In this document: positions 1 through 64,000 of the stretch, one piece after another
Layout: the number at the start of each line of letters is the position of its first letter
How positions within the stretch are numbered: the stretch's first letter is position 1
Translations under genes and position numbers: made by a program
Notes under the pieces: generated by a model
What the model was told of the DNA's origin: nothing
What the model saw: the letters and a program-made list of their open reading frames with translations, nothing else
Databases searched by the model: none
Assembly: GCF_023072675.1 (NCBI RefSeq)
Contig: NZ_JALLGL010000001.1
Span: 1-64,000 of the forward strand
Source: Streptomyces sp. XM83C
Lineage (GTDB): Bacteria; Actinomycetota; Actinomycetes; Streptomycetales; Streptomycetaceae
Reading direction: 5' to 3'
Length of the DNA: 64,000 nucleotides

Positions 1-1335
1 GTCGGTGCCGTCGAGGGACAGCGAGCCGCTGAAGTCGAGGAACTTGCCCTTGACGTTGGTCACCATCGCGTGCCGCGCGGTGAAGCCGAGCGTGGAGTGG
101 GCCGCGTCGATCGTGTAGTCGCCGGTGCCGTAGTCGGACGCGTAGGACGGGCCGGCCATCATGCCGCCGAGCATGGTGCCGACGAGCAGTCCGGGCAGTA
201 TGCCCCCGCCGAAGTAGCCGCCGGCCCACGGGCCGTACGCCGGTCCGGCGTCCCAGTAGGGGCGGCGGCCCTGGTCGGTCTCCACCTCACGGACCATCGG
301 GTCCAGCCCGTCGGCCAGCCGGGTCCGGTCGGCCGCGCACACCGGCACCTCCCGCGGGGCGCCGCCGGGCGGTGTCCACTCGGCGTCGTCGACCGAGGGG
401 CCGTGGCGCGGGTCGAAGAAGCAGGGCGGCCGGCGCTCGGGCAGCGGCCGGCCCTCACGGCGCGCGGCGAGGGAGGCGAGGGAGAACCGGCCGTCCTCCA
501 GCGCCTTGGTCACGCCCCGGACGTCCTCGGGCCGCTGCGCCGCCGCCATCAGGGACTTGGCCTCCTCGTAGGTGTCGAGGGCGCGGGCGTAGTCGGCGCG
601 CATCGCATCGTCGGCGCCGGGTTCGCCGGGGCTGAAGTCGAGCCGGTCGAGTTCCTCGCCGAAGGCGGTGATGTCCTCGTCGACGACGACCCTCAGCCGC
701 TCCAGCGCGGCCCGCTGCTCCTCCTCGCGGCGGCGCCGGTTGCGCCGGACGAGGGTGTACGCGCCGGCGCCGGCCGCGGCGAGCACGGCGAGGGTGGTGA
801 CCAGCGCGGTGGTGGAGGTGCCGCCGCTGTCGGAGGTGCCCCAGCTCGCCGGTGCCGAGCCGCCCATGTTGGCCAGGGCCCGGTCGGTGAAGTCGTCGAG
901 CTGCCGGGCGGCGTCGTTCTCGCCCCGCACGCTGCCGACGAGGTTCTGGACGGCCGTACGGGGCAGGACGGCCGAGTCGACGCGGGCGTCGAAGCGGTCG
1001 CCGAGGCGCACCGCGTACAGACCAGTGACGCCGGTCGCGGTGCGCAGGTCCGAGAACAGCCTCTCGGTGGGGTAGTCGGCCGGGAGGACCGCGACGAACA
1101 GCGGTTTCCCGGCGTCCTCGATCTTCGCGGCGAGGGCGTCCGCGTCGGCGGCCGACAGCTCACCGGAGGCGGCCGGGTCGACGTAGACGGGTTTCTCCCG
1201 CAGGGCCGCGGCGACGGTCGACAGGCTGGTGTCGGCCGCCGCGCGCGGCGCTGTGGCCGCGAGCAGCGCGAATGCGCTGAGCAGGGCGGCGAGCAGGATT
1301 CCCGGGAGGCTTCGGGTCCGTATCACGGCCTTCAT
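1..1335 (-). CDS. TPM-domain membrane protein fused to a YceI-like domain (3' end outside window)
   Basis: The frame runs open from the ATG at 1335 to the window edge, so the C terminus is missing. Residues 1-34 form a signal peptide ending near 'RAAA-DTS'. A TPM-type extracytoplasmic domain follows (about 40-170, with 'KPLFVAVLPADYPTERLF'), then one membrane segment near 190-210 and a charged RRNRRRREEEQ stretch. Next come a coiled cytoplasmic part with 'CFFDPRHG' and 'VPVCAADRTRLADGLDP', and a Gly-rich hydrophobic stretch (365-392). This much is the usual architecture of streptomycete TPM proteins, which normally end in a Gly/Asp tail. Here the frame instead continues from about residue 400 into 'GDYTIDAAHSTLGF', 'ARHAMVTNVKGKF' and 'FSGSLSLDG', the start of a YceI lipid-binding domain. 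The role is unknown. Either it is a real fusion or an assembly or recombination join. Confidence 0.8.
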   Translation of the reverse strand, partial: MKAVIRTRSLPGILLAALLSAFALLAATAPRAAADTSLSTVAAALREKPVYVDPAASGELSAADADALAAKIEDAGKPLFVAVLPADYPTERLFSDLRTATGVTGLYAVRLGDRFDARVDSAVLPRTAVQNLVGSVRGENDAARQLDDFTDRALANMGGSAPASWGTSDSGGTSTTALVTTLAVLAAAGAGAYTLVRRNRRRREEEQRAALERLRVVVDEDITAFGEELDRLDFSPGEPGADDAMRADYARALDTYEEAKSLMAAAQRPEDVRGVTKALEDGRFSLASLAARREGRPLPERRPPCFFDPRHGPSVDDAEWTPPGGAPREVPVCAADRTRLADGLDPMVREVETDQGRRPYWDAGPAYGPWAGGYFGGGILPGLLVGTMLGGMMAGPSYASDYGTGDYTIDAAHSTLGFTARHAMVTNVKGKFLDFSGSLSLDGTD

Positions 1336-1379
1336 GGTTCGAACCTACCCGAAGCCGCCCGAATACAGACATTACGTCT

Positions 1380-4300
1380 CTATGCGGCCCGGTAGGCCGC
1401 GATCAGCCGGTCCACCGCCTTTCCGTAGTCCCCGGTGAGCAGCAGATGGTCGGCGTCGGCGAAGGGCGCGGACACGGCGGCCGTGATCCTCTGGCCGGCC
1501 TTCTGCTGGACGATCAGCCGGGCCTCGGTGACCAGGGTGCGCCCGGCCTCGTCGGCGCCGAGGCGTTCGGCGACGCGGCCTGCCACCGCGAGGGTCTTGA
1601 GGGTGTGCTCCCCGCCGGAGGGGACCTTGGTCAGAGTGGTGAGGCCCCATCCGTAAGGGAACTGCGGGTCGTACGACCGGTCGCCGACGTTGATCGGCAG
1701 CTGGGCCTCGGAGCGCGGCCAGGTCACGGGCAGCCGGCCGGTGAAGGGCCGCTTGCCGTAGAGGACGTCGGCGACGCCGTCGCCCTCGGTGCCGGGCAGC
1801 CAGGAGGCGACGAGGGCGTCGATCTCGCCGAGCCGGTCGCCGATGAGCTGGGGGCGGCCCGACACGATCAGCACGGCGCACTTCATGGCGGCGCACACTT
1901 TGTCGACGGCGGCCTTGTCCTCGGCGGACAGCTCCAGGTCGTGCCCGTTGCCGACGTCTCCGACGCCTTCGGCGTAGGGGGTCTCGCCGACGACGACCAC
2001 ACCGACGTCGTGACCGGTGGTGGGGGCGGAGGCGTCCTTCGAGTAGGTGACGTTCCCGCCGGCCCTGCGCATGGCCTGGAGGATCGTCGTGCCGGGGGTG
2101 ATGTCGCCGGAGGAGCCCTGCCAGGTGACGGTCCAGCCGCCGCTCTGGTTGCCGATGTCGTCGGCGTTCGATCCGGCGACGTACACCTTCTGGGACCGCT
2201 TCAGCGGCAGCAGGCCGCCCGCGTTCTTCAGCAGCACCTGCGACTCGGCGACCGCCTGCCGGGCCACGGCGCGGTGCGCGGCCGAGCCGATCGCGGAGGC
2301 GCCGCGGGTGTCCGCGTACGGCCGCTCGAACAGGCCGAGGCGGAACTTCTGGGTGAGGATGCGGGAGACGGCGTCGTCGACGCGCTTCTCGCTGATCCGT
2401 CCGGCCCGGACCTCGGCGACGAGCGCCGCGCGGAAGTCCTTGTAGCCGTACGGCACCATGATCATGTCGAGTCCGGCGTTGATCGAGGTCCGCACGTCGC
2501 TCGCGAGGTCGCCGGGGATCTGGTCGATGCCGTTCCAGTCGCTGATGACGAACCCGTCGAAGCCCATCCGGCCCTTGAGCACGCCGTTGATCATGTCGCC
2601 GCGGGCGTGCATCTTCACCGGGCCCTTGCCGTCGCCCGCGATGTCGAGCGAGGAGTACGAGGGCATGACCGAGCCGACGCCGCGGTCCACGGCTTCGGCG
2701 TACGGCGCGAGATGGACGGCCTCCAGCTCCTGCCGGGTGACCTCGGTGACGCCCTGGTCGATGGTGTACGTGCCGGTCGTGGAGGAGCCGTAGGCGGTGC
2801 CGCCGTCGCCGACGAAGTGCTTGGCGGTGGCGAGGACCTTGTCGTGCCGGTCCAGGTCGCGGCCGTCGGCGCGGCCCTGGAAGCCCTGGATCACGGTCTC
2901 CATCGACGCGACGAGCGCCGGGTCCTCGCCGAAGGACTCGTAGGAGCGGCCCCAGCGTTCGTCGCGGGTGACGCACAGGCAGGGCGCGAAGTCCCAGGGG
3001 ACGCCGGTGGCGCGGACCTCGGCGGCGGTCACCGCGGCGGTGCGCTCGGCGAGCTTCGGGTCGCGGGCGGCGCCGAGGCCGATGTTGTGCGGCATGACGG
3101 TGGCGCCGACCAGGTTGTTGTGGCCGTGCACCGCGTCGACGCCGTAGATCAGCGGGATCTGCAACCGGGTGGCCTGCGCCCGCAGCTGGAAGCCGTCGAT
3201 CATCTTCGCCCAGCCCTCGGGCGTGTTGGGCGTCGGTGTGGAGCCGCCGCCGGAGAGCAGGGAGCCGAGGGCGTACGTGGCGATGTCACCGGGCGTGGCG
3301 GCGACGGCGCCGCGCTCGGCCTGCGTCATCTGGCCGGCCTTCTCCTCCGGCGACATGCGGGACAGCAGGTCGGCGACGCGGCGCTGCACGGGCAGTTTCG
3401 GGTCGAGGTACGGCAGTCCGTGGGCGTCGATGACGATCTGCGGGGTCTCGGCGGGCGGCCGGGCGCCGGTGACGGTGAGGTTCAGCGGGATCGTCTCGGC
3501 AGTCTCGGCGGCGCGGTCCTTGCGGGTGCGGACCTGGACGACGCGGGAGGTGCCGGAGGCGGTACCCGCGGGGAAGGTGAAGGTGCCCTCGGCGGGCGCG
3601 TAGTCGGCGGGGCTCGCGCTGCCGCCGCCCGTGCGGTAGGTGATCGTCACGGGTTCGTCGAGCGGGCGGGAGCCGGTGGTGGCGACGGTCAGCCGGACGG
3701 AGGCGGTGGCGCCCTCGGCGACCGGGTGGACGGCCGCGTCTGCGGTGACGGAGGCCCGCAGGGACTGGTCGGCGGTGCCGTACAGCTCGACGGCGTCCAT
3801 CGCGAAGCTGCCCTTGGCGCCGGTCGGGAGGGTGACCGCGTACCCCCACATCCCGGTGAGGCCGAGGACCTGGTCGATGCCGCCGACGGGCTGGTAGTCG
3901 GTGCGGTAGACGAAGTCGGTGAAGGGCAGTTCGATCTGCTTCCAGCCGGTGAAGTCGTCGGCGAAGGACGTGGTCCACAGTTCGGATGCCTCGCCGTGGG
4001 CGCCGCCGTCCTTGATCTCGAAGGTGACGGTACGGCCGGTGCCGCGGCCCTCCCACCAGAAGCGGATGCCGCGGTACGCGGACCAGTCGTGGGCGGGGCC
4101 GTCGGCGGCGTAGTCGTGGGTGAAGCCGCCGTATCCGCTGATGTCGTAGTCGCCGGCGAGGACCTTCTGCCCCTCGGGGGCGTCGGGCCGTTCGGCGAGG
4201 CGGAGCGTGGGCGGGTCGTCGGCGTCGCCGCCCCAGGTGAACAGGCCCTCGGCGGGCTGGGAGGCGAAGGGCACCTCGCCCTCGAAACGGTCGACGAGGA

Positions 4301-4400
4301 CGGGTGCGGGTGCGTCGGCGGCCGGTGCGGCGCGGGCGGCGGAGACGGGGAGCAGAGCGGCGAGCAGAGCGGTGGAGACGAGCAGGGCGGTTCTCGGCAT
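1380..4400 (-). CDS. Secreted glycoside hydrolase family 3 beta-glucosidase with N-terminal carbohydrate-binding and Calx-beta-like domains
   Basis: The start is ATG 4400, preceded by AGGGGAAGG and followed by a signal peptide (MPRTALLVSTALLAALLPVSAARA); the frame is open further upstream but without a better RBS. The mature N terminus ('RFEGEVPFAS', 'RGIRFWWEGRGTG') resembles CBM11/CIA30-type sugar-binding modules. Residues 230-325 look like a Calx-beta repeat ('VRLTVATTG...TITYRTGGG'). The rest is a full GH3 N and C domain pair: 'YGVDAVHGHNN', 'AKHFVGDGG', and the nucleophile motif 'GFVISDWNG' with Asp621, then 'VLLKNAGGLLPL'. At 1006 residues it is long for GH3 because of the added modules. 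It probably releases glucose from exported beta-glucans or cello-oligosaccharides outside the cell. It is monocistronic and divergent from the SLATT gene. The exact substrate cannot be told. Confidence 0.9.
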   Translation of the reverse strand: MPRTALLVSTALLAALLPVSAARAAPAADAPAPVLVDRFEGEVPFASQPAEGLFTWGGDADDPPTLRLAERPDAPEGQKVLAGDYDISGYGGFTHDYAADGPAHDWSAYRGIRFWWEGRGTGRTVTFEIKDGGAHGEASELWTTSFADDFTGWKQIELPFTDFVYRTDYQPVGGIDQVLGLTGMWGYAVTLPTGAKGSFAMDAVELYGTADQSLRASVTADAAVHPVAEGATASVRLTVATTGSRPLDEPVTITYRTGGGSASPADYAPAEGTFTFPAGTASGTSRVVQVRTRKDRAAETAETIPLNLTVTGARPPAETPQIVIDAHGLPYLDPKLPVQRRVADLLSRMSPEEKAGQMTQAERGAVAATPGDIATYALGSLLSGGGSTPTPNTPEGWAKMIDGFQLRAQATRLQIPLIYGVDAVHGHNNLVGATVMPHNIGLGAARDPKLAERTAAVTAAEVRATGVPWDFAPCLCVTRDERWGRSYESFGEDPALVASMETVIQGFQGRADGRDLDRHDKVLATAKHFVGDGGTAYGSSTTGTYTIDQGVTEVTRQELEAVHLAPYAEAVDRGVGSVMPSYSSLDIAGDGKGPVKMHARGDMINGVLKGRMGFDGFVISDWNGIDQIPGDLASDVRTSINAGLDMIMVPYGYKDFRAALVAEVRAGRISEKRVDDAVSRILTQKFRLGLFERPYADTRGASAIGSAAHRAVARQAVAESQVLLKNAGGLLPLKRSQKVYVAGSNADDIGNQSGGWTVTWQGSSGDITPGTTILQAMRRAGGNVTYSKDASAPTTGHDVGVVVVGETPYAEGVGDVGNGHDLELSAEDKAAVDKVCAAMKCAVLIVSGRPQLIGDRLGEIDALVASWLPGTEGDGVADVLYGKRPFTGRLPVTWPRSEAQLPINVGDRSYDPQFPYGWGLTTLTKVPSGGEHTLKTLAVAGRVAERLGADEAGRTLVTEARLIVQQKAGQRITAAVSAPFADADHLLLTGDYGKAVDRLIAAYRAA

Positions 4401-4593
4401 GGACCTTCCCCTCGGCTTGTCCTGATGCACTCGGTTCACTCAGCACTTAGATCACGCCGTGAGTTAACTGGGGTCCCGGGGGCCCGTCAAGACGTACCGT
4501 CAGAAACCGTGCACCCTGCCGCCCCCGTCCCCGCCGACGGCCGCACAGCCCCTACGATGCAGCGGTACTGCCGTGGGCCGAAGGGGGCGGAAG

Positions 4594-5280
4594 ATGGCTG
4601 AGTCCGGCAAGCGCAGAGCCGCGGACATGACGGTGTCGGAGCTGGTGGACCTGGACCGCGCACGGACGCGGTCGGAGGTGCTGCTGGAGCTGTTCCGGCA
4701 CGCCGAACAGGAAGTGATCACCGCGATCGGCTGGTATCTGGCGAGGCGCCGCTGGCCCGCCCGCTGGTCGCGTGCGCTGCGGGCGCTGGCCGCGCTGCTC
4801 GGCATCGCCGGCACGATCACCCCGCTGGTGCACGCGGCCGACGCCGGCCTCGTCCGGCCGGAGTGGGGGTTCGTGTTCCTCGCGGGCGGCGCGGGCTGCG
4901 TGCTGTTCGACCGGATCTTCGGCTTCTCCGCGTCCTGGACCCGCTACATCCGCAGCGAACTGGCCCTTCAGCAGGTGCTGAAGAAGGCGCAGGCCGACTG
5001 GGCGCAGGCCTATCTGCGGGGCACCGAATCGCCCAGCGAGAAGGAGCAGACGGCCCTGCTCAACGTGATCGAGCGGCTGCGTGCCGACGCCCAGCGGATC
5101 CTGGAGGAGGAGAGCCGCGCGTGGATGGGCTACCTCGCCGACAGCATCGAGGAGCTGACCCGCTCCACCACGCCCGGCGGCCAGCGCTCCGGCCCCGCGG
5201 GCGTACTGCGGCTGGACCGGGCCGGAGGCCGAGACCAGGGCGCCGAGGGGGCGCCCCGGCCGCGTACTTCGGCGCTGTGA
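4594..5280 (+). CDS. SLATT-domain two-transmembrane protein
   Basis: The 228-residue protein begins at ATG 4594 behind AAGGGGGCGGAAG; an upstream in-frame GTG at 4573 has no RBS. An N-terminal amphipathic region ('SELVDLDRARTRSEVLLELFRHAEQEVITAIGWYL') leads to two close membrane spans (about 60-80 and 88-106: 'ALLGIAGTITPLVH', 'FVFLAGGAGCVLFDRIFG'). A helical, coiled-coil-prone cytoplasmic tail follows ('EEESRAWMGYLADSIEELTRS'). This layout fits the SLATT family (SMODS- and SLOG-associating 2TM effector). Family members are proposed pore-forming effectors linked to nucleotide second messengers, but no SMODS or SLOG partner lies nearby, and widespread single-copy SLATT genes in Streptomyces may be housekeeping. 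Function is not established. Assignment rests on topology and remembered family sequence. Confidence 0.75.
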   Translation: MAESGKRRAADMTVSELVDLDRARTRSEVLLELFRHAEQEVITAIGWYLARRRWPARWSRALRALAALLGIAGTITPLVHAADAGLVRPEWGFVFLAGGAGCVLFDRIFGFSASWTRYIRSELALQQVLKKAQADWAQAYLRGTESPSEKEQTALLNVIERLRADAQRILEEESRAWMGYLADSIEELTRSTTPGGQRSGPAGVLRLDRAGGRDQGAEGAPRPRTSAL

Positions 5281-5353
5281 GACGCCGTTGGCGCGTCACG
5301 GCCGGTAGCGCTCGGCCCGCCGAGTCGGCACCGGCCGCGCGGACCCGGTCGGG

Positions 5354-6973
5354 TCACTCGGCCGGCTGGACGCCCGCCCGCAGCAGACCGTAGGTGTAGG
5401 CGTCCTCCAGGGCCTGCCAGGACGCGGCGATGACGTTGTCGGCGACACCGACCGTGGACCACTCCCCCGCGCCGTCCGACGTGGAGATGAGGACGCGGGT
5501 GGTGGACTGCGTGCCGTGCACGCCCTCCAGGATGCGGACCTTGTAGTCGACCAGCTCCAGCTTGGCGAGCTGCGGGTAGATCTTCTCCAGGGCGACGCGC
5601 AGCGCCCGGTCGAGGGCGTTGACGGGGCCGTTGCCCTCGGCGGTGGCGACGATCCGCTCGCTCTTCGCCCACAGCTTGACGGTGGCCTCGTTGGCGTGGC
5701 TGCCGTCGGGGCGGTCCTCGACGATGGCCCGCCAGGACTCGACGCGGAAGTACTTCAGCGGGCGGCCCTCGACCTCGGCGCGCAGCAGCAGCTCGAAGGA
5801 GGCGTCGGCGGCCTCGTACGTGTAGCCCTGCAGCTCGCGTTCCTTGACGCGCTCCACGACCCGGCCGACCAGTTCGCGGTCGCCGCCGAGGTCGATGCCC
5901 AGCTCCTTGCCCTTCAGCTCGACGGAGGCGCGGCCCGCCATGTCGGACACGAGCATCCGCATGGTGTTGCCGACCAGCTCGGGGTCGATGTGCTGGTACA
6001 GGTCCGGATCGACCTTGATCGCGGAGGCGTGCAGGCCGGCCTTGTGGGCGAACGCGGAGACACCGACGTACGGCTGGTGGGTGGACGGCGTGAGGTTGAC
6101 GACCTCGGCGATGGCGTGCGAGATACGGGTCATCTCCCGCAGCCGGCCCTCCGGCAGCACCTTCTTGCCGTACTTCAGCTCCAGTGCGGCCACCACGGGG
6201 AACAGGTTGGCGTTGCCGACGCGCTCGCCGTAGCCGTTGGCGGTGCACTGCACGTGCGTGGCGCCCGCGTCGACGGCGGCGAGCGTGTTGGCGACGGCGC
6301 AGCCGGTGTCGTCCTGGGCGTGGATGCCGAGCCGGGCGCCGGTGTCGGCGAGGACCGTGGAGACGACGGCGTGGATCTGGGCGGGCAGCATGCCGCCGTT
6401 GGTGTCGCACAGTACGACGACGTCGGCGCCGGCCTCGGAGGCGGCGCGCACGACGGCCTTGGCGTACTCGGGGTTGGCGCGGTAGCCGTCGAAGAAGTGC
6501 TCGCAGTCGACGAAGACGCGGCGGCCCTGGGAGCGCAGGTAGGAGACGGTGTCCCGGACCATCTCCAGGTTCTCGTCGAGGGTGGTGCGCAGCGCCAGCT
6601 CGACATGCCGGTCGTGCGACTTCGCGACCAGGGTGACGACCGGGGCACCGGACTCCAGCAGCGCCTTGACCTGCGGGTCCTCTGCGGCGGTGGTGCCGGC
6701 GCGGCGGGTGGAGCCGAACGCGACGAGCCGGGCGGTGCGGAAGGTGATCTCCTGCCGGGCGCGCGCGAAGAACTCGGTGTCGCGCGGGTTGGCGCCGGGC
6801 CAGCCGCCCTCGATGAAGCCCACACCGAAGTCGTCCAGGTGCCGTGCGATCGCGAGCTTGTCGGCGACCGTGAGGTTGATGCCCTCCCGCTGCGCGCCGT
6901 CGCGCAGGGTGGTGTCGAAGACATGGAACGAGTCGTCGAGCTCGCTGTTTGCCGGATCGGTCGTCGCGGTCAT
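5354..6973 (-). CDS. cimA: Citramalate synthase
   Basis: It condenses pyruvate and acetyl-CoA to (R)-citramalate, the first step of the threonine-independent isoleucine route. The 539-residue protein opens with the HMGL-like signature 'DTTLRDGAQREG' (from residue 20), has 'GFIEGGWPGANPRD', the metal-binding 'GIHAQDDTGCAVAN', 'NGYGERVGNANL', and 'HKAGLHASAI'. It ends in a LeuA-dimer regulatory domain (about 390-520) that carries allosteric feedback in this family. The 'EGGWPGANPRD' and 'STHQPYVGVSAFAHKAG' signatures separate CimA from true LeuA. The start ATG 6973 has AGGAG ten bases upstream. The leader contains a hairpin with a T-run (7083-7112) and a 15-nt element shared with the MMPL gene leader. 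The S. coelicolor counterpart was annotated as a second leuA. Confidence 0.9.
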   Translation of the reverse strand: MTATTDPANSELDDSFHVFDTTLRDGAQREGINLTVADKLAIARHLDDFGVGFIEGGWPGANPRDTEFFARARQEITFRTARLVAFGSTRRAGTTAAEDPQVKALLESGAPVVTLVAKSHDRHVELALRTTLDENLEMVRDTVSYLRSQGRRVFVDCEHFFDGYRANPEYAKAVVRAASEAGADVVVLCDTNGGMLPAQIHAVVSTVLADTGARLGIHAQDDTGCAVANTLAAVDAGATHVQCTANGYGERVGNANLFPVVAALELKYGKKVLPEGRLREMTRISHAIAEVVNLTPSTHQPYVGVSAFAHKAGLHASAIKVDPDLYQHIDPELVGNTMRMLVSDMAGRASVELKGKELGIDLGGDRELVGRVVERVKERELQGYTYEAADASFELLLRAEVEGRPLKYFRVESWRAIVEDRPDGSHANEATVKLWAKSERIVATAEGNGPVNALDRALRVALEKIYPQLAKLELVDYKVRILEGVHGTQSTTRVLISTSDGAGEWSTVGVADNVIAASWQALEDAYTYGLLRAGVQPAE

Positions 6974-6986
6974 GGTCTCAAGGCTC

Positions 6987-7001
6987 CTGATTGTGGATCT
7001 T
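6987..7001 (-). repeat. 15-nt leader element shared with the MMPL gene (copy 1)
   Basis: The minus-strand sequence AAGATCCACAATCAG sits just 5' of the cimA ribosome-binding site. An identical copy lies in the 5' leader of the MMPL transporter gene (46683-46697), same orientation. With one mismatch the match extends to CC[G/A]AAGATCCACAATCAG. It is A/T-rich for this genome, so a chance second copy in 64 kb is unlikely. The role is unknown: protein operator, sRNA target, or start-proximal initiation signal. Confidence 0.5.
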
Positions 7002-7082
7002 CGGTCTTACCGGAATAACCGGCTCCACCGTCCCCCCAATGGTCCCTCGCGCTCGTCTCCCGGCTGTGGGTGGGCCCTGGAA

Positions 7083-7112
7083 ACAGAAAAACCTCTCGCG
7101 GGTGCGAGAGGT
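7083..7112 (-). terminator. Intrinsic terminator / probable attenuator in the cimA leader
   Basis: On the minus strand a 9-bp stem ACCTCTCGC / GCGAGAGGT with a 4-nt loop is followed directly by TTTTTCTGTTT, a rare T-run for this genome. It lies 110 nt upstream of cimA and 150 nt downstream of the TetR gene stop, so it may simply end the regulator transcript. The placement, and a possible 16-codon leader ORF (7168-7218, GTG start) with two adjacent rare ATT isoleucine codons, also fit attenuation of cimA by isoleucine supply. The leader ORF has no visible RBS. Confidence 0.65.
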
Positions 7113-7261
7113 CTGCGCGCGGGTCGAGGACGACGGTGGCCGCCCGTACCTGGTCGTACGAAGGCGGTCACTGCGGACCGGCGCGCCTGCTGCCAATAAT
7201 CGTGGCGAACGAGAGCACGGGGGAAGTTTGGCACACCTCGCCCGGGTGCTCGCCGTCTGTC

Positions 7262-7861
7262 TCAGGATGCGAGCAGCGTCTGTTCCAGGAACTCCCGGAC
7301 GTGGGCGAGAACCTGCGCGCGGTCGGTGCCGCGCAGCCCGATGGCGACATGGATGGAGAACCCGTCGAGGAGCGCCCGCAGCCGGGCGGCGTACCGATCG
7401 GGGTCCACGGGCCGGAACTCGCCGCGCGAGATGCCCTCGGCGAGGAGGGCGACGAGGTCGCGATGCCAGGCGCCCTCGATCGCGGCCTGCCGGTCACGGG
7501 CGTCGTCGGCGGCGTTCTGCGACCGGTTCCACACCTCCAGCCACAGCGTCCAGTGCGGGTCGCGATGCCCGTCCGGGACGTACAGATCGACATAGGCGTC
7601 GAGCCGCTCACGGGCAGTGCCGGGCCGGGCGAGCAACCGCCCCCGCTCGGCGCCGAGCCGCCCCTCGCTCCACTCCAGCGTGCGCAGCAGCAGCTCGTCC
7701 TTGGACCGGAAGTAGTACAGCAGATGCCCGCTGCTCATCCCGACCTCCCGCCCGAGCGCGGCCATGGTGAGCTTCTCCAGCCCACGCTCGGCGATCATGC
7801 CCATGGCGGCGGCCAGGACGTCCTCACGGGGCGGCGCGGGCGTACGACGCCGGGAGGTCAC
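7262..7861 (-). CDS. TetR family transcriptional regulator (BetI-like C-terminal domain)
   Basis: The start GTG 7861 has GGAGG seven bases upstream; the frame is open further back without an RBS. The 199-residue protein has an N-terminal TetR helix-turn-helix ('MIAERGLEKLTMAALGREVG', then 'SSGHLLYYFRSKDELL', residues about 20-60) and a C-terminal TetR_C_6/BetI-type domain ('HWTLWLEVWNRSQ', 'DRYAARLRALLDGFSIHVA'). It probably acts as a repressor of itself and perhaps a neighbour or distant target; the ligand cannot be read from the sequence. It is transcribed toward cimA but separated from it by a T-run terminator, so co-regulation is uncertain. Confidence 0.88.
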   Translation of the reverse strand: MTSRRRTPAPPREDVLAAAMGMIAERGLEKLTMAALGREVGMSSGHLLYYFRSKDELLLRTLEWSEGRLGAERGRLLARPGTARERLDAYVDLYVPDGHRDPHWTLWLEVWNRSQNAADDARDRQAAIEGAWHRDLVALLAEGISRGEFRPVDPDRYAARLRALLDGFSIHVAIGLRGTDRAQVLAHVREFLEQTLLAS

Positions 7862-8531
7862 GCGGCAACCTCCGGACACGGCTCGACCGGCGGCCGGGAC
7901 ACCCCGAGGGCCGCGCTCAGCAGTACGTTCACCCGTATGTTCTACCTGACGGGGACGCCGTGCGATGCGCCACGGCGCCCCGCACGGCTCCCGGCGCTGG
8001 TCGGGGGGCGTTGATGCGGTCGGGGGGCGGGCAGTTGCCGTACGGGCCGCCCACTTCCGGGCGATCGTCGTGTCTCCGCGACCCGAGTCAAGGGCGCTCC
8101 AGCGGGGGGAAGAAGCGAGCGGGCAGCCCGGAAAGACGGGCCCCGGGGTCGGCACCCCGTGGGGGCGTCGAGAGGCCCGGTGGGCGGCGGGCGCGTCCTC
8201 GCCTCGCATGCACGCCGGGAGCCGGTGGCGGCTCCCCGCCGGTGGCGGGTGCGCCCTCGCGCCCCTGCGCAGACTGTTCGACCGAGTTCGGGGTGGCGGA
8301 TCGAGTGGTGGCCGAGTGGATTCCGTGACCGTGTCGGCAACTTGGCCGACTTGCCCTCGATGAGACTGCGGCAGTCGAGCGTGTGCAGATGCGAGGGCGG
8401 GGTTCGGGGTTCACCTCGGGATCACCTCACATCGCCCTGTGGGAGCCTGTGCCTCAGTACCCGAGCGCGCCCGCCCGCCTGCGACCCGCCTGGCGAGCAA
8501 GCAGCGCGATGACGACCCCCGGACCCAGGGC
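7862..8531. other. 670-nt gap without a convincing gene
   Basis: The stretch between the TetR start and the first island gene has open frames on both strands but no RBS-start combination, no protein-like composition and no recognisable RNA. It must hold the TetR promoter (minus strand, near 7862-7950). It is probably the left border zone of the accessory island; no direct repeats of an attachment site could be seen by eye. Confidence 0.5.
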
Positions 8532-8771
8532 GTGTACATCAGCCCGGCGCAGACGTATCAGGAGGTGCGGGAGCTGTCGAAGGCGGTACACCGGATCGAA
8601 GCCGGGATCGACGGCGTCCTGAACGAGACGAGGAACCTCCGCGACGACGTCGGCGACCACGAGACCCGTATCCGCGCGCTGGAGCGCGCCCGCTGGCCGC
8701 TGCCCACGATCGGTGTCCTCGCCGGTGTGGCCGGCGCCGCCACCGGCGCCATCAGCCTCCTCGCACGATGA
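8532..8771 (+). CDS. Small phage-type coiled-coil protein with C-terminal membrane anchor
   Basis: From the GTG at 8532 the 79-residue product has a heptad-like helix ('TYQEVRELSKAVHRIEAG', 'LNETRNLRDDVGDHETRIRALE') and a C-terminal hydrophobic segment ('IGVLAGVAGAATGAISLLA'). Short coiled-coil plus one-TM proteins of this kind are common beside holin and lysin genes of actinophages. No RBS is visible at 8532 and an in-frame GTG at 8439 would add 31 residues of unlikely composition, so the 5' end may be truncated. It is probably a prophage remnant. The specific function is unknown. Confidence 0.5.
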   Translation: MYISPAQTYQEVRELSKAVHRIEAGIDGVLNETRNLRDDVGDHETRIRALERARWPLPTIGVLAGVAGAATGAISLLAR

Positions 8772-8793
8772 CCACCAGCGCCGCCTGTACCAC

Positions 8794-8816
8794 CCCCTCG
8801 CCGGGCGGGCGAGGGG
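8794..8816. terminator. Bidirectional GC hairpin between convergent genes
   Basis: A 9-bp stem CCCCTCGCC / GGCGAGGGG with a 5-nt loop lies between the convergent ends at 8771 and 8832. On the + strand it is followed by CGTTTCGTC, a weak T-tract, so it can stop the small phage-type gene. Confidence 0.65.
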
Positions 8817-8831
8817 CGTTTCGTCATGCCG

Positions 8832-9686
8832 TCAGTGCAGCGCCTCGATGGCGCGCAGCACCAGGGCACGGGCCTCGGCTCCGTACACGGCCATCGCGCG
8901 CAGCTGCTCGAAGGCCCGGAAGTACAGGTTGATCTCTGACGGCTGCGTGATCCTCACCCGGGCCGAGACCAGCTCGACGGAGACGAGGCGGTCGTCGTAG
9001 ACGTGGAAGGTCTCTCGCGCCCACTGCTGCCGCTGGGGCGTAGCCATGGGGATGATGCCGAGAGACACCTGCGGCAGGGCGCCGGCCGTCAGGAGATGGC
9101 CGAGCTGGGCGGCCATCGCATCGGAATCGCCGACCTGATGGTGCAGCACGGCCTCCTCGACGACGAAGACGAAGGTGTGCCCCGGCTGGTGGATGACGGC
9201 GGACCGGTCGACGCGCGCGCGGGCCGCCTCGGCACTGTCATCGACCGGTAGCTCCCGGAAGCGGGCGCTGATCCCGAGGACTCCGGCCGCGTAGCCCTCT
9301 GTCTGGAGCAGGCCGGGGACGAGCGAGGAGGAGTAGACCCGGAAGACCTTGGTGTCCTGGAAGAGCTGGGAGCTGCTGCGCTGGAGTTCGGCCAGACCGT
9401 GGCGGACTTGGGCGCGCCACTCGGTGTACATGGACTCGGCGTGGAGGGACTGGGCGATGAGGTCGTCGGCCTGGTCCAGGTTGTCGGTGGCGCGGCACCA
9501 CAGGCGGATGTCGGTGGCTGTGGGTGCCGTGCGCGCGTTCTCGATGCGGCTGGTCTTGGCGTGGTGCCAGCCGCACCGGCCGGCCAGCTCAGTGACCGTC
9601 AGCCCTGCGCCCTTGCGGAGGGCACGCAGACGTCGGGCGACGACTTCCCGCGCGGCCTGGGCCGACGAGGACGGGGATGTGGGCAT
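8832..9686 (-). CDS. Helix-turn-helix regulator with DUF5753 (Scr1-type antitoxin-like)
   Basis: The 284-residue protein has an N-terminal XRE HTH (about 15-65: 'RRLRALRKGAGLTVTELAGR', 'HHAKTSRIENARTAPT') and a C-terminal DUF5753 domain ('LFQDTKVFRVYSSSLVPGLL', 'FVFVVEEAVLHHQVG', 'LGIIPMATPQRQ', 'VELVSARVRITQPSEI'). Streptomycetes carry many such genes, usually beside a small DUF397 or DUF6879 partner, and they are described as Scr1-family toxin/antitoxin-like regulators. Here it is the last gene of a three-gene unit with the DUF6879 gene (20-nt gap) and a small upstream gene. It probably binds the inverted repeats in the 10467-10690 promoter region. Its real target and whether the set is a toxin system are unknown. 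Confidence 0.85.
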   Translation of the reverse strand: MPTSPSSSAQAAREVVARRLRALRKGAGLTVTELAGRCGWHHAKTSRIENARTAPTATDIRLWCRATDNLDQADDLIAQSLHAESMYTEWRAQVRHGLAELQRSSSQLFQDTKVFRVYSSSLVPGLLQTEGYAAGVLGISARFRELPVDDSAEAARARVDRSAVIHQPGHTFVFVVEEAVLHHQVGDSDAMAAQLGHLLTAGALPQVSLGIIPMATPQRQQWARETFHVYDDRLVSVELVSARVRITQPSEINLYFRAFEQLRAMAVYGAEARALVLRAIEALH

Positions 9687-9706
9687 GAGCCGGCCTTACG
9701 GGTGCG

Positions 9707-10234
9707 CTAGCGGATCTGGTACTGGTCGTGCGGGATGGCCCTCGACCAGACCTCCTCGAAGGCCTCGCCGCACAGCTTCACCGCCGCCGGGTCATCGCTC
9801 ATCTCGCCGCCGGCCGACGCGCCCTCGCCCGTGAAGTGGTTCCACCGGATCAGCCGGTCGTCGATCAGCCAGAAGTCGTTTCCCGGCAAGGCAATGTCCG
9901 AGGCTTGGCGGCGGGGCAGCCATCGCACCTGCTCGCCTGCGGCCACGTTGGTGAACGTGCCGTCGTACAGGAAGTGGGTGTATTCGCTGACCGGTTCGGA
10001 CACGATGCGGGCGCGGCACACGACGACGCCACGGCCGACGGTCTCCTGGATCAGATCGAGCCACGGTCGCCACCACGAAGCGCGGTCGGACGGGTCGTGG
10101 CGGAATCCCGCCCGCCACTGGGCGAAGGGGCCCTTCTCGTAGTCGACGGCGTAGGAGTCCCGCATCTCCAGGTGCACTGCGGAGCGGGTGGCCGACCCGA
10201 GCAGCTCAGGCCATGTCGGCACGCTCAAGGGCAT
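9707..10234 (-). CDS. DUF6879 family protein
   Basis: The 175-residue protein is rich in aromatic residues ('FRHDPSDRASWWRPWLDLIQ', 'RGVVVCRARIVSEPVSEY', 'GNDFWLIDDRLIRWNHFTGEG') and matches the DUF6879 pattern, a family found next to DUF5753 HTH regulators. The start ATG 10234 has GGGAGG eight bases upstream and lies inside the last codons of the upstream gene, a 29-nt overlap that suggests translational coupling. No enzyme motif is evident. By context it could be the effector partner of the HTH regulator, as in other Scr1-type pairs, but biochemical function is not known. Confidence 0.8.
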   Translation of the reverse strand: MPLSVPTWPELLGSATRSAVHLEMRDSYAVDYEKGPFAQWRAGFRHDPSDRASWWRPWLDLIQETVGRGVVVCRARIVSEPVSEYTHFLYDGTFTNVAAGEQVRWLPRRQASDIALPGNDFWLIDDRLIRWNHFTGEGASAGGEMSDDPAAVKLCGEAFEEVWSRAIPHDQYQIR

Positions 10235-10466
10235 CGCACGCCTCCCTGATCATCGGCACCATCCGGGCGGGGATGCGGACTACGGCCTCGTGCCCCGGGA
10301 TGCCGACGGCATGACCTGGCACCTCGAACGCGGCACACTGCGCGGCCAGTTCGGGTCCCGGCTTCCATCCCTGGAGAACGAGTTCCTTCTGCTCCTTGTC
10401 GACCCACACCGTGGGGCTCTCGCCGTCCCCCGTGCTGGGGTCGATCCCGATGAACTGTAGGGCCAT
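10206..10466 (-). CDS. Small conserved hypothetical protein of the DUF6879/DUF5753 unit
   Basis: This 86-residue protein starts at ATG 10466 with GGAGG five bases upstream. It has no signal peptide or membrane segment; 'QFIGIDPSTGDGESPTVWVD', 'KELVLQGWKPGPE' and 'VRIPARMVPMIREACDALE' suggest a small compact alpha/beta fold. It is the first gene of the three-gene minus-strand unit and overlaps the DUF6879 start. Such small proteins regularly accompany DUF6879 genes, so it is probably part of the same module. No function can be assigned. Confidence 0.7.
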   Translation of the reverse strand: MALQFIGIDPSTGDGESPTVWVDKEQKELVLQGWKPGPELAAQCAAFEVPGHAVGIPGHEAVVRIPARMVPMIREACDALERADMA

Positions 10467-10493
10467 GGCGACCTCCGGCTGTCTGATGTGCAG

Positions 10494-10510
10494 GACTGTG
10501 CGCCACAGTC
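10494..10510. promoter_or_regulatory. Inverted repeat GACTGTG-CGC-CACAGTC upstream of the DUF6879 unit
   Basis: A perfect 7-bp inverted repeat with a 3-nt spacer lies 28-44 nt upstream of the first gene of the unit. It is flanked by a second, wider inverted pair, GATGTGCAG (10485-10493) and CTGCACATC (10582-10590). These are plausible operators for the HTH-DUF5753 protein, by analogy with autoregulated XRE genes. Confidence 0.45.
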
Positions 10511-10689
10511 GCCCGCCCGGCCTGACCGGTCAAGGGCGCCTTTGCGCCATCTGGCCCGGCCGAACGAGTCCGTGCACAGAACTGCACATCGCTGGCAGTG
10601 GCGCACATCACGCCTTAGCGTCGGCGGGGACGACAAGCCCCGGCGAGGCCGCAGACCTCCCGGGGTGTGGCCGACTGGTTGGAGTCGAC

Positions 10690-11055
10690 ATGGCAGAGGT
10701 CACGCAGACCCGGCCCCCGTCGGGTGGCCCAGGCGCTCTCAGCGCGACGCTCCTCCCGCTCCCCGACCCTGTCGGCCTGAGCGAGGATCAGCGGCGCGGT
10801 GCGGCATGCGTGTGGGGTGGGGAGCCGCTCACCGTGCACACGGCCGTCGATCTCGGCGTGCGCACCACCGGGCTCAGCGCAGAGCCCGATTGCGGGGGCC
10901 GCTGGTACCCGCGCGCCTGCCGCTCGCACATCGCGGTCGCCGCGAACTCTGCGCTCCAGGCGCACGTCGGCGAGTGCGAGCAGTGCGTCGAGGACATCAC
11001 CCAGTGCGCCACCGGCATGGCCCTGGCCCGGCTGACGAGGGGACGCCGCCCGTGA
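10690..11055 (+). CDS. Small cysteine-containing accessory protein of unknown function
   Basis: The 121-residue product starts at ATG 10690 and ends in an overlap (GTGA) with the next gene. Its second half has conserved-looking cysteines ('DCGGRWYPRACRSHIA', 'HVGECEQCVEDITQC'), a spacing that could bind zinc. The N-terminal 35 residues are Pro/Gly-rich and disordered. It is divergent from the DUF6879 unit. Similar short Cys-rich proteins occur in streptomycete prophages and integrative elements. Not otherwise recognised. Confidence 0.5.
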   Translation: MAEVTQTRPPSGGPGALSATLLPLPDPVGLSEDQRRGAACVWGGEPLTVHTAVDLGVRTTGLSAEPDCGGRWYPRACRSHIAVAANSALQAHVGECEQCVEDITQCATGMALARLTRGRRP

Positions 11056-11213
11056 TCTGCGCCCGATGCGACAAGCCCATCCGGCCGGGCGAGGAGTACG
11101 TGCGGGTCGACAACCCTGGCGCCTCCGGGGCCGGTTCGACGCTGTACATCCACGCCGTGCGGGGCGTGCCCGTACCGCAGCAGACCAATCAGGCAGGCCC
11201 CTTCGGTCGGTAG
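11052..11213 (+). CDS. Tiny zinc-ribbon-like protein
   Basis: This 53-residue ORF starts at GTG 11052, overlapping the previous stop by 4 nt, a typical translational coupling. It begins 'MICARCDKPIRPGEEYVRVD', a CxxC zinc-knuckle half; an 'IHAVRG' follows at the position where a second metal-binding pair might be expected. Small CxxC proteins of this kind are frequent in actinophage and integrative-element cargo. Function unknown. Confidence 0.55.
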   Translation: MICARCDKPIRPGEEYVRVDNPGASGAGSTLYIHAVRGVPVPQQTNQAGPFGR

Positions 11214-11259
11214 GACCGGCGCCGGGCGAGCGGCCCGCCCGACGGCGAGGGCGGGCCGC

Positions 11260-11346
11260 TCAGCGCACGAGGTCGACCAGCTCGCAGCCGATCGCGTCGG
11301 CGATGCGGATCAGTGTGTCGAGGCGCGGCGAAGCGTGGTCGTTCTC
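11260..11346 (-). pseudogene. Truncated XRE-type helix-turn-helix gene (C-terminal fragment)
   Basis: The minus strand encodes 'ENDHASPRLDTLIRIADAIG' followed by 'CELVDLVR' and a stop, the typical last turn of an XRE HTH domain and its tail. Upstream of the Glu codon the frame has no HTH residues and no start, only low-complexity codons running into the 11382 hairpin. The recognition helix and N terminus have therefore been lost. It suggests a deletion or integration junction at about 11347. Confidence 0.5.
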
Positions 11347-11381
11347 TCCGCCTCCCCGGGTGGTGGCCCCACCCTGGTCTT

Positions 11382-11427
11382 GCAGAGAGGCCCCCGGCGC
11401 AGACGACGTCGCCGGGGGCCTCTCTGC
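11382..11427. terminator. Very strong 18-bp hairpin at the island edge
   Basis: The arms GCAGAGAGGCCCCCGGCG (11382-11399) and CGCCGGGGGCCTCTCTGC (11410-11427) are perfectly complementary around a 10-nt loop. No T-run follows on either strand. This form is common for streptomycete terminators and for phage intergenic hairpins. It lies between the broken HTH fragment and the agmatine deiminase stop and may mark the right side of the accessory island. Confidence 0.55.
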
Positions 11428-11535
11428 GTCTCCCGATGGGAGAGATATGGGAGACCCATCCAGGTAATGGGAGCCGAGTAGGGCTGACTCAGGCTGACCA
11501 AAGCGAAGCAGCCGACAGAGATTCCGCAGGTCAGC

Positions 11536-12564
11536 TCACTGACCAGCGCTCTTCGGCTGCTGCTGGGTGATGCAGTGGATGCCTCCCCCGCCCGCGAAGA
11601 TCGCCCGCGCGTCCACCAGGGTCACCGTGCGGTCGGGGTAGAGGCGTCGGAAGGCGGCTGCCGCCAGGTCGTCGTGGGGGTCGTCGAAGGCGCAGAGGAT
11701 CACGGCGCCGTTGCAGACGTAGTGGTTGATGTAGGAGTAGTCGAGCCAGTCGCCGTTCTCGTCACGCAGGGCCGTGGGGGCCGGGATCTCCACCACCTCC
11801 AGGTGGCGGCCTCGGGCGTCCGTGGCGGAACGGAGGATCTCCAGGTACGTCTGTGAGCGGGCGTGGTCGGGGTGGTCCGGGTTCTGCTGGGTGTGGACGA
11901 CGACCCTGCCGGGGCCCGCGAACGCGGCGACGATGTCGACGTGGCCCTGGGTGCCGTAGGTGCCGTAGTCGCCGGTGAGGCCGTGCGGGAGCCAGATGGC
12001 CTTGGTGGTGCCCAGCTTGGCGTGTATCTCCTTCTCGACGGCTTCCTTGCTCCAGCCGGGGTTGCGGGCCGCGCCGAGCTGGACGGTCTCGGTGAGCAGG
12101 ACGGTGCCCTCGCCGTCGACGTGGATGGCGCCGCCCTCGTTGACCAGCGGCGAGGACAGTACGGGTACGCCGGTCAGACCGGCGATCTGCCGGGCGATCT
12201 TCGCGTCGTGCTCCCAGCGGGCCCATTCCTGGGCGCCCCAGCCGTTGAAGACCCAGTCGACGGCGGCCAGGCGGCCTTCGGCGTCGGTGACGAACGTGGG
12301 GCCGATGTCCCGCATCCACGCGTCGTCGAGGTCGCGTTCGACCAGGTCGATGTCCGGGCCGAGGAGGGCGCGGGCCGTGTCGCCCTGGCCGGGGCCGTGG
12401 ACCATCGTCACCGGTTCGAAGCGGCGTACGGCGCGGGCGACGGCCGCCCACGCGGCGCGGGCCTCGGCGAGTTCCGCGTCGGTGGCGAAGGTCGGGTTGG
12501 GGCCCGGCCAGGCCATCCAGGTGCGTTCGTGCGGGGCCCACTCCGGGGGCATGGAGAAAGTCAT
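11536..12564 (-). CDS. aguA: Agmatine deiminase (peptidyl-arginine deiminase superfamily)
   Basis: The enzyme converts agmatine to N-carbamoylputrescine and ammonia. The 342-residue protein has the guanidine-modifying fold signatures 'DDAWMRDIGPTFV', 'NEGGAIHVDGEG', 'HGLTGDYGTYGTQGHVDIVA' and the C-terminal nucleophile motif 'GGGGIHCITQQ' with Cys331. ATG 12564 follows AGGACC; a second Met four codons in has no RBS. It lies immediately downstream of ureC (55-nt gap), so polyamine or arginine nitrogen release may be co-expressed with urea hydrolysis. The family also contains porphyromonad-type peptidyl-arginine deiminases, but the motif set fits AguA best. Confidence 0.85.
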   Translation of the reverse strand: MTFSMPPEWAPHERTWMAWPGPNPTFATDAELAEARAAWAAVARAVRRFEPVTMVHGPGQGDTARALLGPDIDLVERDLDDAWMRDIGPTFVTDAEGRLAAVDWVFNGWGAQEWARWEHDAKIARQIAGLTGVPVLSSPLVNEGGAIHVDGEGTVLLTETVQLGAARNPGWSKEAVEKEIHAKLGTTKAIWLPHGLTGDYGTYGTQGHVDIVAAFAGPGRVVVHTQQNPDHPDHARSQTYLEILRSATDARGRHLEVVEIPAPTALRDENGDWLDYSYINHYVCNGAVILCAFDDPHDDLAAAAFRRLYPDRTVTLVDARAIFAGGGGIHCITQQQPKSAGQ

Positions 12565-12619
12565 CGCTGGGTCCTGGGCTCTGGAGGAAGGGGCTGGAGG
12601 AAAGGTCCGGGGGAAGGGG

Positions 12620-14332
12620 TCAGAGGAAGTACAGGCGGTTGAGGGGGACCGTGTCCGCCGGGCCGGAGCTGAGCGGTTCGCCGTCCAGGGTGACCAGGCC
12701 CGTGCGCTGGTCCACGTCGACCTGTCCGGTACGGGTGTTCAGGAGCAGGTCGGCCGGGCCGATGCCGCGGGTGCCGCGGACGGCGACCCTGCGGCGGCGG
12801 GTCGGCAGCGTGTCGTGGCCCTGGTCCACGGCGGCCTGCGCCACGAACGCCACGGACAGTTCGGCCGGGGTGGCGCCGTGCGCGCCGAACTGCGGTCCGA
12901 GGACGGAGGGTTCGCAGGTGTCGGTGGCCGCGTTGGGGTCGCCGGTCACGCCGTACGCGGGGAAGCCGGACTTGAGGACGAGCTGTGGTTTCGCGCCGAA
13001 GAACTCCGGGCGCCACAGCACGATGTCGGCGAGTTTGCCGACCTCGATCGAGCCGATCTCATGGGCGAGGCCGTGGGCGATCGCCGGGTTGACGGTGAGT
13101 TTGGCGATGTAGCGCAGGACGCGCTCGTTGTCGTGGCCGACGCCGGGGTCGCCCAGCTCGGCCTTCATCTTCCCGGCCATCGCGAACGTACGGCGGACGG
13201 TCTCCCCGGCGCGCCCCATGCCCTGCGCGTCGGAGGAGGTGATGCCGATGGCGCCCAGGTCGTGCAGCACGTCCTCGGCGCCCATGGTGCCGGCGCGGAT
13301 GCGGTCGCGGGCCATGGCGGCGTCGCCGGGCAGGTCGGTCTTGAGGTCGTGGACGGAGACGATCATGCCGTAGTGCTCGGCGACGGCGTCCCGGCCGAAG
13401 GGCAGGGTGGGGTTGGTGGAGGAGCCGATGACGTTGGGGACTCCGGCCATCTTCAGCACGTTGGGGACGTGTCCGCCGCCGCAGCCCTCGATGTGGAAGG
13501 CGTGGATGGTGCGGCCCTCCAGCACACGCAGGGTGTCCTCGACGGACAGGCATTCGTTGAGGCCGTCGCTGTGCAGGGCCACCTGTACGTCGTGGGCCTC
13601 GGCGACGCGCAGCGCGGTGTCCAGGGCGCGGGTGTGGGCGCCCATGTCCTCGTGCACCTTGAAACCGCAGGCGCCGCCCTCGGCGAGGGCCTCCACGAGG
13701 GGCTCGGGCCGGGAGGACGAACCCCGGCCGAGGAAGCCGATGTTGACGGGCCAGGCGTCGAACGCGGCGAACGCGTGCCGCAGCGCCCAGGGCGAGTTGA
13801 CGCCGACGCCCCACACCGGGCCGAACTCCTGCCCGATGATCGTGGTGACGCCGGAGGCGAGGGACGCCTCCATGATCCGCGGGGACAGCAGGTGCACATG
13901 GGTGTCGACGGCGCCGGCGGTGGCGATGAGACCCTCGCCGGAGACGATCGAGGTGCCCGTGCCGACGACGACGTCGACACCGTCGAGGGTGTCGGGGTTG
14001 CCGGCCCGGCCGATCGCGGCGATACGGCCCTCGCGGATGCCGATGGACACCTTGCGGATGCCCTGCACGGCGTCGATGACGACGACGTTGCTGATGACGA
14101 CGTCGCAGGTGTCACGGACGGAGGCGGCCTTGAGGTGGAGTCCGTCGCGGGCGGTCTTGCCGAAACCGGCGAGGAACTCGTCGCCGTGGCGCTGCGCGTC
14201 GGACTCGACCAGGACGGTCAGTCCGCTGTCGCCGAGCCGGATGCGGTCGCCGGCGCGGGGTCCGTGGGTCGCGGCGTACTCGTACGGGGTGAGGCGGCGG
14301 GCTTCGGCGGGGTGCCCTCCGGGTCGGCTCAT
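12620..14332 (-). CDS. ureC: Urease alpha subunit (accessory-less urease locus)
   Basis: The catalytic subunit hydrolyses urea to ammonia and carbamate. The 570-residue protein has the expected length and nickel site: 'DTHVH', the carbamylated Lys225 in 'CGFKVHEDMG', 'VALHSDGLNE', 'FHIEGCGGGHVPN', and 'SSDAQGMGRAGE'. The mobile flap differs: the usual 'MVCHHL' reads 'IVSVHDL', so the flap Cys is Val327 while the catalytic His328 remains. ATG 14332 overlaps the ureAB stop by 4 nt. No ureD/E/F/G accessory genes are in the window; activation would depend on a second urease locus elsewhere, as known for streptomycetes with two urease clusters. Known flap-Cys mutants of other ureases keep partial activity, so it is probably active but altered in pH dependence or inhibitor sensitivity. 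Confidence 0.92.
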   Translation of the reverse strand: MSRPGGHPAEARRLTPYEYAATHGPRAGDRIRLGDSGLTVLVESDAQRHGDEFLAGFGKTARDGLHLKAASVRDTCDVVISNVVVIDAVQGIRKVSIGIREGRIAAIGRAGNPDTLDGVDVVVGTGTSIVSGEGLIATAGAVDTHVHLLSPRIMEASLASGVTTIIGQEFGPVWGVGVNSPWALRHAFAAFDAWPVNIGFLGRGSSSRPEPLVEALAEGGACGFKVHEDMGAHTRALDTALRVAEAHDVQVALHSDGLNECLSVEDTLRVLEGRTIHAFHIEGCGGGHVPNVLKMAGVPNVIGSSTNPTLPFGRDAVAEHYGMIVSVHDLKTDLPGDAAMARDRIRAGTMGAEDVLHDLGAIGITSSDAQGMGRAGETVRRTFAMAGKMKAELGDPGVGHDNERVLRYIAKLTVNPAIAHGLAHEIGSIEVGKLADIVLWRPEFFGAKPQLVLKSGFPAYGVTGDPNAATDTCEPSVLGPQFGAHGATPAELSVAFVAQAAVDQGHDTLPTRRRRVAVRGTRGIGPADLLLNTRTGQVDVDQRTGLVTLDGEPLSSGPADTVPLNRLYFL

Positions 14333-15090
14333 GACTGCTCCTCCTCTGCGGGGAGCTGCGGGCTCCCGTTCCCGACCGGGCGCGCCGGCCGCTCCTCCGC
14401 GCCCCGCACGCCGAGATACCCGCACGCCGCCGCCCGGCGCAGGGCCTCCTGCCGGGCCCCCGGCGCGTCCAGCGGTCCGTCGACCAGCCCGGCGAAGCCG
14501 ACGGCGATGCGGGCGCCGCCGATCGGGACGAGGCCGACCTCGTGGGTCTCGCCGGGGCCGAAGCGCACGGACGATCCGGCGGGTACGGCGAGGCGCATGC
14601 CGTAGGCGCGGTCGCGGTCGAAGTCGAGGCGCGGGTTGGCCTCGAAGAAGTGGAAGTGGGAGGTGACGGAGACCGGCACGGGCGCGGTGTTGGTGACGGT
14701 CAGCCGCACCTCGGGTCGGGACTCCTCGTGCTCGGGGCCCGGCAGCAGGGCGCCGGGCGCGTCCTCGTCGGGGCGGGACCCGGTGCCCTTGCCGATCGGG
14801 TCGGTCACCACGGCCAGCCTGGAGCCGTCGTCGAAGACGGCCTCGACGTGCACCTCGGTGACGATGCCGGCGACGCCGGGCAGCACGTCGTCGGGGCCGA
14901 GGACGGCGCGGGCCCGTTCGATCGCCTCGGCGAGCCGGGCGCCGTCACGGGCGGCCTCGCAGACCGTGTCGGCGATGAGTGCCGTGGCCTCGGGGACGTT
15001 GAGCCTCAGGCCGCGGGCCCTGCGGGCGCGGGCCAGTTCGGCCGCCCCGAAGAGCAGCAGCCGGTCACGCTCCGTCGGGGTCAGTCTCAC
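14329..15090 (-). CDS. ureAB: Urease gamma-beta fusion subunit
   Basis: The 253-residue protein joins the gamma subunit (residues 1-100, 'RLTPTERDRLLLFGAAELA', 'LNVPEATALIADTV', 'VLPGVAGIVTEVHVEAVFDDG') to the beta subunit (about 130-230, 'VTNTAPVPVSVTSHFHFFEA', 'ANPRLDFDRDRAYGMRL', 'RFGPGETHEVGLVPIGG'). A disordered Pro/Glu-rich linker of about 30 residues separates them. The start GTG 15090 has GGGAGG nine bases upstream. It is the first gene of a ureAB-ureC(-aguA) unit and diverges from an NCS1 permease, with repeated operator-like sites between. Fused UreAB is usual in some actinobacteria and Helicobacter. Confidence 0.9.
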   Translation of the reverse strand: MRLTPTERDRLLLFGAAELARARRARGLRLNVPEATALIADTVCEAARDGARLAEAIERARAVLGPDDVLPGVAGIVTEVHVEAVFDDGSRLAVVTDPIGKGTGSRPDEDAPGALLPGPEHEESRPEVRLTVTNTAPVPVSVTSHFHFFEANPRLDFDRDRAYGMRLAVPAGSSVRFGPGETHEVGLVPIGGARIAVGFAGLVDGPLDAPGARQEALRRAAACGYLGVRGAEERPARPVGNGSPQLPAEEEQS

Positions 15091-15130
15091 GTCGCGGCAC
15101 CTCCCTGCCTCCCTCTTGCGCTTCAAAGCG

Positions 15131-15215
15131 TTAGAGCATCACTCTAAACATGAAATTCACGTAACCGAAAGCTTGACGCGCACTGAAGCAGGGCGCACAT
15201 TGAGCGTCGCTCTAA
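15131..15215. promoter_or_regulatory. Paired operator-like repeats GAGC(A/G)TC(A/G)CTCTAA between ureAB and the permease
   Basis: The motif occurs at 15134-15147 and 15202-15215 in the same orientation, 12 of 14 bases identical. The first copy sits in the palindrome TTAGAG-CATCA-CTCTAA (15131-15147) and the second contains GAGC-GTC-GCTC. On the minus strand the first overlaps a candidate -10 (TAGAGT) for ureAB. The second lies next to a candidate + promoter (TTGACG at 15173 with a -10 near CACATT, 15196). One repressor could therefore control both directions; the regulator is not identified. Confidence 0.55.
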
Positions 15216-15245
15216 CTTTCGGCGGCGTCGAAGGAGACCCAGCCC

Positions 15246-16727
15246 ATGCCCATCGAACAGCGCGGAGTCGACACCGTCCCCGACGAGGAACGCACCAGCG
15301 GCCCCCGTGACCTCGTGTCGATCCTGCTCGGTTCCAACCTCTGCCTCGGTGTCATCGTCTTCGGCTGGCTGCCGCCGTCGTTCGGGCTGGACTTCTGGTC
15401 CTCGGTCAGCTCCGTCGTCGCGGGCACCCTGGTCGGGACCGCGCTGACGGCGCCGCTCGCGCTGATCTCGCTGCGTACCGCGACCAACCTGTCCACGTCC
15501 TCGGGCGCCCAGTTCGGGGTGCGGGGCCGGCTGATCGGCTCCGTCGTGGGCCTGCTGCTCGCCCTCGGCTACACGGCGCTGACGGTGTGGATCGGCGGTG
15601 ATGTGATGGTGGGTGTCCTCGGCCGGCTGGCCGGGCTGCCCGCGGACGGGGGGTCGTACGCCGTCGTCTACGCGCTGCTCGCCGCGGCGACCGTCGCGGG
15701 CGCCGTCTACGGCTACCGGGTGCTGCTCGCGATGTCCCGCATCCTCGCGATCGGCATGACCGCTCTGCTGGCGCTGGGCCTGGTCGCGTACGCCCCCGAC
15801 TTCACCACGGACGCGCTGCCGGAGGCCGGAGGGTATCTGCTGGGCGGCTACTGGCCGACCTGGCTGCTGTCGGCGGTGGCGGCGGGGCTGTCCGGGCCGG
15901 TCGCGTTCATCACCCTGCTCGGCGACTACACCCGCTACATCTCCCCCGCACGTCACACCCCGCGCCGTGTCCTGCACGCGACCTGGCTGGGTCTGATCCT
16001 CGGGCTGCTGGTGCCGCAACTGTTCGGCACGTTCACCGCGTACGCCGCCCGCGCCGCCCTGGACTACGCGGGGCCGCTGGTGGACGCCTCCCCCGGCTGG
16101 TATCTGGTGCCGCTGCTGCTGGCCGCCTCCGCGGGCTCGGTCGGCAACGCGGGGCTGATGCTGTACTCGATGGGCCTGGACCTGGACGCGATCCTGCCGC
16201 GCGCCTCCCGCGCCACGGCCACCTACACGGTCGCCGCCGTCGCCACGGCCTGTGTCTTCGCCGGGCACTACGCATCGACGGCGCAGGACGCGATGACGTC
16301 GTTCGTGCTGCTGCTGACCGCGATCGGCACGCCGTGGGCGGTGATCACGCTGATCGGTTTCGTCCGCTGTCGCGGGGAGTACGACGCGGACGCCTTGCAG
16401 GTCTTCAACCGCCGCTCGCGGGGCGGCGTCTACTGGTTCCGGGGCGGCTGGAACGTGCGTGCCGCGCTCGCCTGGGCGCTGGGCGCGGTCACGGGGCTGC
16501 TCGCGGTGTCGCTGCCGGAGTACCAGGGCCCGCTGCTGGCGTACACCGGCGGGGTCGACTGCAGCTTCCTGCTGTCGGGGCTGGTCGGCGGGGCGGCGTA
16601 TCTGCTGCTGGTGCGGGGCGGAGAGGCCCCTGCGGCCGGCGGGGCGGCCCCTGTGTCCGGCGAGGCGGCCTCGTACTCCTCCGACCGGGCGGGGCTCGTC
16701 GACAGTCCCGCGCCCGAACGGAACTGA
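15246..16727 (+). CDS. NCS1-family permease (cytosine/purine/allantoin/hydantoin type)
   Basis: The 493-residue membrane protein has about 12 spans and NCS1 signatures: an N-terminal 'LVSILLGSNLCLGVIVFGW', 'STSSGAQFGVRGRL', and 'GDYTRYIS' in the middle. ATG 15246 has GAAGGAGA nine bases upstream. NCS1 transporters import nucleobases, allantoin or hydantoins with protons or sodium. Divergence from a urease unit, with shared operator repeats, suggests import of a ureide or purine breakdown product whose nitrogen is released as urea. The substrate cannot be fixed from sequence. The last 35 residues are Ala/Gly-rich and cytoplasmic. Confidence 0.88.
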   Translation: MPIEQRGVDTVPDEERTSGPRDLVSILLGSNLCLGVIVFGWLPPSFGLDFWSSVSSVVAGTLVGTALTAPLALISLRTATNLSTSSGAQFGVRGRLIGSVVGLLLALGYTALTVWIGGDVMVGVLGRLAGLPADGGSYAVVYALLAAATVAGAVYGYRVLLAMSRILAIGMTALLALGLVAYAPDFTTDALPEAGGYLLGGYWPTWLLSAVAAGLSGPVAFITLLGDYTRYISPARHTPRRVLHATWLGLILGLLVPQLFGTFTAYAARAALDYAGPLVDASPGWYLVPLLLAASAGSVGNAGLMLYSMGLDLDAILPRASRATATYTVAAVATACVFAGHYASTAQDAMTSFVLLLTAIGTPWAVITLIGFVRCRGEYDADALQVFNRRSRGGVYWFRGGWNVRAALAWALGAVTGLLAVSLPEYQGPLLAYTGGVDCSFLLSGLVGGAAYLLLVRGGEAPAAGGAAPVSGEAASYSSDRAGLVDSPAPERN

Positions 16728-16784
16728 CGCCCCCTCGGCGCACCCGTGGGCCTGTGAGATTCGGCGCACCCGTGGGCGCACGAA

Positions 16785-16820
16785 CGGGCGGGACCGCCCC
16801 GGTGACGGCGGCCCCGCCCG
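16785..16820. terminator. GC-rich hairpin between the convergent permease and ilvE genes
   Basis: The arms CGGGCGGG (16785-16792) and CCCGCCCG (16813-16820) can pair around a GC-rich loop. It is located between gene ends at 16727 and 16843. A 16-nt direct repeat containing CGGCGCACCCGTGGG precedes it (about 16735 and 16762). No T-run is present, as usual for this genome. Confidence 0.45.
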
Positions 16821-16842
16821 CTGACGTCGATGCCGGTGCCGG

Positions 16843-17931
16843 TCAGCCCAGCTTGTGCATCCAGCCGTGCTTGTCCTCGGTGAGGCCGCGCTGGATGCCG
16901 AGGAGGGCCTCGCGCAGGCGCACGGTGACCTCGCCGGGGGTGCCGTCGCCCTGCGTCCATTCGACGCCGTCGGTCTTGACGGTGCCGACGGGGGTGATGA
17001 CGGCGGCGGTGCCGCAGGCGAACACCTCGGTGAGGGCGCCGCTCTCGGTGTCGGCACGCCACTGGTCGATGGAGACGCGGGCCTCCTCGGCCTCGTAACC
17101 CAGGTCACGGGCGACGGTGAGGAGCGAGTCGCGGGTGACGCCTTCGAGGATGGACCCGGTCAGGGTGGGCGTGACGATCTTGTTGCCGTACACGAAGTAC
17201 AGGTTCATGCCGCCGAGTTCCTCGACCCACTTGTGCTCGACGGCGTCGAGGTAGCAGACCTGGTCGCAGCCGTGGGCGGCGGCCTCGGCCTGGGCGAGCA
17301 GGGACGCTGCGTAGTTGCCGCCGGTCTTGGCGTCGCCCATGCCGCCGGGGACGGCGCGGACGCGGTCCTGGGAGGCCCAGATGGACACCGGCTTGACGCC
17401 GCCGGGGAAGTAGGCGCCCGCCGGGGAGGCGATCACGATGAAGAGGTACTCGTTGGACGGCTTGACGCCGAGCCCGACCTCGGTGCCGATCATGAAGGGG
17501 CGCAGGTAGAGGGACTGCTCGCCGCCGTGCGGGGGCACCCAGTCCTTGTCCTGCCGGACGAGCGCGTCGCAGGCCTCGATGAACGTCTCGACGGGCAGTT
17601 CCGGCATGGCGAGCCGCTTGGCGGAGCGCTGGAAGCGGCGGGCGTTCTGGTCGGGGCGGAAGGTGGCGACGGAGCCGTCGGGCTGGCGGTAGGCCTTGAG
17701 CCCTTCGAAGATCTCCTGGGCGTAGTGCAGGACGTTGGTGGCGGGGTCGAGCGGGATCGGCGCGTACGGGACGAGCTGTCCGTCGTGCCAGCCGCGGCCC
17801 TCCGTCCACTTGATGGTCACCATGTGGTCGGTGAAGTGGCGGCCGAAGCCGGGGTCGGCGAGGATCGCCTCGCGTTCGGCGGCGGGCAGCGGACGGGCGG
17901 AGGGCTTGAGCTCGATCGTGGGCGTCGTCAT
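16843..17931 (-). CDS. ilvE: Branched-chain amino acid aminotransferase
   Basis: The PLP enzyme performs the last transamination to leucine, isoleucine and valine, and the first step in their breakdown. The 362-residue protein matches the IlvE family of actinobacteria: 'IKWTEGRGWHDGQLVPY', 'ALHYAQEIFEG'-like 'VLHYAQEIFEGLKAYRQPDG', the PLP lysine in 'DAKTGGNYAASLL', 'EELGGMNLYFV', and 'VFACGTAAVITPVG'. ATG 17931 has AAGGACATCCACTC upstream. A candidate leader ORF and hairpin precede it (17945-18025). It sits downstream of leuB on the same strand but is separated by 255 nt, so probably has its own promoter. Confidence 0.95.
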   Translation of the reverse strand: MTTPTIELKPSARPLPAAEREAILADPGFGRHFTDHMVTIKWTEGRGWHDGQLVPYAPIPLDPATNVLHYAQEIFEGLKAYRQPDGSVATFRPDQNARRFQRSAKRLAMPELPVETFIEACDALVRQDKDWVPPHGGEQSLYLRPFMIGTEVGLGVKPSNEYLFIVIASPAGAYFPGGVKPVSIWASQDRVRAVPGGMGDAKTGGNYAASLLAQAEAAAHGCDQVCYLDAVEHKWVEELGGMNLYFVYGNKIVTPTLTGSILEGVTRDSLLTVARDLGYEAEEARVSIDQWRADTESGALTEVFACGTAAVITPVGTVKTDGVEWTQGDGTPGEVTVRLREALLGIQRGLTEDKHGWMHKLG

Positions 17932-17944
17932 GAGTGGATGTCCT

Positions 17945-18025
17945 TCACCGGTTGTCGTGACGGGCCGCAGCTCCTCCCGGTACCGGTCGCACGACCGGTG
18001 CTAGGACGTCCGAGCTTTCCCTCAT
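17945..18025 (-). promoter_or_regulatory. Candidate ilvE leader ORF with palindrome
   Basis: A 26-codon minus-strand ORF starts 12 nt after the expected start site of a -10 like GATAAT (18044-18049) and ends 13 nt before ilvE. It contains 'DVLAPVV' with a rare CTA leucine codon. It covers the palindrome ACCGGTCG-TG-CGACCGGT (17982-17999), which could form a pausing or RBS-modulating hairpin. No SD precedes it, and the branched-chain codons are not as dense as in classical leaders, so this is tentative. Confidence 0.35.
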
Positions 18026-18186
18026 ATCGCGGCCCCGCGTTCGATTATCGCGCGGTGCCGGCGGTGGAAGGAATCCGGGGCAGGCGGCCCAGGGGTTGAT
18101 GGTGGCACCCGGGGCCGCGTACGGAAAGCCGCCGGGTGCGGTGTGCGACCCGACGGCTTCGTGGAGTGTGACGAGCGGCGCGGGTC

Positions 18187-19230
18187 TCAGCCGGCTACTC
18201 GTACGGCGAGGGCGTCGCCGATCTCCGAGGTGCTGCGGGCGGGCAGCTCGGCGCGCTCGGTGAGGTCGGCGGCGACCGCCTCGTCGATGCGGTCGGCCTC
18301 GGCCTCGTAGCCGAGGTGGCGCAGCAGCAGGGCGACGGACAGGACCGTGGCGGTGGGGTCGGCCTTGCCCTGGCCGGCGATGTCCGGGGCCGAGCCGTGG
18401 ACGGGCTCGAACATGGACGGGAATTCGCGGCTGGGGTTGATGTTGCCGGAGGCCGCGACGCCGATGCCGCCGGAGACGGCTGCGGCGAGGTCGGTGATGA
18501 TGTCGCCGAAGAGGTTGTCGGTGACGATGACGTCGAACCGCTCGGGCTGGGTGACCAGGTAGATGGTGGCGGCGTCGACGTGGATGTACTCGGTGGTGAC
18601 CTCGGGGTACTCCTCGGCCACCTTGTTGAAGATGTTCGTCCACAGGTGGCCGGCGAAGGTCAGCACGTTGTTCTTGTGGACGAGGGTGAGCTTCTTGCGG
18701 GGGCGGGCCTGGGCGCGGGCGAAGGCGTCACGGACGACGCGCTCGACGCCGTAGGCCGTGTTGACGGAGACCTCGGTGGCGACCTCGTGCGGGGTGCCCT
18801 TGCGGATGGTGCCGCCGTTGCCGGTGTACGGGCCTTCGGTGCCCTCGCGGACCACGACGAAGTCGATCTTCGGCTGGCCGGCGAGCGGGGTGGCGACGCC
18901 CGGCAGCAGCTTGGAGGGCCGCAGGTTGACGTGGTGGTCGAAGGCGAAGCGCAGCTTGAGCAGGAAGCCCCGCTCCAGCACGCCGGAGGGGACGGACGGG
19001 TCGCCGATCGCGCCGAGCAGGATGGCGTCGTGCTGCTTGAGCGCGTCGAGGTCGGCGTCGGTGAGGGTCTCACCGGTGGCGTGGTAGCGCCGGGCGCCGA
19101 AGTCGTACTCCTTGGTCTCCAGCTTCACATCCTGCGGGAGGACGGCGGAGAGGACCTTCAGGCCTTCGGCCACGACCTCCTGGCCGATGCCGTCACCGGG
19201 GATCACTGCGAGATCGATGCTGCGAGACAT
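18187..19230 (-). CDS. leuB: 3-Isopropylmalate dehydrogenase
   Basis: The enzyme oxidatively decarboxylates 3-isopropylmalate to 2-oxoisocaproate in leucine synthesis (NAD, Mg). The 347-residue protein is of the short actinobacterial type: '[11 protein letters not shown]', '[16 protein letters not shown]', 'RPSKLLPG', '[17 protein letters not shown]', '[12 protein letters not shown]', '[17 protein letters not shown]', '[15 protein letters not shown]', '[17 protein letters not shown]'. ATG 19230 follows GAGGAG at 12-14 nt. It may be co-transcribed with the 43-residue ORF upstream (104-nt gap). LeuA, LeuC and LeuD are not in the window. Confidence 0.95.
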
Positions 19231-19334
19231 GCGGGCACCCTACTCCTCGTCCCAGGTGATGACATGGAGTGTCCGCCATGCGGACACCGTGGACACTCGG
19301 CCGGCGCAGTGGGCCTGCTGCGGTCCGGTACGGC

Positions 19335-19466
19335 TCAGTGGCCGGTGGCGCCGCCGTTGTCGCGGCGGTCGAGGGCGCGCTGGAGTGCGGCGGCGGCGTT
19401 CTTGCGGTCGGTCTCGCCGGCGCGGGAGGCGTGGCGGACGCGGCGGCGGACGGTCGTCTCGGCCAT
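19335..19466 (-). CDS. 43-residue basic conserved protein
   Basis: ATG 19466 has AAGGAG ten bases upstream, a textbook RBS. The product is very basic and helical ('RRRVRHASRAGETDRKNAAA', 'ALQRALDRRDNGG'). Third-position GC is high throughout and the composition looks protein-like. A similar short protein sits upstream of leuB in other streptomycetes as I recall it. It may bind nucleic acid; function is unknown. Confidence 0.6.
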   Translation of the reverse strand: MAETTVRRRVRHASRAGETDRKNAAAALQRALDRRDNGGATGH

Positions 19467-19924
19467 GGGGATCCACTCCTTGGAGGACGCGTGGAAGCGC
19501 TGCGGAAGAAAGGGTTACGAGACGCCGGAAGGGGCGGGGAGCGTCGGGGCCGCAGGGGTTGCCTGCACCGGGGCCCGGCTCACGACCGCCGTTCGCTGGG
19601 TCGAGCGAATCGTTCGGCTTCTACAACGCTAGAGGAGGTCGCAGCGTCTGTCTCCACAATTACTCGGACTTCCTACTATCTGAGACGGTGGAGTAGGTCA
19701 CACGGCTCTGACCTGCATGAACGGCATGGCGTCGGCATACTCCACGCGAAGGACAGGGGTGCGACACCCATCACCCCGGTGGCGGCGTGCCGCACGCCGG
19801 GCGACAGGCATCGCGGGCCCGTGCGAGCGAGTCAACTACCTAAAGGCACTTGACCGGTTAGGTCGGGGCGTGATGCACTGCACTCACCGCTAACCGTCCA
19901 CCCTACTTTCACCGGTTAGAAAGG
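19467..19924. other. Long divergent regulatory region upstream of the hydrolase gene
   Basis: This 458-nt gap holds no convincing gene. It is less GC-rich than its surroundings. Visible elements are CCTACT / AGTAGG (19672-19677 and 19692-19697), and three copies of an ACCGGTTAG-like box: 19853-19861, its reverse CTAACCG at 19890-19896, and 19911-19919. The last abuts the hydrolase RBS. These look like operators for an unlinked regulator. TACTAT near 19674 could be a -10. Confidence 0.5.
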
Positions 19925-20818
19925 ATGGCCGTGTCCGCCGTCGTCCAGGTCCACCACCGCACCCTCACCGTCCAGGGCCACGAGATCGCCTACCGCGAGG
20001 CCGGGCCCGCCGGCGCCCCCGTCGTGCTCCTGCTGCACGGCTTCCCGAGCAGCTCGCACATGTTCCGCGACCTGATACCGCTGCTCGCCGGCGACTTCCG
20101 GGTCATCGCCCCCGATCACCTCGGCTTCGGCCGCTCGGCGACGCCCGCCGCGACGGACTTCCGCTACACCTTCGACGCGCTCGCCTCCGTCACCGAGGAG
20201 TTCACCGAGCAGCTCGGCCTGAAGGAGTACACCCTCTACGTCCAGGACTACGGCGCCCCCATCGGCCTGCGTCTCGCGCTCGCCCACCCCGAACGGGTCA
20301 CGGCGATCGTCACGCAGAACGGCAACGCCTACGAGGACGGGCTGGGCGAGCAGGCCTGGGCGCCGGTGCGGGCACTGATCGAGAAGCGGACGCCGCAGAC
20401 CGAGGCGGCCGTGAAGGAGATCTACTCCCCGGAGGGCATCGCCTGGCAGTACCTGCACGGGGTGCCGGAGGCCTTCCGCGACCTGGTCAGCCCGGACGCC
20501 TACGAGCACGACGCGGCGCGGATCGCCCGGCCCGGCCAGACGGAGATCCAGCTCGACCTGATCTCCGACTACGGCAGCAACTTCACCCTCTACCCGGCCT
20601 TCCACGAGTACTTCCGCACCAGCCGCGTCCCTCTGCTGGCCGTGTGGGGCGCCCACGACGAGATCTTCGTGCCGGCCGGGGCGCTCGCCTTCCTGCGGGA
20701 CCTTCCGGAAGCGGAGGTGCATCTGCTGCCGACGGGCCACTTCGCGCTGGAGACGCACGCTGCGCAGATCGCCGTGCTGATGCGGGACTTCCTCGGCAGG
20801 CACCTGGCGTCGGTCTGA
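19925..20818 (+). CDS. Alpha/beta hydrolase (haloalkane dehalogenase/epoxide hydrolase-like)
   Basis: The 297-residue protein carries 'VLLLHGFPSSSHMFRDLIPL' (oxyanion HG), 'VIAPDHLGFGRSATP', a nucleophile elbow 'YVQDYGAPIGLRLA' with Asp in place of Ser, a late acid near 'VWGAHDEIFVPAG' and the catalytic His in 'LLPTGHFALETHA'. Asp nucleophile plus lid is typical of dehalogenases and epoxide hydrolases, but many such proteins have other unknown substrates. ATG 19925 touches AGAAAGG directly, while the GTG at 19931 has better spacing to it, so the true start may be two codons later. Expression is probably controlled by the CGGTTAG boxes upstream. Confidence 0.82.
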   Translation: MAVSAVVQVHHRTLTVQGHEIAYREAGPAGAPVVLLLHGFPSSSHMFRDLIPLLAGDFRVIAPDHLGFGRSATPAATDFRYTFDALASVTEEFTEQLGLKEYTLYVQDYGAPIGLRLALAHPERVTAIVTQNGNAYEDGLGEQAWAPVRALIEKRTPQTEAAVKEIYSPEGIAWQYLHGVPEAFRDLVSPDAYEHDAARIARPGQTEIQLDLISDYGSNFTLYPAFHEYFRTSRVPLLAVWGAHDEIFVPAGALAFLRDLPEAEVHLLPTGHFALETHAAQIAVLMRDFLGRHLASV

Positions 20819-20919
20819 GCCCGGTCACGGCGCCCCCGGCCCGGTTGCGGCGGGGCGCCGGGCGGCCGATCCTGCCGGACGGGGGGACATCGCGCACACG
20901 GCAGCGGGACGGTGACGTC

Positions 20920-21123
20920 ATGACCAACGCGAAGGCAGTGCTCCACGGCGGCCCGGAGGACCTGGCCCAACGGATCGTCCCCATCACCCCTCCGGGCACG
21001 GAGCTGAAGATCCCCCACAAGGGTGGCTACGAACACTTCAAGGTGACCGGGCGCCACGAGGACACCGAGGAAGGGCACCTGCCGGTGTTCGAGTGGTGGG
21101 AGCGTACGGAGGTCGCCGAGTAG
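20920..21123 (+). CDS. DUF5988 family protein
   Basis: The 67-residue protein starts at ATG 20920 and matches the small DUF5988 pattern: 'AVLHGGPEDLAQRIV', 'LKIPHKGGYEHFKVTG' and the C-terminal 'LPVFEWWERTEVAE'. Proteins of this family are short, soluble and confined to actinobacteria, and several lie in or near secondary-metabolite clusters; none has a known role. The preceding GGGACGGTGACGTC gives a weak RBS. A strong hairpin terminator follows. Confidence 0.7.
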   Translation: MTNAKAVLHGGPEDLAQRIVPITPPGTELKIPHKGGYEHFKVTGRHEDTEEGHLPVFEWWERTEVAE

Positions 21124-21155
21124 CGGGCCGTCCGCCGGACGACCCGCGGCAGCAC

Positions 21156-21192
21156 GACGGGCCGGGCCCCCTGGCAGGGGACCCGGCCCGTC
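21156..21192. terminator. Strong bidirectional terminator
   Basis: GACGGGCCGGG and CCCGGCCCGTC form an 11-bp stem, with further CCCCT/AGGGG pairing inside. It separates the convergent DUF5988 gene and pruA. Confidence 0.75.
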
Positions 21193-21206
21193 CGGCGCTC
21201 CGGGCG

Positions 21207-22838
21207 TCAGCCCATGTGCGGGTAGGTGTAGTCGGTCGGCGGGACCAGCGTCTCCTTGATGGCGCGGGTCAGCGTCCAGCGCATCAGGTTCTGCGGGGCG
21301 CCCGCCTTGTCGTTGGTGCCGGAGGCCCGGCCGCCGCCGAAGGGCTGCTGGCCGACGACGGCACCGGTCGACTTGTCGTTGATGTAGAAGTTGCCGGCCG
21401 CGTAACGCAGCTTCTCGGCGGTGTACGCGGCTGCGGCGCGGTCGTTGGCGACGACCGAGCCGGTCAGCGCGTAGTCGGAGACCGACTCCATCTGCTCCAG
21501 CATCTCGTCGTACTTGTCGTCCTCGTACACGTGGACGGCGAGGATCGGGCCGAAGTACTCGGTGGTGAACACCTCGTTCTCCGGGTCGGTGCACTCGATG
21601 ACGGTCGGGCGGACGAACCAGCCGACCGAGTCGTCGTAGCTGCCGCCCGCGATGATCGTGCAGCTCGGGTCGGACTTGGCACGGTCGATGGCGGCCTTGT
21701 TCTTGGCGAAGGCACGCTCGTCGATGACGGCGCCCATGAAGTTCGACAGGTCGGTGACGTCACCCATGGTGAGGTAGTCGACCTCGGAGGCGAACTCCTC
21801 CTTGAACCCGGAGTTCCAGATGGACGCCGGGATGTACGCGCGGGAGGTCGCCGAGCACTTCTGGCCCTGGTACTCGAAGGCACCGCGGGTCAGCGCCGTC
21901 TTCAGCACCGCCCGGTCGGCCGACGGGTGGGCGACGAGGAAGTCCTTGCCGCCGGTCTCGCCGACCAGACGCGGGTACGAGCGGTACTTCTCGATGTTCT
22001 GGCCGACGGTCCTCCACAGGTACTGGAAGGTCTTCGTGGAGCCGGTGAAGTGGATGCCGGCGAGGTCGCGGTGGTTCAGGGCGACCTCGGAGACGTCCAG
22101 GCCGTCCCCGGTGACCAGGTTGATGACGCCCTTGGGCAGACCGGCCTCCTCCAGCAACCGCATCAGCAGCACGGCGGCGTGGGTCTGCGTCGGGGACGGC
22201 TTCCACACCACGACGTTGCCCATGAGAGCCGGGGCGGTGGGCAGGTTGCCGGCGATCGCCGTGAAGTTGAACGGCGTGATCGCGTAGACGAAGCCCTCCA
22301 GCGGGCGGTGGTCGAGGCGGTTCCACACGCCCGGCGAGTTGGCCGGGGGCTGCTCGGCGAGGATCTGCCGGGCGTAGGCGACGTTGAACCGCCAGAAGTC
22401 GACCAGCTCGCACGGGGTGTCGATCTCGGCCTGCTGGGCGGTCTTGGACTGGCCGAGCATGGTGGAGGCGGCCATGGTCTCCCGCCACGGGCCGGCCAGC
22501 AGCTCGGCGGCGCGCAGGATGATCGCCGCGCGGTCGTCGAAGGACATCGCACGCCAGGCCGGCGCGGCGGCCAGGGCGGCGTCGATGGCGTCCTGGGCGT
22601 CCTGCTGGGTGGCGTTGCGGTAGGTGCCGAGGACAGCCTTGTGGTTGTGCGGCTGCACGACCTGGAAGGCCTCACCGCCACCCATCCGCTTCTCGCCGCC
22701 GATGGTGCAGGGCAGATCGATCGGGTTCTCGGCCAGCTCCTTCAGCTTGGCCTCCAGACGGGCACGCTCCGGCGAGCCGGGGGCGTAGCCGTGCACCGGC
22801 TCGTTGACGGGGGTGGGGACCTGGGTCACAGCGTCCAT
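21207..22838 (-). CDS. pruA: L-glutamate gamma-semialdehyde (1-pyrroline-5-carboxylate) dehydrogenase
   Basis: The enzyme oxidises P5C/glutamate semialdehyde to glutamate with NAD, the second step of proline catabolism. The 543-residue aldehyde dehydrogenase has 'TPFNFTAIAGNLPTAPALMG', 'VVWKPSPTQTHAAV', the catalytic Glu in 'RLVGETGGKDF', the catalytic Cys in 'YQGQKCSATSRAYI', and 'EYFGPILAVHVY'. ATG 22838 follows AAGGAG; the frame is open upstream through putA. It lies 50 nt downstream of putA and forms a two-gene operon. Proline may also enter this route after collagen or arginine breakdown. Confidence 0.95.
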   Translation of the reverse strand: MDAVTQVPTPVNEPVHGYAPGSPERARLEAKLKELAENPIDLPCTIGGEKRMGGGEAFQVVQPHNHKAVLGTYRNATQQDAQDAIDAALAAAPAWRAMSFDDRAAIILRAAELLAGPWRETMAASTMLGQSKTAQQAEIDTPCELVDFWRFNVAYARQILAEQPPANSPGVWNRLDHRPLEGFVYAITPFNFTAIAGNLPTAPALMGNVVVWKPSPTQTHAAVLLMRLLEEAGLPKGVINLVTGDGLDVSEVALNHRDLAGIHFTGSTKTFQYLWRTVGQNIEKYRSYPRLVGETGGKDFLVAHPSADRAVLKTALTRGAFEYQGQKCSATSRAYIPASIWNSGFKEEFASEVDYLTMGDVTDLSNFMGAVIDERAFAKNKAAIDRAKSDPSCTIIAGGSYDDSVGWFVRPTVIECTDPENEVFTTEYFGPILAVHVYEDDKYDEMLEQMESVSDYALTGSVVANDRAAAAYTAEKLRYAAGNFYINDKSTGAVVGQQPFGGGRASGTNDKAGAPQNLMRWTLTRAIKETLVPPTDYTYPHMG

Positions 22839-22888
22839 GGGTTCCGTAACTCCTTGACGTGGGCGGTGTTGCGAGCGGGGGTGCGGGC

Positions 22889-23815
22889 TCAGCCCTTGCT
22901 GACCATCGACCTGAGGAAGAAGCGCAGGTTGGCCGGCTTCTCGGCGAGGCGGCGCATGAAATAGCCGTACCAGTCGGTGCCGTACGCGGTGTAGACGCGC
23001 ATACGGTGGCCCTCCGCGGCGAGCCGCAGATGCTCCTCGCTGCGGATGCCGTACAGCATCTGGAACTCGTACTCGTCGAGCTTGCGGCCGGCGCGGCGGG
23101 CCAGCTCCTGGGCAATGGTGATCAGGCGCGGGTCGTGGGACCCGATCATCGGGTAGCCCTCGCCCTCCATCAGGATCCGCAGGATGCGCACATAGGCCTT
23201 GTCGATCTCGTGCTTCTGCTGGTAGGCGACCTCGGCGGGCTCCTTGTAGGCGCCCTTGACGAGGCGGACGCGGCTGCCGGCGTCCGCGAGGCGGCGGGCG
23301 TCGGCCTCGGTGCGGAAGAGGTAGGCCTGGATGACGCAGCCGGTCTGCGGGAAGTCCTTCCGCAGCTCCTCGTGGATGGCGAACATCGAGTCGAGGGTGG
23401 TGTGGTCCTCCGCGTCGAGGGTGACCGTGGTGCCGATCGCGGCGGCGGCCTCGACGACGGGGCGGACGTTGGCCAGGGCCAGCTCGTGGCCGCCGGGCAG
23501 CGCCTGGCCGAACATGGACAGCTTCACGGACATCTCGACCTTCTCGCCGAGGTCGAGGTCCTTCAGCCGGTCGATCAGCTCCAGGTAGGCGTCGCGGGCG
23601 GCGGTGGCCTGCTCGGGGGTGGTGATGTCCTCGCCGACGACGTCCATCGTCAGCTCCAGGCCCTTGGCCGTGAGGTCCTCGATGATCGGCACGATGTCGT
23701 CGACGGTCTCGCCGGGGATGAACCGGTCGACGACCTGCTTGGTCACCGGGGCCGCCGAGATCAGGCGTCGCATCCGGTCGCTGCGAGACGCGGCGAGAAT
23801 CACGGGACCCAGCAC
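22889..23815 (-). CDS. putA: Proline dehydrogenase (monofunctional PutA)
   Basis: The flavoprotein oxidises proline to P5C. The start GTG 23815 has GGAGG eight bases upstream, giving 308 residues, normal for the monofunctional form. Family motifs include 'VMLDAEDH'-like 'VTLDAEDHTTLDSMFAIHEE', 'CVIQAYLFRTEADARRLADA', 'SRVRLVKGAYKEP', 'MIGSHDPRLI', and 'EFQMLYGIRSEEH' and the C-terminal 'RVYTAYGTDWYGYFMRRLAE' that binds substrate. It is operonic with pruA and divergent from a PucR-type regulator, a common arrangement in actinobacteria in which the regulator activates the operon with proline. Confidence 0.95.
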   Translation of the reverse strand: MLGPVILAASRSDRMRRLISAAPVTKQVVDRFIPGETVDDIVPIIEDLTAKGLELTMDVVGEDITTPEQATAARDAYLELIDRLKDLDLGEKVEMSVKLSMFGQALPGGHELALANVRPVVEAAAAIGTTVTLDAEDHTTLDSMFAIHEELRKDFPQTGCVIQAYLFRTEADARRLADAGSRVRLVKGAYKEPAEVAYQQKHEIDKAYVRILRILMEGEGYPMIGSHDPRLITIAQELARRAGRKLDEYEFQMLYGIRSEEHLRLAAEGHRMRVYTAYGTDWYGYFMRRLAEKPANLRFFLRSMVSKG

Positions 23816-23988
23816 GGGGCACCTCCACAAAGTGCAACAGGGCGGCCGAAACCCGATGTTCCGGGGACGGCACGGAGAACCACCGTGAAACCTAAGGATC
23901 CCTCCGATCGTGGGCCATCGACAGCTGTCACGCATTTGTGCCCGGGATCTCAGACAGATGTATGAGAGCCCTTCGGCCATGCGGGACA

Positions 23989-25161
23989 ATGCCCGGTGTG
24001 ACGGTGGAACACAGGGGTGACTACCAGGAGCTCGTCGACGAGATCTCGGAACTGCTGGGCGCCCCGGCGACCCTGGAGAACCGCGACTTCGAGCTGATCG
24101 CGTTCGGGGCGTACGACAGCGAGGACGACCTCGACCCCACCGCCCTGGACCCGGTCCGCACCCGCTCGATCCTCACCCGGCGCTCGACCGCCACCGTCCG
24201 CGCCTGGTTCGAGGGGTTCGGCATCGCCCGCGCGACCGGCCCCGTGCGGATCCCGCCGACCCCGGAGGCGGGCGTGTACCGCGGGCGGATCTGCCTTCCG
24301 GTACGGCACCGGGGGGTCGTCCTCGGCTATGTGTGGCTGCTGGACGGTGACCCCGGCCCCACGGACGCCCAGTTGGCCGCGGCCATGGAGGTGACGGCAC
24401 GCATCGGCGCGCTGCTCGCGGACGAGGCCCAGCACGGCGCCGACCTGACCCGCGAGTTCCGGGCGGTGCTGACGGCACAGGCGGGCTGGCAGCAGGAGGC
24501 GGCCGTGGCCGCGCTGCGCAGCGCGCTCGGCCCGCGCGCGGACGGCCCGCACACGGTGGTGTGCGTCGCTCCGTGGCCGTCGGCCGACCCGGACGACGCG
24601 CCCTCGGCGCGCACGGTGCCGCACGCGACGGCGCTGTGCACGGTGCCGTGGGGCGCCGACGGGCAGTGCCTGGCGGTGCTGGTGCGGCTGCGGTCGACGG
24701 ATGTGCGCGTGCCGGCGCTGACGGCGGCGACGCGGCTGCTGCGGGAGGGCGCCCGCGCGGCCGGTGTCGGCGAGGTCCGCACCGGTCTCGCCGAGCTGGG
24801 CGTGACCTGGCGGGAGGCGTCGGCGGCGGCGCGGGCCGCGCTGGCGGAGCCGCGCCTGGGGCCGGTCGCGGAGTGGTCCCGCATCGGCCCGTACCGGCTG
24901 CTGACCGCGCTGCCCGCGCACGCCCCGCAGGATGCGGCCGTGGCGCCGCTGCTCTCCCCCGCTCATCGGGAGCTGGCCCGCACGGCGGAGACGTACCTGG
25001 ACCACGCGGGCCAGGCCGGGCGGACCGCCGCCGCACTCGGCATCCACCGGCAGACGCTGTACTACCGGCTGTCGCGGGTGGAGCAGCTGACGGGGCTGGA
25101 CCTGGACGACGGGGAGGACCGGCTGCTGCTGCACATGGCCTTGAAGGGGGCGCGGCTGTGA
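23989..25161 (+). CDS. PucR-family transcriptional regulator, probable activator of putA-pruA
   Basis: The protein is 390 residues from ATG 23989; a GTG three codons in could also serve, and neither has a good RBS. The N-terminal half is a GAF-like sensor (about 1-160, '[18 protein letters not shown]', '[20 protein letters not shown]'). The C terminus is the PucR helix-turn-helix ('[20 protein letters not shown]', '[20 protein letters not shown]'). It diverges from putA with a 173-nt shared control region, which supports a role in proline-dependent activation, as shown for PruR/PutR-type proteins in other actinobacteria. The ligand is inferred from context only. Confidence 0.88.
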
Positions 25162-25176
25162 GACCCGGCGGCCGGG

Positions 25177-25758
25177 TCAGTTCCGTGTGAAGCCCTCGGC
25201 GACGCGGCGCAGGCCCTCGGTGAGCTGGTCGGCCTCGGGGGCGGTCCTCGGGTCGAAGTGCCACTGCATGACCAGGCCCATCAGCAGCGTCACATAGAAG
25301 TAGCCGACGGTGTCCACGGTCTCGTCGGTGACGCTGTCCTCGGGCACCCCGGTGAAGAGGGCGACGATGCCGCGCGCGGCCTCCCGCTGGGCGCGCGCCA
25401 GGCGGTCGCGCAGCTCGGGGAGCTGGTCGCCCATGACGACGACCTCCAGGCTGAGCCGCCACATCGAGCCGGGCTCGCGCATGGTCGCGATGATGTTCGC
25501 CCACACCTCCTGGAAGCGTTCCGCCGATCCGGGTGGGGCGTGCACGCCGGCCCCGCCGCCGTCGAAGGCGACGGACATGTCCTCCACCAGCTCCACATAG
25601 GCCTGGGCGAGCAGGGCGTCCTTGGAGCCGTAGTGGTAGCCGATGGAGGCCAGGTTGGTACCGGACTCCTTGACGATGTCGCGTGCCGTGGTGCGGGCGA
25701 AGCCCTTGGCCAGCAGGCAGCGCTTGGCGCCTTCGAGCAGATCCTCACGGTGTCCCAT
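25177..25758 (-). CDS. TetR family regulator of the adjacent efflux pump
   Basis: The 193-residue form starts at ATG 25758; an upstream ATG 25782 would add eight residues, and neither has an RBS, so the transcript may be leaderless. The HTH ('RCLLAKGFARTTARDIVKES', then 'NLASIGYHYGSKDALLA') is at residues 12-55. The C-terminal domain contains 'FQEVWANIIATMREPGSMWR' and 'FYVTLLMGLVMQWHFDPRT'. It is divergent from a DHA2 transporter with an extended palindrome over the transporter promoter (25900-25936), so it probably represses the pump until a drug binds. Confidence 0.88.
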   Translation of the reverse strand: MGHREDLLEGAKRCLLAKGFARTTARDIVKESGTNLASIGYHYGSKDALLAQAYVELVEDMSVAFDGGGAGVHAPPGSAERFQEVWANIIATMREPGSMWRLSLEVVVMGDQLPELRDRLARAQREAARGIVALFTGVPEDSVTDETVDTVGYFYVTLLMGLVMQWHFDPRTAPEADQLTEGLRRVAEGFTRN

Positions 25759-25899
25759 GCGGGAAGCGTAACCCCGGTCCATACGGCCGTCTCAGACGCG
25801 CGTTCACACGGCTCGCGTGGCGCACGCCCGCCCGGCGCGCGATCGGTGCGCCTGCCCGGCGCGGGCTCTTTCCCGGCCGTCCGCCAGCCTCCAGACGAG

Positions 25900-25946
25900 C
25901 GTCTTATACATTCGTTCTAGACAACTGTTTAAGACGTGCGTACATT
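25900..25946 (+). promoter_or_regulatory. Promoter and TetR operator of the efflux gene
   Basis: TAGACA (25918-25923) and TACATT (25941-25946) are 17 nt apart and look like a -35/-10 pair. Initiation would fall on or one base before the ATG at 25954, so the mRNA is probably leaderless. CGTCTTA (25900-25906) and TAAGACG (25930-25936) form an inverted repeat across the -35 region with GTTCTAGACAAC at its centre, the expected form of a TetR operator. Confidence 0.65.
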
Positions 25947-25953
25947 AACGGTC

Positions 25954-27486
25954 ATGACGAACCCACACCCCACCGCCCGTGCCGGACGCCGCGAATGGAC
26001 CGCCCTCTGCGTGCTGATGCTGCCGCTGCTGCTGGTCTCGATGGACGTGTCGGTGCTGTACTTCGCGATCCCCGCGATCAGCGCCGACCTGGAGCCGAGC
26101 GGCACCCAGCAGCTGTGGATCTTCGACATCTACGCGTTCGTGCTCGCCGGCCTGCTGATGACCATGGGCTCCCTCGGCGACCGCATCGGCCGCCGCCGGC
26201 TGCTGCTGATCGGCGCCGCCGCCTTCGGCACCGCCTCGCTGGTCGCGGCCTACGCGGACAGCGCCGGGACACTGATCGCGGCCCGGGCGGTCCTCGGCAT
26301 CGGCGGGGCCACCCTCATGCCGTCGACGATGGCGCTGATCCGCACGATGTTCACCGACCCCGGGCAGCGCGCGAAGGCGATCGGCCTGTGGTCCGGCGTG
26401 ATGACCGGCGGTATCGCGCTCGGCTCGGTGCTGAGCGGCGTACTCGTCGAGTTCTTCTGGTGGGGCTCGGTGTTCCTGGTCAACCTGCCCGCGATGGTGC
26501 TGCTGCTGGTCATCGGCCCGTTCCTGCTGCCGGAGTCGAAGGACCCGAACCCGGGCCGCTTCGACTGGCCGAGCGTGCCGCTGTCGATGGCCGCGGTGCT
26601 GCCGGTGATCTACGGCCTGAAGGAGATCCCGTCCGAGGGCCGGCACATCCAGGACGTCGTCTCGATCGCGGTCGGACTCTGCTTCGCCGCGCTCTTCGTC
26701 CGCCGGCAGCGCACCGCCGCGTCCCCGATGATCCCGCCGGCGTTGGTCCGCGCCCGCGGGTTCAGCCCGGCCGTGGTGCTCAACCTGATCGCCTCGTTCG
26801 CGATGATGGGCTCGGCGTTCTTCACCACCCAGTACCTCCAGTCGGTGCTCGGCAAGAGCGCTCTGGAGGCGGCGCTGTGGGCGCTGCTGCCGTCGGTGCC
26901 GATCGGCATGGCCGCCCCCGCGGCCGGCGCCCTGGTGCAGAAGGGCGTGAGCCGGGCCTCGGTCGTCGCCGCCGGGTTCGTCACCGCGGCGGCCGGGTAC
27001 GCGATGCTCGCCTTCACGGACACCGACAGCCTGTGGCTGCTGCTGGCCGCCTGCGCGGTCCTCGCCTGCGGCATCGTCGTCGTCATGTCGCAGATCACCG
27101 ACATGGCGCTCGGCGCGGCCCCGGTGGAGCGGGCCGGCTCGGCGTCCTCCCTGCTGGAGACCGGCGGGGAGTTCGGCGGGGCGCTCGGCATGGCGGTACT
27201 CGGCTCCATCGGCACCGCCGTGTACGGCCACCGGATGCCGGACAGCGCACCGGACGTGGCGAAGGAGACCCTGGGCGGCGCGCTCGCCGTCGCCGACCGG
27301 GTGCCCGGCCTCGCCGCGGCGGCCCGGGAGGCGTTCACCGGCGGTATGCACGGGGCGGCGGTCGCCGGGGCGGTACTGCTGCTGGCGTCGGCGGCACTGG
27401 CGGCCCGCTCACTGCGGGGCGTGCGGGTCCGCGAGGCGGAGGCACCGGAGCAGTCCACGACCGAGGAGGCACGGGCGGCCGTATGA
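25954..27486 (+). CDS. DHA2-type MFS multidrug transporter (14 TM)
   Basis: The 510-residue protein starts at ATG 25954, where the promoter leaves no room for a leader. It has the DHA2 family signatures: motif D1 'LLLVSMDVSVLYFAIPAISA', motif A 'GSLGDRIGRRRLLLIGAAAF', motif B 'LIAARAVLGIGGATLMPSTM', and motif C 'GLWSGVMTGGIALGSVLSGV'. These mark proton antiporters of the QacA/SmvA group that export cationic drugs or dyes. The neighbouring TetR gene and palindrome suggest drug-induced expression. A perfect 18-bp hairpin ends the gene. Confidence 0.92.
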   Translation: MTNPHPTARAGRREWTALCVLMLPLLLVSMDVSVLYFAIPAISADLEPSGTQQLWIFDIYAFVLAGLLMTMGSLGDRIGRRRLLLIGAAAFGTASLVAAYADSAGTLIAARAVLGIGGATLMPSTMALIRTMFTDPGQRAKAIGLWSGVMTGGIALGSVLSGVLVEFFWWGSVFLVNLPAMVLLLVIGPFLLPESKDPNPGRFDWPSVPLSMAAVLPVIYGLKEIPSEGRHIQDVVSIAVGLCFAALFVRRQRTAASPMIPPALVRARGFSPAVVLNLIASFAMMGSAFFTTQYLQSVLGKSALEAALWALLPSVPIGMAAPAAGALVQKGVSRASVVAAGFVTAAAGYAMLAFTDTDSLWLLLAACAVLACGIVVVMSQITDMALGAAPVERAGSASSLLETGGEFGGALGMAVLGSIGTAVYGHRMPDSAPDVAKETLGGALAVADRVPGLAAAAREAFTGGMHGAAVAGAVLLLASAALAARSLRGVRVREAEAPEQSTTEEARAAV

Positions 27487-27510
27487 GAGCGGCGGCCCCG
27501 CACATGAAGA

Positions 27511-27551
27511 ACGCCGGGCGGTCCGAGGGAACTCCTCGGACCGCCCGGCGT
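27511..27551. terminator. Bidirectional terminator between the MFS gene and serA
   Basis: ACGCCGGGCGGTCCGAGG (27511-27528) and its exact complement CCTCGGACCGCCCGGCGT (27534-27551) form an 18-bp stem with a 5-nt loop. It lies between convergent genes. Confidence 0.8.
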
Positions 27552-27585
27552 CCGTGTGCCGTGGGTGTCGGACCACCGCGGGGTG

Positions 27586-29175
27586 TCAGACCAGGTTCAC
27601 CGAGCGGGCGGACGTCGCGCCGATCTCGGCGGCCAGCTCGGCCAGCACGTTCGGGGCCACCGTGTCGTCGACGGTCAGCACCGCGAGGGCCTCACCGCCG
27701 ACGGCCGCGCGGGCCACCTGCATACCGGCGATGTTGATGCCGGCCTCGCCGAGGATGCGGCCGACGGTGCCGACGACACCGGGACGGTCCTCGTAGCGCA
27801 GCACCACCATGTGGTCGGCGAGCGCCAGGTCCACGTCGTACTCGCCGACAGCGACGATCTTCTGCACATGCTTCGGGCCGGCCAGCGTGCCGGAGACCGA
27901 CACCTCCTCGCCGGTGCCGAGGGTGCCGCGCACGGTGACCACGTTGCGGTGGTCGGCCGACTCGGAGCTGGTGGTCAGACGGACCTCGACACCGCGCTCC
28001 TGCGCGAACAGCGGGGCGTTGACATAGGAGACCGTCTCGTCGACGACGTCCTCGAAGACACCCTTGAGCGCGGACAGCTCCAGCACCTTCACATCGTGCT
28101 GGGTGATCTCGCCGTACACCTCGACGTCGAGGCGGACCGCGACCTCGCCCGCGAGCGCGGTGAAGATACGGCCGAGGCGCTCGGCGAGCGGCAGACCCGG
28201 CTTGACGTCCTCGGCGATGACGCCGCCCTGGACGTTGACCGCGTCCGGCACCAGCTCACCGGCGAGCGCGAGACGCACCGAGCGGGCGACGGCGATACCG
28301 GCCTTCTCCTGCGCCTCGTCGGTGGAGGCACCGAGGTGCGGGGTGCACACGACCTGGTCGAACTCGAACAGCGGGGAGTCCGTGCAGGGCTCCTTGGCGT
28401 ACACGTCGAGGCCGGCGCCGGCGACGCGGCCCTCCTTCAGCGCCGAGTACAGCGCCTCCTCGTCGACGATGCCGCCGCGCGCGGCGTTGATGATGCGCAC
28501 GTTCGGCTTGACCTTGCGCAGGGCCTCGTCGCCGATGAGCCCGATCGTCTCGGGGGTCTTGGGCAGGTGGACGGTGATGAAGTCGGAGACCTCCAGCAGC
28601 TCGTCCAGGCTCAGCACCTTCACGCCCATCTGCGCGGCCCGCGCCGGCTGGACGTAGGGGTCGTACGCGACGACCTTCATGCCGAAGGCGGACATGCGCT
28701 GGGCGACGAGCGCGCCGATACGGCCGAGGCCGACGACACCGAGGGTCTTCTCGGCCAGCTCCACGCCCGTGTACTTGCTGCGCTTCCACTCGCCGTTCTT
28801 CAGCGCGGCGTTGGCCTGCGGGATGTTGCGGGCGGTGGCGACGATCAGGCCGCAGGCCAGCTCGGCGGCGGTGACGATGTTGGAGGTGGGGGCGTTGACG
28901 ACCATCACGCCGGCCTTGGTGGCGGCGGAGACGTCGACGTTGTCGAGGCCGACGCCGGCTCGCGCGACGACCTTCAGCTTGTTCGCGGCGGCGATCGCCT
29001 CGGCGTCGACCTTGGTGGCCGAGCGGATGAGGATGGCGTCGACGTCGGCGATGGCCGGCAGCAGTTCGGCGCGGTCAGCGCCGTTGCAGTGGCGGATCTC
29101 GAAGTCGGGGCCGAGCGCGTCGACGGTGGCGGGCGACAGCTCTTCAGCGATGAGTACGACGGGTTTCGAGCTCAC
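27586..29175 (-). CDS. serA: D-3-phosphoglycerate dehydrogenase
   Basis: It oxidises 3-phosphoglycerate to 3-phosphohydroxypyruvate, opening serine synthesis. The GTG at 29175 with TGAGGA seven bases upstream gives 529 residues, the usual long (type 1, mycobacterial) form; an ATG four codons earlier is less likely. The 2-hydroxyacid dehydrogenase core has 'VGLDNVDVSAATKAGVMVVN', 'LGVVGLGRIGALVAQRM', 'NAARGGIVDEEAL' and 'TPHLGASTDEAQEKAG'. An allosteric substrate-binding domain and a C-terminal ACT domain ('MVVLRYEDRPGVVGTVGRIL') follow, which mediate serine inhibition. It sits downstream of ilvBNC but beyond a terminator and is probably transcribed separately. Confidence 0.96.
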   Translation of the reverse strand: MSSKPVVLIAEELSPATVDALGPDFEIRHCNGADRAELLPAIADVDAILIRSATKVDAEAIAAANKLKVVARAGVGLDNVDVSAATKAGVMVVNAPTSNIVTAAELACGLIVATARNIPQANAALKNGEWKRSKYTGVELAEKTLGVVGLGRIGALVAQRMSAFGMKVVAYDPYVQPARAAQMGVKVLSLDELLEVSDFITVHLPKTPETIGLIGDEALRKVKPNVRIINAARGGIVDEEALYSALKEGRVAGAGLDVYAKEPCTDSPLFEFDQVVCTPHLGASTDEAQEKAGIAVARSVRLALAGELVPDAVNVQGGVIAEDVKPGLPLAERLGRIFTALAGEVAVRLDVEVYGEITQHDVKVLELSALKGVFEDVVDETVSYVNAPLFAQERGVEVRLTTSSESADHRNVVTVRGTLGTGEEVSVSGTLAGPKHVQKIVAVGEYDVDLALADHMVVLRYEDRPGVVGTVGRILGEAGINIAGMQVARAAVGGEALAVLTVDDTVAPNVLAELAAEIGATSARSVNLV

Positions 29176-29393
29176 GTGAGTCCTCACATGTGCGATGCGG
29201 ACGGCCGTCCCGACGGCCGCAGGCGGTGGAGGGAGGGGCTACCGCGGAAGACGCACGACGCTGTGGGCCTGACGCGTGTTGGGCAGCAGTCTAGTGGCGT
29301 GGCGGAGGTCGTATGACGCCTCCACGGAAGGATCACCCGTCCGTGGTTGGACGGGTTGGACAACGCCGTGTCACCGACGTTACCCGAGGTTCG

Positions 29394-29430
29394 CCGAAGG
29401 GGCCGAAGCAGTCCTGCTCCGGCCCCTCGG
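29394..29430 (-). terminator. Terminator of the ilvBNC operon
   Basis: CCGAAGGGGCCGAAGCAG and CTGCTCCGGCCCCTCGG pair over about 16 bp with one or two mismatches. It begins 10 nt past the ilvC stop. No T-run follows. Confidence 0.65.
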
Positions 29431-29439
29431 CACGGTGGC

Positions 29440-32956
<3,517 letters not shown>

Positions 32957-33031
32957 CGGCATTCTCTTCTCGATGCTGAGGGTTTTTGCGAAGTTCGGGC
33001 GTTGTGCGGCTGTTGCTGGTGCAACAAAAAA

Positions 33032-33059
33032 CCCCTCGTGCCGTAAGGCAAGCGAGGGG
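33032..33059 (-). terminator. ilvB attenuator terminator
   Basis: On the minus strand CCCCTCG ... CGAGGGG, reinforced by an inner TGCC-GTAA-GGCA stem, is followed by TTTTTTG. It stands 76 nt before ilvB and 40 nt after the leader peptide stop. A second hairpin GCTGAGC/GCTCAGC (33077-33097) directly behind the leader stop may act as the pause structure. This is the classic arrangement for translation-coupled attenuation. Confidence 0.85.
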
Positions 33060-33098
33060 AGCGCGCCGGTGGGGGTGCTGAGCGGTCAGGGCTCAGCG

Positions 33099-33140
33099 TC
33101 AGCCGACGCGCTTTCCAAGTACGAGAATTCGGGTGCGCAT
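33099..33140 (-). CDS. ilvB leader peptide
   Basis: A 13-residue ORF, MRTRILVLGKRVG, starts at ATG 33140. It holds a run Ile-Leu-Val-Leu written with codons that are rare in this genome (ATT, GTA, CTT). Such leader peptides precede ilvB in corynebacteria and streptomycetes. Ribosome stalling on scarce branched-chain aminoacyl-tRNA would prevent the 33032-33059 terminator from forming. Confidence 0.85.
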   Translation of the reverse strand: MRTRILVLGKRVG

Positions 33141-33173
33141 GGCACTGACCCTCCCCCCGGCACGCACCCGGTG

Positions 33174-36100
33174 TCAAGTGGGTGGGACGGGAGTCTCATT
33201 ATGTGAACGCAGTGGCGCGCCGCCCGCGACGACGACGGAGACACCGCTGGTGTACACCCCCGAGCCGCCGCCCGTCAGGGCCGGTTCGGCCGGACCGTGC
33301 GGCACGGGCAGGTGTCCGGTGCCGAGCGCCCTGCGCAGCCGGTACTCGTCCAGCGGGCCGGCGAACGCCGTGCCCTGCCCGTGGGTGCAGCCCATGGCGC
33401 GCAGGGCGACGGCCTGCTCGGGAAGGTCCACGCCCTCGGCGACGGTCTGCAGACCGAGATCGCCGGCGATCCTCAGCAGCCCGCCGGTGATCTTGTGCAG
33501 TCGGGCGGACTCGACGACGCCCTCGACGAGGGAGCGGTCGAGCTTGAGCCCGTCCAGGGGGAGCCGGCGCAGCGCGGTGACGGCCGCCCAGCCGGTGCCG
33601 AAGCCGTCCAGCACGAACCGTACGCCGAGCCTTCTGAGGGCCGTCAGGCGCCGCTCCAGCTCGTCGAGCGGCACACGGGGGTCGAGGTCGGCCAGTTCGA
33701 TCACGAGGGAGCCGGAGGGCAGCCCGTGCCGGGTCAGCAGCGCCTCGACGGAACCGAGGGGCACGGACCGGTCCAGCAGCCGCCGGGCGGGCATCCGGAC
33801 CGCGACCGGCACGGTGACGCCGGACGCGTGGCGTTCGGCGGCCTGCTCGACGGCTTCCTGGAGCATCCAGCGGCCCAGCTCGGCGGTCCTGTCGCTGTCC
33901 TCGGCGACCCGCAGGAACTCGGCGGGCGTGAACAGCACGCCCTGCGAGGAGCGCCAGCGGGCCTGGGCGGCGACCGCCGAGATGCGGCCGTCGGAGAGCC
34001 GTACGACGGGCTGGTGGAGCAGGGTGAACTCGCCGTCGTGCAGCGCGGCCCGCAGCCGGGTCGCCAGCTCGGCCTTGCGGACGACGTCCTGCTGCATCTG
34101 CGGCCGGTACAGCTCGACGCGTCCCTTGCCGCCGGCCTTCGCCCGGTACATGGCGAGGTCGGCGTTGCGCAGCAGTTCGCCCGCGCCGAGGCCGGGTTCG
34201 GCGAAGGCGACGCCGATGGAGGCGTTGACGCGGACATCGTTTCCGTCGATGGCGTACGGCTGCGAGAGCGTGACCCTGAGGCGGTCGGCGAGCTCCAGGA
34301 TGTGCCGCTCCCGGGCGCCTCGGTCACGGGTGTTGTCGCCGGCGATGAGGGCGGCGAACTCGTCGCCGCCGAGCCGGGCGGCGGTGTCCCCGTGGCGTAC
34401 CGCGTCCTGGAGTCTGCGGGCGGCCTGGACGAGGAGTTCGTCGCCGGCCTGGTGGCCGATGGTGTCGTTGACGGCTTTGAAGCCGTCGAGGTCGATGAAG
34501 AGCACGGCGGTGTTGCGCAGGGCGAGGCCCCGGTCGGAGCTGCGCCGCCCGGACAGCGCCTGCTGGACGCGCGTGGTGAACAGGGCGCGGTTGGGCAGGT
34601 CGGTGAGCGGGTCGTGCTCGGCGTTGTGCTGGAGCTGGGCCTGAAGCCGGACGCGTTCGGTGACGTCGCGGCTGTTGAAGATCAGCCCGCCGTGGTGGCG
34701 GTTGACGGTGGACTCGACGTTGAGCCAGCCGCCGTCGCCGGAGCGGAAGCGGCACTCGATGCGGGTGGTGGGTTCCTCCAGGGGGCTGGCGGCGAGGAAG
34801 CGGCGGATCTCGTGGACGACGCAGCCGAGGTCCTCGGGGTGGATGAGGTTGGCCAGTTCGGTGCCGACGAGGTCCTCGGCGGGACGGCCGTAGACCCCGG
34901 CGGCGGCCGGGGAGACGTACCGCAGGACACCGCTGGGCGCGGCGATCATGATGACGTCGCTGGAGCCCTGCACCAGGGAGCGGAAGTGGTTCTCCTTCTG
35001 CGCGAGTTCCTGGGTGAGGGAGATGTTGTCGAGCAGCATGATGCCCTGGCGGACGACGAGCGCGAGGACGACGGTGCCGCCGATGAGCAGCACGACGCGG
35101 GAGACGCTGTGCCCGTTGAGGACGTTGTAGAGGATCCCCAGGGTGCACACGGCTGCCGCGAGGTACGGCGTGAGCGCGGCGAGGGAGCCGGTGATGGGCC
35201 GGGTGCCCGGGTAGCGGCCGTGGTCCGCGCCCGGCTGGGGCGGTGTCGGCCGGCCCGGCGGTCGGCGGCCGGGCCGGTGCTCGTGGACGACTCGGGTGTG
35301 GCCGTCGGTGTCGCGCGGGTGCCGGGCGGCCCAGGGGGCGTAGGCGAGCAGCAGCGAGCCGGCGAACCAGCCGGCGTCGAGGAGCTGGCCGGAGCGGTAG
35401 TTGTTGTGCAGCAGCGGTGAGGTGAACATCGCGTCGCACATCACCGTCAGGGCGAGCGCGCCGATCGCCGTGTTGACGGCGGTGCGGTTCACCGCGGAGC
35501 GGCGGAAGTGCAGCACGAGGACCATGCTGACGAGGGCGATGTCCAGCAGCGGGTACGCCAGGGACAGCGCGACGTGCGCGACGCTCGGGCCGTCGGACTG
35601 GGCGGCCTGGGCGAGGGCGAGGCTCCACGACAGTGTGAGCAGGGAGCCCGCGATCAGCCAGGCGTCCAGGGCGAGGCAGACCCAGCCGGCCTTGGTCATG
35701 GGGCGTTTCGCGAGGACGAGCAGTCCCACGATGGCGGGCGGCGCGAAGCACAGGAAGAACAGGTCGGCCGAGGAGGGGCTGGGCACGGGCCGGTCGAGGA
35801 CGACCTCGTACCAGCCCCAGATGCCGTTGCCGAGGGCGGCCATCGCCGAGGAGAGGGCGAACAGCAGCCAGGCGGTGCGGAAGCGGACGCGGCGGCAGCG
35901 CGCGTAGAGCAGGCAGGAGACGGCTGCCGTGGCCGCTGCCGCGGCCAGCCCGAAGTCACCCATGACGAGGGCGAGTTCGCCCGATCCCCAGCCGAGTGCG
36001 GCACCGACGGCGTATCCGCCGCACACCACGGCCAGCACCATCTGCTGGACCATGGCCGTGCGGTTGCCGGAGGCCGGCGGGCGGGGCCGGGGCAGCTGCG

Positions 36101-36503
36101 CGGTCGGCTGCGGACGCAGGGGCGACCCGACGGCGGTCGCGGAGTGCGGCGGCGAGTTCACCGGGTCCTCCCGGTCCGTGCCGTCGCCCCCCGGTCCCGC
36201 CGGGTGCGGTGCACTGGGTGCGCATGCCTGCGCCGGGCGGTCGGCCTGCGGTGCGGGGCCGGCCGGCCGCCCGGCCGGTGCGGACGGCCCCGGTACTCCC
36301 TGTGATCGGCGTGGTGGCCGCGTCTGCGCGCGGCCGTGCGCCAGGGCCGCCGCCGGCTGCCCTGCCGCGTCGGATCGTTCGTCCATAGGCCGTGCATCGC
36401 CCGTCGCCCCCCTCACAAGTCTGGAATGTCCGTCCCCGGCGCCGAACGGTGCGCGGCGCATCCCCTGTCGGGACGATACACCAGTATCGTCACTCAGGGA
36501 CAT
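33174..36503 (-). CDS. Membrane-bound PAS-GGDEF protein with degenerate EAL domain
   Basis: The protein is up to 1109 residues from ATG 36503 (AGAGAAG upstream); ATG 36386 is an alternative, since the first 100 residues are Pro/Ala-rich and disordered. About ten membrane spans (roughly 150-440) precede a PAS domain (about 500-620, 'ENHFRSLVQGSSDVIMIAAP') and a GGDEF domain with intact GGDEF at 712-716, predicted to make c-di-GMP. The C-terminal EAL-like domain lacks key residues: the EAL triad reads AAQ (845-847), the catalytic 'DDFGTG' reads 'DGFGTG', and 'VAEGVE' reads 'VAEGVD'. Phosphodiesterase activity is therefore doubtful. The composition matches the S. coelicolor SCO5511-type protein. 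Confidence 0.88.
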   Translation of the reverse strand: MSLSDDTGVSSRQGMRRAPFGAGDGHSRLVRGATGDARPMDERSDAAGQPAAALAHGRAQTRPPRRSQGVPGPSAPAGRPAGPAPQADRPAQACAPSAPHPAGPGGDGTDREDPVNSPPHSATAVGSPLRPQPTAQLPRPRPPASGNRTAMVQQMVLAVVCGGYAVGAALGWGSGELALVMGDFGLAAAAATAAVSCLLYARCRRVRFRTAWLLFALSSAMAALGNGIWGWYEVVLDRPVPSPSSADLFFLCFAPPAIVGLLVLAKRPMTKAGWVCLALDAWLIAGSLLTLSWSLALAQAAQSDGPSVAHVALSLAYPLLDIALVSMVLVLHFRRSAVNRTAVNTAIGALALTVMCDAMFTSPLLHNNYRSGQLLDAGWFAGSLLLAYAPWAARHPRDTDGHTRVVHEHRPGRRPPGRPTPPQPGADHGRYPGTRPITGSLAALTPYLAAAVCTLGILYNVLNGHSVSRVVLLIGGTVVLALVVRQGIMLLDNISLTQELAQKENHFRSLVQGSSDVIMIAAPSGVLRYVSPAAAGVYGRPAEDLVGTELANLIHPEDLGCVVHEIRRFLAASPLEEPTTRIECRFRSGDGGWLNVESTVNRHHGGLIFNSRDVTERVRLQAQLQHNAEHDPLTDLPNRALFTTRVQQALSGRRSSDRGLALRNTAVLFIDLDGFKAVNDTIGHQAGDELLVQAARRLQDAVRHGDTAARLGGDEFAALIAGDNTRDRGARERHILELADRLRVTLSQPYAIDGNDVRVNASIGVAFAEPGLGAGELLRNADLAMYRAKAGGKGRVELYRPQMQQDVVRKAELATRLRAALHDGEFTLLHQPVVRLSDGRISAVAAQARWRSSQGVLFTPAEFLRVAEDSDRTAELGRWMLQEAVEQAAERHASGVTVPVAVRMPARRLLDRSVPLGSVEALLTRHGLPSGSLVIELADLDPRVPLDELERRLTALRRLGVRFVLDGFGTGWAAVTALRRLPLDGLKLDRSLVEGVVESARLHKITGGLLRIAGDLGLQTVAEGVDLPEQAVALRAMGCTHGQGTAFAGPLDEYRLRRALGTGHLPVPHGPAEPALTGGGSGVYTSGVSVVVAGGAPLRSHNETPVPPT
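36490..36502 (-). promoter_or_regulatory. Candidate BldD box upstream of the GGDEF gene
   Basis: TCACTCAGGGACA matches the published BldD consensus TNACNC(A/T)GNGTNA at all fixed positions but one. BldD is the c-di-GMP-binding repressor of development genes in streptomycetes and controls several GGDEF genes. The box touches the proposed ATG at 36503, so if it is a real promoter site, the start may lie further downstream. GATAC-TGGT-GTATC (36473-36486) is next to it. Confidence 0.35.
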
Positions 36504-36585
36504 AGCTTCTCTACGCTCCGTGACCACCAGGCGTTATGCGGGCACGCACCGCGTTCGCGGGACTGCGGAGGGTACGCGAAGCGGA

Positions 36586-37527
36586 TTACGCGCCCGTCGT
36601 GAGGATCACGTTGCGCAACGGCTCCCGGTTCACGAAACGCGTCAACTGGTCGGCCAACAGCCGCTTGGCGCGCGGCAGGAACGCGGACGTGGGCCCGCCG
36701 ACATGAGGCGAGATCAGCACACCGGGGGCGCGCCACAGCGGGTGGTCGGCGGGCAGCGGCTCGGGGTCGGTGACGTCGAGTGCGGCGGTGATCCTGCCGC
36801 TGTCCAGCTCCGCGAGCAGCGCCTTGGTGTCGACGACGGGGCCGCGGGCGACGTTGACGAGCAGCGCGCCGTCCTTCATGCGGGCGAGGAACGCGCCGTC
36901 GACGAGGCCGCGGGTGGTGTCGGTGAGGGGCGTGGAGAGGACGACGACGTCCGCCTCGGGCAGCAGGGCGGGCAGTTCGGTGAGCGGATGCACGGGACCG
37001 CGCGCCGTTGTACGCGCAGAGCGCGCGACGCGCACGACCCGCGCGAGCTCGAAGGGCGCGAGCCGGTCTTCGATGGCGGCGCCGATGGAGCCGTACCCGA
37101 CGATGAGGACCGTCCGGTCGGCGAGCGCGGGCCGGAAGCCGCCGAGCCAGGCGCCGCGGTCCTGGGCGCGGACGAAGTCGGGGATGCCGCGCAGCGAGGC
37201 GAGGATCAGGGCCAGTGTCAGCTCGGCGGTGCTCGCCTCGTGCACACCGCGTGCGTTGCACAGCCGTACGCCGGGCTTCAGATGCCTCAGGCCGGGCTCG
37301 ACGTGGTCGGTGCCGGCCGACAGGGTCTGCACGACCTCGACGGCGGTCATTTGCGGCAGCGGGCGCTGCCCGACGTCGGCGGGCTTCATGTACGGCACGA
37401 CGTAGTACGCGCAGTCCGCGGGGTCGGCGGGGAAGTCGTCCTCGCCGTTCCAGAAGCGGTAGTTCGGCCCCTCGGGGAGCCCCTCGATCTCCTCGGCGGG
37501 GATGGGCAGCCACACGTCAGCAGTCAT
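36586..37527 (-). CDS. NAD-dependent 2-hydroxyacid dehydrogenase
   Basis: The 313-residue protein has the D-2-hydroxyacid dehydrogenase fold: 'VQTLSAGTDHVEPGL', NAD motif 'TVLIVGYGSIGAAIEDRL', 'ADVVVLSTPLTDTTRGLVDG', 'LVNVARGPVVDTKAL' with the catalytic Arg, Glu in 'ALDVTDPEPLPADHPLW', and His in 'LISPHVGGPTSAFLPRA'. It resembles glyoxylate/hydroxypyruvate or phosphonate-type reductases; substrate unknown. No SD precedes ATG 37527, but TAGCCT lies 6 nt before it, so the mRNA may be leaderless. Confidence 0.88.
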   Translation of the reverse strand: MTADVWLPIPAEEIEGLPEGPNYRFWNGEDDFPADPADCAYYVVPYMKPADVGQRPLPQMTAVEVVQTLSAGTDHVEPGLRHLKPGVRLCNARGVHEASTAELTLALILASLRGIPDFVRAQDRGAWLGGFRPALADRTVLIVGYGSIGAAIEDRLAPFELARVVRVARSARTTARGPVHPLTELPALLPEADVVVLSTPLTDTTRGLVDGAFLARMKDGALLVNVARGPVVDTKALLAELDSGRITAALDVTDPEPLPADHPLWRAPGVLISPHVGGPTSAFLPRAKRLLADQLTRFVNREPLRNVILTTGA

Positions 37528-37603
37528 GTCAGGAGGCTATGTCAGGGGCGTCGAGGAGCAGAGGTTAGGTTGGGGGCGCCAGGAGAGGGAGGATCACGAG
37601 CAG

Positions 37604-38602
37604 GTGGAGCGCAGGACGATCGGCGCGACGGCACTCTCCGTGGGGGCCGTCGGACTCGGGTGCATGCCGATGAGCTGGGCCTACAGCGGCTCCCGGCAGC
37701 GGGGCGAGGAGTCGCTGCGGACGGTCCACCGGGCGCTGGATCTGGGCTCGACACTGCTGGACACGGCCGACATGTACGGCCCGTTCACCAATGAGCTGCT
37801 GCTGGGGCGGGTGTTGAAGGAGCGCCGCCGGGAGGCGTTCGTGTCGACGAAGGTCGGTCTGCTCGTCGGCGAGCAGCACATCGTGGCCAACGGCCGCCCC
37901 GGCTATGTGCGGCGGGCCTGCGACGCCTCCCTGCGGCGGTTGCAGACGGACGTGATCGACCTGTACCAGCTGCACCGCGCCGACCCCGAGGTGCCGATCG
38001 AGGAGACCTGGGGGGCGATGGCGGAGCTGGTGCGGGCGGGCAAGGTGCGGGCGCTCGGGCTGTGCGCGGTCGGGGTGCGCGGCGGGCGCCGCCCCGGCGC
38101 CGGCCTGTACGACGCGACCTTGCGGCAGCTGCGGCGGGTGCAGCAGGTGTTCCCGGTGAGCGCGGTGCAGGCCGAGCTGTCGGTGTGGTCGCCGGAGGCG
38201 CTGCGGGAGCTGCTGCCGTGGTGCGAGGCGCGCGGCATCGGGTTCCTCGCGGCGATGCCGCTCGGCAACGGCTTCCTGACCGGCACGCTCACCCCGGGCG
38301 AGGGGTTCGAGCCGGACGACATGCGGGCCCGGCATCCCCGGTTCACCGCCGAGATGATGGCCGCCAACCAGCCGATCGTGGCCGGGCTGCGGCGCATCGC
38401 CGCCCGGCACGGCCCGGATGTCACGCCGGGCCAGGTGGCGCTGGCCTGGGTGCTGGCCCAGGGGCGGCACGTGGTGCCGGTGCCGGGCGCCAAGCGGGCG
38501 CGGTGGGTGACGGAGAACGCGGGCGCGGCGGATCTGCGGCTGACGGCGGCGGACCTGGCGGAGGTGGCGGGACTGCCGGCGGCGCAGGGGTCGTGGGACT
38601 GA
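37604..38602 (+). CDS. Aldo/keto reductase
   Basis: The start GTG 37604 has GGGAGG eleven bases upstream and gives 332 residues. The NADPH-dependent (beta/alpha)8 barrel tetrad is visible: Asp/Tyr in 'LLDTADMYGPFTNE', Lys in 'AFVSTKVG', His in 'DLYQLHRADP'; 'PVPGAKRARWVTENAGA' near the end binds cofactor phosphate. It resembles the AKR13 group. The physiological aldehyde is unknown. It is divergent from the hydroxyacid dehydrogenase. Confidence 0.9.
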   Translation: MERRTIGATALSVGAVGLGCMPMSWAYSGSRQRGEESLRTVHRALDLGSTLLDTADMYGPFTNELLLGRVLKERRREAFVSTKVGLLVGEQHIVANGRPGYVRRACDASLRRLQTDVIDLYQLHRADPEVPIEETWGAMAELVRAGKVRALGLCAVGVRGGRRPGAGLYDATLRQLRRVQQVFPVSAVQAELSVWSPEALRELLPWCEARGIGFLAAMPLGNGFLTGTLTPGEGFEPDDMRARHPRFTAEMMAANQPIVAGLRRIAARHGPDVTPGQVALAWVLAQGRHVVPVPGAKRARWVTENAGAADLRLTAADLAEVAGLPAAQGSWD

Positions 38603-38845
38603 GGCGGTGCCGCGGTGCGGGGGCGGGACGGGTTCGGTTCGGCCGCGGGTGCGGGGGGCGGCTCGGGCTCGGCGGAACGGGCCCGGGCGGGCCTGGCCCG
38701 CGACGGAAACGGCTCCCGGCGGCCGGGGCGCGGGCGGGGGTGTTCGTGCGGCGGGTGGTGCGCGGTCGTACCGGATCTTCGGGAGCGGGCGCCGGGAACG
38801 TGCGGGCGGTGTATGACAGAAGTCGGACCTACTCCGAGGGGGACC

Positions 38846-40018
38846 ATGATCGTGCGACGACGGGCTGTACCGGCCCTGCTGGCCGCTGCCGCGCTCCTGC
38901 TCGCGGCGGGATGCTCCGGGAGCGGATCGGGGGCGCCGGCCGGTGCGGCCTCCTCCCCCGCCGGTATGAGCTCCCCGGCCTCTCCCTCGGGTTCCGCGAC
39001 GGCCGAGGCGACAGCGCCCGCCAAGGGCACCGTGAAGGTGCTGCGCACCGTCGCGACCGGTCTGGACACCCCGTGGGGTCTGGCCCCGCTGCCCGACGGC
39101 GGCTCGCTGCTGGTGGCGTCGCGGGACCGGGCGACGATCACCCTCGTCGACGCGCGGACCGGCCGCAAGACGCTGCTGGGTGAGGTGCCCGGTGTCTCCC
39201 CGCAGGGCGAGGGCGGGCTGCTCGGGATCGCGCTCTCCCCGGACTACGCGTCCGACCGCATGATCTACGCCTACTTCACGTCGGCCTCGGACAATCGCAT
39301 CGTCCGGATGCTGTACGACCCGAAGAAGCCCGCCGGTGAGCAGCTCGGCGCGCCCGACACCGTCTTCAAGGGCATTCCGAAGGGGTTCATCCACAACGGC
39401 GGCCGGATCGCGTTCGGCCCCGACGGCATGCTGTACGTGGGCACGGGCGAGAGCGGGCAGCGCGGGCTGTCGCGGGACAAGGAGTCCCTGGGCGGCAAGA
39501 TCCTCCGGCTGACCCCGGAGGGTGAGCCGGCGCCCGGCAACCCGTTCCCCGACTCCCCCGTCTACTCGTACGGGCACCGGAATGTGCAGGGTCTGGCCTG
39601 GGACGACAAGCAGCGACTGTTCGCGTCGGAGTTCGGCCAGGACACCTGGGACGAGCTGAACGCGATCGCGCCGGGCGGCGACTACGGCTGGCCGGAGGCG
39701 GAGGGCAGGTCGGACGACCCGGGCTTCCGTGACCCTCTCGTGCAGTGGCACACCGACGACGCCTCCCCCAGCGGCATCGCCGTGGCCGAGGGCTCGGTGT
39801 GGATGGCGGGGCTGAAGGGCAAGCGGCTGTGGCGCATCCCGCTGAAGGGCACCGAGGCGTCGGCGGAACCGCAGGCCTTCCTCACGGGCGAGTACGGCCG
39901 GCTGCGCACGGTCGTCGCGGCGGGCGGCGGCAAGCTGTGGGTGACGACCAGCAACACCGACGGCCGGGGCGATCCGAAGGACGGCGACGACCGCGTCCTG
40001 GAGCTCCAGGTCAGCTGA
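38846..40018 (+). CDS. Lipoprotein PQQ-dependent glucose/sorbosone-type dehydrogenase
   Basis: ATG 38846 follows GAGGGGGACC. The lipobox 'LLLAAGCSG' (Cys at about 23) marks an exported lipoprotein, and a Ser/Ala/Pro-rich spacer of about 40 residues leads to a six-bladed GSDH propeller ('GLDTPWGLAPLPDGGSLLV', 'GLLGIALSPDYAS', 'GFIHNGGRIAFGPDGMLYV', 'YGHRNVQGLAWD', 'EFGQDTWDELN'). The family oxidises aldose sugars with PQQ, but most Streptomyces members have no proven substrate and PQQ synthesis genes are not in the window. Confidence 0.88.
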   Translation: MIVRRRAVPALLAAAALLLAAGCSGSGSGAPAGAASSPAGMSSPASPSGSATAEATAPAKGTVKVLRTVATGLDTPWGLAPLPDGGSLLVASRDRATITLVDARTGRKTLLGEVPGVSPQGEGGLLGIALSPDYASDRMIYAYFTSASDNRIVRMLYDPKKPAGEQLGAPDTVFKGIPKGFIHNGGRIAFGPDGMLYVGTGESGQRGLSRDKESLGGKILRLTPEGEPAPGNPFPDSPVYSYGHRNVQGLAWDDKQRLFASEFGQDTWDELNAIAPGGDYGWPEAEGRSDDPGFRDPLVQWHTDDASPSGIAVAEGSVWMAGLKGKRLWRIPLKGTEASAEPQAFLTGEYGRLRTVVAAGGGKLWVTTSNTDGRGDPKDGDDRVLELQVS

Positions 40019-40048
40019 GCCGGGCCGGAGGCGTGCCGGGGCCGGGGG

Positions 40049-40276
40049 CTATGTGTCCGGGCCGTCCTCGGGCGGTTCGTCGTCGGTTCCCTCGCCGGGG
40101 GGCGCTTCCTCGGGCCGTTCCTGGAGGCGTACGACGACCTTGCCCGATGTGAGGTCTATGGGGCCGTGCGCGGGGTCGCTGTCGCCGATGTCCTCCCGGG
40201 TCAGCTCCAGCCGGCGTTCCTCGTCGTGGGTGTGCTTGCGGCCGGGGGCGAACAGTTCCTCGAAGGCGTTGAACAC
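40049..40276 (-). CDS. DUF6191 small protein
   Basis: GTG 40276 has GGGGAGG six bases upstream, and the 75-residue product begins 'MFNAFEELFAPGRKHTHDEE', then 'RRLELTREDIGDSDPAHGPI', the DUF6191 signature. The C terminus is acidic and disordered ('EEAPPGEGTDDEPPEDGPDT'). It sits 38 nt downstream of the giant LuxR gene on the same strand, probably co-transcribed. Function unknown. Confidence 0.75.
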   Translation of the reverse strand: MFNAFEELFAPGRKHTHDEERRLELTREDIGDSDPAHGPIDLTSGKVVVRLQERPEEAPPGEGTDDEPPEDGPDT

Positions 40277-40314
40277 GGGTTCCTCCCCGGTCGCAGGTTC
40301 CTCCAGCGTACGGC

Positions 40315-43300
40315 TCAGCCGGTGGTGCGCACGGGGACGGTTTCGGCCGTGAACAGGCCCAGCCGGTGCGCCACCGCCGCCGCCTCGCCGCGGCCCGCCA
40401 CGCCGAGCTTGGCGAGGATGTTGGAGACGTGGACGCTGGCGGTCTTCGGGGAGATGAAGAGTTCCGCCGCTATCTGCCGGTTGGTGCGGCCCGCCGCGAC
40501 CAGGCGCAGCACGTCCTGTTCGCGGCTGGTCAGGCCCAGTGCCTCCACGGGGTCGGCGGGGGGCCGGGGGCCGGTCGTGTCGGCGGTGAGGGCGATCCGG
40601 GCCCGCTGGGCGACGAGGGCGACGGCGTCGGCGAGGGGGCGGGCGTCGAGGTGGCCGGCGACGGCGTGGGCGAGGCGCAGCAGTTCCGTGGCGCGGGCGC
40701 GTTCGTCGTCGCCGCCGTCGGCGAGCAGGGCGACGGCCAGCCGGTGGCGGACGCGGGCGAGGTCGTAGGGGCGTTCCAGAGGCTCGACGCGGGTCACCAC
40801 GTCCGACCAGTCGGCGCCGGTGTCGCGGCCCTCGGCGCGCAGCAGTTCGGCGCGGGCCCACGCCGCGTGCGCGTGCCAGACGGGCGCGTCGGTGGTGAGC
40901 CGCTGCACGGCGCCGGCGATCCGGGCGAGGGCCTCCTCGCGGCCGGGGCGGGCGGCGGGCAGCAGGCGGGCGTCGGCTTCGGCGGCGGCGGCGTCCAGCA
41001 GCAGCGGCCAGCCGTACCGGTGGGTGCCGGGTGGGATGCCCGCGTCCAGGGCGGCGGCGAGGGCGGTGCGCGCGTCGGCGAGGCGGCCCTCGGCGGCGGC
41101 GAGGCCGAGGCGGACGCGGGCGACGATGAGCCACTGCTGGGGCATGGGGTCGTGGGTGCCGAAGTGGGCTTCCGCCTCGGCGAGGTGGCGGGCGGCCTCG
41201 GCGTTGTCGCCGCGGCTCAGGGCGATCAGTGCCAGGGTGATCGCGCCGCAGCCCAGGGGTTTGGCGCTGTGTCCGCGGCGCAGCGCGGCGCGGGCGGCGT
41301 CGGTGGCCTCGTCCCAGTTGCCGAGGGAGTACTGCGAGTCGGCGAGGTTGCCCAGAACCCAGGATTCGGAGTCCAGCAGCCCGAACCGGCGGGCGTAGGC
41401 GACGCCCTCGGTCAGGACGCGGACCGCCTCGCGGGACCGGCCCACGCTCTCCAGGTCGTTGGGCAGGTTCACATAGGCGCGGCCCGCGACGAAGGTGTGG
41501 CCCTCGGTGGCCGCCTGCTGCCGTACCTCCTCCATCATGGCGAGGCCGGTCTCGACGTCGCCGGCGCCGACGGTGAGCCCGCCGAGGGTGAGCCGCGCGT
41601 TCAGCTCGGTCTCGCGGGCGGTGACCATCCGGGCGTAGGCGACGGCCTGTTCGGCGGCGGCGAGGGCGTCGGGGCCGGGTTCGTGGAGCATCGACCAGCT
41701 CGCGACGTTGGTGAGCACCTCGGCGTGGACGCGGGACGGGGGCAGTCCGCGTACGAGTTCCTGGGCGGTGGCCAGTTCCTGTCGGCCGTCGCCGCGGGCG
41801 AGGGACTGCACGAGGCGGGAGCGCTGGATCCAGAACCAGGCGGCGCGCAGGGGGTCGTGTTCGTGTTCCAGGAGGCGCAGGGCCCGTTTGGTGATCTTCA
41901 GGGCGCGTTCCCGTTCGCCACCGAAGCGGCCCGCGCAGGTGGCCTCCGTCATGAGGTCGAGGAAGCCGAGCGGGGTGGTGGCGGGGTCGCCGGCGCACTC
42001 GGGGTAGGCCTCCGCGTATCCGGCGACGCACAGGCGGGCGCGGATGTCCTCGGGTGCGGCGTCCCACAGTTCCATGGCCCTCTCCAGCAGGCGCAGTTGC
42101 TCGCTGTAGGCGTGGCGGGTGCGGGCCTGTACGGCGGCTTCGAGGACGGCGGGCAGGGCCTTGGCGGCGTCGTGCGCGTGGTACCAGTAGCTGGCGAGGC
42201 GCATGGCGCGCTGGTCGGCGGGGACGAGGCCGGGGTCGGCTTCGAGGGCTTCGGCGTAGCGGCGGTTGATGCGGGAGCGTTCGCCGGGCAGCAGATCGTC
42301 ACCGACGGCCTCGCGGACGAGGGAGTGGCGGAAGCGGTAGCCGTCGCCGGTGGGTGTGGCGGTGAGGATGTTGGCGTTGACGGCGGCCCGCAGTGCCTCG
42401 ATGAGGTCGTCCTCGGCGAGCCGGGCGACGGCGGCCAGCAGCCGGTACTCGACGGTGGAGCCGCCCTCGGCGACGATCCGGGCGACGTTCTGCGCGGTCT
42501 CGGGCAGGGCCTCGACGCGGACCAGCAGCAGGTCGCGGAGGGTGTCGGTGAGGCCGGTGCGGCAGCCCTCGAAGACGGCGACGGCGAGTTCCTCGACGAA
42601 GAAGGCGTTGCCGTCGGAGCGGCGGAAGATGTCGTCGACCTGGGCCGGTTCGGGTTCGGCGGCGAGGATGCCGGCGATCTGCCGGCCGACCTCGTCGCGG
42701 TTGAACCGGGACAGTTCCAGGCGGCGTACGGTGCGCAGCCGGTCCAGTTCGGCGAGGAGGGGGCGCATGGGGTGGCGGCGGTGGACGTCGTCGGAGCGGT
42801 AGGTGGCGAGGACGACGAGGCGGCCGGTGCGCAGGGTGCGGAAGAGGTACGACAGCAGGTGGCGGGTGGAGGCGTCGGCCCAGTGCAGGTCCTCCAGGGC
42901 GAGGACGACGGTGCGGTCGGTGGCGACGCGCTCCAGCAGGCGGGCGGTCAGTTCGAACAGGCGGGCCATGCCCTCCTCGTCGTGGCGTCCGCTGCCGGTC
43001 TCGCCCAGTTCGGGCAGGAGGCGGGCGAGTTCTTCCTCCTGTCCGGCGGCGGCCTCGGCGAGTTCGGCGGGCAGTTCGCGGTGGAGGGTGCGCAGGGCGG
43101 TGGAGAAGGGCGCGAAGGGCAGTCCGTCGGCGCCGATCTCGACGCAGCCGCCGACGGCGACGACGGCGCCCTCGCCGGCGGCGGCCTTGGCGAACTCTTC
43201 GACGAGGCGGGTCTTTCCGACGCCTGCCTCGCCGCCGATGAGCAACGCCTGCGGCTCTCCCGCGGTGGCGCGGGAGAGCGCTTCGCGCAGGGCGTCCAGC

Positions 43301-43359
43301 TCGGCGGTGCGGCCGACGAACACGGGGCTGACGGATCGGATCTCCACGGACCCGAGCAT
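40315..43359 (-). CDS. Large ATP-binding LuxR (LAL) family regulator
   Basis: The 1014-residue protein has an N-terminal AAA/NB-ARC-like ATPase with Walker A 'GGEAGVGKT' (42-50) and Walker B-like 'VVLALEDLHWADAS', a long TPR-like alpha-helical middle, and a C-terminal LuxR helix-turn-helix ('LTSREQDVLRLVAAGRTNRQ', 'ISPKTASVHVSNILAKLGVA'). LAL regulators (MalT-like) bind a small inducer and activate catabolic or secondary-metabolite genes. ATG 43359 lacks an SD, and GTG 43347 is an alternative. The DUF6191 gene follows. The inducer and regulon are unknown. Confidence 0.9.
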   Translation of the reverse strand: MLGSVEIRSVSPVFVGRTAELDALREALSRATAGEPQALLIGGEAGVGKTRLVEEFAKAAAGEGAVVAVGGCVEIGADGLPFAPFSTALRTLHRELPAELAEAAAGQEEELARLLPELGETGSGRHDEEGMARLFELTARLLERVATDRTVVLALEDLHWADASTRHLLSYLFRTLRTGRLVVLATYRSDDVHRRHPMRPLLAELDRLRTVRRLELSRFNRDEVGRQIAGILAAEPEPAQVDDIFRRSDGNAFFVEELAVAVFEGCRTGLTDTLRDLLLVRVEALPETAQNVARIVAEGGSTVEYRLLAAVARLAEDDLIEALRAAVNANILTATPTGDGYRFRHSLVREAVGDDLLPGERSRINRRYAEALEADPGLVPADQRAMRLASYWYHAHDAAKALPAVLEAAVQARTRHAYSEQLRLLERAMELWDAAPEDIRARLCVAGYAEAYPECAGDPATTPLGFLDLMTEATCAGRFGGERERALKITKRALRLLEHEHDPLRAAWFWIQRSRLVQSLARGDGRQELATAQELVRGLPPSRVHAEVLTNVASWSMLHEPGPDALAAAEQAVAYARMVTARETELNARLTLGGLTVGAGDVETGLAMMEEVRQQAATEGHTFVAGRAYVNLPNDLESVGRSREAVRVLTEGVAYARRFGLLDSESWVLGNLADSQYSLGNWDEATDAARAALRRGHSAKPLGCGAITLALIALSRGDNAEAARHLAEAEAHFGTHDPMPQQWLIVARVRLGLAAAEGRLADARTALAAALDAGIPPGTHRYGWPLLLDAAAAEADARLLPAARPGREEALARIAGAVQRLTTDAPVWHAHAAWARAELLRAEGRDTGADWSDVVTRVEPLERPYDLARVRHRLAVALLADGGDDERARATELLRLAHAVAGHLDARPLADAVALVAQRARIALTADTTGPRPPADPVEALGLTSREQDVLRLVAAGRTNRQIAAELFISPKTASVHVSNILAKLGVAGRGEAAAVAHRLGLFTAETVPVRTTG

Positions 43360-43451
43360 GGCATGCGCCGCTGACAGCGCGGCAGGGGTTTTCCACAGCC
43401 CCTGCCGCGCGGAGGCCGGCACCCGCGGCTCCGGCGGCGCCGGGGGCGCGC

Positions 43452-43637
43452 TCACGCGGCGCGCGTGGACCAGCGCCGCCGGGGCCGCCCGGTATGGCTG
43501 TCGCTCTCGGCGGACCGTTCGCGCTGTGCCTGGCGGGCGGCGCGGCGGGCGCGGACGGCCTCGCGGGCGAGGCGCTCGTTGTCGGCCTGCCGGATCAGGT
43601 CGGCGGAGCGGGTCTGCTGGATCTCGTACTCGAACAT
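43452..43637 (-). CDS. 61-residue basic helical protein with structured leader
   Basis: The product is almost entirely charged helix ('EIQQTRSADLIRQADNERLA', 'REAVRARRAARQAQRERSAE'), with no signal or membrane segment. ATG 43637 has AGGGG six bases upstream, and that SD is the 3' arm of a perfect 13-bp hairpin in the mRNA leader. This suggests translation is switched. It lies just upstream of the LAL regulator on the same strand (92-nt gap). Similar short proteins occur at this place in other streptomycetes as I recall; the function is unknown. Confidence 0.65.
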   Translation of the reverse strand: MFEYEIQQTRSADLIRQADNERLAREAVRARRAARQAQRERSAESDSHTGRPRRRWSTRAA

Positions 43638-43643
43638 GGTGTT

Positions 43644-43701
43644 CCCCTGGGAGACGGTCGGGTCTCGCTGTCGCGATGCTTCGACTTTCGTCTCCCAGGG
43701 G
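43644..43701 (-). promoter_or_regulatory. SD-sequestering 13-bp hairpin (candidate riboregulator)
   Basis: In the minus-strand mRNA CCCCTGGGAGACG (complement of 43689-43701) pairs perfectly with CGTCTCCCAGGGG (complement of 43644-43656) over a 32-nt loop. The second arm ends with the SD AGGGG placed 6 nt before the ATG of the 61-residue ORF. Translation is expected to need unfolding by heat, an antisense RNA, a protein or an upstream ribosome. The loop itself contains GTCG/CGAC pairing. Confidence 0.65.
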
Positions 43702-43875
43702 GGTCCGCCGCATCGGGCGACCTCCGCATCTTGCGGCGGGGGCGGGTGCCTTAGACGGGGGCTGGGGCGAGCGGTGATCGTCTAAGGTGCCCGGGGTTCT
43801 GTCTGAGGGTCTTAGGGCATGCCCCTGCCGGGTCTCCTGCCGGGGCGGCGTTCCCCCTCGGGGAGGGCAGGTCCC

Positions 43876-44451
43876 TCAGTGATCGTGGTGGGCGGTACGC
43901 GCGCGTGCCGCACGCCACTCGGGGGCGAGCAGCGACCACACCTCCAGGTCGTGCCGTACGCCCTGGTGGAGATGGGCCTCACGGCGTACGCCGTCGCGGT
44001 GCATGCCGAGCCGGCGGGCTACGGCGATGCTGGCCTCGTTGCCGGATGCGGCGACCCACTCGACGCGGTGGATGCCGCGCTCGTCCACGGCCCAGTCGAC
44101 GAGGTGCCGCATCGCGCGCGTGACGAGGCCGCGTCCGGTGGCGGCGGGCTCCAGCCAGCAGCCGACCTCGCAGGTACCGGCGGCGGCGTCGAACTCCAGA
44201 GCGAGGACACCGCCGACCAGCTTGCCGTCCTGCCAGATGCCGTGGTGGTGGGAGGTGTCGGCGGCGCGCATCCCGGCGTAGCGGCGCAGGGTCTCGCGGG
44301 CGGTGTCGAGGTCGGTGACCTGGGAGCCGAAGGGGATGTACCGGGTGATGAACGCACGGCCGCGGTCCAGGTGGGCGAGGAACTCCTCGGCCTGCCAGGG
44401 CTCCAGGGGGCGCAGTTCGGCGCCGTCGTCACCCAGGGATATCGCGTACAT
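43876..44451 (-). CDS. GNAT N-acetyltransferase (RimJ/RimL type)
   Basis: The 191-residue protein has the acetyl-CoA fold: 'LRPLEPWQAEEFLAHLDRGR', 'LVGGVLALEFDAA', and the pyrophosphate-loop 'GCWLEPAATGRGLVTRAMRH' followed by 'NEASIAVARRLGMHRDGVRR'. It probably acetylates a protein N terminus or a small amine. ATG 44451 lies inside the end of the MMPL gene (23-nt overlap) with AAGGAG upstream, so it is translationally coupled to that transporter. Confidence 0.88.
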   Translation of the reverse strand: MYAISLGDDGAELRPLEPWQAEEFLAHLDRGRAFITRYIPFGSQVTDLDTARETLRRYAGMRAADTSHHHGIWQDGKLVGGVLALEFDAAAGTCEVGCWLEPAATGRGLVTRAMRHLVDWAVDERGIHRVEWVAASGNEASIAVARRLGMHRDGVRREAHLHQGVRHDLEVWSLLAPEWRAARARTAHHDH

Positions 44452-46663
44452 CCTGCTGCCGCTCCTTCTCCATCTCCTCCACTGCGTCCGTGAGCCTCTC
44501 ACGGGCGGCGGCACGGCACTCGGGCGGCTCGATGCTGATGCGGGGCAGGACGCGGTCCAGGGCGCGCGGCAGCCACCAGTTGGCGCCGCCGAGGAGGTGC
44601 ATGAGGGCGGGGACGAGCAGGGTGCGCAGCACGAACGCGTCGAGGGCGACGGCGGCGGCCAGGGCGATGCCGAACATGGCGATGACGCGGTCGCCGCTGA
44701 GCACGAACGCGAGGAAGACGGAGATCATGATGACCGCGGCGGAGTTGATGACGCGGCTGGTCTCGGCGAGGCCGACCCGGACCGCGCGCCGGTTGTCGCC
44801 TGTCTCCAGCCATTCCTCGTACATCCGGCTGACGAGGAAGACCTGGTAGTCCATGGAGAGCCCGAAGAGGACCGACACCATGATCACCGGCAGGAAGGGT
44901 TCGACGGGTCCGGCGCGGCCGAGTCCGAGGAGTTCGCCGCCCCACCCCCACTGGAAGATCACGACGACGACGCCGAACGCGGCGGCGACGGCGGCGACGT
45001 TCATGGCGGCGGCCTTGAGCGGGATGCCCAGGGAGCGGAATGCGAGCAGCAGCAGGACGCAGCCGAGGCCGATGACGACGCCGACGAAGAGGGGCAGCTT
45101 GCCGACGATCACCTCGGCGAAGTCGTCGTAGGAGGCGGTCACCCCGCCGACCTGCACGTCGAGGGTGGTGCCGGTCTCGGCGCGGGGCAGTACGTCGGTG
45201 CGCAGCCGGTCGACGAGGTCGCTGGTGGCGGTGGACTGCGGGGCGGAGTCGGGGACGACTTCCAGCCAGGCGGTGGTGCCGCCGGAGTTGTAGGTGACGG
45301 GGGTGACGGCGGCGACGCCTTCGGTGGCGCGCAGGGTGGTGCCGAGGTTGTCCAGGGCGAGCCGGTCCTCGCCGCCGTCGACGCGGGTGACCAGGGTGAG
45401 CGGCCCGTTGACGCCGGGGCCGAAGCCGTCGGCGAGCAGGTCGTAGGCCTGCCGGGTGGTGGAGCTGGTGGGGCGGTTGCCCTGGTCGGAGGTGCCCAGG
45501 TGGAGGGAGAGGGTGGGCAGCGCGAGGAGGGTGACGACGCCGAGGGCGAGGGAACCGAGCAGTTTGGGGTGGCGTTCGACGAACGCGGACCAGCGTGCGG
45601 CGAGCCCGGTCGGCAGCTCCGGTTGGGGCCCGTGTTCGGTGAGCCTGCGCCGCTCGCGGCGGCTGAGCGCGCGCATGCCGATGAAGGACAGCAGCGCGGG
45701 CAGCAGGGTCACGGAGGCGGCGACGGTCAGTACGACGGTCAGGGAGGCGGCGACGGCGACGCCGTTGAGGAAGCCGAGTCCGAGGATCAGCATGCCGAGC
45801 AGGGCGATGCAGACGGTCGCACCCGCGAAGACGACGGCGCGTCCGGTGGTGGCGACGGCCTCGGCCGCGGCGTCGGGGACGCTCAGTCCGTGTTTCAGTC
45901 CGCGCCGGTGCCGGGTGACGATGAACAGGGCGTAGTCGATGCCGACGCCGAGCCCGACCAGCAGGCCGAGCATGGGCGCGAAGTCGGCGACGGTCATGGC
46001 GTGCCCGAGGAGCACGATCCCGGCGTATGCGGTGCCGACGCCGACCAGGGCGGTGGCGATGGGCAGCAGGGACGCGGCGAGCGACCCGAAGGCGAGGAAC
46101 AGCACGACCGCGGCGACGGCCACGCCGACCACCTCGGCGAGGTGGCCGCCGGAGGGCTCGGTGAGGGCGATGGCGCTGCCGCCCAGCTCGACCTGGAGTC
46201 CGTCGGTCTCGGCGGCCTTGGCGGTGTCGACGACGGCCTGTGCCTCGCCGGGGGTGATGTTCTCGGCGGAGTCGTCGAAGGTGACGGTGGCGTAGGCGGT
46301 GTGCCCGTCGTCGCTGATCCGGCCGGCGTCGCCCTTGCCGGCGTAGGGGCCGCTCACGGAGGCGACGCCGGGCAGGGCGGCGATCCGGTCGAGGGTGCGG
46401 GACATGGTCTGTTCGACGTCGGCGGCGCGGACGGTGCCGGTGTCGGTGTGCCAGACGACGGTGTCGGTGTCGCCGCCGAGGCCGGGGAAGCCCTCCTGGA
46501 GCAGCCGGGTGGCGCGGCCGGACTCGGTGCCGGGGGCCTCGTAGTCGTTGCTGTACGCGGAGCCGGTGACGGCCGCGGCGGCGGCCACCCCGCCGAAGGC
46601 GAGGAGCCAGAGCAGAACGGCGAACAGGCGGCGTCGTACACACCAGCGTGCAAGGGCTGCCAC
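44429..46663 (-). CDS. MMPL/RND family membrane transporter
   Basis: The GTG start at 46663 has GGGAG eight bases upstream. The 744-residue protein has the MMPL pattern: an N-terminal span, an extracytoplasmic domain (about 40-180), a five-helix bundle with 'MLGLLVGLGVGIDYALFIVT', a second large loop (about 365-500), and a second bundle with 'VSVLFGLSMDYQVFLVSRMY'. MMPL proteins export lipids, siderophores or drugs by proton motive force. The leader has a GTTCA-TGAGG-TGAAC inverted repeat (46713-46727) and the 15-nt element shared with cimA. A GNAT gene overlaps its 3' end. No adjacent regulator is evident. Confidence 0.92.
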   Translation of the reverse strand: MAALARWCVRRRLFAVLLWLLAFGGVAAAAAVTGSAYSNDYEAPGTESGRATRLLQEGFPGLGGDTDTVVWHTDTGTVRAADVEQTMSRTLDRIAALPGVASVSGPYAGKGDAGRISDDGHTAYATVTFDDSAENITPGEAQAVVDTAKAAETDGLQVELGGSAIALTEPSGGHLAEVVGVAVAAVVLFLAFGSLAASLLPIATALVGVGTAYAGIVLLGHAMTVADFAPMLGLLVGLGVGIDYALFIVTRHRRGLKHGLSVPDAAAEAVATTGRAVVFAGATVCIALLGMLILGLGFLNGVAVAASLTVVLTVAASVTLLPALLSFIGMRALSRRERRRLTEHGPQPELPTGLAARWSAFVERHPKLLGSLALGVVTLLALPTLSLHLGTSDQGNRPTSSTTRQAYDLLADGFGPGVNGPLTLVTRVDGGEDRLALDNLGTTLRATEGVAAVTPVTYNSGGTTAWLEVVPDSAPQSTATSDLVDRLRTDVLPRAETGTTLDVQVGGVTASYDDFAEVIVGKLPLFVGVVIGLGCVLLLLAFRSLGIPLKAAAMNVAAVAAAFGVVVVIFQWGWGGELLGLGRAGPVEPFLPVIMVSVLFGLSMDYQVFLVSRMYEEWLETGDNRRAVRVGLAETSRVINSAAVIMISVFLAFVLSGDRVIAMFGIALAAAVALDAFVLRTLLVPALMHLLGGANWWLPRALDRVLPRISIEPPECRAAARERLTDAVEEMEKERQQDVRDIPG

Positions 46664-46682
46664 GAACGTGCTCCCGGAATGA

Positions 46683-46697
46683 CTGATTGTGGATCTT
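46683..46697 (-). repeat. 15-nt leader element shared with cimA (copy 2)
   Basis: AAGATCCACAATCAG on the minus strand, 20 nt before the MMPL GTG start, identical to the copy in the cimA leader (6987-7001) and in the same orientation and place relative to the RBS. Confidence 0.5.
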
Positions 46698-46712
46698 TGG
46701 CCGGGAACCGTC

Positions 46713-46727
46713 GTTCATGAGGTGAAC
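46713..46727. promoter_or_regulatory. Inverted repeat upstream of the MMPL gene
   Basis: GTTCA-TGAGG-TGAAC lies 50-65 nt upstream of the MMPL start and could be an operator for a TetR- or MarR-like regulator. The upstream 100 nt is unusually A/T-rich for the window, as expected of a promoter. Confidence 0.4.
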
Positions 46728-46877
46728 GGCCCGCAAAGAACGCATGAGCAATGCGAAGACCACTCTTGCAGCAAAAAGTGATCGTTTGATGGGTTCGTGG
46801 GCTTGTTCACAGGACTGGGAGGCACGTCACACGACAATCCCGGGCCGGCTGTCGCCCCGGCCTCACGGACCGCGCAC

Positions 46878-47315
46878 TCAGTCGAACTGGTCTCCGAGCG
46901 CCATCACCATCACCCCGGCGATCAGCAGCCACAGCGCGCGCCGGGTACGGCCGCGCGCGCCGAGGAACGCGGCGCAGGCGCACACCGCGCCCCCGGCGGC
47001 GTACGCGGCGGCCACCGGTGCGGGCGCCGGGCCGGCCAGTCTGAGCAGGGACGCGGTGAGCCCCGCGAGGGTCAGCAGCGCCCCGGCGCCGGCGGCCGTC
47101 CAGCGGGCCCGCCGCGCGGCCTCCCGGGGCTCCTCTGCGTCGTCCTCGGCGTCCTCGGTGTCCTCGGTGTCCTCGGTGTCCCCGTCCTCCGCCGGGTCCT
47201 GATCTCGGTCCTGGTCCGCTCGTATGTCTTTCTCGTGCGGCACGGCGCCCTCGATCCGCTCCGCTTCCTCGGGGACCGTCTGAGGCCCGGTGTCGGAATC
47301 GGCTCGTCCACTCAT
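46878..47315 (-). CDS. Small membrane protein with acidic repeat
   Basis: From ATG 47315 the 145-residue protein has a Glu/Asp-rich N terminus with the tandem 'TEDTEDTEDAEDD' coded by repeats of a GTCCTCGGT-type unit (about 47140-47185). Hydrophobic segments follow near 85-105, 108-125 and 130-145 ('AAGAGALLTLAGLTASLLRL', 'APVAAAYAAGGAVCACAAFL', 'ALWLLIAGVMVMALGDQFD'). No RBS is clear. It is divergent from the methyltransferase gene. No family was recognised. Confidence 0.6.
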   Translation of the reverse strand: MSGRADSDTGPQTVPEEAERIEGAVPHEKDIRADQDRDQDPAEDGDTEDTEDTEDAEDDAEEPREAARRARWTAAGAGALLTLAGLTASLLRLAGPAPAPVAAAYAAGGAVCACAAFLGARGRTRRALWLLIAGVMVMALGDQFD

Positions 47316-47387
47316 GCCGCGGGAGCGTAGCGCGCTGGGGTGAAAACCCAGGTGCGGGCCCTCCCTCCGGGCTGCTAGGCAGGCCTC

Positions 47388-48164
47388 ATGAACGATCTCG
47401 CCGAGCGCCTGTCCCTCGCCCGCTTCCCCCGCAGCGCCCGCTACGACCCCCGCTGGACGGTCGAGAACCAGATGGGTCCGAACGCCCTGTGGCTGCTGGA
47501 GTGGCTGGCCCCGGCGATGGGCCTGGACGGTCTCACGGAGGACGCCCGGGTCCTCGACCTGGGCTGCGGGCGGGCGATGACGTCGGTGTTCCTCGCCCGG
47601 GAGTACCGCGTCCGGGTCACCGCCGCGGATCTGTGGGTGAAGCCCGACGAGAACGCGGCCCGGCTCGCCGAGGCGGGCGTCGCCGACCGGGTGCTGCCGG
47701 TGGCGGCCGAGGCGCACGACCTGCCGTTCGGCGAGGCGTCGTTCGACGCGATCGTCTCCATCGACGCCTATCAGTACTTCGGCACCGACGACCTGTATCT
47801 CCCCACCCTGACCCGGCTGCTGAAGCCCGGCGGGCGGATCGGCGTCGTCGTACCGGCGCTGCGGGAGGAGATCGACGGCACGGAGCCGCCGGAGCATCTG
47901 AAGCCGTTCTGGGAGCCCGCGTTCTGGTGCTTCCACTCCGCCGAGTGGTGGCGCAGGCACTGGACGCGCAGCGGTGCCGTGACCGTGGAGACGGCGGAGT
48001 GGCAGGAGGACGGGTGGCGCGAATGGCTGCTGTGGAGCGAGGTGTGCGCCGAGGAGAGCCCCAGCGAGTTCATGCGGGGCCTGGCACGGGACTCGGTGGA
48101 GATGCTGCGCGCGGACGAGGGACGCACGCTGGGCTTCGTACGGGTGGTGGGGCGCCGCCTGTGA
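47388..48164 (+). CDS. SAM-dependent methyltransferase (class I)
   Basis: The 258-residue protein has motif I 'RVLDLGCGRAMTSVFLAREY', an acidic motif II 'VTAADLW', motif post-I 'VLPVAAEAHDLPFGEASFDA', and 'LLKPGGRIGVVVPAL'. This is the UbiE/Methyltransf_11 fold for small-molecule substrates. ATG 47388 lies 72 nt from the divergent small membrane protein. The terminal codons (GRRL and stop) are the seed of the tandem repeat array that follows. Substrate unknown. Confidence 0.85.
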   Translation: MNDLAERLSLARFPRSARYDPRWTVENQMGPNALWLLEWLAPAMGLDGLTEDARVLDLGCGRAMTSVFLAREYRVRVTAADLWVKPDENAARLAEAGVADRVLPVAAEAHDLPFGEASFDAIVSIDAYQYFGTDDLYLPTLTRLLKPGGRIGVVVPALREEIDGTEPPEHLKPFWEPAFWCFHSAEWWRRHWTRSGAVTVETAEWQEDGWREWLLWSEVCAEESPSEFMRGLARDSVEMLRADEGRTLGFVRVVGRRL

Positions 48165-48387
48165 CGCGGAGGGTCGGACGCCCGGATGCGGAGCGGAAGA
48201 GTGGGCGCCACCTGTGACACGGACGGTCGGACGCCCGGATGCGGTGCGGAAGAGTGGGCGCCACCTGTGACACAGACGGTCGGACACCGGATGCGGAGCG
48301 GAAGAGTGGGCGCCACCTGTGACACAGACGGTCGGACACCGGATGCGGTGCGGAAGAGTGGGCGCCACCTGTGACACGGACGGTCGG
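48150..48387. repeat. Tandem array of 52-53-nt units derived from the methyltransferase 3' end
   Basis: Units start at GGGCGCC at 48150, 48203, 48256, 48308 and a partial one at 48360. The first includes the last codons and stop of the methyltransferase. Units 1/3 read GGAGCGG and 2/4 GGTGCGG, whereas 1/2 have ACGCCCGG and 3/4 ACACCGG, so a dimer was probably duplicated. Each unit contains TGTGAC and stops in the gene frame, so the array is not coding. Confidence 0.8.
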
Positions 48388-48465
48388 GTGCCACCTGTGT
48401 GACGGACGGCTCTGATACGGCCGGTCGGGCGCCGCCCGTGACGTCGGTGCCGGGCCGTTGACGTG

Positions 48466-48506
48466 CCGGAGGGGACGTACCGCGTGCGACGGTACGTCCC
48501 CTCCGG
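48466..48506. terminator. gatCAB operon terminator
   Basis: CCGGAGGGGACGTACCG and its exact complement form a 17-bp stem with a 7-nt loop, 17 nt past the gatB stop. Confidence 0.75.
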
Positions 48507-48522
48507 TCCCGCTCGGCGGGCC

Positions 48523-50037
48523 TCAGCCCTCGCTGACGCCCAGTTTCTCCAGGATCAGCTCCTTGACGCGGGCCGCGTCGGCCTGGCCGCGGGTGGCCTT
48601 CATGACGGCGCCGACCAGGGCGCCGGCCGCGGCGACCTTGCCGCCGCGGATCTTGTCCGCGATGGCCGGGTTGCCGGCGATGGCCTCGTCGACGGCGGCG
48701 GTGAGCGCGCCCTCGTCGGAGACGACCTTCAGGCCGCGCTTGTCGACGACCTCGTCCGGGGTGCCCTCACCGGCGAGGACGCCCTCGATGACCTGGCGGG
48801 CCAGCTTGTCGTTCAGGTCACCCTTGGCGACCAGCTCGGCGACGCGGGCCACCTGCGCCGGGGTGATGGCCAGTTCGTCCAGGGCCTTGCCGGACTCGTT
48901 GGCGTTGCGGGCCAGTTCGCCCATCCACCACTTGCGGGCGGACGCGGCGTCCGCGCCGGCCTCGATCGTCGCGACGATCGGGTCCAGTGCTCCGGCGTTC
49001 AGGATGGCCTGCATGTCCGTGCCGGAGATGCCCCACTCCTCGCGCAGCCGGTTGCGGCGCACCAGCGGCAGCTCGGGCAGCGAGGCGCGGATCTCCTCGA
49101 CCCACTCGCGGGACGGGGCGACCGGCACCAGGTCGGGCTCGGGGAAGTACCGGTAGTCCTCGGCCTCTTCCTTGGTGCGGCCGGAGGTGGTGGAGCCGGT
49201 GTCCTCGTGGAAGTGCCGGGTCTCCTGCACGACCGTGCCGCCGCCGTCGAGGACGGCCGCGTGCCGCTGGACCTCGTAGCGCACCGCGCGCTCCACGGAG
49301 CGCAGCGAGTTGACGTTCTTGGTCTCGGAGCGGGTGCCGAACTTGTCGGCGCCCTTCGGCATCAGCGACAGGTTGACGTCGCAGCGCATCTGGCCCATCT
49401 CCATGCGGGCCTCGGACACGCCGAGCGCGCGGATCAGTTCACGCAGCTCACGCACGTACGCCTTCGCCACCTCGGGGGCACGCTCGCCGGCGCCCACGAT
49501 CGGCTTGGTGACGATCTCGATGAGGGGGATGCCGGCGCGGTTGTAGTCCAGCAGGGAGTGGGACGCGCCGTGGATACGGCCGGTGGCGCCGCCGACGTGC
49601 GTCGACTTGCCGGTGTCCTCCTCCATGTGGGCGCGCTCGATCTCCACGCGGAAGATCTCGCCGTCCTCCAGCTCGACGTCCAGGTAGCCGTTGAAGGCGA
49701 TCGGCTCGTCGTACTGCGAGGTCTGGAAGTTCTTCGGCATGTCCGGATAGAAGTAGTTCTTCCGGGCGAAGCGGCACCACTCGGCGATCTCGCAGTTCAG
49801 CGCGAGGCCGATCTTGATGGCGGACTCGACGCCGGTCGCGTTGACGACCGGGAGCGCGCCGGGCAGGCCGAGGCAGACCGGGCAGGTCTGGGTGTTCGGG
49901 TCGGCGCCGAGCGAGGTCGAACAGCCGCAGAACATCTTGGTCTTGGTGCCGAGTTCGACATGGACCTCGAGGCCCATGACGGGGTCGTACGCCGCGAGTG
50001 CGTCCTCGTACGACACCAGGTCGGTCGTGGTGGTCAC
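48523..50037 (-). CDS. gatB: Asp-tRNA(Asn)/Glu-tRNA(Gln) amidotransferase subunit B
   Basis: GatB phosphorylates Glu-tRNA(Gln) or Asp-tRNA(Asn) and channels ammonia from GatA. The 504-residue protein has '[18 protein letters not shown]', '[15 protein letters not shown]', 'FHFD'-type '[20 protein letters not shown]', '[13 protein letters not shown]', '[16 protein letters not shown]' and the C-terminal YqeY-like tRNA-binding domain ('[18 protein letters not shown]'). ATG 50037 lies 17 nt after the 79-residue ORF's stop. It is the last gene of gatC-gatA-(79 aa)-gatB. Confidence 0.96.
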
Positions 50038-50053
50038 GGTGAAAACTTCCCTC

Positions 50054-50289
50054 TCAGCCCAGCAGGACGTCGTCGTCGCCCAGCCGCTTCAGCTCGCGGT
50101 AGAGGACGGCGAGGCCGGTGACGATCGCGACGGCGGACACGGTGGCGTCGACGAGCCGGAGCGTGTCGTTCTCGGCGCGGGCCTTCTTGATCTGCTTGGC
50201 GACACCGAACGCGCCGAACGCGGTGGTGGCCATGGTCAGGTAGGTGCCGGACTTGGACTTCTTGAAGCCCTTGGCCTTCTTCAGTGCAC

Positions 50290-50293
<4 letters not shown>
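50054..50293 (-). CDS. 79-residue membrane-anchored protein between gatA and gatB
   Basis: GTG 50293 overlaps the gatA stop (GTGA) and has GGAGGAGG about ten bases upstream. The protein is basic at the N terminus ('[20 protein letters not shown]'), with a hydrophobic segment ('[20 protein letters not shown]'). Placement inside the gat operon, with tight coupling on both sides, suggests conserved co-expression, but no role in tRNA amidation is known. Confidence 0.65.
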
Positions 50294-51789
<1,496 letters not shown>

Positions 51790-51794
51790 GGCGG

Positions 51795-52091
51795 TCACTC
51801 CTCCCCCAGGATCTGCGGCACCTTGAAACGCTGCTGCTCCTGGGCCGGGGCGCCGGACAGCGCCTGCTCGGGGGTGAGCGAGGGACGGACCTCGTCCGGG
51901 CGCATGACGTTCGTCAGCGGGAGCGGGTGCGAGGTCGGCGGTACGTCTTGGTCGGCGACCTCGCTGACGCGGGCCACCGCGCCGATGATGTCGTCCAGCT
52001 GGCCTGCGAAGTGGTCGAGCTCTTCGGGCTTCAGCTCCAGACGCGCCAGCCGGGCGAGGTGGGCGACCTCCTCGCGCGTGATGCCAGGCAT
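51795..52091 (-). CDS. gatC: Asp-tRNA(Asn)/Glu-tRNA(Gln) amidotransferase subunit C
   Basis: The 98-residue subunit stabilises the GatAB complex. It matches the family along its length: '[20 protein letters not shown]', '[20 protein letters not shown]', '[20 protein letters not shown]'. ATG 52091 has AGAGGAACGCTGC upstream. It is first in the operon; the promoter should lie in the 52092-52348 gap, which holds no gene. Confidence 0.95.
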
Positions 52092-52348
52092 GCAGCGTTC
52101 CTCTGGGGTGAGTGTGTGGTTTGGGCCGGGGCCAGTCGTCGCATTCCGGACAGGCGGGAATGTGGCGACTGGCCCCAATCCTATGGGGCGCGGGGCGGCG
52201 GCCGTTAAACGGTTTCTCCTCGGCCGCTCCGGCGGCGTCCGACGCGGACTCTTCCACGGCCTCTTGTACGGCCTGTTCCGCGATCTCCTGTGCGGCCTCC
52301 TCGGCGGCCCCGCCCGCACGGCTCCGGGGACACCGCACCGTCGGCGGC

Positions 52349-52720
52349 TCAGGCCGCGAAGAGCAGGGCGGCGCTGAGGAGCACGACGAGCGCGGTGGCG
52401 AAGTGGATACCGAACGCGACGGCCCGCGCACCGCCGTGGCGCAGGACGATCACCGTGTCCACGAGCGGGATCAGCGCCACGCACACCATGAACCAGGCCT
52501 CCGCGCGCAGCCCGGCGAAGACCAGCAGGGCGAGGCCCACGAGGCCGAAGGTGCCGTCGCGCAGGCCCTTGACCGTCAGATAGGCGCCCGCGTCACCGCG
52601 CGGGTCGGCGGGGACGCCGTAACCGGCGGCGGCGGGCGCGGGCCGGAACCAGAAGCGGTAGCCGAGGAACAGGCAGAACAGGTCGAGCAGGACGGCCAGG
52701 GTGGTGGCGGCGACGGTCAT
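52349..52720 (-). CDS. DUF4267-type small membrane protein
   Basis: The 123-residue protein from ATG 52720 (GGGGAT upstream) has four hydrophobic segments ('[16 protein letters not shown]', '[15 protein letters not shown]', '[19 protein letters not shown]', '[18 protein letters not shown]') and the motif '[10 protein letters not shown]', as in DUF4267. An ATG four codons upstream is possible. It diverges from a TetR gene with shared GCTAG repeats between, so it is the probable target of that regulator. Function unknown. Confidence 0.75.
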
Positions 52721-52740
52721 CGGGATCCCCATTCATGTTC

Positions 52741-52808
52741 GCTAGCGGCGCTAGGTCTTGTTTCGACGCTAGCACGAGCGGCGGCAGTGTTGCTAGCACT
52801 GCTAGAAT
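52741..52808. promoter_or_regulatory. GCTAG repeat cluster between the DUF4267 and TetR genes
   Basis: GCTAG occurs at 52741, 52750, 52768, 52792 and 52801, spaced 9, 18, 24 and 9 nt, including the palindrome CGCTAGCG (52740-52747). TAGAAT (52803-52808) is a good -10 for a transcript starting at the ATG 52816 of the TetR gene (leaderless). It is the likely operator of that repressor. Confidence 0.6.
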
Positions 52809-52815
52809 CCGGGTC

Positions 52816-53406
52816 ATGTCGATTCAGGCGCGCAAGGAGCGCGAACGGGCCGAGCGCGAACGGCTGATCGTCTCGGCCGCGCGGGAGCTGGCCGAGGCGG
52901 AGGGCTGGGACGCGGTGACGACGCGCCGGCTGGCGGCGGAGATCGAGTACAGCCAGCCGGTCCTCTACAGCCACTTCAAGGGCAAGACCGCGATCATGGC
53001 GGCGGTCGCCGTGGAGGGCTGCGCGGAACTCGCCGGCGAGCTGCGGCGCGCCCGGACGGCCGCGGAGGGGACCCGGGCCCGGCTCGCGGCGGTCGGCGAG
53101 GCGTACACCGCGTTCGCGCGGCGCCGGCCCGCGCTGTACGACGCGATGTTCACGCACCTCGTGGATCTGCCGTGGGCGACGCCCGAGGCACCGGCGCCGC
53201 TGCGGGAGGCGTTCGGGGAGCTGCTGGCCGCGGTGGAGCCGACGGCGGCAGAGGGCGAGGACACCGGGCTGCTCACCGAGACGTTCTGGGCGGGCCTGCA
53301 CGGCCTGGTCACGTTGATGCGCAGCGGCCGGCTCCCCGAGGCCGGGCACGAGCGGCGGCTCGCCCTGCTGATCGGGCACTTCACGGCGGGGCTGCCGGGG
53401 AGCTGA
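52816..53406 (+). CDS. TetR family regulator
   Basis: The 196-residue protein has the HTH at residues 18-60 ('AARELAEAEGWDAVTTRRLA', 'IEYSQPVLYSHFKGKTAIMA') and a TetR_C_13-like ligand domain ('RPALYDAMFTHLVDLPWATP', 'FWAGLHGLVTLMRSGRLPEA'). A -10 (TAGAAT) 8 nt before ATG 52816 leaves no 5' UTR. It probably represses itself and the divergent DUF4267 gene by way of the GCTAG repeats. Confidence 0.88.
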   Translation: MSIQARKERERAERERLIVSAARELAEAEGWDAVTTRRLAAEIEYSQPVLYSHFKGKTAIMAAVAVEGCAELAGELRRARTAAEGTRARLAAVGEAYTAFARRRPALYDAMFTHLVDLPWATPEAPAPLREAFGELLAAVEPTAAEGEDTGLLTETFWAGLHGLVTLMRSGRLPEAGHERRLALLIGHFTAGLPGS

Positions 53407-53467
53407 CGGGCGGGCCGGCCCGCCGCCCGCCCGGCGCCGTCGTCCCGTGTGCCGGGCGTGCCGCGCC

Positions 53468-55696
53468 TCAGCGGCCCGGTTCCTCCGCCGTCGCCGCAGG
53501 GAGGGCCGCCGCGGGGCGCTGCCAGCCGCGTGAGCCGCGGGCGCGCAGCCAGGCCGTGGTCTCCTCGGGCGGCATCGCCGCCGCGACCAGCCAGCCCTGT
53601 ACGGCGTCGCAGCCGAGGTCGCGCAGCCGCTCCCAGGTCTCGTCGTCCTCGACGCCCTCGGCGACGACGAGCAGGCCGAGCGAGTGGGCGAGGTCGACGG
53701 TGCAGCGGACGATCTCCGCGTCCTCGGTGTCGACGGCGAGCCGGGCGACGAAGGACCGGTCGATCTTCAGTTCGCTGACGGGCAGCCGGCGCAGATGGAC
53801 GAGGGAGGAGTAGCCGGTGCCGAAGTCGTCCAGGGACATCTTCACGCCGTGGCCGGTGAGCGCGGCGAGGGTGTCGGCGGCGCGGGTCGGGTCCTCCAGG
53901 AGGACATGCTCGGTGATCTCCAGCTGGAGCGCCCCGGCGGGCACCCCGTGCCGGGCGAGGCGGGCGGCGACGGAGCCGGCGAAGCCGGGGGTGTGCACGT
54001 CGCGCGGGGAGACGTTGACGGCGACCGGGACGAACAGGCCCTCCGACCGCCACCGGGCGACCTGCCCCAGGGCCGTCTCCAGGACGTACTCGGTGAGATG
54101 GGGCATCAGGCCGGAGGACTCGGCGATGGCTATGAACTCGTCCGGCGGGACCTTGCCGCGCTCCGGGTGCACCCAGCGGACCAGGGCCTCCAGGCCGGCC
54201 ACCTGGCCGTCGAAGCGGACCTTGGGCTGGTAGTGCAGCTGCACCTCGTGCGCGTCGAGCGCGCGCCGCAGATCGCCGAGGAGGCCGAGCCGGTCGGGGG
54301 TGTTGGAGTCCCGCTTGGACTCGTACACCTCGACGCCGGTGCGGTCCCGTTTGGCCTGGTACATCGCCACGTCGGCGCGGCGCAGCAGGCCTTCGGCGTC
54401 GAGGGCGTGGTCGGGGAAGACGGCGACCCCCGCGCTGGCCTCCAGGACGAGGGTGAGTCCGTCGAGGTCGAGCGGGGAGCTGAGGGCGGCCACGAGGCCG
54501 CGGGCGATGCGGGTCGCGGACGTGGTGGAGTCGGCGACCGGCAGTAAGACGGCGAACTCGTCGCCGCCGAGCCGGGCGACCTCCGCGCCGCGCGGCAGGG
54601 CGAGCCGCAGCCGGTCGGCGGTCTGAAGCAGCAGCCGGTCACCGGCGAGATGACCGAGGGTGTCGTTGACCGATCGGAAGCGGTCGAGATCGATCAGCAT
54701 GAGGGCGGCGCGGGCGTCGATGCGTTCGGCGTCGTCCAGGGCCGTCCAGATGCGTTCGAGGAGCCACTGCCGGTTGGGCAGCCCGGTGAGCGGGTCGCGC
54801 AACTGCTCCTCCGCGCGGGCGCGGGCGATCCACAGGGTGGAGTCGAGGGCGATGAGCGGGATGGCGAACAGGGGCAGCAGGATCGGCTTGGACACGGCCA
54901 CGACGCACACCAGGGGTGCGATGCCGAGGAGGGCGATCGCGACCAGGCCCTGTCTGACGAGGGCGGTGCGGGCGACGGTGGGCAGGCCGCCGGTGCGCAG
55001 CGCGTGCAGGTACCACAACAGGGCGCGGGAGACGAGGAGATAGGCCGCCGCGACCAGCACCACCTGGGGTGCGGTGTAGAGGGTCCAGCGGTCCGGGTCC
55101 CACGGGTCCTCGACGCTCGGTACGGCCCCGAACGCGGCCAGCACGAGGGCGCCCGCGCCGATGCCGAGGATGTCCACGGCGCCGTGCAGGACGCCCTGCC
55201 GCCAGCGGTGGCGGCGGGCCACGCCGACCAGGACGACGACGGTGAGGCTGACCAGGCCGGCCGGGACCCAGCCGTACAGCAGCAGGACCGCGAGGGTGAG
55301 GGCGGCGCCGGAGCCGGTGCCGCCCCACCAGCGGGCGCGGCCCAGCATCACGAGGTGGCCGACGACGATGCCGGTGAGCACGGCCAGCGACCAGCCGGCC
55401 GTGCCGGACGGGAAGAGGGGGTGGTCGCCGGTGAAGGCGCGGACGAAACCGGCGCCGAGCACCAGCGCGGCGGCGACGACGACCGCGGCGGGCAGCCTCA
55501 CCCACGACCGGTGCCGGTCGTGACCGGCGGTCGGATGTCCGGAGGCGAGCAGCGCGTCCGGTGCGCCGTGCGCCGCGGCGGTGCGCCCCCGCCGGCCGGC
55601 GCGCTCCGATACCCGCGTCGCCCAGCCACGCCATGCGCCGGCCATACGGCGCAGGCGCAGCCGTGAGTCCGGGGCGACGCTCTCGGTCGGTTCCAT
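53468..55696 (-). CDS. rmdB: Membrane-bound GGDEF-EAL c-di-GMP phosphodiesterase
   Basis: The 742-residue protein from ATG 55696 (GAGAGGGACGGG upstream) has about eight membrane spans (95-320) then an intact GGDEF domain (GGDEF at 377-381) and an intact EAL domain ('GLEALVRW' with EAL at 503-505, 'NVSPRDVHTPG', 'LEITEHVLLED', 'LDDFGTGYSSL', 'KIDRSFVARL', 'VAEGVE'). All catalytic PDE residues are present. It lies beside ligA, as S. coelicolor SCO5495 (RmdB), a characterised c-di-GMP phosphodiesterase that affects colony morphology; the symbol is given by that context and architecture. Confidence 0.85.
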   Translation of the reverse strand: MEPTESVAPDSRLRLRRMAGAWRGWATRVSERAGRRGRTAAAHGAPDALLASGHPTAGHDRHRSWVRLPAAVVVAAALVLGAGFVRAFTGDHPLFPSGTAGWSLAVLTGIVVGHLVMLGRARWWGGTGSGAALTLAVLLLYGWVPAGLVSLTVVVLVGVARRHRWRQGVLHGAVDILGIGAGALVLAAFGAVPSVEDPWDPDRWTLYTAPQVVLVAAAYLLVSRALLWYLHALRTGGLPTVARTALVRQGLVAIALLGIAPLVCVVAVSKPILLPLFAIPLIALDSTLWIARARAEEQLRDPLTGLPNRQWLLERIWTALDDAERIDARAALMLIDLDRFRSVNDTLGHLAGDRLLLQTADRLRLALPRGAEVARLGGDEFAVLLPVADSTTSATRIARGLVAALSSPLDLDGLTLVLEASAGVAVFPDHALDAEGLLRRADVAMYQAKRDRTGVEVYESKRDSNTPDRLGLLGDLRRALDAHEVQLHYQPKVRFDGQVAGLEALVRWVHPERGKVPPDEFIAIAESSGLMPHLTEYVLETALGQVARWRSEGLFVPVAVNVSPRDVHTPGFAGSVAARLARHGVPAGALQLEITEHVLLEDPTRAADTLAALTGHGVKMSLDDFGTGYSSLVHLRRLPVSELKIDRSFVARLAVDTEDAEIVRCTVDLAHSLGLLVVAEGVEDDETWERLRDLGCDAVQGWLVAAAMPPEETTAWLRARGSRGWQRPAAALPAATAEEPGR

Positions 55697-55927
55697 TCCC
55701 GTCCCTCTCACAGCCGGCGGTGCCCACGCCACGCGGCCCGATGCCCGACAACCATCAGCGGTTCCGCGTTGGGAAACCCTGCCCCTGTCCTTCCCGAGCC
55801 GTCCGGAACACGGGGATGCCCCGACCGCAGCTGGGCACGGCAGGCGCACACCTCAACAGTAGGCCGCAGAAGGCTTCCACGGGCACCGGTCGTCGGCGGT
55901 TGCCCGTTTGCGCCCCGGCCACCCGTA

Positions 55928-55942
55928 TGCATCTGATATGCA
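55928..55942. repeat. TGCAT-CTGAT-ATGCA inverted repeat between ligA and rmdB
   Basis: A short A/T-rich 5-bp palindrome in the 268-nt gap between the ligA stop and the rmdB start. It may be an operator or a weak terminator. The rest of the gap holds no recognisable gene. Confidence 0.35.
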
Positions 55943-55964
55943 CCGATCGAGTGCCCTTCAACCG

Positions 55965-58175
<2,211 letters not shown>

Positions 58176-59183
58176 TTACTCTGGGTTGTCCGCGAGGGAT
58201 CTCGCCGCCCGGACGCAGTGGGCGAGCGCCCGGCGTGCGTAACCGGGGGACGCGCCCGCGAGACCGCATGCCGGGGTGATCGTCACCGCCTGGGCGAGCA
58301 GCCCAGGATGCAGCCCCAGCCTGCGCCACAGCGTCCTGACACCCATGACGCTACCGGCAGGGTCCGACAATGGGCCGTCCGTGCCGGGCACGACACCGGC
58401 GAAGAGCCGCGTGCCGCCCTCCACGGCCTCCCCGATCGCCTCGTCGTCACGCTCGGTGAGCAGGGAGAAGTCGAAGGAGACCGCGGCGGCGCCCGCCCTG
58501 CGCAGCAGCGCGAACGGCACGTCCGGGGCGCAGGAGTGGACGACGACGGGCCCTTCGTCGTGCACGCCGACGATGTCCCGCACAGCGGCCTCGACGATCT
58601 GCCGGTCGACGGCGCGGTGGGTGCGGTAGCCGCTGGCGGTGCGGACCTGTCCGCGCAGGACGGCGGTGAGGGAGGGCTCGTCGAGCTGGAGGACGATCCG
58701 CGCGCCGGGGACGCGGCGGCGCACCTCGTCGAGGTGCAGCCGCAGCCCTTCGGCGAGGGAGGCGGCGAGGTCGCGGCAGGCTCCGGGGTCGGAGAGGGCG
58801 GCCTCGCCGTTCTTCAGCTCCAGGCTCGCGGCGAGCGTCCAGGGGCCGACTGCCTGCACCTTGAGCGGCCCCTCGTAGCCCTGGGTGAACTCCTCCAGGG
58901 CGTCGAGGTCCTCCCGCAGCCAGGAGCGGGCCCGTCTGGTGTCGCGGCCGGGCCGGTCGCCGATGCGCCAGCCGCTGGGCTCCACGCGCGCGTACAGCTC
59001 GACGAGCATCCCCGCGGTGCGGCCGATCATGTCGGCGCCGGGTCCGCGTGCGGGCAGCTCGGGCAGGAACGGGAAGTCCTCGAAGGATCCGGTGGCCGTC
59101 TTCGCGGCCTCCCGGGCGTCGCCACCGGGGAGGGACCCGACCCCGGTGGCCGCGCCGAAGCTGAACTGGGTGTTGTCGCTCAC
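58176..59183 (-). CDS. Cobalamin-independent methionine synthase-like protein (MetE C-domain)
   Basis: The 335-residue protein from GTG 59183 matches the stand-alone MetE C-terminal (UROD/MetE) family: 'GAATGVGSLPGGDAREAAK', 'KVQAVGPWTLAASLEL', 'RIVLQLDEPSLTAVLRG', a zinc/substrate pair 'VVVHSCAPDVPF' and 'ITPACGLAGASPGYARRAL'. It resembles SCO5493-type proteins. It lacks the N-terminal domain of full MetE, so true methyltransfer from a folate may need another donor; other actinobacterial members are proposed to repair methionine or use methylcobalamin. It begins a unit with ligA. Confidence 0.82.
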   Translation of the reverse strand: MSDNTQFSFGAATGVGSLPGGDAREAAKTATGSFEDFPFLPELPARGPGADMIGRTAGMLVELYARVEPSGWRIGDRPGRDTRRARSWLREDLDALEEFTQGYEGPLKVQAVGPWTLAASLELKNGEAALSDPGACRDLAASLAEGLRLHLDEVRRRVPGARIVLQLDEPSLTAVLRGQVRTASGYRTHRAVDRQIVEAAVRDIVGVHDEGPVVVHSCAPDVPFALLRRAGAAAVSFDFSLLTERDDEAIGEAVEGGTRLFAGVVPGTDGPLSDPAGSVMGVRTLWRRLGLHPGLLAQAVTITPACGLAGASPGYARRALAHCVRAARSLADNPE

Positions 59184-59215
59184 CCGGGAAGCCTACGGAA
59201 CGCCGGCGCCGGCTT

Positions 59216-59905
59216 TCACCGCCCGGGGCGCACGGTGAGGTCGTTGACCTCGGCGTCCCTCGGCAGGTCGAGGGCCATGAGGACGGTCGTGGCGACCGAT
59301 TCGGGGTCGATCCACCGGACGGGGTCGTACTCCTTGCCCTCCTGCCGGTGCACCTTGGCCTGCATGGGGCTGGCGGTGCGGCCGGGGTAGACGGAGGTGA
59401 CGCGGACGCCGTTGGCGTGCTCCTCGTGGCGCAGGGCGTCGGCGAGGGCCTTCAGGCCGTGCTTGGAGGCGGCGTACGCGGACCACTCGGCGTGGGCGTT
59501 GAGTCCGGCCCCGGAGTTCACGAACACGACGTGACCGCGGGAGGCGCGCAGCTGCGGCAGGAAGTGCCGGGTGAGTTCGGCGGGGGCGATCAGGTTGACG
59601 TCGAGCTGGTGGCGCCAGGTCTTCGGGGTGAGATCGCCGACCTTGCCGAGGTCGACGACGCCCGCGATGTGCAGCAGGGAGTCCACCCGGTCCGGCAGGG
59701 ACTGGTGGGAGAACGCCCAGCTGAGCCGGTCGGGGTCGGCGAGGTCCCCGACGAGGGTGCGGGCGCCGGGGAACTCGGCGGCCAGTTCCTTGGCGCGGCC
59801 CGCGTCGCGCGCGTGCAGGACGAGATCGTCCCCGCGCGCGTGCAGGCGGCGGGCGACGGCCGCGCCGATGCCGGACCCGGCGCCGGTGATCACATGTGTA
59901 GCCAT
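59216..59905 (-). CDS. Short-chain dehydrogenase/reductase
   Basis: The 229-residue SDR has 'VITGAGSGIGAAVARRLHAR' (TGxxxGIG), 'GDLADPDRL', 'LLHIAGVVDLG', Ser in 'VFVNSGAGLNAHAE' and the YxxxK in 'SAYAASKHGLKALADALR'. Substrate not identifiable. ATG 59905 fits the spacing to GGGAGC better than ATG 59914. It lies 32 nt upstream of the MetE-like gene and may be in the same unit. Confidence 0.88.
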   Translation of the reverse strand: MATHVITGAGSGIGAAVARRLHARGDDLVLHARDAGRAKELAAEFPGARTLVGDLADPDRLSWAFSHQSLPDRVDSLLHIAGVVDLGKVGDLTPKTWRHQLDVNLIAPAELTRHFLPQLRASRGHVVFVNSGAGLNAHAEWSAYAASKHGLKALADALRHEEHANGVRVTSVYPGRTASPMQAKVHRQEGKEYDPVRWIDPESVATTVLMALDLPRDAEVNDLTVRPGR

Positions 59906-59932
59906 GCCCGCCATGCTCCCATCACCGCGCGG

Positions 59933-60472
59933 TCAGCGGACGCCCTGGCTCTCCTCCAGGTAGGCCAGTGCGCCGACGGGTTCGTCCGCGAAGAACACCA
60001 GCTCGGCGAGCGGGCGCGGCAGGAAGCCCTCGCTCTCCATGCGGTGGAACTGCTGCTTGAGCCCGTCGTAGAAGCCGGCGGTGTTCAGCAGGACGACCGG
60101 CTTGTCGGTGTGGCCGTGCTTCTTCAGTTCCAGGATCTCGGTGGCTTCGTCGAGGGTGCCGGTGCCGCCGACCATGACGACGACGGCGTCGGCCTTCTCC
60201 AGCATCAGCCGCTTGCGTTCGGCGAGGTCGCGGGCGACGACCATCTCGTCGGCGCCGTGGCGCACCCGGGCGGAGAGGAACTCCACGGACACCCCGCACA
60301 GCCGGCCGCCGGACTCCTGCACCCCGTCGGCGACGACCTTCATCAGTCCGACGTCGGAGCCGCCCCACACCAGTGTGTGGCCTCCTTTGCCGAGAAGTTC
60401 GGCGAATTCACGGGCGGGGCGGGTGTAGCGCTCGTCGAGGTCGGCGGCGGAGAGGAAGACACAGATACGCAT
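59933..60472 (-). CDS. LOG-family nucleoside 5'-monophosphate phosphoribohydrolase-like (TIGR00730)
   Basis: The 179-residue protein has 'TLVWGGSDVGLMKVVADGV' and the signature 'VVMVGGTGTLDEATEILEL' (PGGxGTxxE with V for P), 'NTAGFYDGLKQQFHRMESEG'. LOG enzymes hydrolyse cytokinin ribosides or purine nucleotides, and bacterial members are often involved in nucleotide salvage or stress. It begins at ATG 60472. The SDR gene starts 27 nt past its stop. Confidence 0.85.
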   Translation of the reverse strand: MRICVFLSAADLDERYTRPAREFAELLGKGGHTLVWGGSDVGLMKVVADGVQESGGRLCGVSVEFLSARVRHGADEMVVARDLAERKRLMLEKADAVVVMVGGTGTLDEATEILELKKHGHTDKPVVLLNTAGFYDGLKQQFHRMESEGFLPRPLAELVFFADEPVGALAYLEESQGVR

Positions 60473-60624
60473 GGCGTCACGGTACGCGGACGGCGCGGCG
60501 GCCCGGAGAGCGCTCCCGGAGCACGGGTGAGGCGCACACGGTCACGGGGTCGCACGGCGGGACGGGGCGGGTCGTCGAGGTGTCGTCCGCGATGAGTCGG
60601 CCCGCGAGTGGCAGTCTCGGCTTC

Positions 60625-61407
60625 ATGGAGAAGAAGACGGTTTCCCGCGACGGGACGTCCCTCGCGTACGACGTGACCGGCCGGGGGCCGGTGGTGGTCC
60701 TGGTCAGCGGGGCCATGTCGACCGGCGGCACGGTGGCTCCGCTGGCGCACCGGCTCGCCGACCGGTGCACGGCCGTGGTGTACGACCGCCGGGGCCGCGG
60801 CGAGAGCGGTGACACGGCGCCGTACACGGTCGAGCGTGAGATCGAGGATCTGGCGGCGGTCGCCGAGGCGGCGGGCGGCGACGCGGCCCTGTTCGGGGTG
60901 TCCTCGGGCGGCGCGCTGGTGCTGCGGGCGGCGGCGGCCGGGCTGCCGGTGCGCCGGGTCGCCGTGTACGAGGTGCCGTACGCGGATCATCTGGAGGGCG
61001 GGGCGGAGCTGCACGCGCGCTATTCGGAGGATCTCGCGCAGGCGCTCGGGGAGGACCGGCGCGGGGACGCGGTGGAGCTGTTCCTGCGGCTGACGGGGCT
61101 CGGCGAGCAGACCATCCAGGGCGCGCGGCAGTCGCCGATGTGGGCGGGCATGGAGACGGTCGCGCCGAGCCTGGCGTACGACAACGCCGTGATGGGTGAC
61201 GGGCTGCTCCCCCGCGAGCTGCTGGCGTCGGTGGGCGTGCCGGTGCTGTCGGTGGCGGGCGGGGCGAGCCCGGCGTGGCTGCCGCGGGCGGCCCGGGACG
61301 TCGCGGAGGCGGTGCCGGACGGCACGTACCGGGAGCTGCCGGGCCAGACCCACATGGTGGAGCCGGAGGTGCTGGGGCCGGTGCTGGCGGAGTACTTCAC
61401 GCAGTGA
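60625..61407 (+). CDS. Alpha/beta hydrolase
   Basis: The 260-residue protein begins at ATG 60625 without an SD; the promoter may give a leaderless mRNA. It has 'VVVLVSGAMSTGGTV', 'VVYDRRGRGESGDTAPY', the nucleophile elbow 'ALFGVSSGGALVLRAAA' (GxSxG) and His in 'ELPGQTHMVEPEVLG'. Activity is probably ester or amide hydrolysis; no specific family was recognised. It is divergent from the LOG gene and ends 69 nt from the convergent mnmA. Confidence 0.82.
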   Translation: MEKKTVSRDGTSLAYDVTGRGPVVVLVSGAMSTGGTVAPLAHRLADRCTAVVYDRRGRGESGDTAPYTVEREIEDLAAVAEAAGGDAALFGVSSGGALVLRAAAAGLPVRRVAVYEVPYADHLEGGAELHARYSEDLAQALGEDRRGDAVELFLRLTGLGEQTIQGARQSPMWAGMETVAPSLAYDNAVMGDGLLPRELLASVGVPVLSVAGGASPAWLPRAARDVAEAVPDGTYRELPGQTHMVEPEVLGPVLAEYFTQ

Positions 61408-61476
61408 GCCGCAGGCGCCGGGCGCGCGCCCCCCGGCGCCGGTGCGGGCCGCGTCGGGTGCGGCGCGCCGGCCGGG

Positions 61477-62610
61477 TCAGACCGCGGCGGCCGTCCTCGC
61501 GCGCGTGGTGGTGGCGATCGTCGCCGAGCCGACCACGCGCGTGCCGTCGTACAGGACGATGGCCTGGCCGGGTGCGACGCCGCGGACCGGCTCGGTGAAG
61601 GTGACGCGCAGTTCGCCGTCGGCCATCTCGGCGCGCACCTCGGTCTCCTCGCCGTGGGCGCGCAGCTGCGCGGTGTAGGTGCCGGGGCCGCTGGGGGCGG
61701 TGCCGCACCAGCGGGGGCGGATCGCGGTGAGCGCGGTGACGTCGAGGGCCTCGGCGGGGCCGACGGTGACGGTGTTGTTCACCGGGGAGATGTCGAGGAC
61801 GTAGCGGGGCTTGCCGTCGGGGGCCGGGGTGCCGATGCGCAGGCCCTTGCGCTGGCCGATGGTGAAGCCGTAGGCGCCCTCGTGGGTGCCGAGCTTGTTG
61901 CCGTCCTCGTCGACGATGTCGCCCTCGGCCTTGCCGAGGCGGCGGGCGAGGAAGCCCTGGGTGTCGCCGTCGGCGATGAAGCAGATGTCGTGCGAGTCGG
62001 GCTTCTTGGCGACGGCGAGGCCGCGGCGCTCGGCCTCGGCGCGGATCTCGTCCTTGGTGGTGACGGTGTCACCGAGCGGGAAGAGGGCGTGGGCGAGCTG
62101 CTGTTCGTCGAGGACGCCGAGGACGTACGACTGGTCCTTGGCCATGTCGGAGGCGCGGTGCAGTTCGCGGGTGCCGTCGGGCCGGGTGACGATCTTGGCG
62201 TAGTGGCCGGTGCAGACGGCGTCGAAGCCGAGCGCGAGGGCCTTGTCGAGCAGGGCGGCGAACTTGATCTTCTCGTTGCAGCGCAGGCACGGGTTGGGGG
62301 TGCGGCCCGCCTCGTACTCGGCGACGAAGTCCTCGACGACGTCCTCGCGGAACCGGTCGGCGAGGTCCCAGACGTAGAACGGGATGCCGATGACGTCGGC
62401 GGCGCGCCGGGCGTCGCGGGAGTCCTCGATGGTGCAACAGCCCCGCGCGCCCGTGCGGAAGGACTGCGGGTTGGCGGAGAGCGCCAGATGGACGCCGGTC
62501 ACGTCGTGGCCCGCTTCGGCGGCGCGTGCGGCGGCGACGGCGGAGTCGACGCCGCCGGACATGGCGGCGAGGACGCGGAGGGGGCGGGGGCGCTGCGGGG
62601 TGTCAGTCAT
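61477..62610 (-). CDS. mnmA: tRNA-specific 2-thiouridylase
   Basis: It adds sulfur at U34 of tRNA Lys, Glu and Gln, using sulfur from a cysteine desulfurase. The 377-residue protein has '[16 protein letters not shown]' (PP-loop, 18-23 SGGVDS), the catalytic Cys108 in '[13 protein letters not shown]', Cys210 in 'PDSHDICFI' that forms the persulfide partner, '[11 protein letters not shown]', and '[20 protein letters not shown]'. ATG 62610 has GGAAGGG three bases upstream. It lies near a cysteine desulfurase gene and a TPP riboswitch, suggesting a local sulfur-transfer theme. Confidence 0.95.
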
Positions 62611-62670
62611 AACCCTTCCAGAGTACGGGGGCGCGGGAACCGGAGCCCGCGGATATGCGTTGTCGATCGC

Positions 62671-63369
62671 GTGGGGGATGCGAAGAGCGAAGCGGACCGG
62701 CGGATCGGGCGGCGTGCTCTGCTCATCGGCGGCGCGGCGGCGGCGGTGGGCACGGCGGTGCTGGCCCGGGACGAGCTGGCGCACCTGTGGTGGCGGATGC
62801 CGGGGGTGGAGAAGCCGCGGGTGGCGGGGGCGGTGGACTTCGCGGGCGCGCGCTGGGTGGAGGCGTCACCGGCGAACTACCGGCGCGCGGACCGGCCCGA
62901 CGACTACGACATCGACCGCGTCGTCGTCCATGTCACCCAGGGCAGCCGGGCGAGCGCGGTGAAGGCGTTCCAGGACCCGGGGCACAAGGCGGCGGCGCAT
63001 TACATCGTGGGGCAGGACGGCCGGATCACGCAGATGATCCGGGAGCTGGACGTGGCGTTCCACGCGGGCAACCGGGAGGTCAACGAGCACAGCGTCGGTA
63101 TCGAGCACGAGGGGTTCGTGGACCGCCCGCAGGATTTCACGGCGGCGATGTACGCGGCTTCGGCGCGGCTGGCGGCGGGTATCTGCCTCCGGTACGGCAT
63201 ACCCGTGGACCGGGAGCACATCCTGGGGCATGTGGAGGTGCCGGGGACGGACCACACCGATCCGGGGCCGCACTGGGACTGGGACCGGTACATGGGGCTG
63301 GTGCGGCGGGAGTACACGGCCGCGGAGAATGCCGGAAAAAATCAAGAATCACCCTCTTCCGCCCAGTGA
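62671..63369 (+). CDS. N-acetylmuramoyl-L-alanine amidase (Amidase_2), Tat-exported
   Basis: The GTG at 62671 gives 232 residues; an SD is not evident. The N terminus has a twin-arginine-like signal ('[20 protein letters not shown]') and an Amidase_2 (PGRP-like) domain with zinc ligands in '[10 protein letters not shown]', 'SVGIEHEGF' and '[13 protein letters not shown]'. It probably cuts the lactyl-L-Ala bond of peptidoglycan outside the cell. It is divergent from mnmA. A TPP riboswitch begins about 30 nt after the stop. Confidence 0.88.
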
Positions 63370-63378
63370 GAGGCGTTC

Positions 63379-63580
63379 TATCCTGGAGGCAAGGCCTACG
63401 GGACGAGTGAGGGAGTCCGAGCGTCGTAGCCGACGTGGGCGTGAGACCGAGGTTTCCGCCGATGCCGACGTCGACGGTCGGGCTGAGAGGCCGGAAGGCG
63501 ACCGCCGTGAGGTGGCTGCCGGAAGGCGACCCCCACCACCTGATCCGGACCATGCCGGCGAAGGGAACCCGTCTCGTGGG
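63379..63580 (+). ncRNA. TPP riboswitch with no downstream thiamine gene
   Basis: The + strand carries all core parts of the THI element. P1 is ACGAG (63403-63407)/CTCGT (63573-63577). The extended P3 is GTCCGAGCGTCG (63415-63426) with CGACGGTCGGGC (63472-63483, one G.G mismatch). The pyrimidine sensor CTGAGA is at 63483-63488, ACCTGAT at 63538-63544, P5 CCGG (63545-63548)/CCGG (63555-63558), and the pyrophosphate sensor GCGAAGGGA. A -10 like TATCCT (63379-63384) stands 15-20 nt before it. Downstream there is no gene on this strand, only hairpins and the antisense of the cysteine desulfurase. Confidence 0.85.
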
Positions 63581-63628
63581 CCGCTTTTTCGTGCCCGTGC
63601 GGCCCGAACGGCCCCCGCTCCGGGGCCG
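63578..63628. terminator. Double hairpin between the riboswitch and the cysteine desulfurase end
   Basis: GGGCCGC (63578-63584) pairs with GCGGCCC (63599-63605) around a loop with TTTTT. CGGCCCC (63609-63615) pairs with GGGGCCG (63622-63628). One or both probably end transcription from both directions; the first lies immediately after P1, as expected of a riboswitch expression platform. Confidence 0.55.
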
Positions 63629-63641
63629 GCGCCTCCGCGGC

Positions 63642-64000
63642 TCAGGTGAGTCCGGCCGCGCGTGCTCGCTCCACCGCCGGGCCGATGGCCTTGGCGACCG
63701 CTTCGACGTCCTCCTCGGTGGAGGTGTGCCCGAGGGAGAAGCGCAGGGTGCCGCGGGCCAGGTCGGGGTCGGTGCCGGTGGCCAGCAGCACATGGCTGGG
63801 CTGGGCGACGCCCGCGGTGCAGGCGGAGCCGGTGGAGCATTCGATGCCCTGGGCGTCCAGCAGGAGCAACAGGGAGTCGCCCTCGCAGCCGGGGAAGGTG
63901 AAGTGGGCGTTGGCGGGGAGGCGGTCGACCGGGTCCCCGCCGAGGATCGCGTCGGGTACGGCGGTGCGGACCGCGTCGATGAGTGCGTCGCGGAGCCGGC
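63642..64000 (-). CDS. Cysteine desulfurase family protein (5' part outside window)
   Basis: The last 118 or so residues of a NifS/IscS-like PLP enzyme are present: '[19 protein letters not shown]', '[20 protein letters not shown]' with the catalytic Cys in GSAC, '[20 protein letters not shown]', and '[10 protein letters not shown]'. It supplies persulfide sulfur for Fe-S clusters, tRNA thiolation (MnmA is 1 kb away) or thiamine. The final 13 nt are separated from hairpins and the + strand TPP riboswitch, which is antisense to it if transcription reads through. Confidence 0.88.

Follow-up and report, generated by a model that had tools for sequence, protein, structure and literature searches.

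Positions 63379 to 63590 on the forward (+) strand of the window, the whole 64,000-nucleotide stretch of Streptomyces sp. XM83C DNA that was analysed, hold an element that is probably, judged from its sequence, a free-standing small non-coding RNA gene combining a TPP-type sensor module with an effector module that would act in trans. It belongs to an RNA family whose pairing covaries, whose promoter is conserved, whose neighbouring genes change and some of whose members have lost the aptamer with the rest of the unit kept. If this reading is correct, a widespread free-standing RNA built on a TPP aptamer would mean that TPP is also sensed by RNAs working apart from any coding leader, within a major antibiotic-producing genus.

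Descriptions of TPP riboswitches usually present them as controlling genes for thiamine synthesis and transport (for example PMC12632268). In the portions of the following papers that concern them, a survey of contiguous riboswitches places them before thi operons (PMC12452182), the two in the reannotated genome of S. lividans TK24 precede thiamine genes (PMC8079986), and thiamine pyrophosphate riboswitches are among the UTR elements of the S. ambofaciens transcriptome (PMC8388888). Within the open-licence literature, as judged by title or the start of the abstract and with subscription papers and supplements outside the scope, no description of an RNA of the present kind was found.

Organisation of the element and its TPP-type core

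A first-pass annotation, made from the letters alone, had described a complete THI-type core behind a TATCCT -10 box, with a closing P1 and a long P3 arm. All of these parts are present on the + strand, with TATCCT at 63379, CTGAGA at 63483, ACCTGATCCGG at 63538 and GCCGGCGAAGGGA at 63554. The element proceeds from the -10 box through P1, P2, the long P3 arm, CTGAGA, the hairpin P3a and the arm P4/P5 to the second P1 strand and lastly GCTTTTTC. P1 consists of 15 pairs and leads directly into this last stretch (63583-63590), which gives a terminator-like end. The neighbours are also as had been described, with a convergent cysteine desulfurase downstream, mnmA nearby and no adjoining thiamine gene; mnmA, on the - strand, sits beyond the amidase gene, on the other side from the desulfurase. 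The features are as follows.

62671..63369, +, upstream neighbour, outside the element: N-acetylmuramoyl-L-alanine amidase (PF01510, 114 bits)
63336..63361, +, upstream promoter region with an A-rich box (AAAAAATC at 63336) and a -35-like stretch, conserved in 127 aligned upstream regions
63379..63384, +, -10 box TATCCT (TATCCT in 39 of 127 loci, TATTCT in 20 of 127)
63393..63408, +, P1 5' strand, partner of 63567-63582, with changes on both sides in 10 of 15 pairs
63411..63413, +, P2 5' strand (GGG), from the consensus structure and pair count
63414..63484, +, long P3 arm, proposed effector module (arm pattern in 68 of 128 copies, including 10 of 11 aptamer-loss copies)
63483..63488, +, CTGAGA, junction J3/2 of the TPP aptamer (116 of 128 copies)
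63490..63527, +, variable P3a hairpin, helices 4 and 5, with changes on both sides in 7 of 8 pairs
63532..63534, +, P2 3' strand, from the consensus structure and pair count
63538..63566, +, P4/P5 arm (ACCTGATCCGG...GCCGGCGAAGGGA), presumably, by analogy, the pyrophosphate-sensor half (CGNAGGGA in 117 of 128 copies, lost in 11)
63567..63582, +, P1 3' strand, pairing with 63393-63408
63583..63590, +, T-rich tail GCTTTTTC, terminator-like (T enrichment after P1 over 128 loci)
63642..64000, -, downstream convergent cysteine desulfurase, 3' end, outside the element (PF00266; stop at 63642)

The RF00059 TPP aptamer and the element have CTGAGA, ACCTGAT..GG and GCG.AGGGA in common, as well as helices P1-P5 in the same order. 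The window element itself contains the conserved core (the CTGAGA junction, and P4/P5 with CGNAGGGA) and each of P1, P2, P3, P4 and P5, in a structure derived from the same alignment that was scored. It differs from the known aptamer in the absence of a thiamine-gene leader role, in the 15-pair P1 with its T-rich tail and in the long P3 arm.

Among Rfam families, RF00059 matches the element stretch best (63501-63583, 26.0 bits, E 0.0033), but the score lies below the gathering cut-off of 54.3 bits. A scan of the whole window at the gathering threshold was empty, and an RF00059 search of the strain's own genome returned three other places, the window element not among them. Across 18 loci with the element or a homologue, 14 score 29.9-46.1 bits and none exceeds the cut-off; the window element (L004 in this larger search), L005, L026 and L028 gave no match there at E 0.5. 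The long inserts in P3 and P3a agree with the low score, and aptamers with such inserts can escape the Rfam cut-off. The cut-off is, moreover, a weak criterion here, because the thiC element of the same genome also misses it. The three other TPP elements of that genome comprise one at 64.9 bits, which passes and precedes an FAD-dependent oxidoreductase gene (PF01266) read as thiO-like, one at 51.9 bits before a solute-binding-protein gene (L002:1501-1608, contig C112) and the thiC element at 43.2 bits (L003:1501-1659, contig C12). As the last two score under the cut-off, annotation at the gathering threshold would overlook both. What is claimed for the window element is a TPP-type core, short of formal RF00059 membership.

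Conservation, distribution and predicted transcription signals

The pairing of the family covaries beyond chance. Of the cells in an alignment of 47 diverse copies made with MAFFT (47 of 71 copies retained by a k-mer filter from 116), 94.8% pair, against 90.0% when shuffled (0/500) and at most 50.9% when slid, the structure having been taken from the consensus of this same alignment, which favours it over the slid control. Changes on both sides occur in 24 of the 43 pairs, compared with 10.3 when shuffled, a count made after 13 predicted pairs had been removed (11 in the arm and 2 in the CTGAGA junction). P1 contributes ten such pairs, with 96% of its cells paired; P2 and P4 contribute none and are both nearly invariant. 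The core is near-invariant over the 47 diverse sequences, and core and pairing are conserved across eight genera of the family. Four single copies, folded individually, give z values against shuffles of -2.3, -0.8, -1.5 and -1.7.

A DNA search of 101 genus genomes gave some match in 96, mostly just the 29-base core of ordinary TPP elements, and the element itself in 28 loci. Of these first elements, 26 were used to build a covariance model (R1), with L026 and L028, which are without P4/P5, left out. This model finds the RNA, of about 190 nt, in 85 of 246 genus genomes with one match per genome. Within the family it finds 49 copies in all, in 46 of 200 genomes and 8 of 17 genera. Scores over the 200 family genomes fall into two groups, 72.3-203.6 bits for the element and at most 50.0 bits for the rest; the shortest aptamer-free copies score 64 bits in the genus search, and, as a check, the ordinary TPP elements of the strain's own genome score 35.1, 23.9 and not at all. 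Among 246 class genomes, which include members of the genus, G514 (122 bits) is the one genome outside the family to hold a clear element; matches in G315 (52.0 bits) and G309 (51.6 bits) and a second one in G514 (51.8 bits) are presumed to be ordinary TPP elements. A pattern scan of named genomes found at least 120 records, and the 80 among the matches listed are all Streptomyces. The neighbour and motif counts given here are based on 128 fetched loci, with the family hits in G235, G201 and G117 outside the set.

Two genomes in the family search carry more than one copy. G225 has the element twice, and G181 has three copies within about 76 kb (L191-L193, C1:133982-210115), the only triple in the 200-genome family listing. 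At another locus (L027:1320-1404) a tRNA gene lies directly upstream of the element.

Putative signals for the start and the end of an RNA accompany the element. The -10 box, scored as the best TATCCT-like hexamer per locus, lies 5 or 6 nt ahead of P1 in 113 of 127 loci, and the A-rich box is placed about 40 nt before it; this box and the -35-like stretch are more strongly conserved in the 63 kstR-group regions than in the other 64. At the other end, T makes up 38% of the 10 nt after P1, compared with 15% of the next 200 (128 loci). Termination at P1 may be weak, since just 19 of the 128 copies have TTTT after it. A conserved -10 box, a T-rich tail and changing neighbours are compatible, at sequence level only, with a promoter and an end that belong to the element independently of any coding gene.

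Genomic neighbours and alternative explanations

The nearest downstream gene, over the 128 loci, is a convergent regulator in 57, a desulfurase in 13, a same-strand SDR/DUF2867 gene in 6 and various others in the rest. The regulator has the Pfam domains TetR_N and TetR_C_20, and at this common site it is taken here to be kstR. The loci form 47 downstream site classes, 24 with a same-strand gene (31 loci) and 23 convergent (97 loci), and they share no common gene. The kstR site is largely inherited, and the 128 loci do not count as independent events. Gene calls came from a codon-composition script that required at least 90 residues of a downstream gene, and some of them may be false. Of eight genomes in which kstR was checked, six with the element elsewhere have none beside kstR (within up to 1.5 kb); in one of the six (G030) a stretch of 33 bases matches the flank of another copy. 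In G554 the element lies beside kstR, and G000 is not informative, its contig ending about 60 bases past kstR. Promoter, RNA and end therefore occur together at different sites, as the neighbours differ and kstR is without the element in genomes that have it elsewhere.

Some downstream genes recur on a smaller scale. A SpoIIE-type phosphatase gene is nearest downstream in three otherwise different loci (L051:7916-9445, L201:4354-5502 and L213:4476-5888). A convergent gene family, N39, lies downstream of the element in four (L205, L208, L193 and L198); the one N39 copy scanned, which is perhaps partial, has no Pfam match.

The interpretation offered in the first-pass annotation is supported in part. 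It had pointed the element at the desulfurase, through an antisense RNA or 3' overlap whose length TPP would set. As a general function this role was rejected, since the neighbour changes between relatives: the 13 desulfurase loci stand beside 57 with the convergent kstR-like gene, and in 24 of the 47 classes the gene downstream lies on the same strand. At the window locus itself, the desulfurase might still be subject to a local antisense effect. In a broader form, TPP would stabilise P1 and end the RNA, and without TPP read-through would silence whichever gene is convergent, the desulfurase here and kstR elsewhere. Such a switch is unlikely, even though in 47 of the 62 kstR loci and 11 of the 13 desulfurase loci the end of the element is no more than 60 nt from the called convergent stop codon or slightly past it, and the B12-controlled antisense RNA AspocR of Listeria offers a precedent (PMC8079631, in the part that deals with it). 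Only 23 of the 47 site classes are convergent, and the partner gene changes. Moreover, the 15 pairs of P1 are almost always kept (96% of cells), a search by eye only for a conserved strand competing with it saw none, and copies at the kstR site that have lost the aptamer keep the T-rich tail too.

It is rather improbable that the element is an ordinary cis riboswitch, the leader of a same-strand downstream gene. The RF00059-like core would suit this, and 31 of the 128 loci have a nearest downstream gene in the same orientation, the same SDR/DUF2867 gene in six cases; these six copies would fit a leader and count against a free-standing RNA. In the remaining 97, however, that gene lies on the opposite strand, and no thiamine-supply gene was found among the same-strand ones: of 24 representatives scanned, one per same-strand class, 16 had a Pfam match, none of them to a thiamine family, and 8 had no match. 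In addition, P1 with its T tail closes the unit.

A similarly poor, if anything slightly poorer, prospect is a miniature mobile DNA element, with P1 as terminal inverted repeats and the TPP core incidental. The location that varies between species, the inverted ends (10-15 bp) and the multiple copies in G181 (three) and G225 (two) speak for it. Against this, each of the 85 genus genomes gives a single match, the promoter that forms part of the conserved unit lies outside the inverted ends and the pairing covaries inside the aptamer. Carriage as phage or plasmid cargo was likewise rejected, as phages and viral contigs (the latter in one exact-pattern scan) gave no match and plasmids a single partial one, in Embleya (49% of query); these results also count against a mobile element. 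Finally, the relic of a lost thiamine operon that the first-pass annotation had named as the simple alternative agrees with the lack of an adjoining thiamine gene in the window but is scarcely credible given a near-invariant core and covariation over 47 diverse sequences, conservation of core and pairing across eight genera, a promoter that is kept and three other TPP elements in the same genome (before the thiO-like, solute-binding-protein and thiC genes).

Loss of the aptamer and a proposed mode of action

Eleven copies, all at the kstR site, are without part or all of the aptamer, with a -10-like box, P1 and the T-rich tail retained. Four have lost P4/P5 and five CTGAGA together with P4/P5, and two, of 121 nt, are reduced to little more than P1 and the P3 arm; a recognisable arm is kept in 10 of the 11. 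A further copy (L198) has CTGAGC in place of CTGAGA and looks decayed. Loss is the simpler direction of change, because the aptamer is complete in the copies from other genera. In a tree of KstR and its neighbour, whose bootstrap had not settled and in which the 121-nt pair stands at the midpoint root, the loss copies form three groups, two of them starred, with full-aptamer rows between them and once within, the row within being L125, which sits in the group that lost P4/P5 (84/72). Three separate losses are the simplest reading of this tree, although not a proven one.

For the free-standing RNA, the following sequence of events is proposed. The element's own promoter (-10 TATCCT) would start a roughly 200-nt RNA with a TPP-type aptamer fold, and the 15-pair P1 would close the molecule and, with the T-rich tail, end transcription. 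The sensor module would be the TPP aptamer itself (P2, the CTGAGA junction and P4/P5), and the effector module the P3 arm with P1. Binding of TPP would lock the aptamer half and in this way alter either the presentation of the P3 arm or the stability of the RNA, such that a target elsewhere, RNA or protein, might follow the thiamine state in trans. This stays close to the sensor-only RNA that had been suggested at first. The most detailed version, in which an independent sRNA gene of streptomycetes changes site between species, unites a full TPP aptamer as sensor and a fast-evolving P3 arm as effector in one trans-acting RNA, and has shed its sensor in three lineages to leave ligand-independent forms, is put forward tentatively, at slightly less than an even chance.

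The nearest functional precedents are SreA, Rli55 and AspocR of Listeria, and the nearest structural one is the HMP-PP riboswitch. SreA/SreB, Rli55 and AspocR resemble the proposed RNA in that a ligand-sensing RNA works, or controls a working RNA, away from the downstream coding region; they differ in sensing SAM or B12, and SreA doubles as a genuine leader for a transporter operon (PMC8079631). The account of riboswitch-linked Listeria RNAs in that paper, whether trans-acting, protein-sequestering or antisense, describes no TPP case in the part concerned with them. The HMP-PP (thiS motif) riboswitch, as portrayed in part of PMC6478431, also has an aptamer enclosed by a terminator stem and a thiamine-related ligand, but its aptamer is unusually small, often lies beside thiS and senses HMP-PP, whereas the present element has a full TPP-type core and no downstream thiamine gene.

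A single effector function for all copies is doubtful, as the P3 arm pattern is present in 68 of the 128 and the arm differs in other groups. A target pairing with the arm sequence GGAGTAGCCGACT was sought through its 13-nt complement in 10 genomes, where the nine matches were seven of the elements themselves and two scattered sites, with no recurring target; a reversed control pattern gave five matches in 10 genomes. The natural aptamer-free copies, being at the same locus as full ones, provide a ready comparison of sensor and effector. The two smallest of them fold no better than shuffles (z -1.2 and -1.1), and two copies that lost the aptamer as a whole fold far better (z -6.4 and -5.1).
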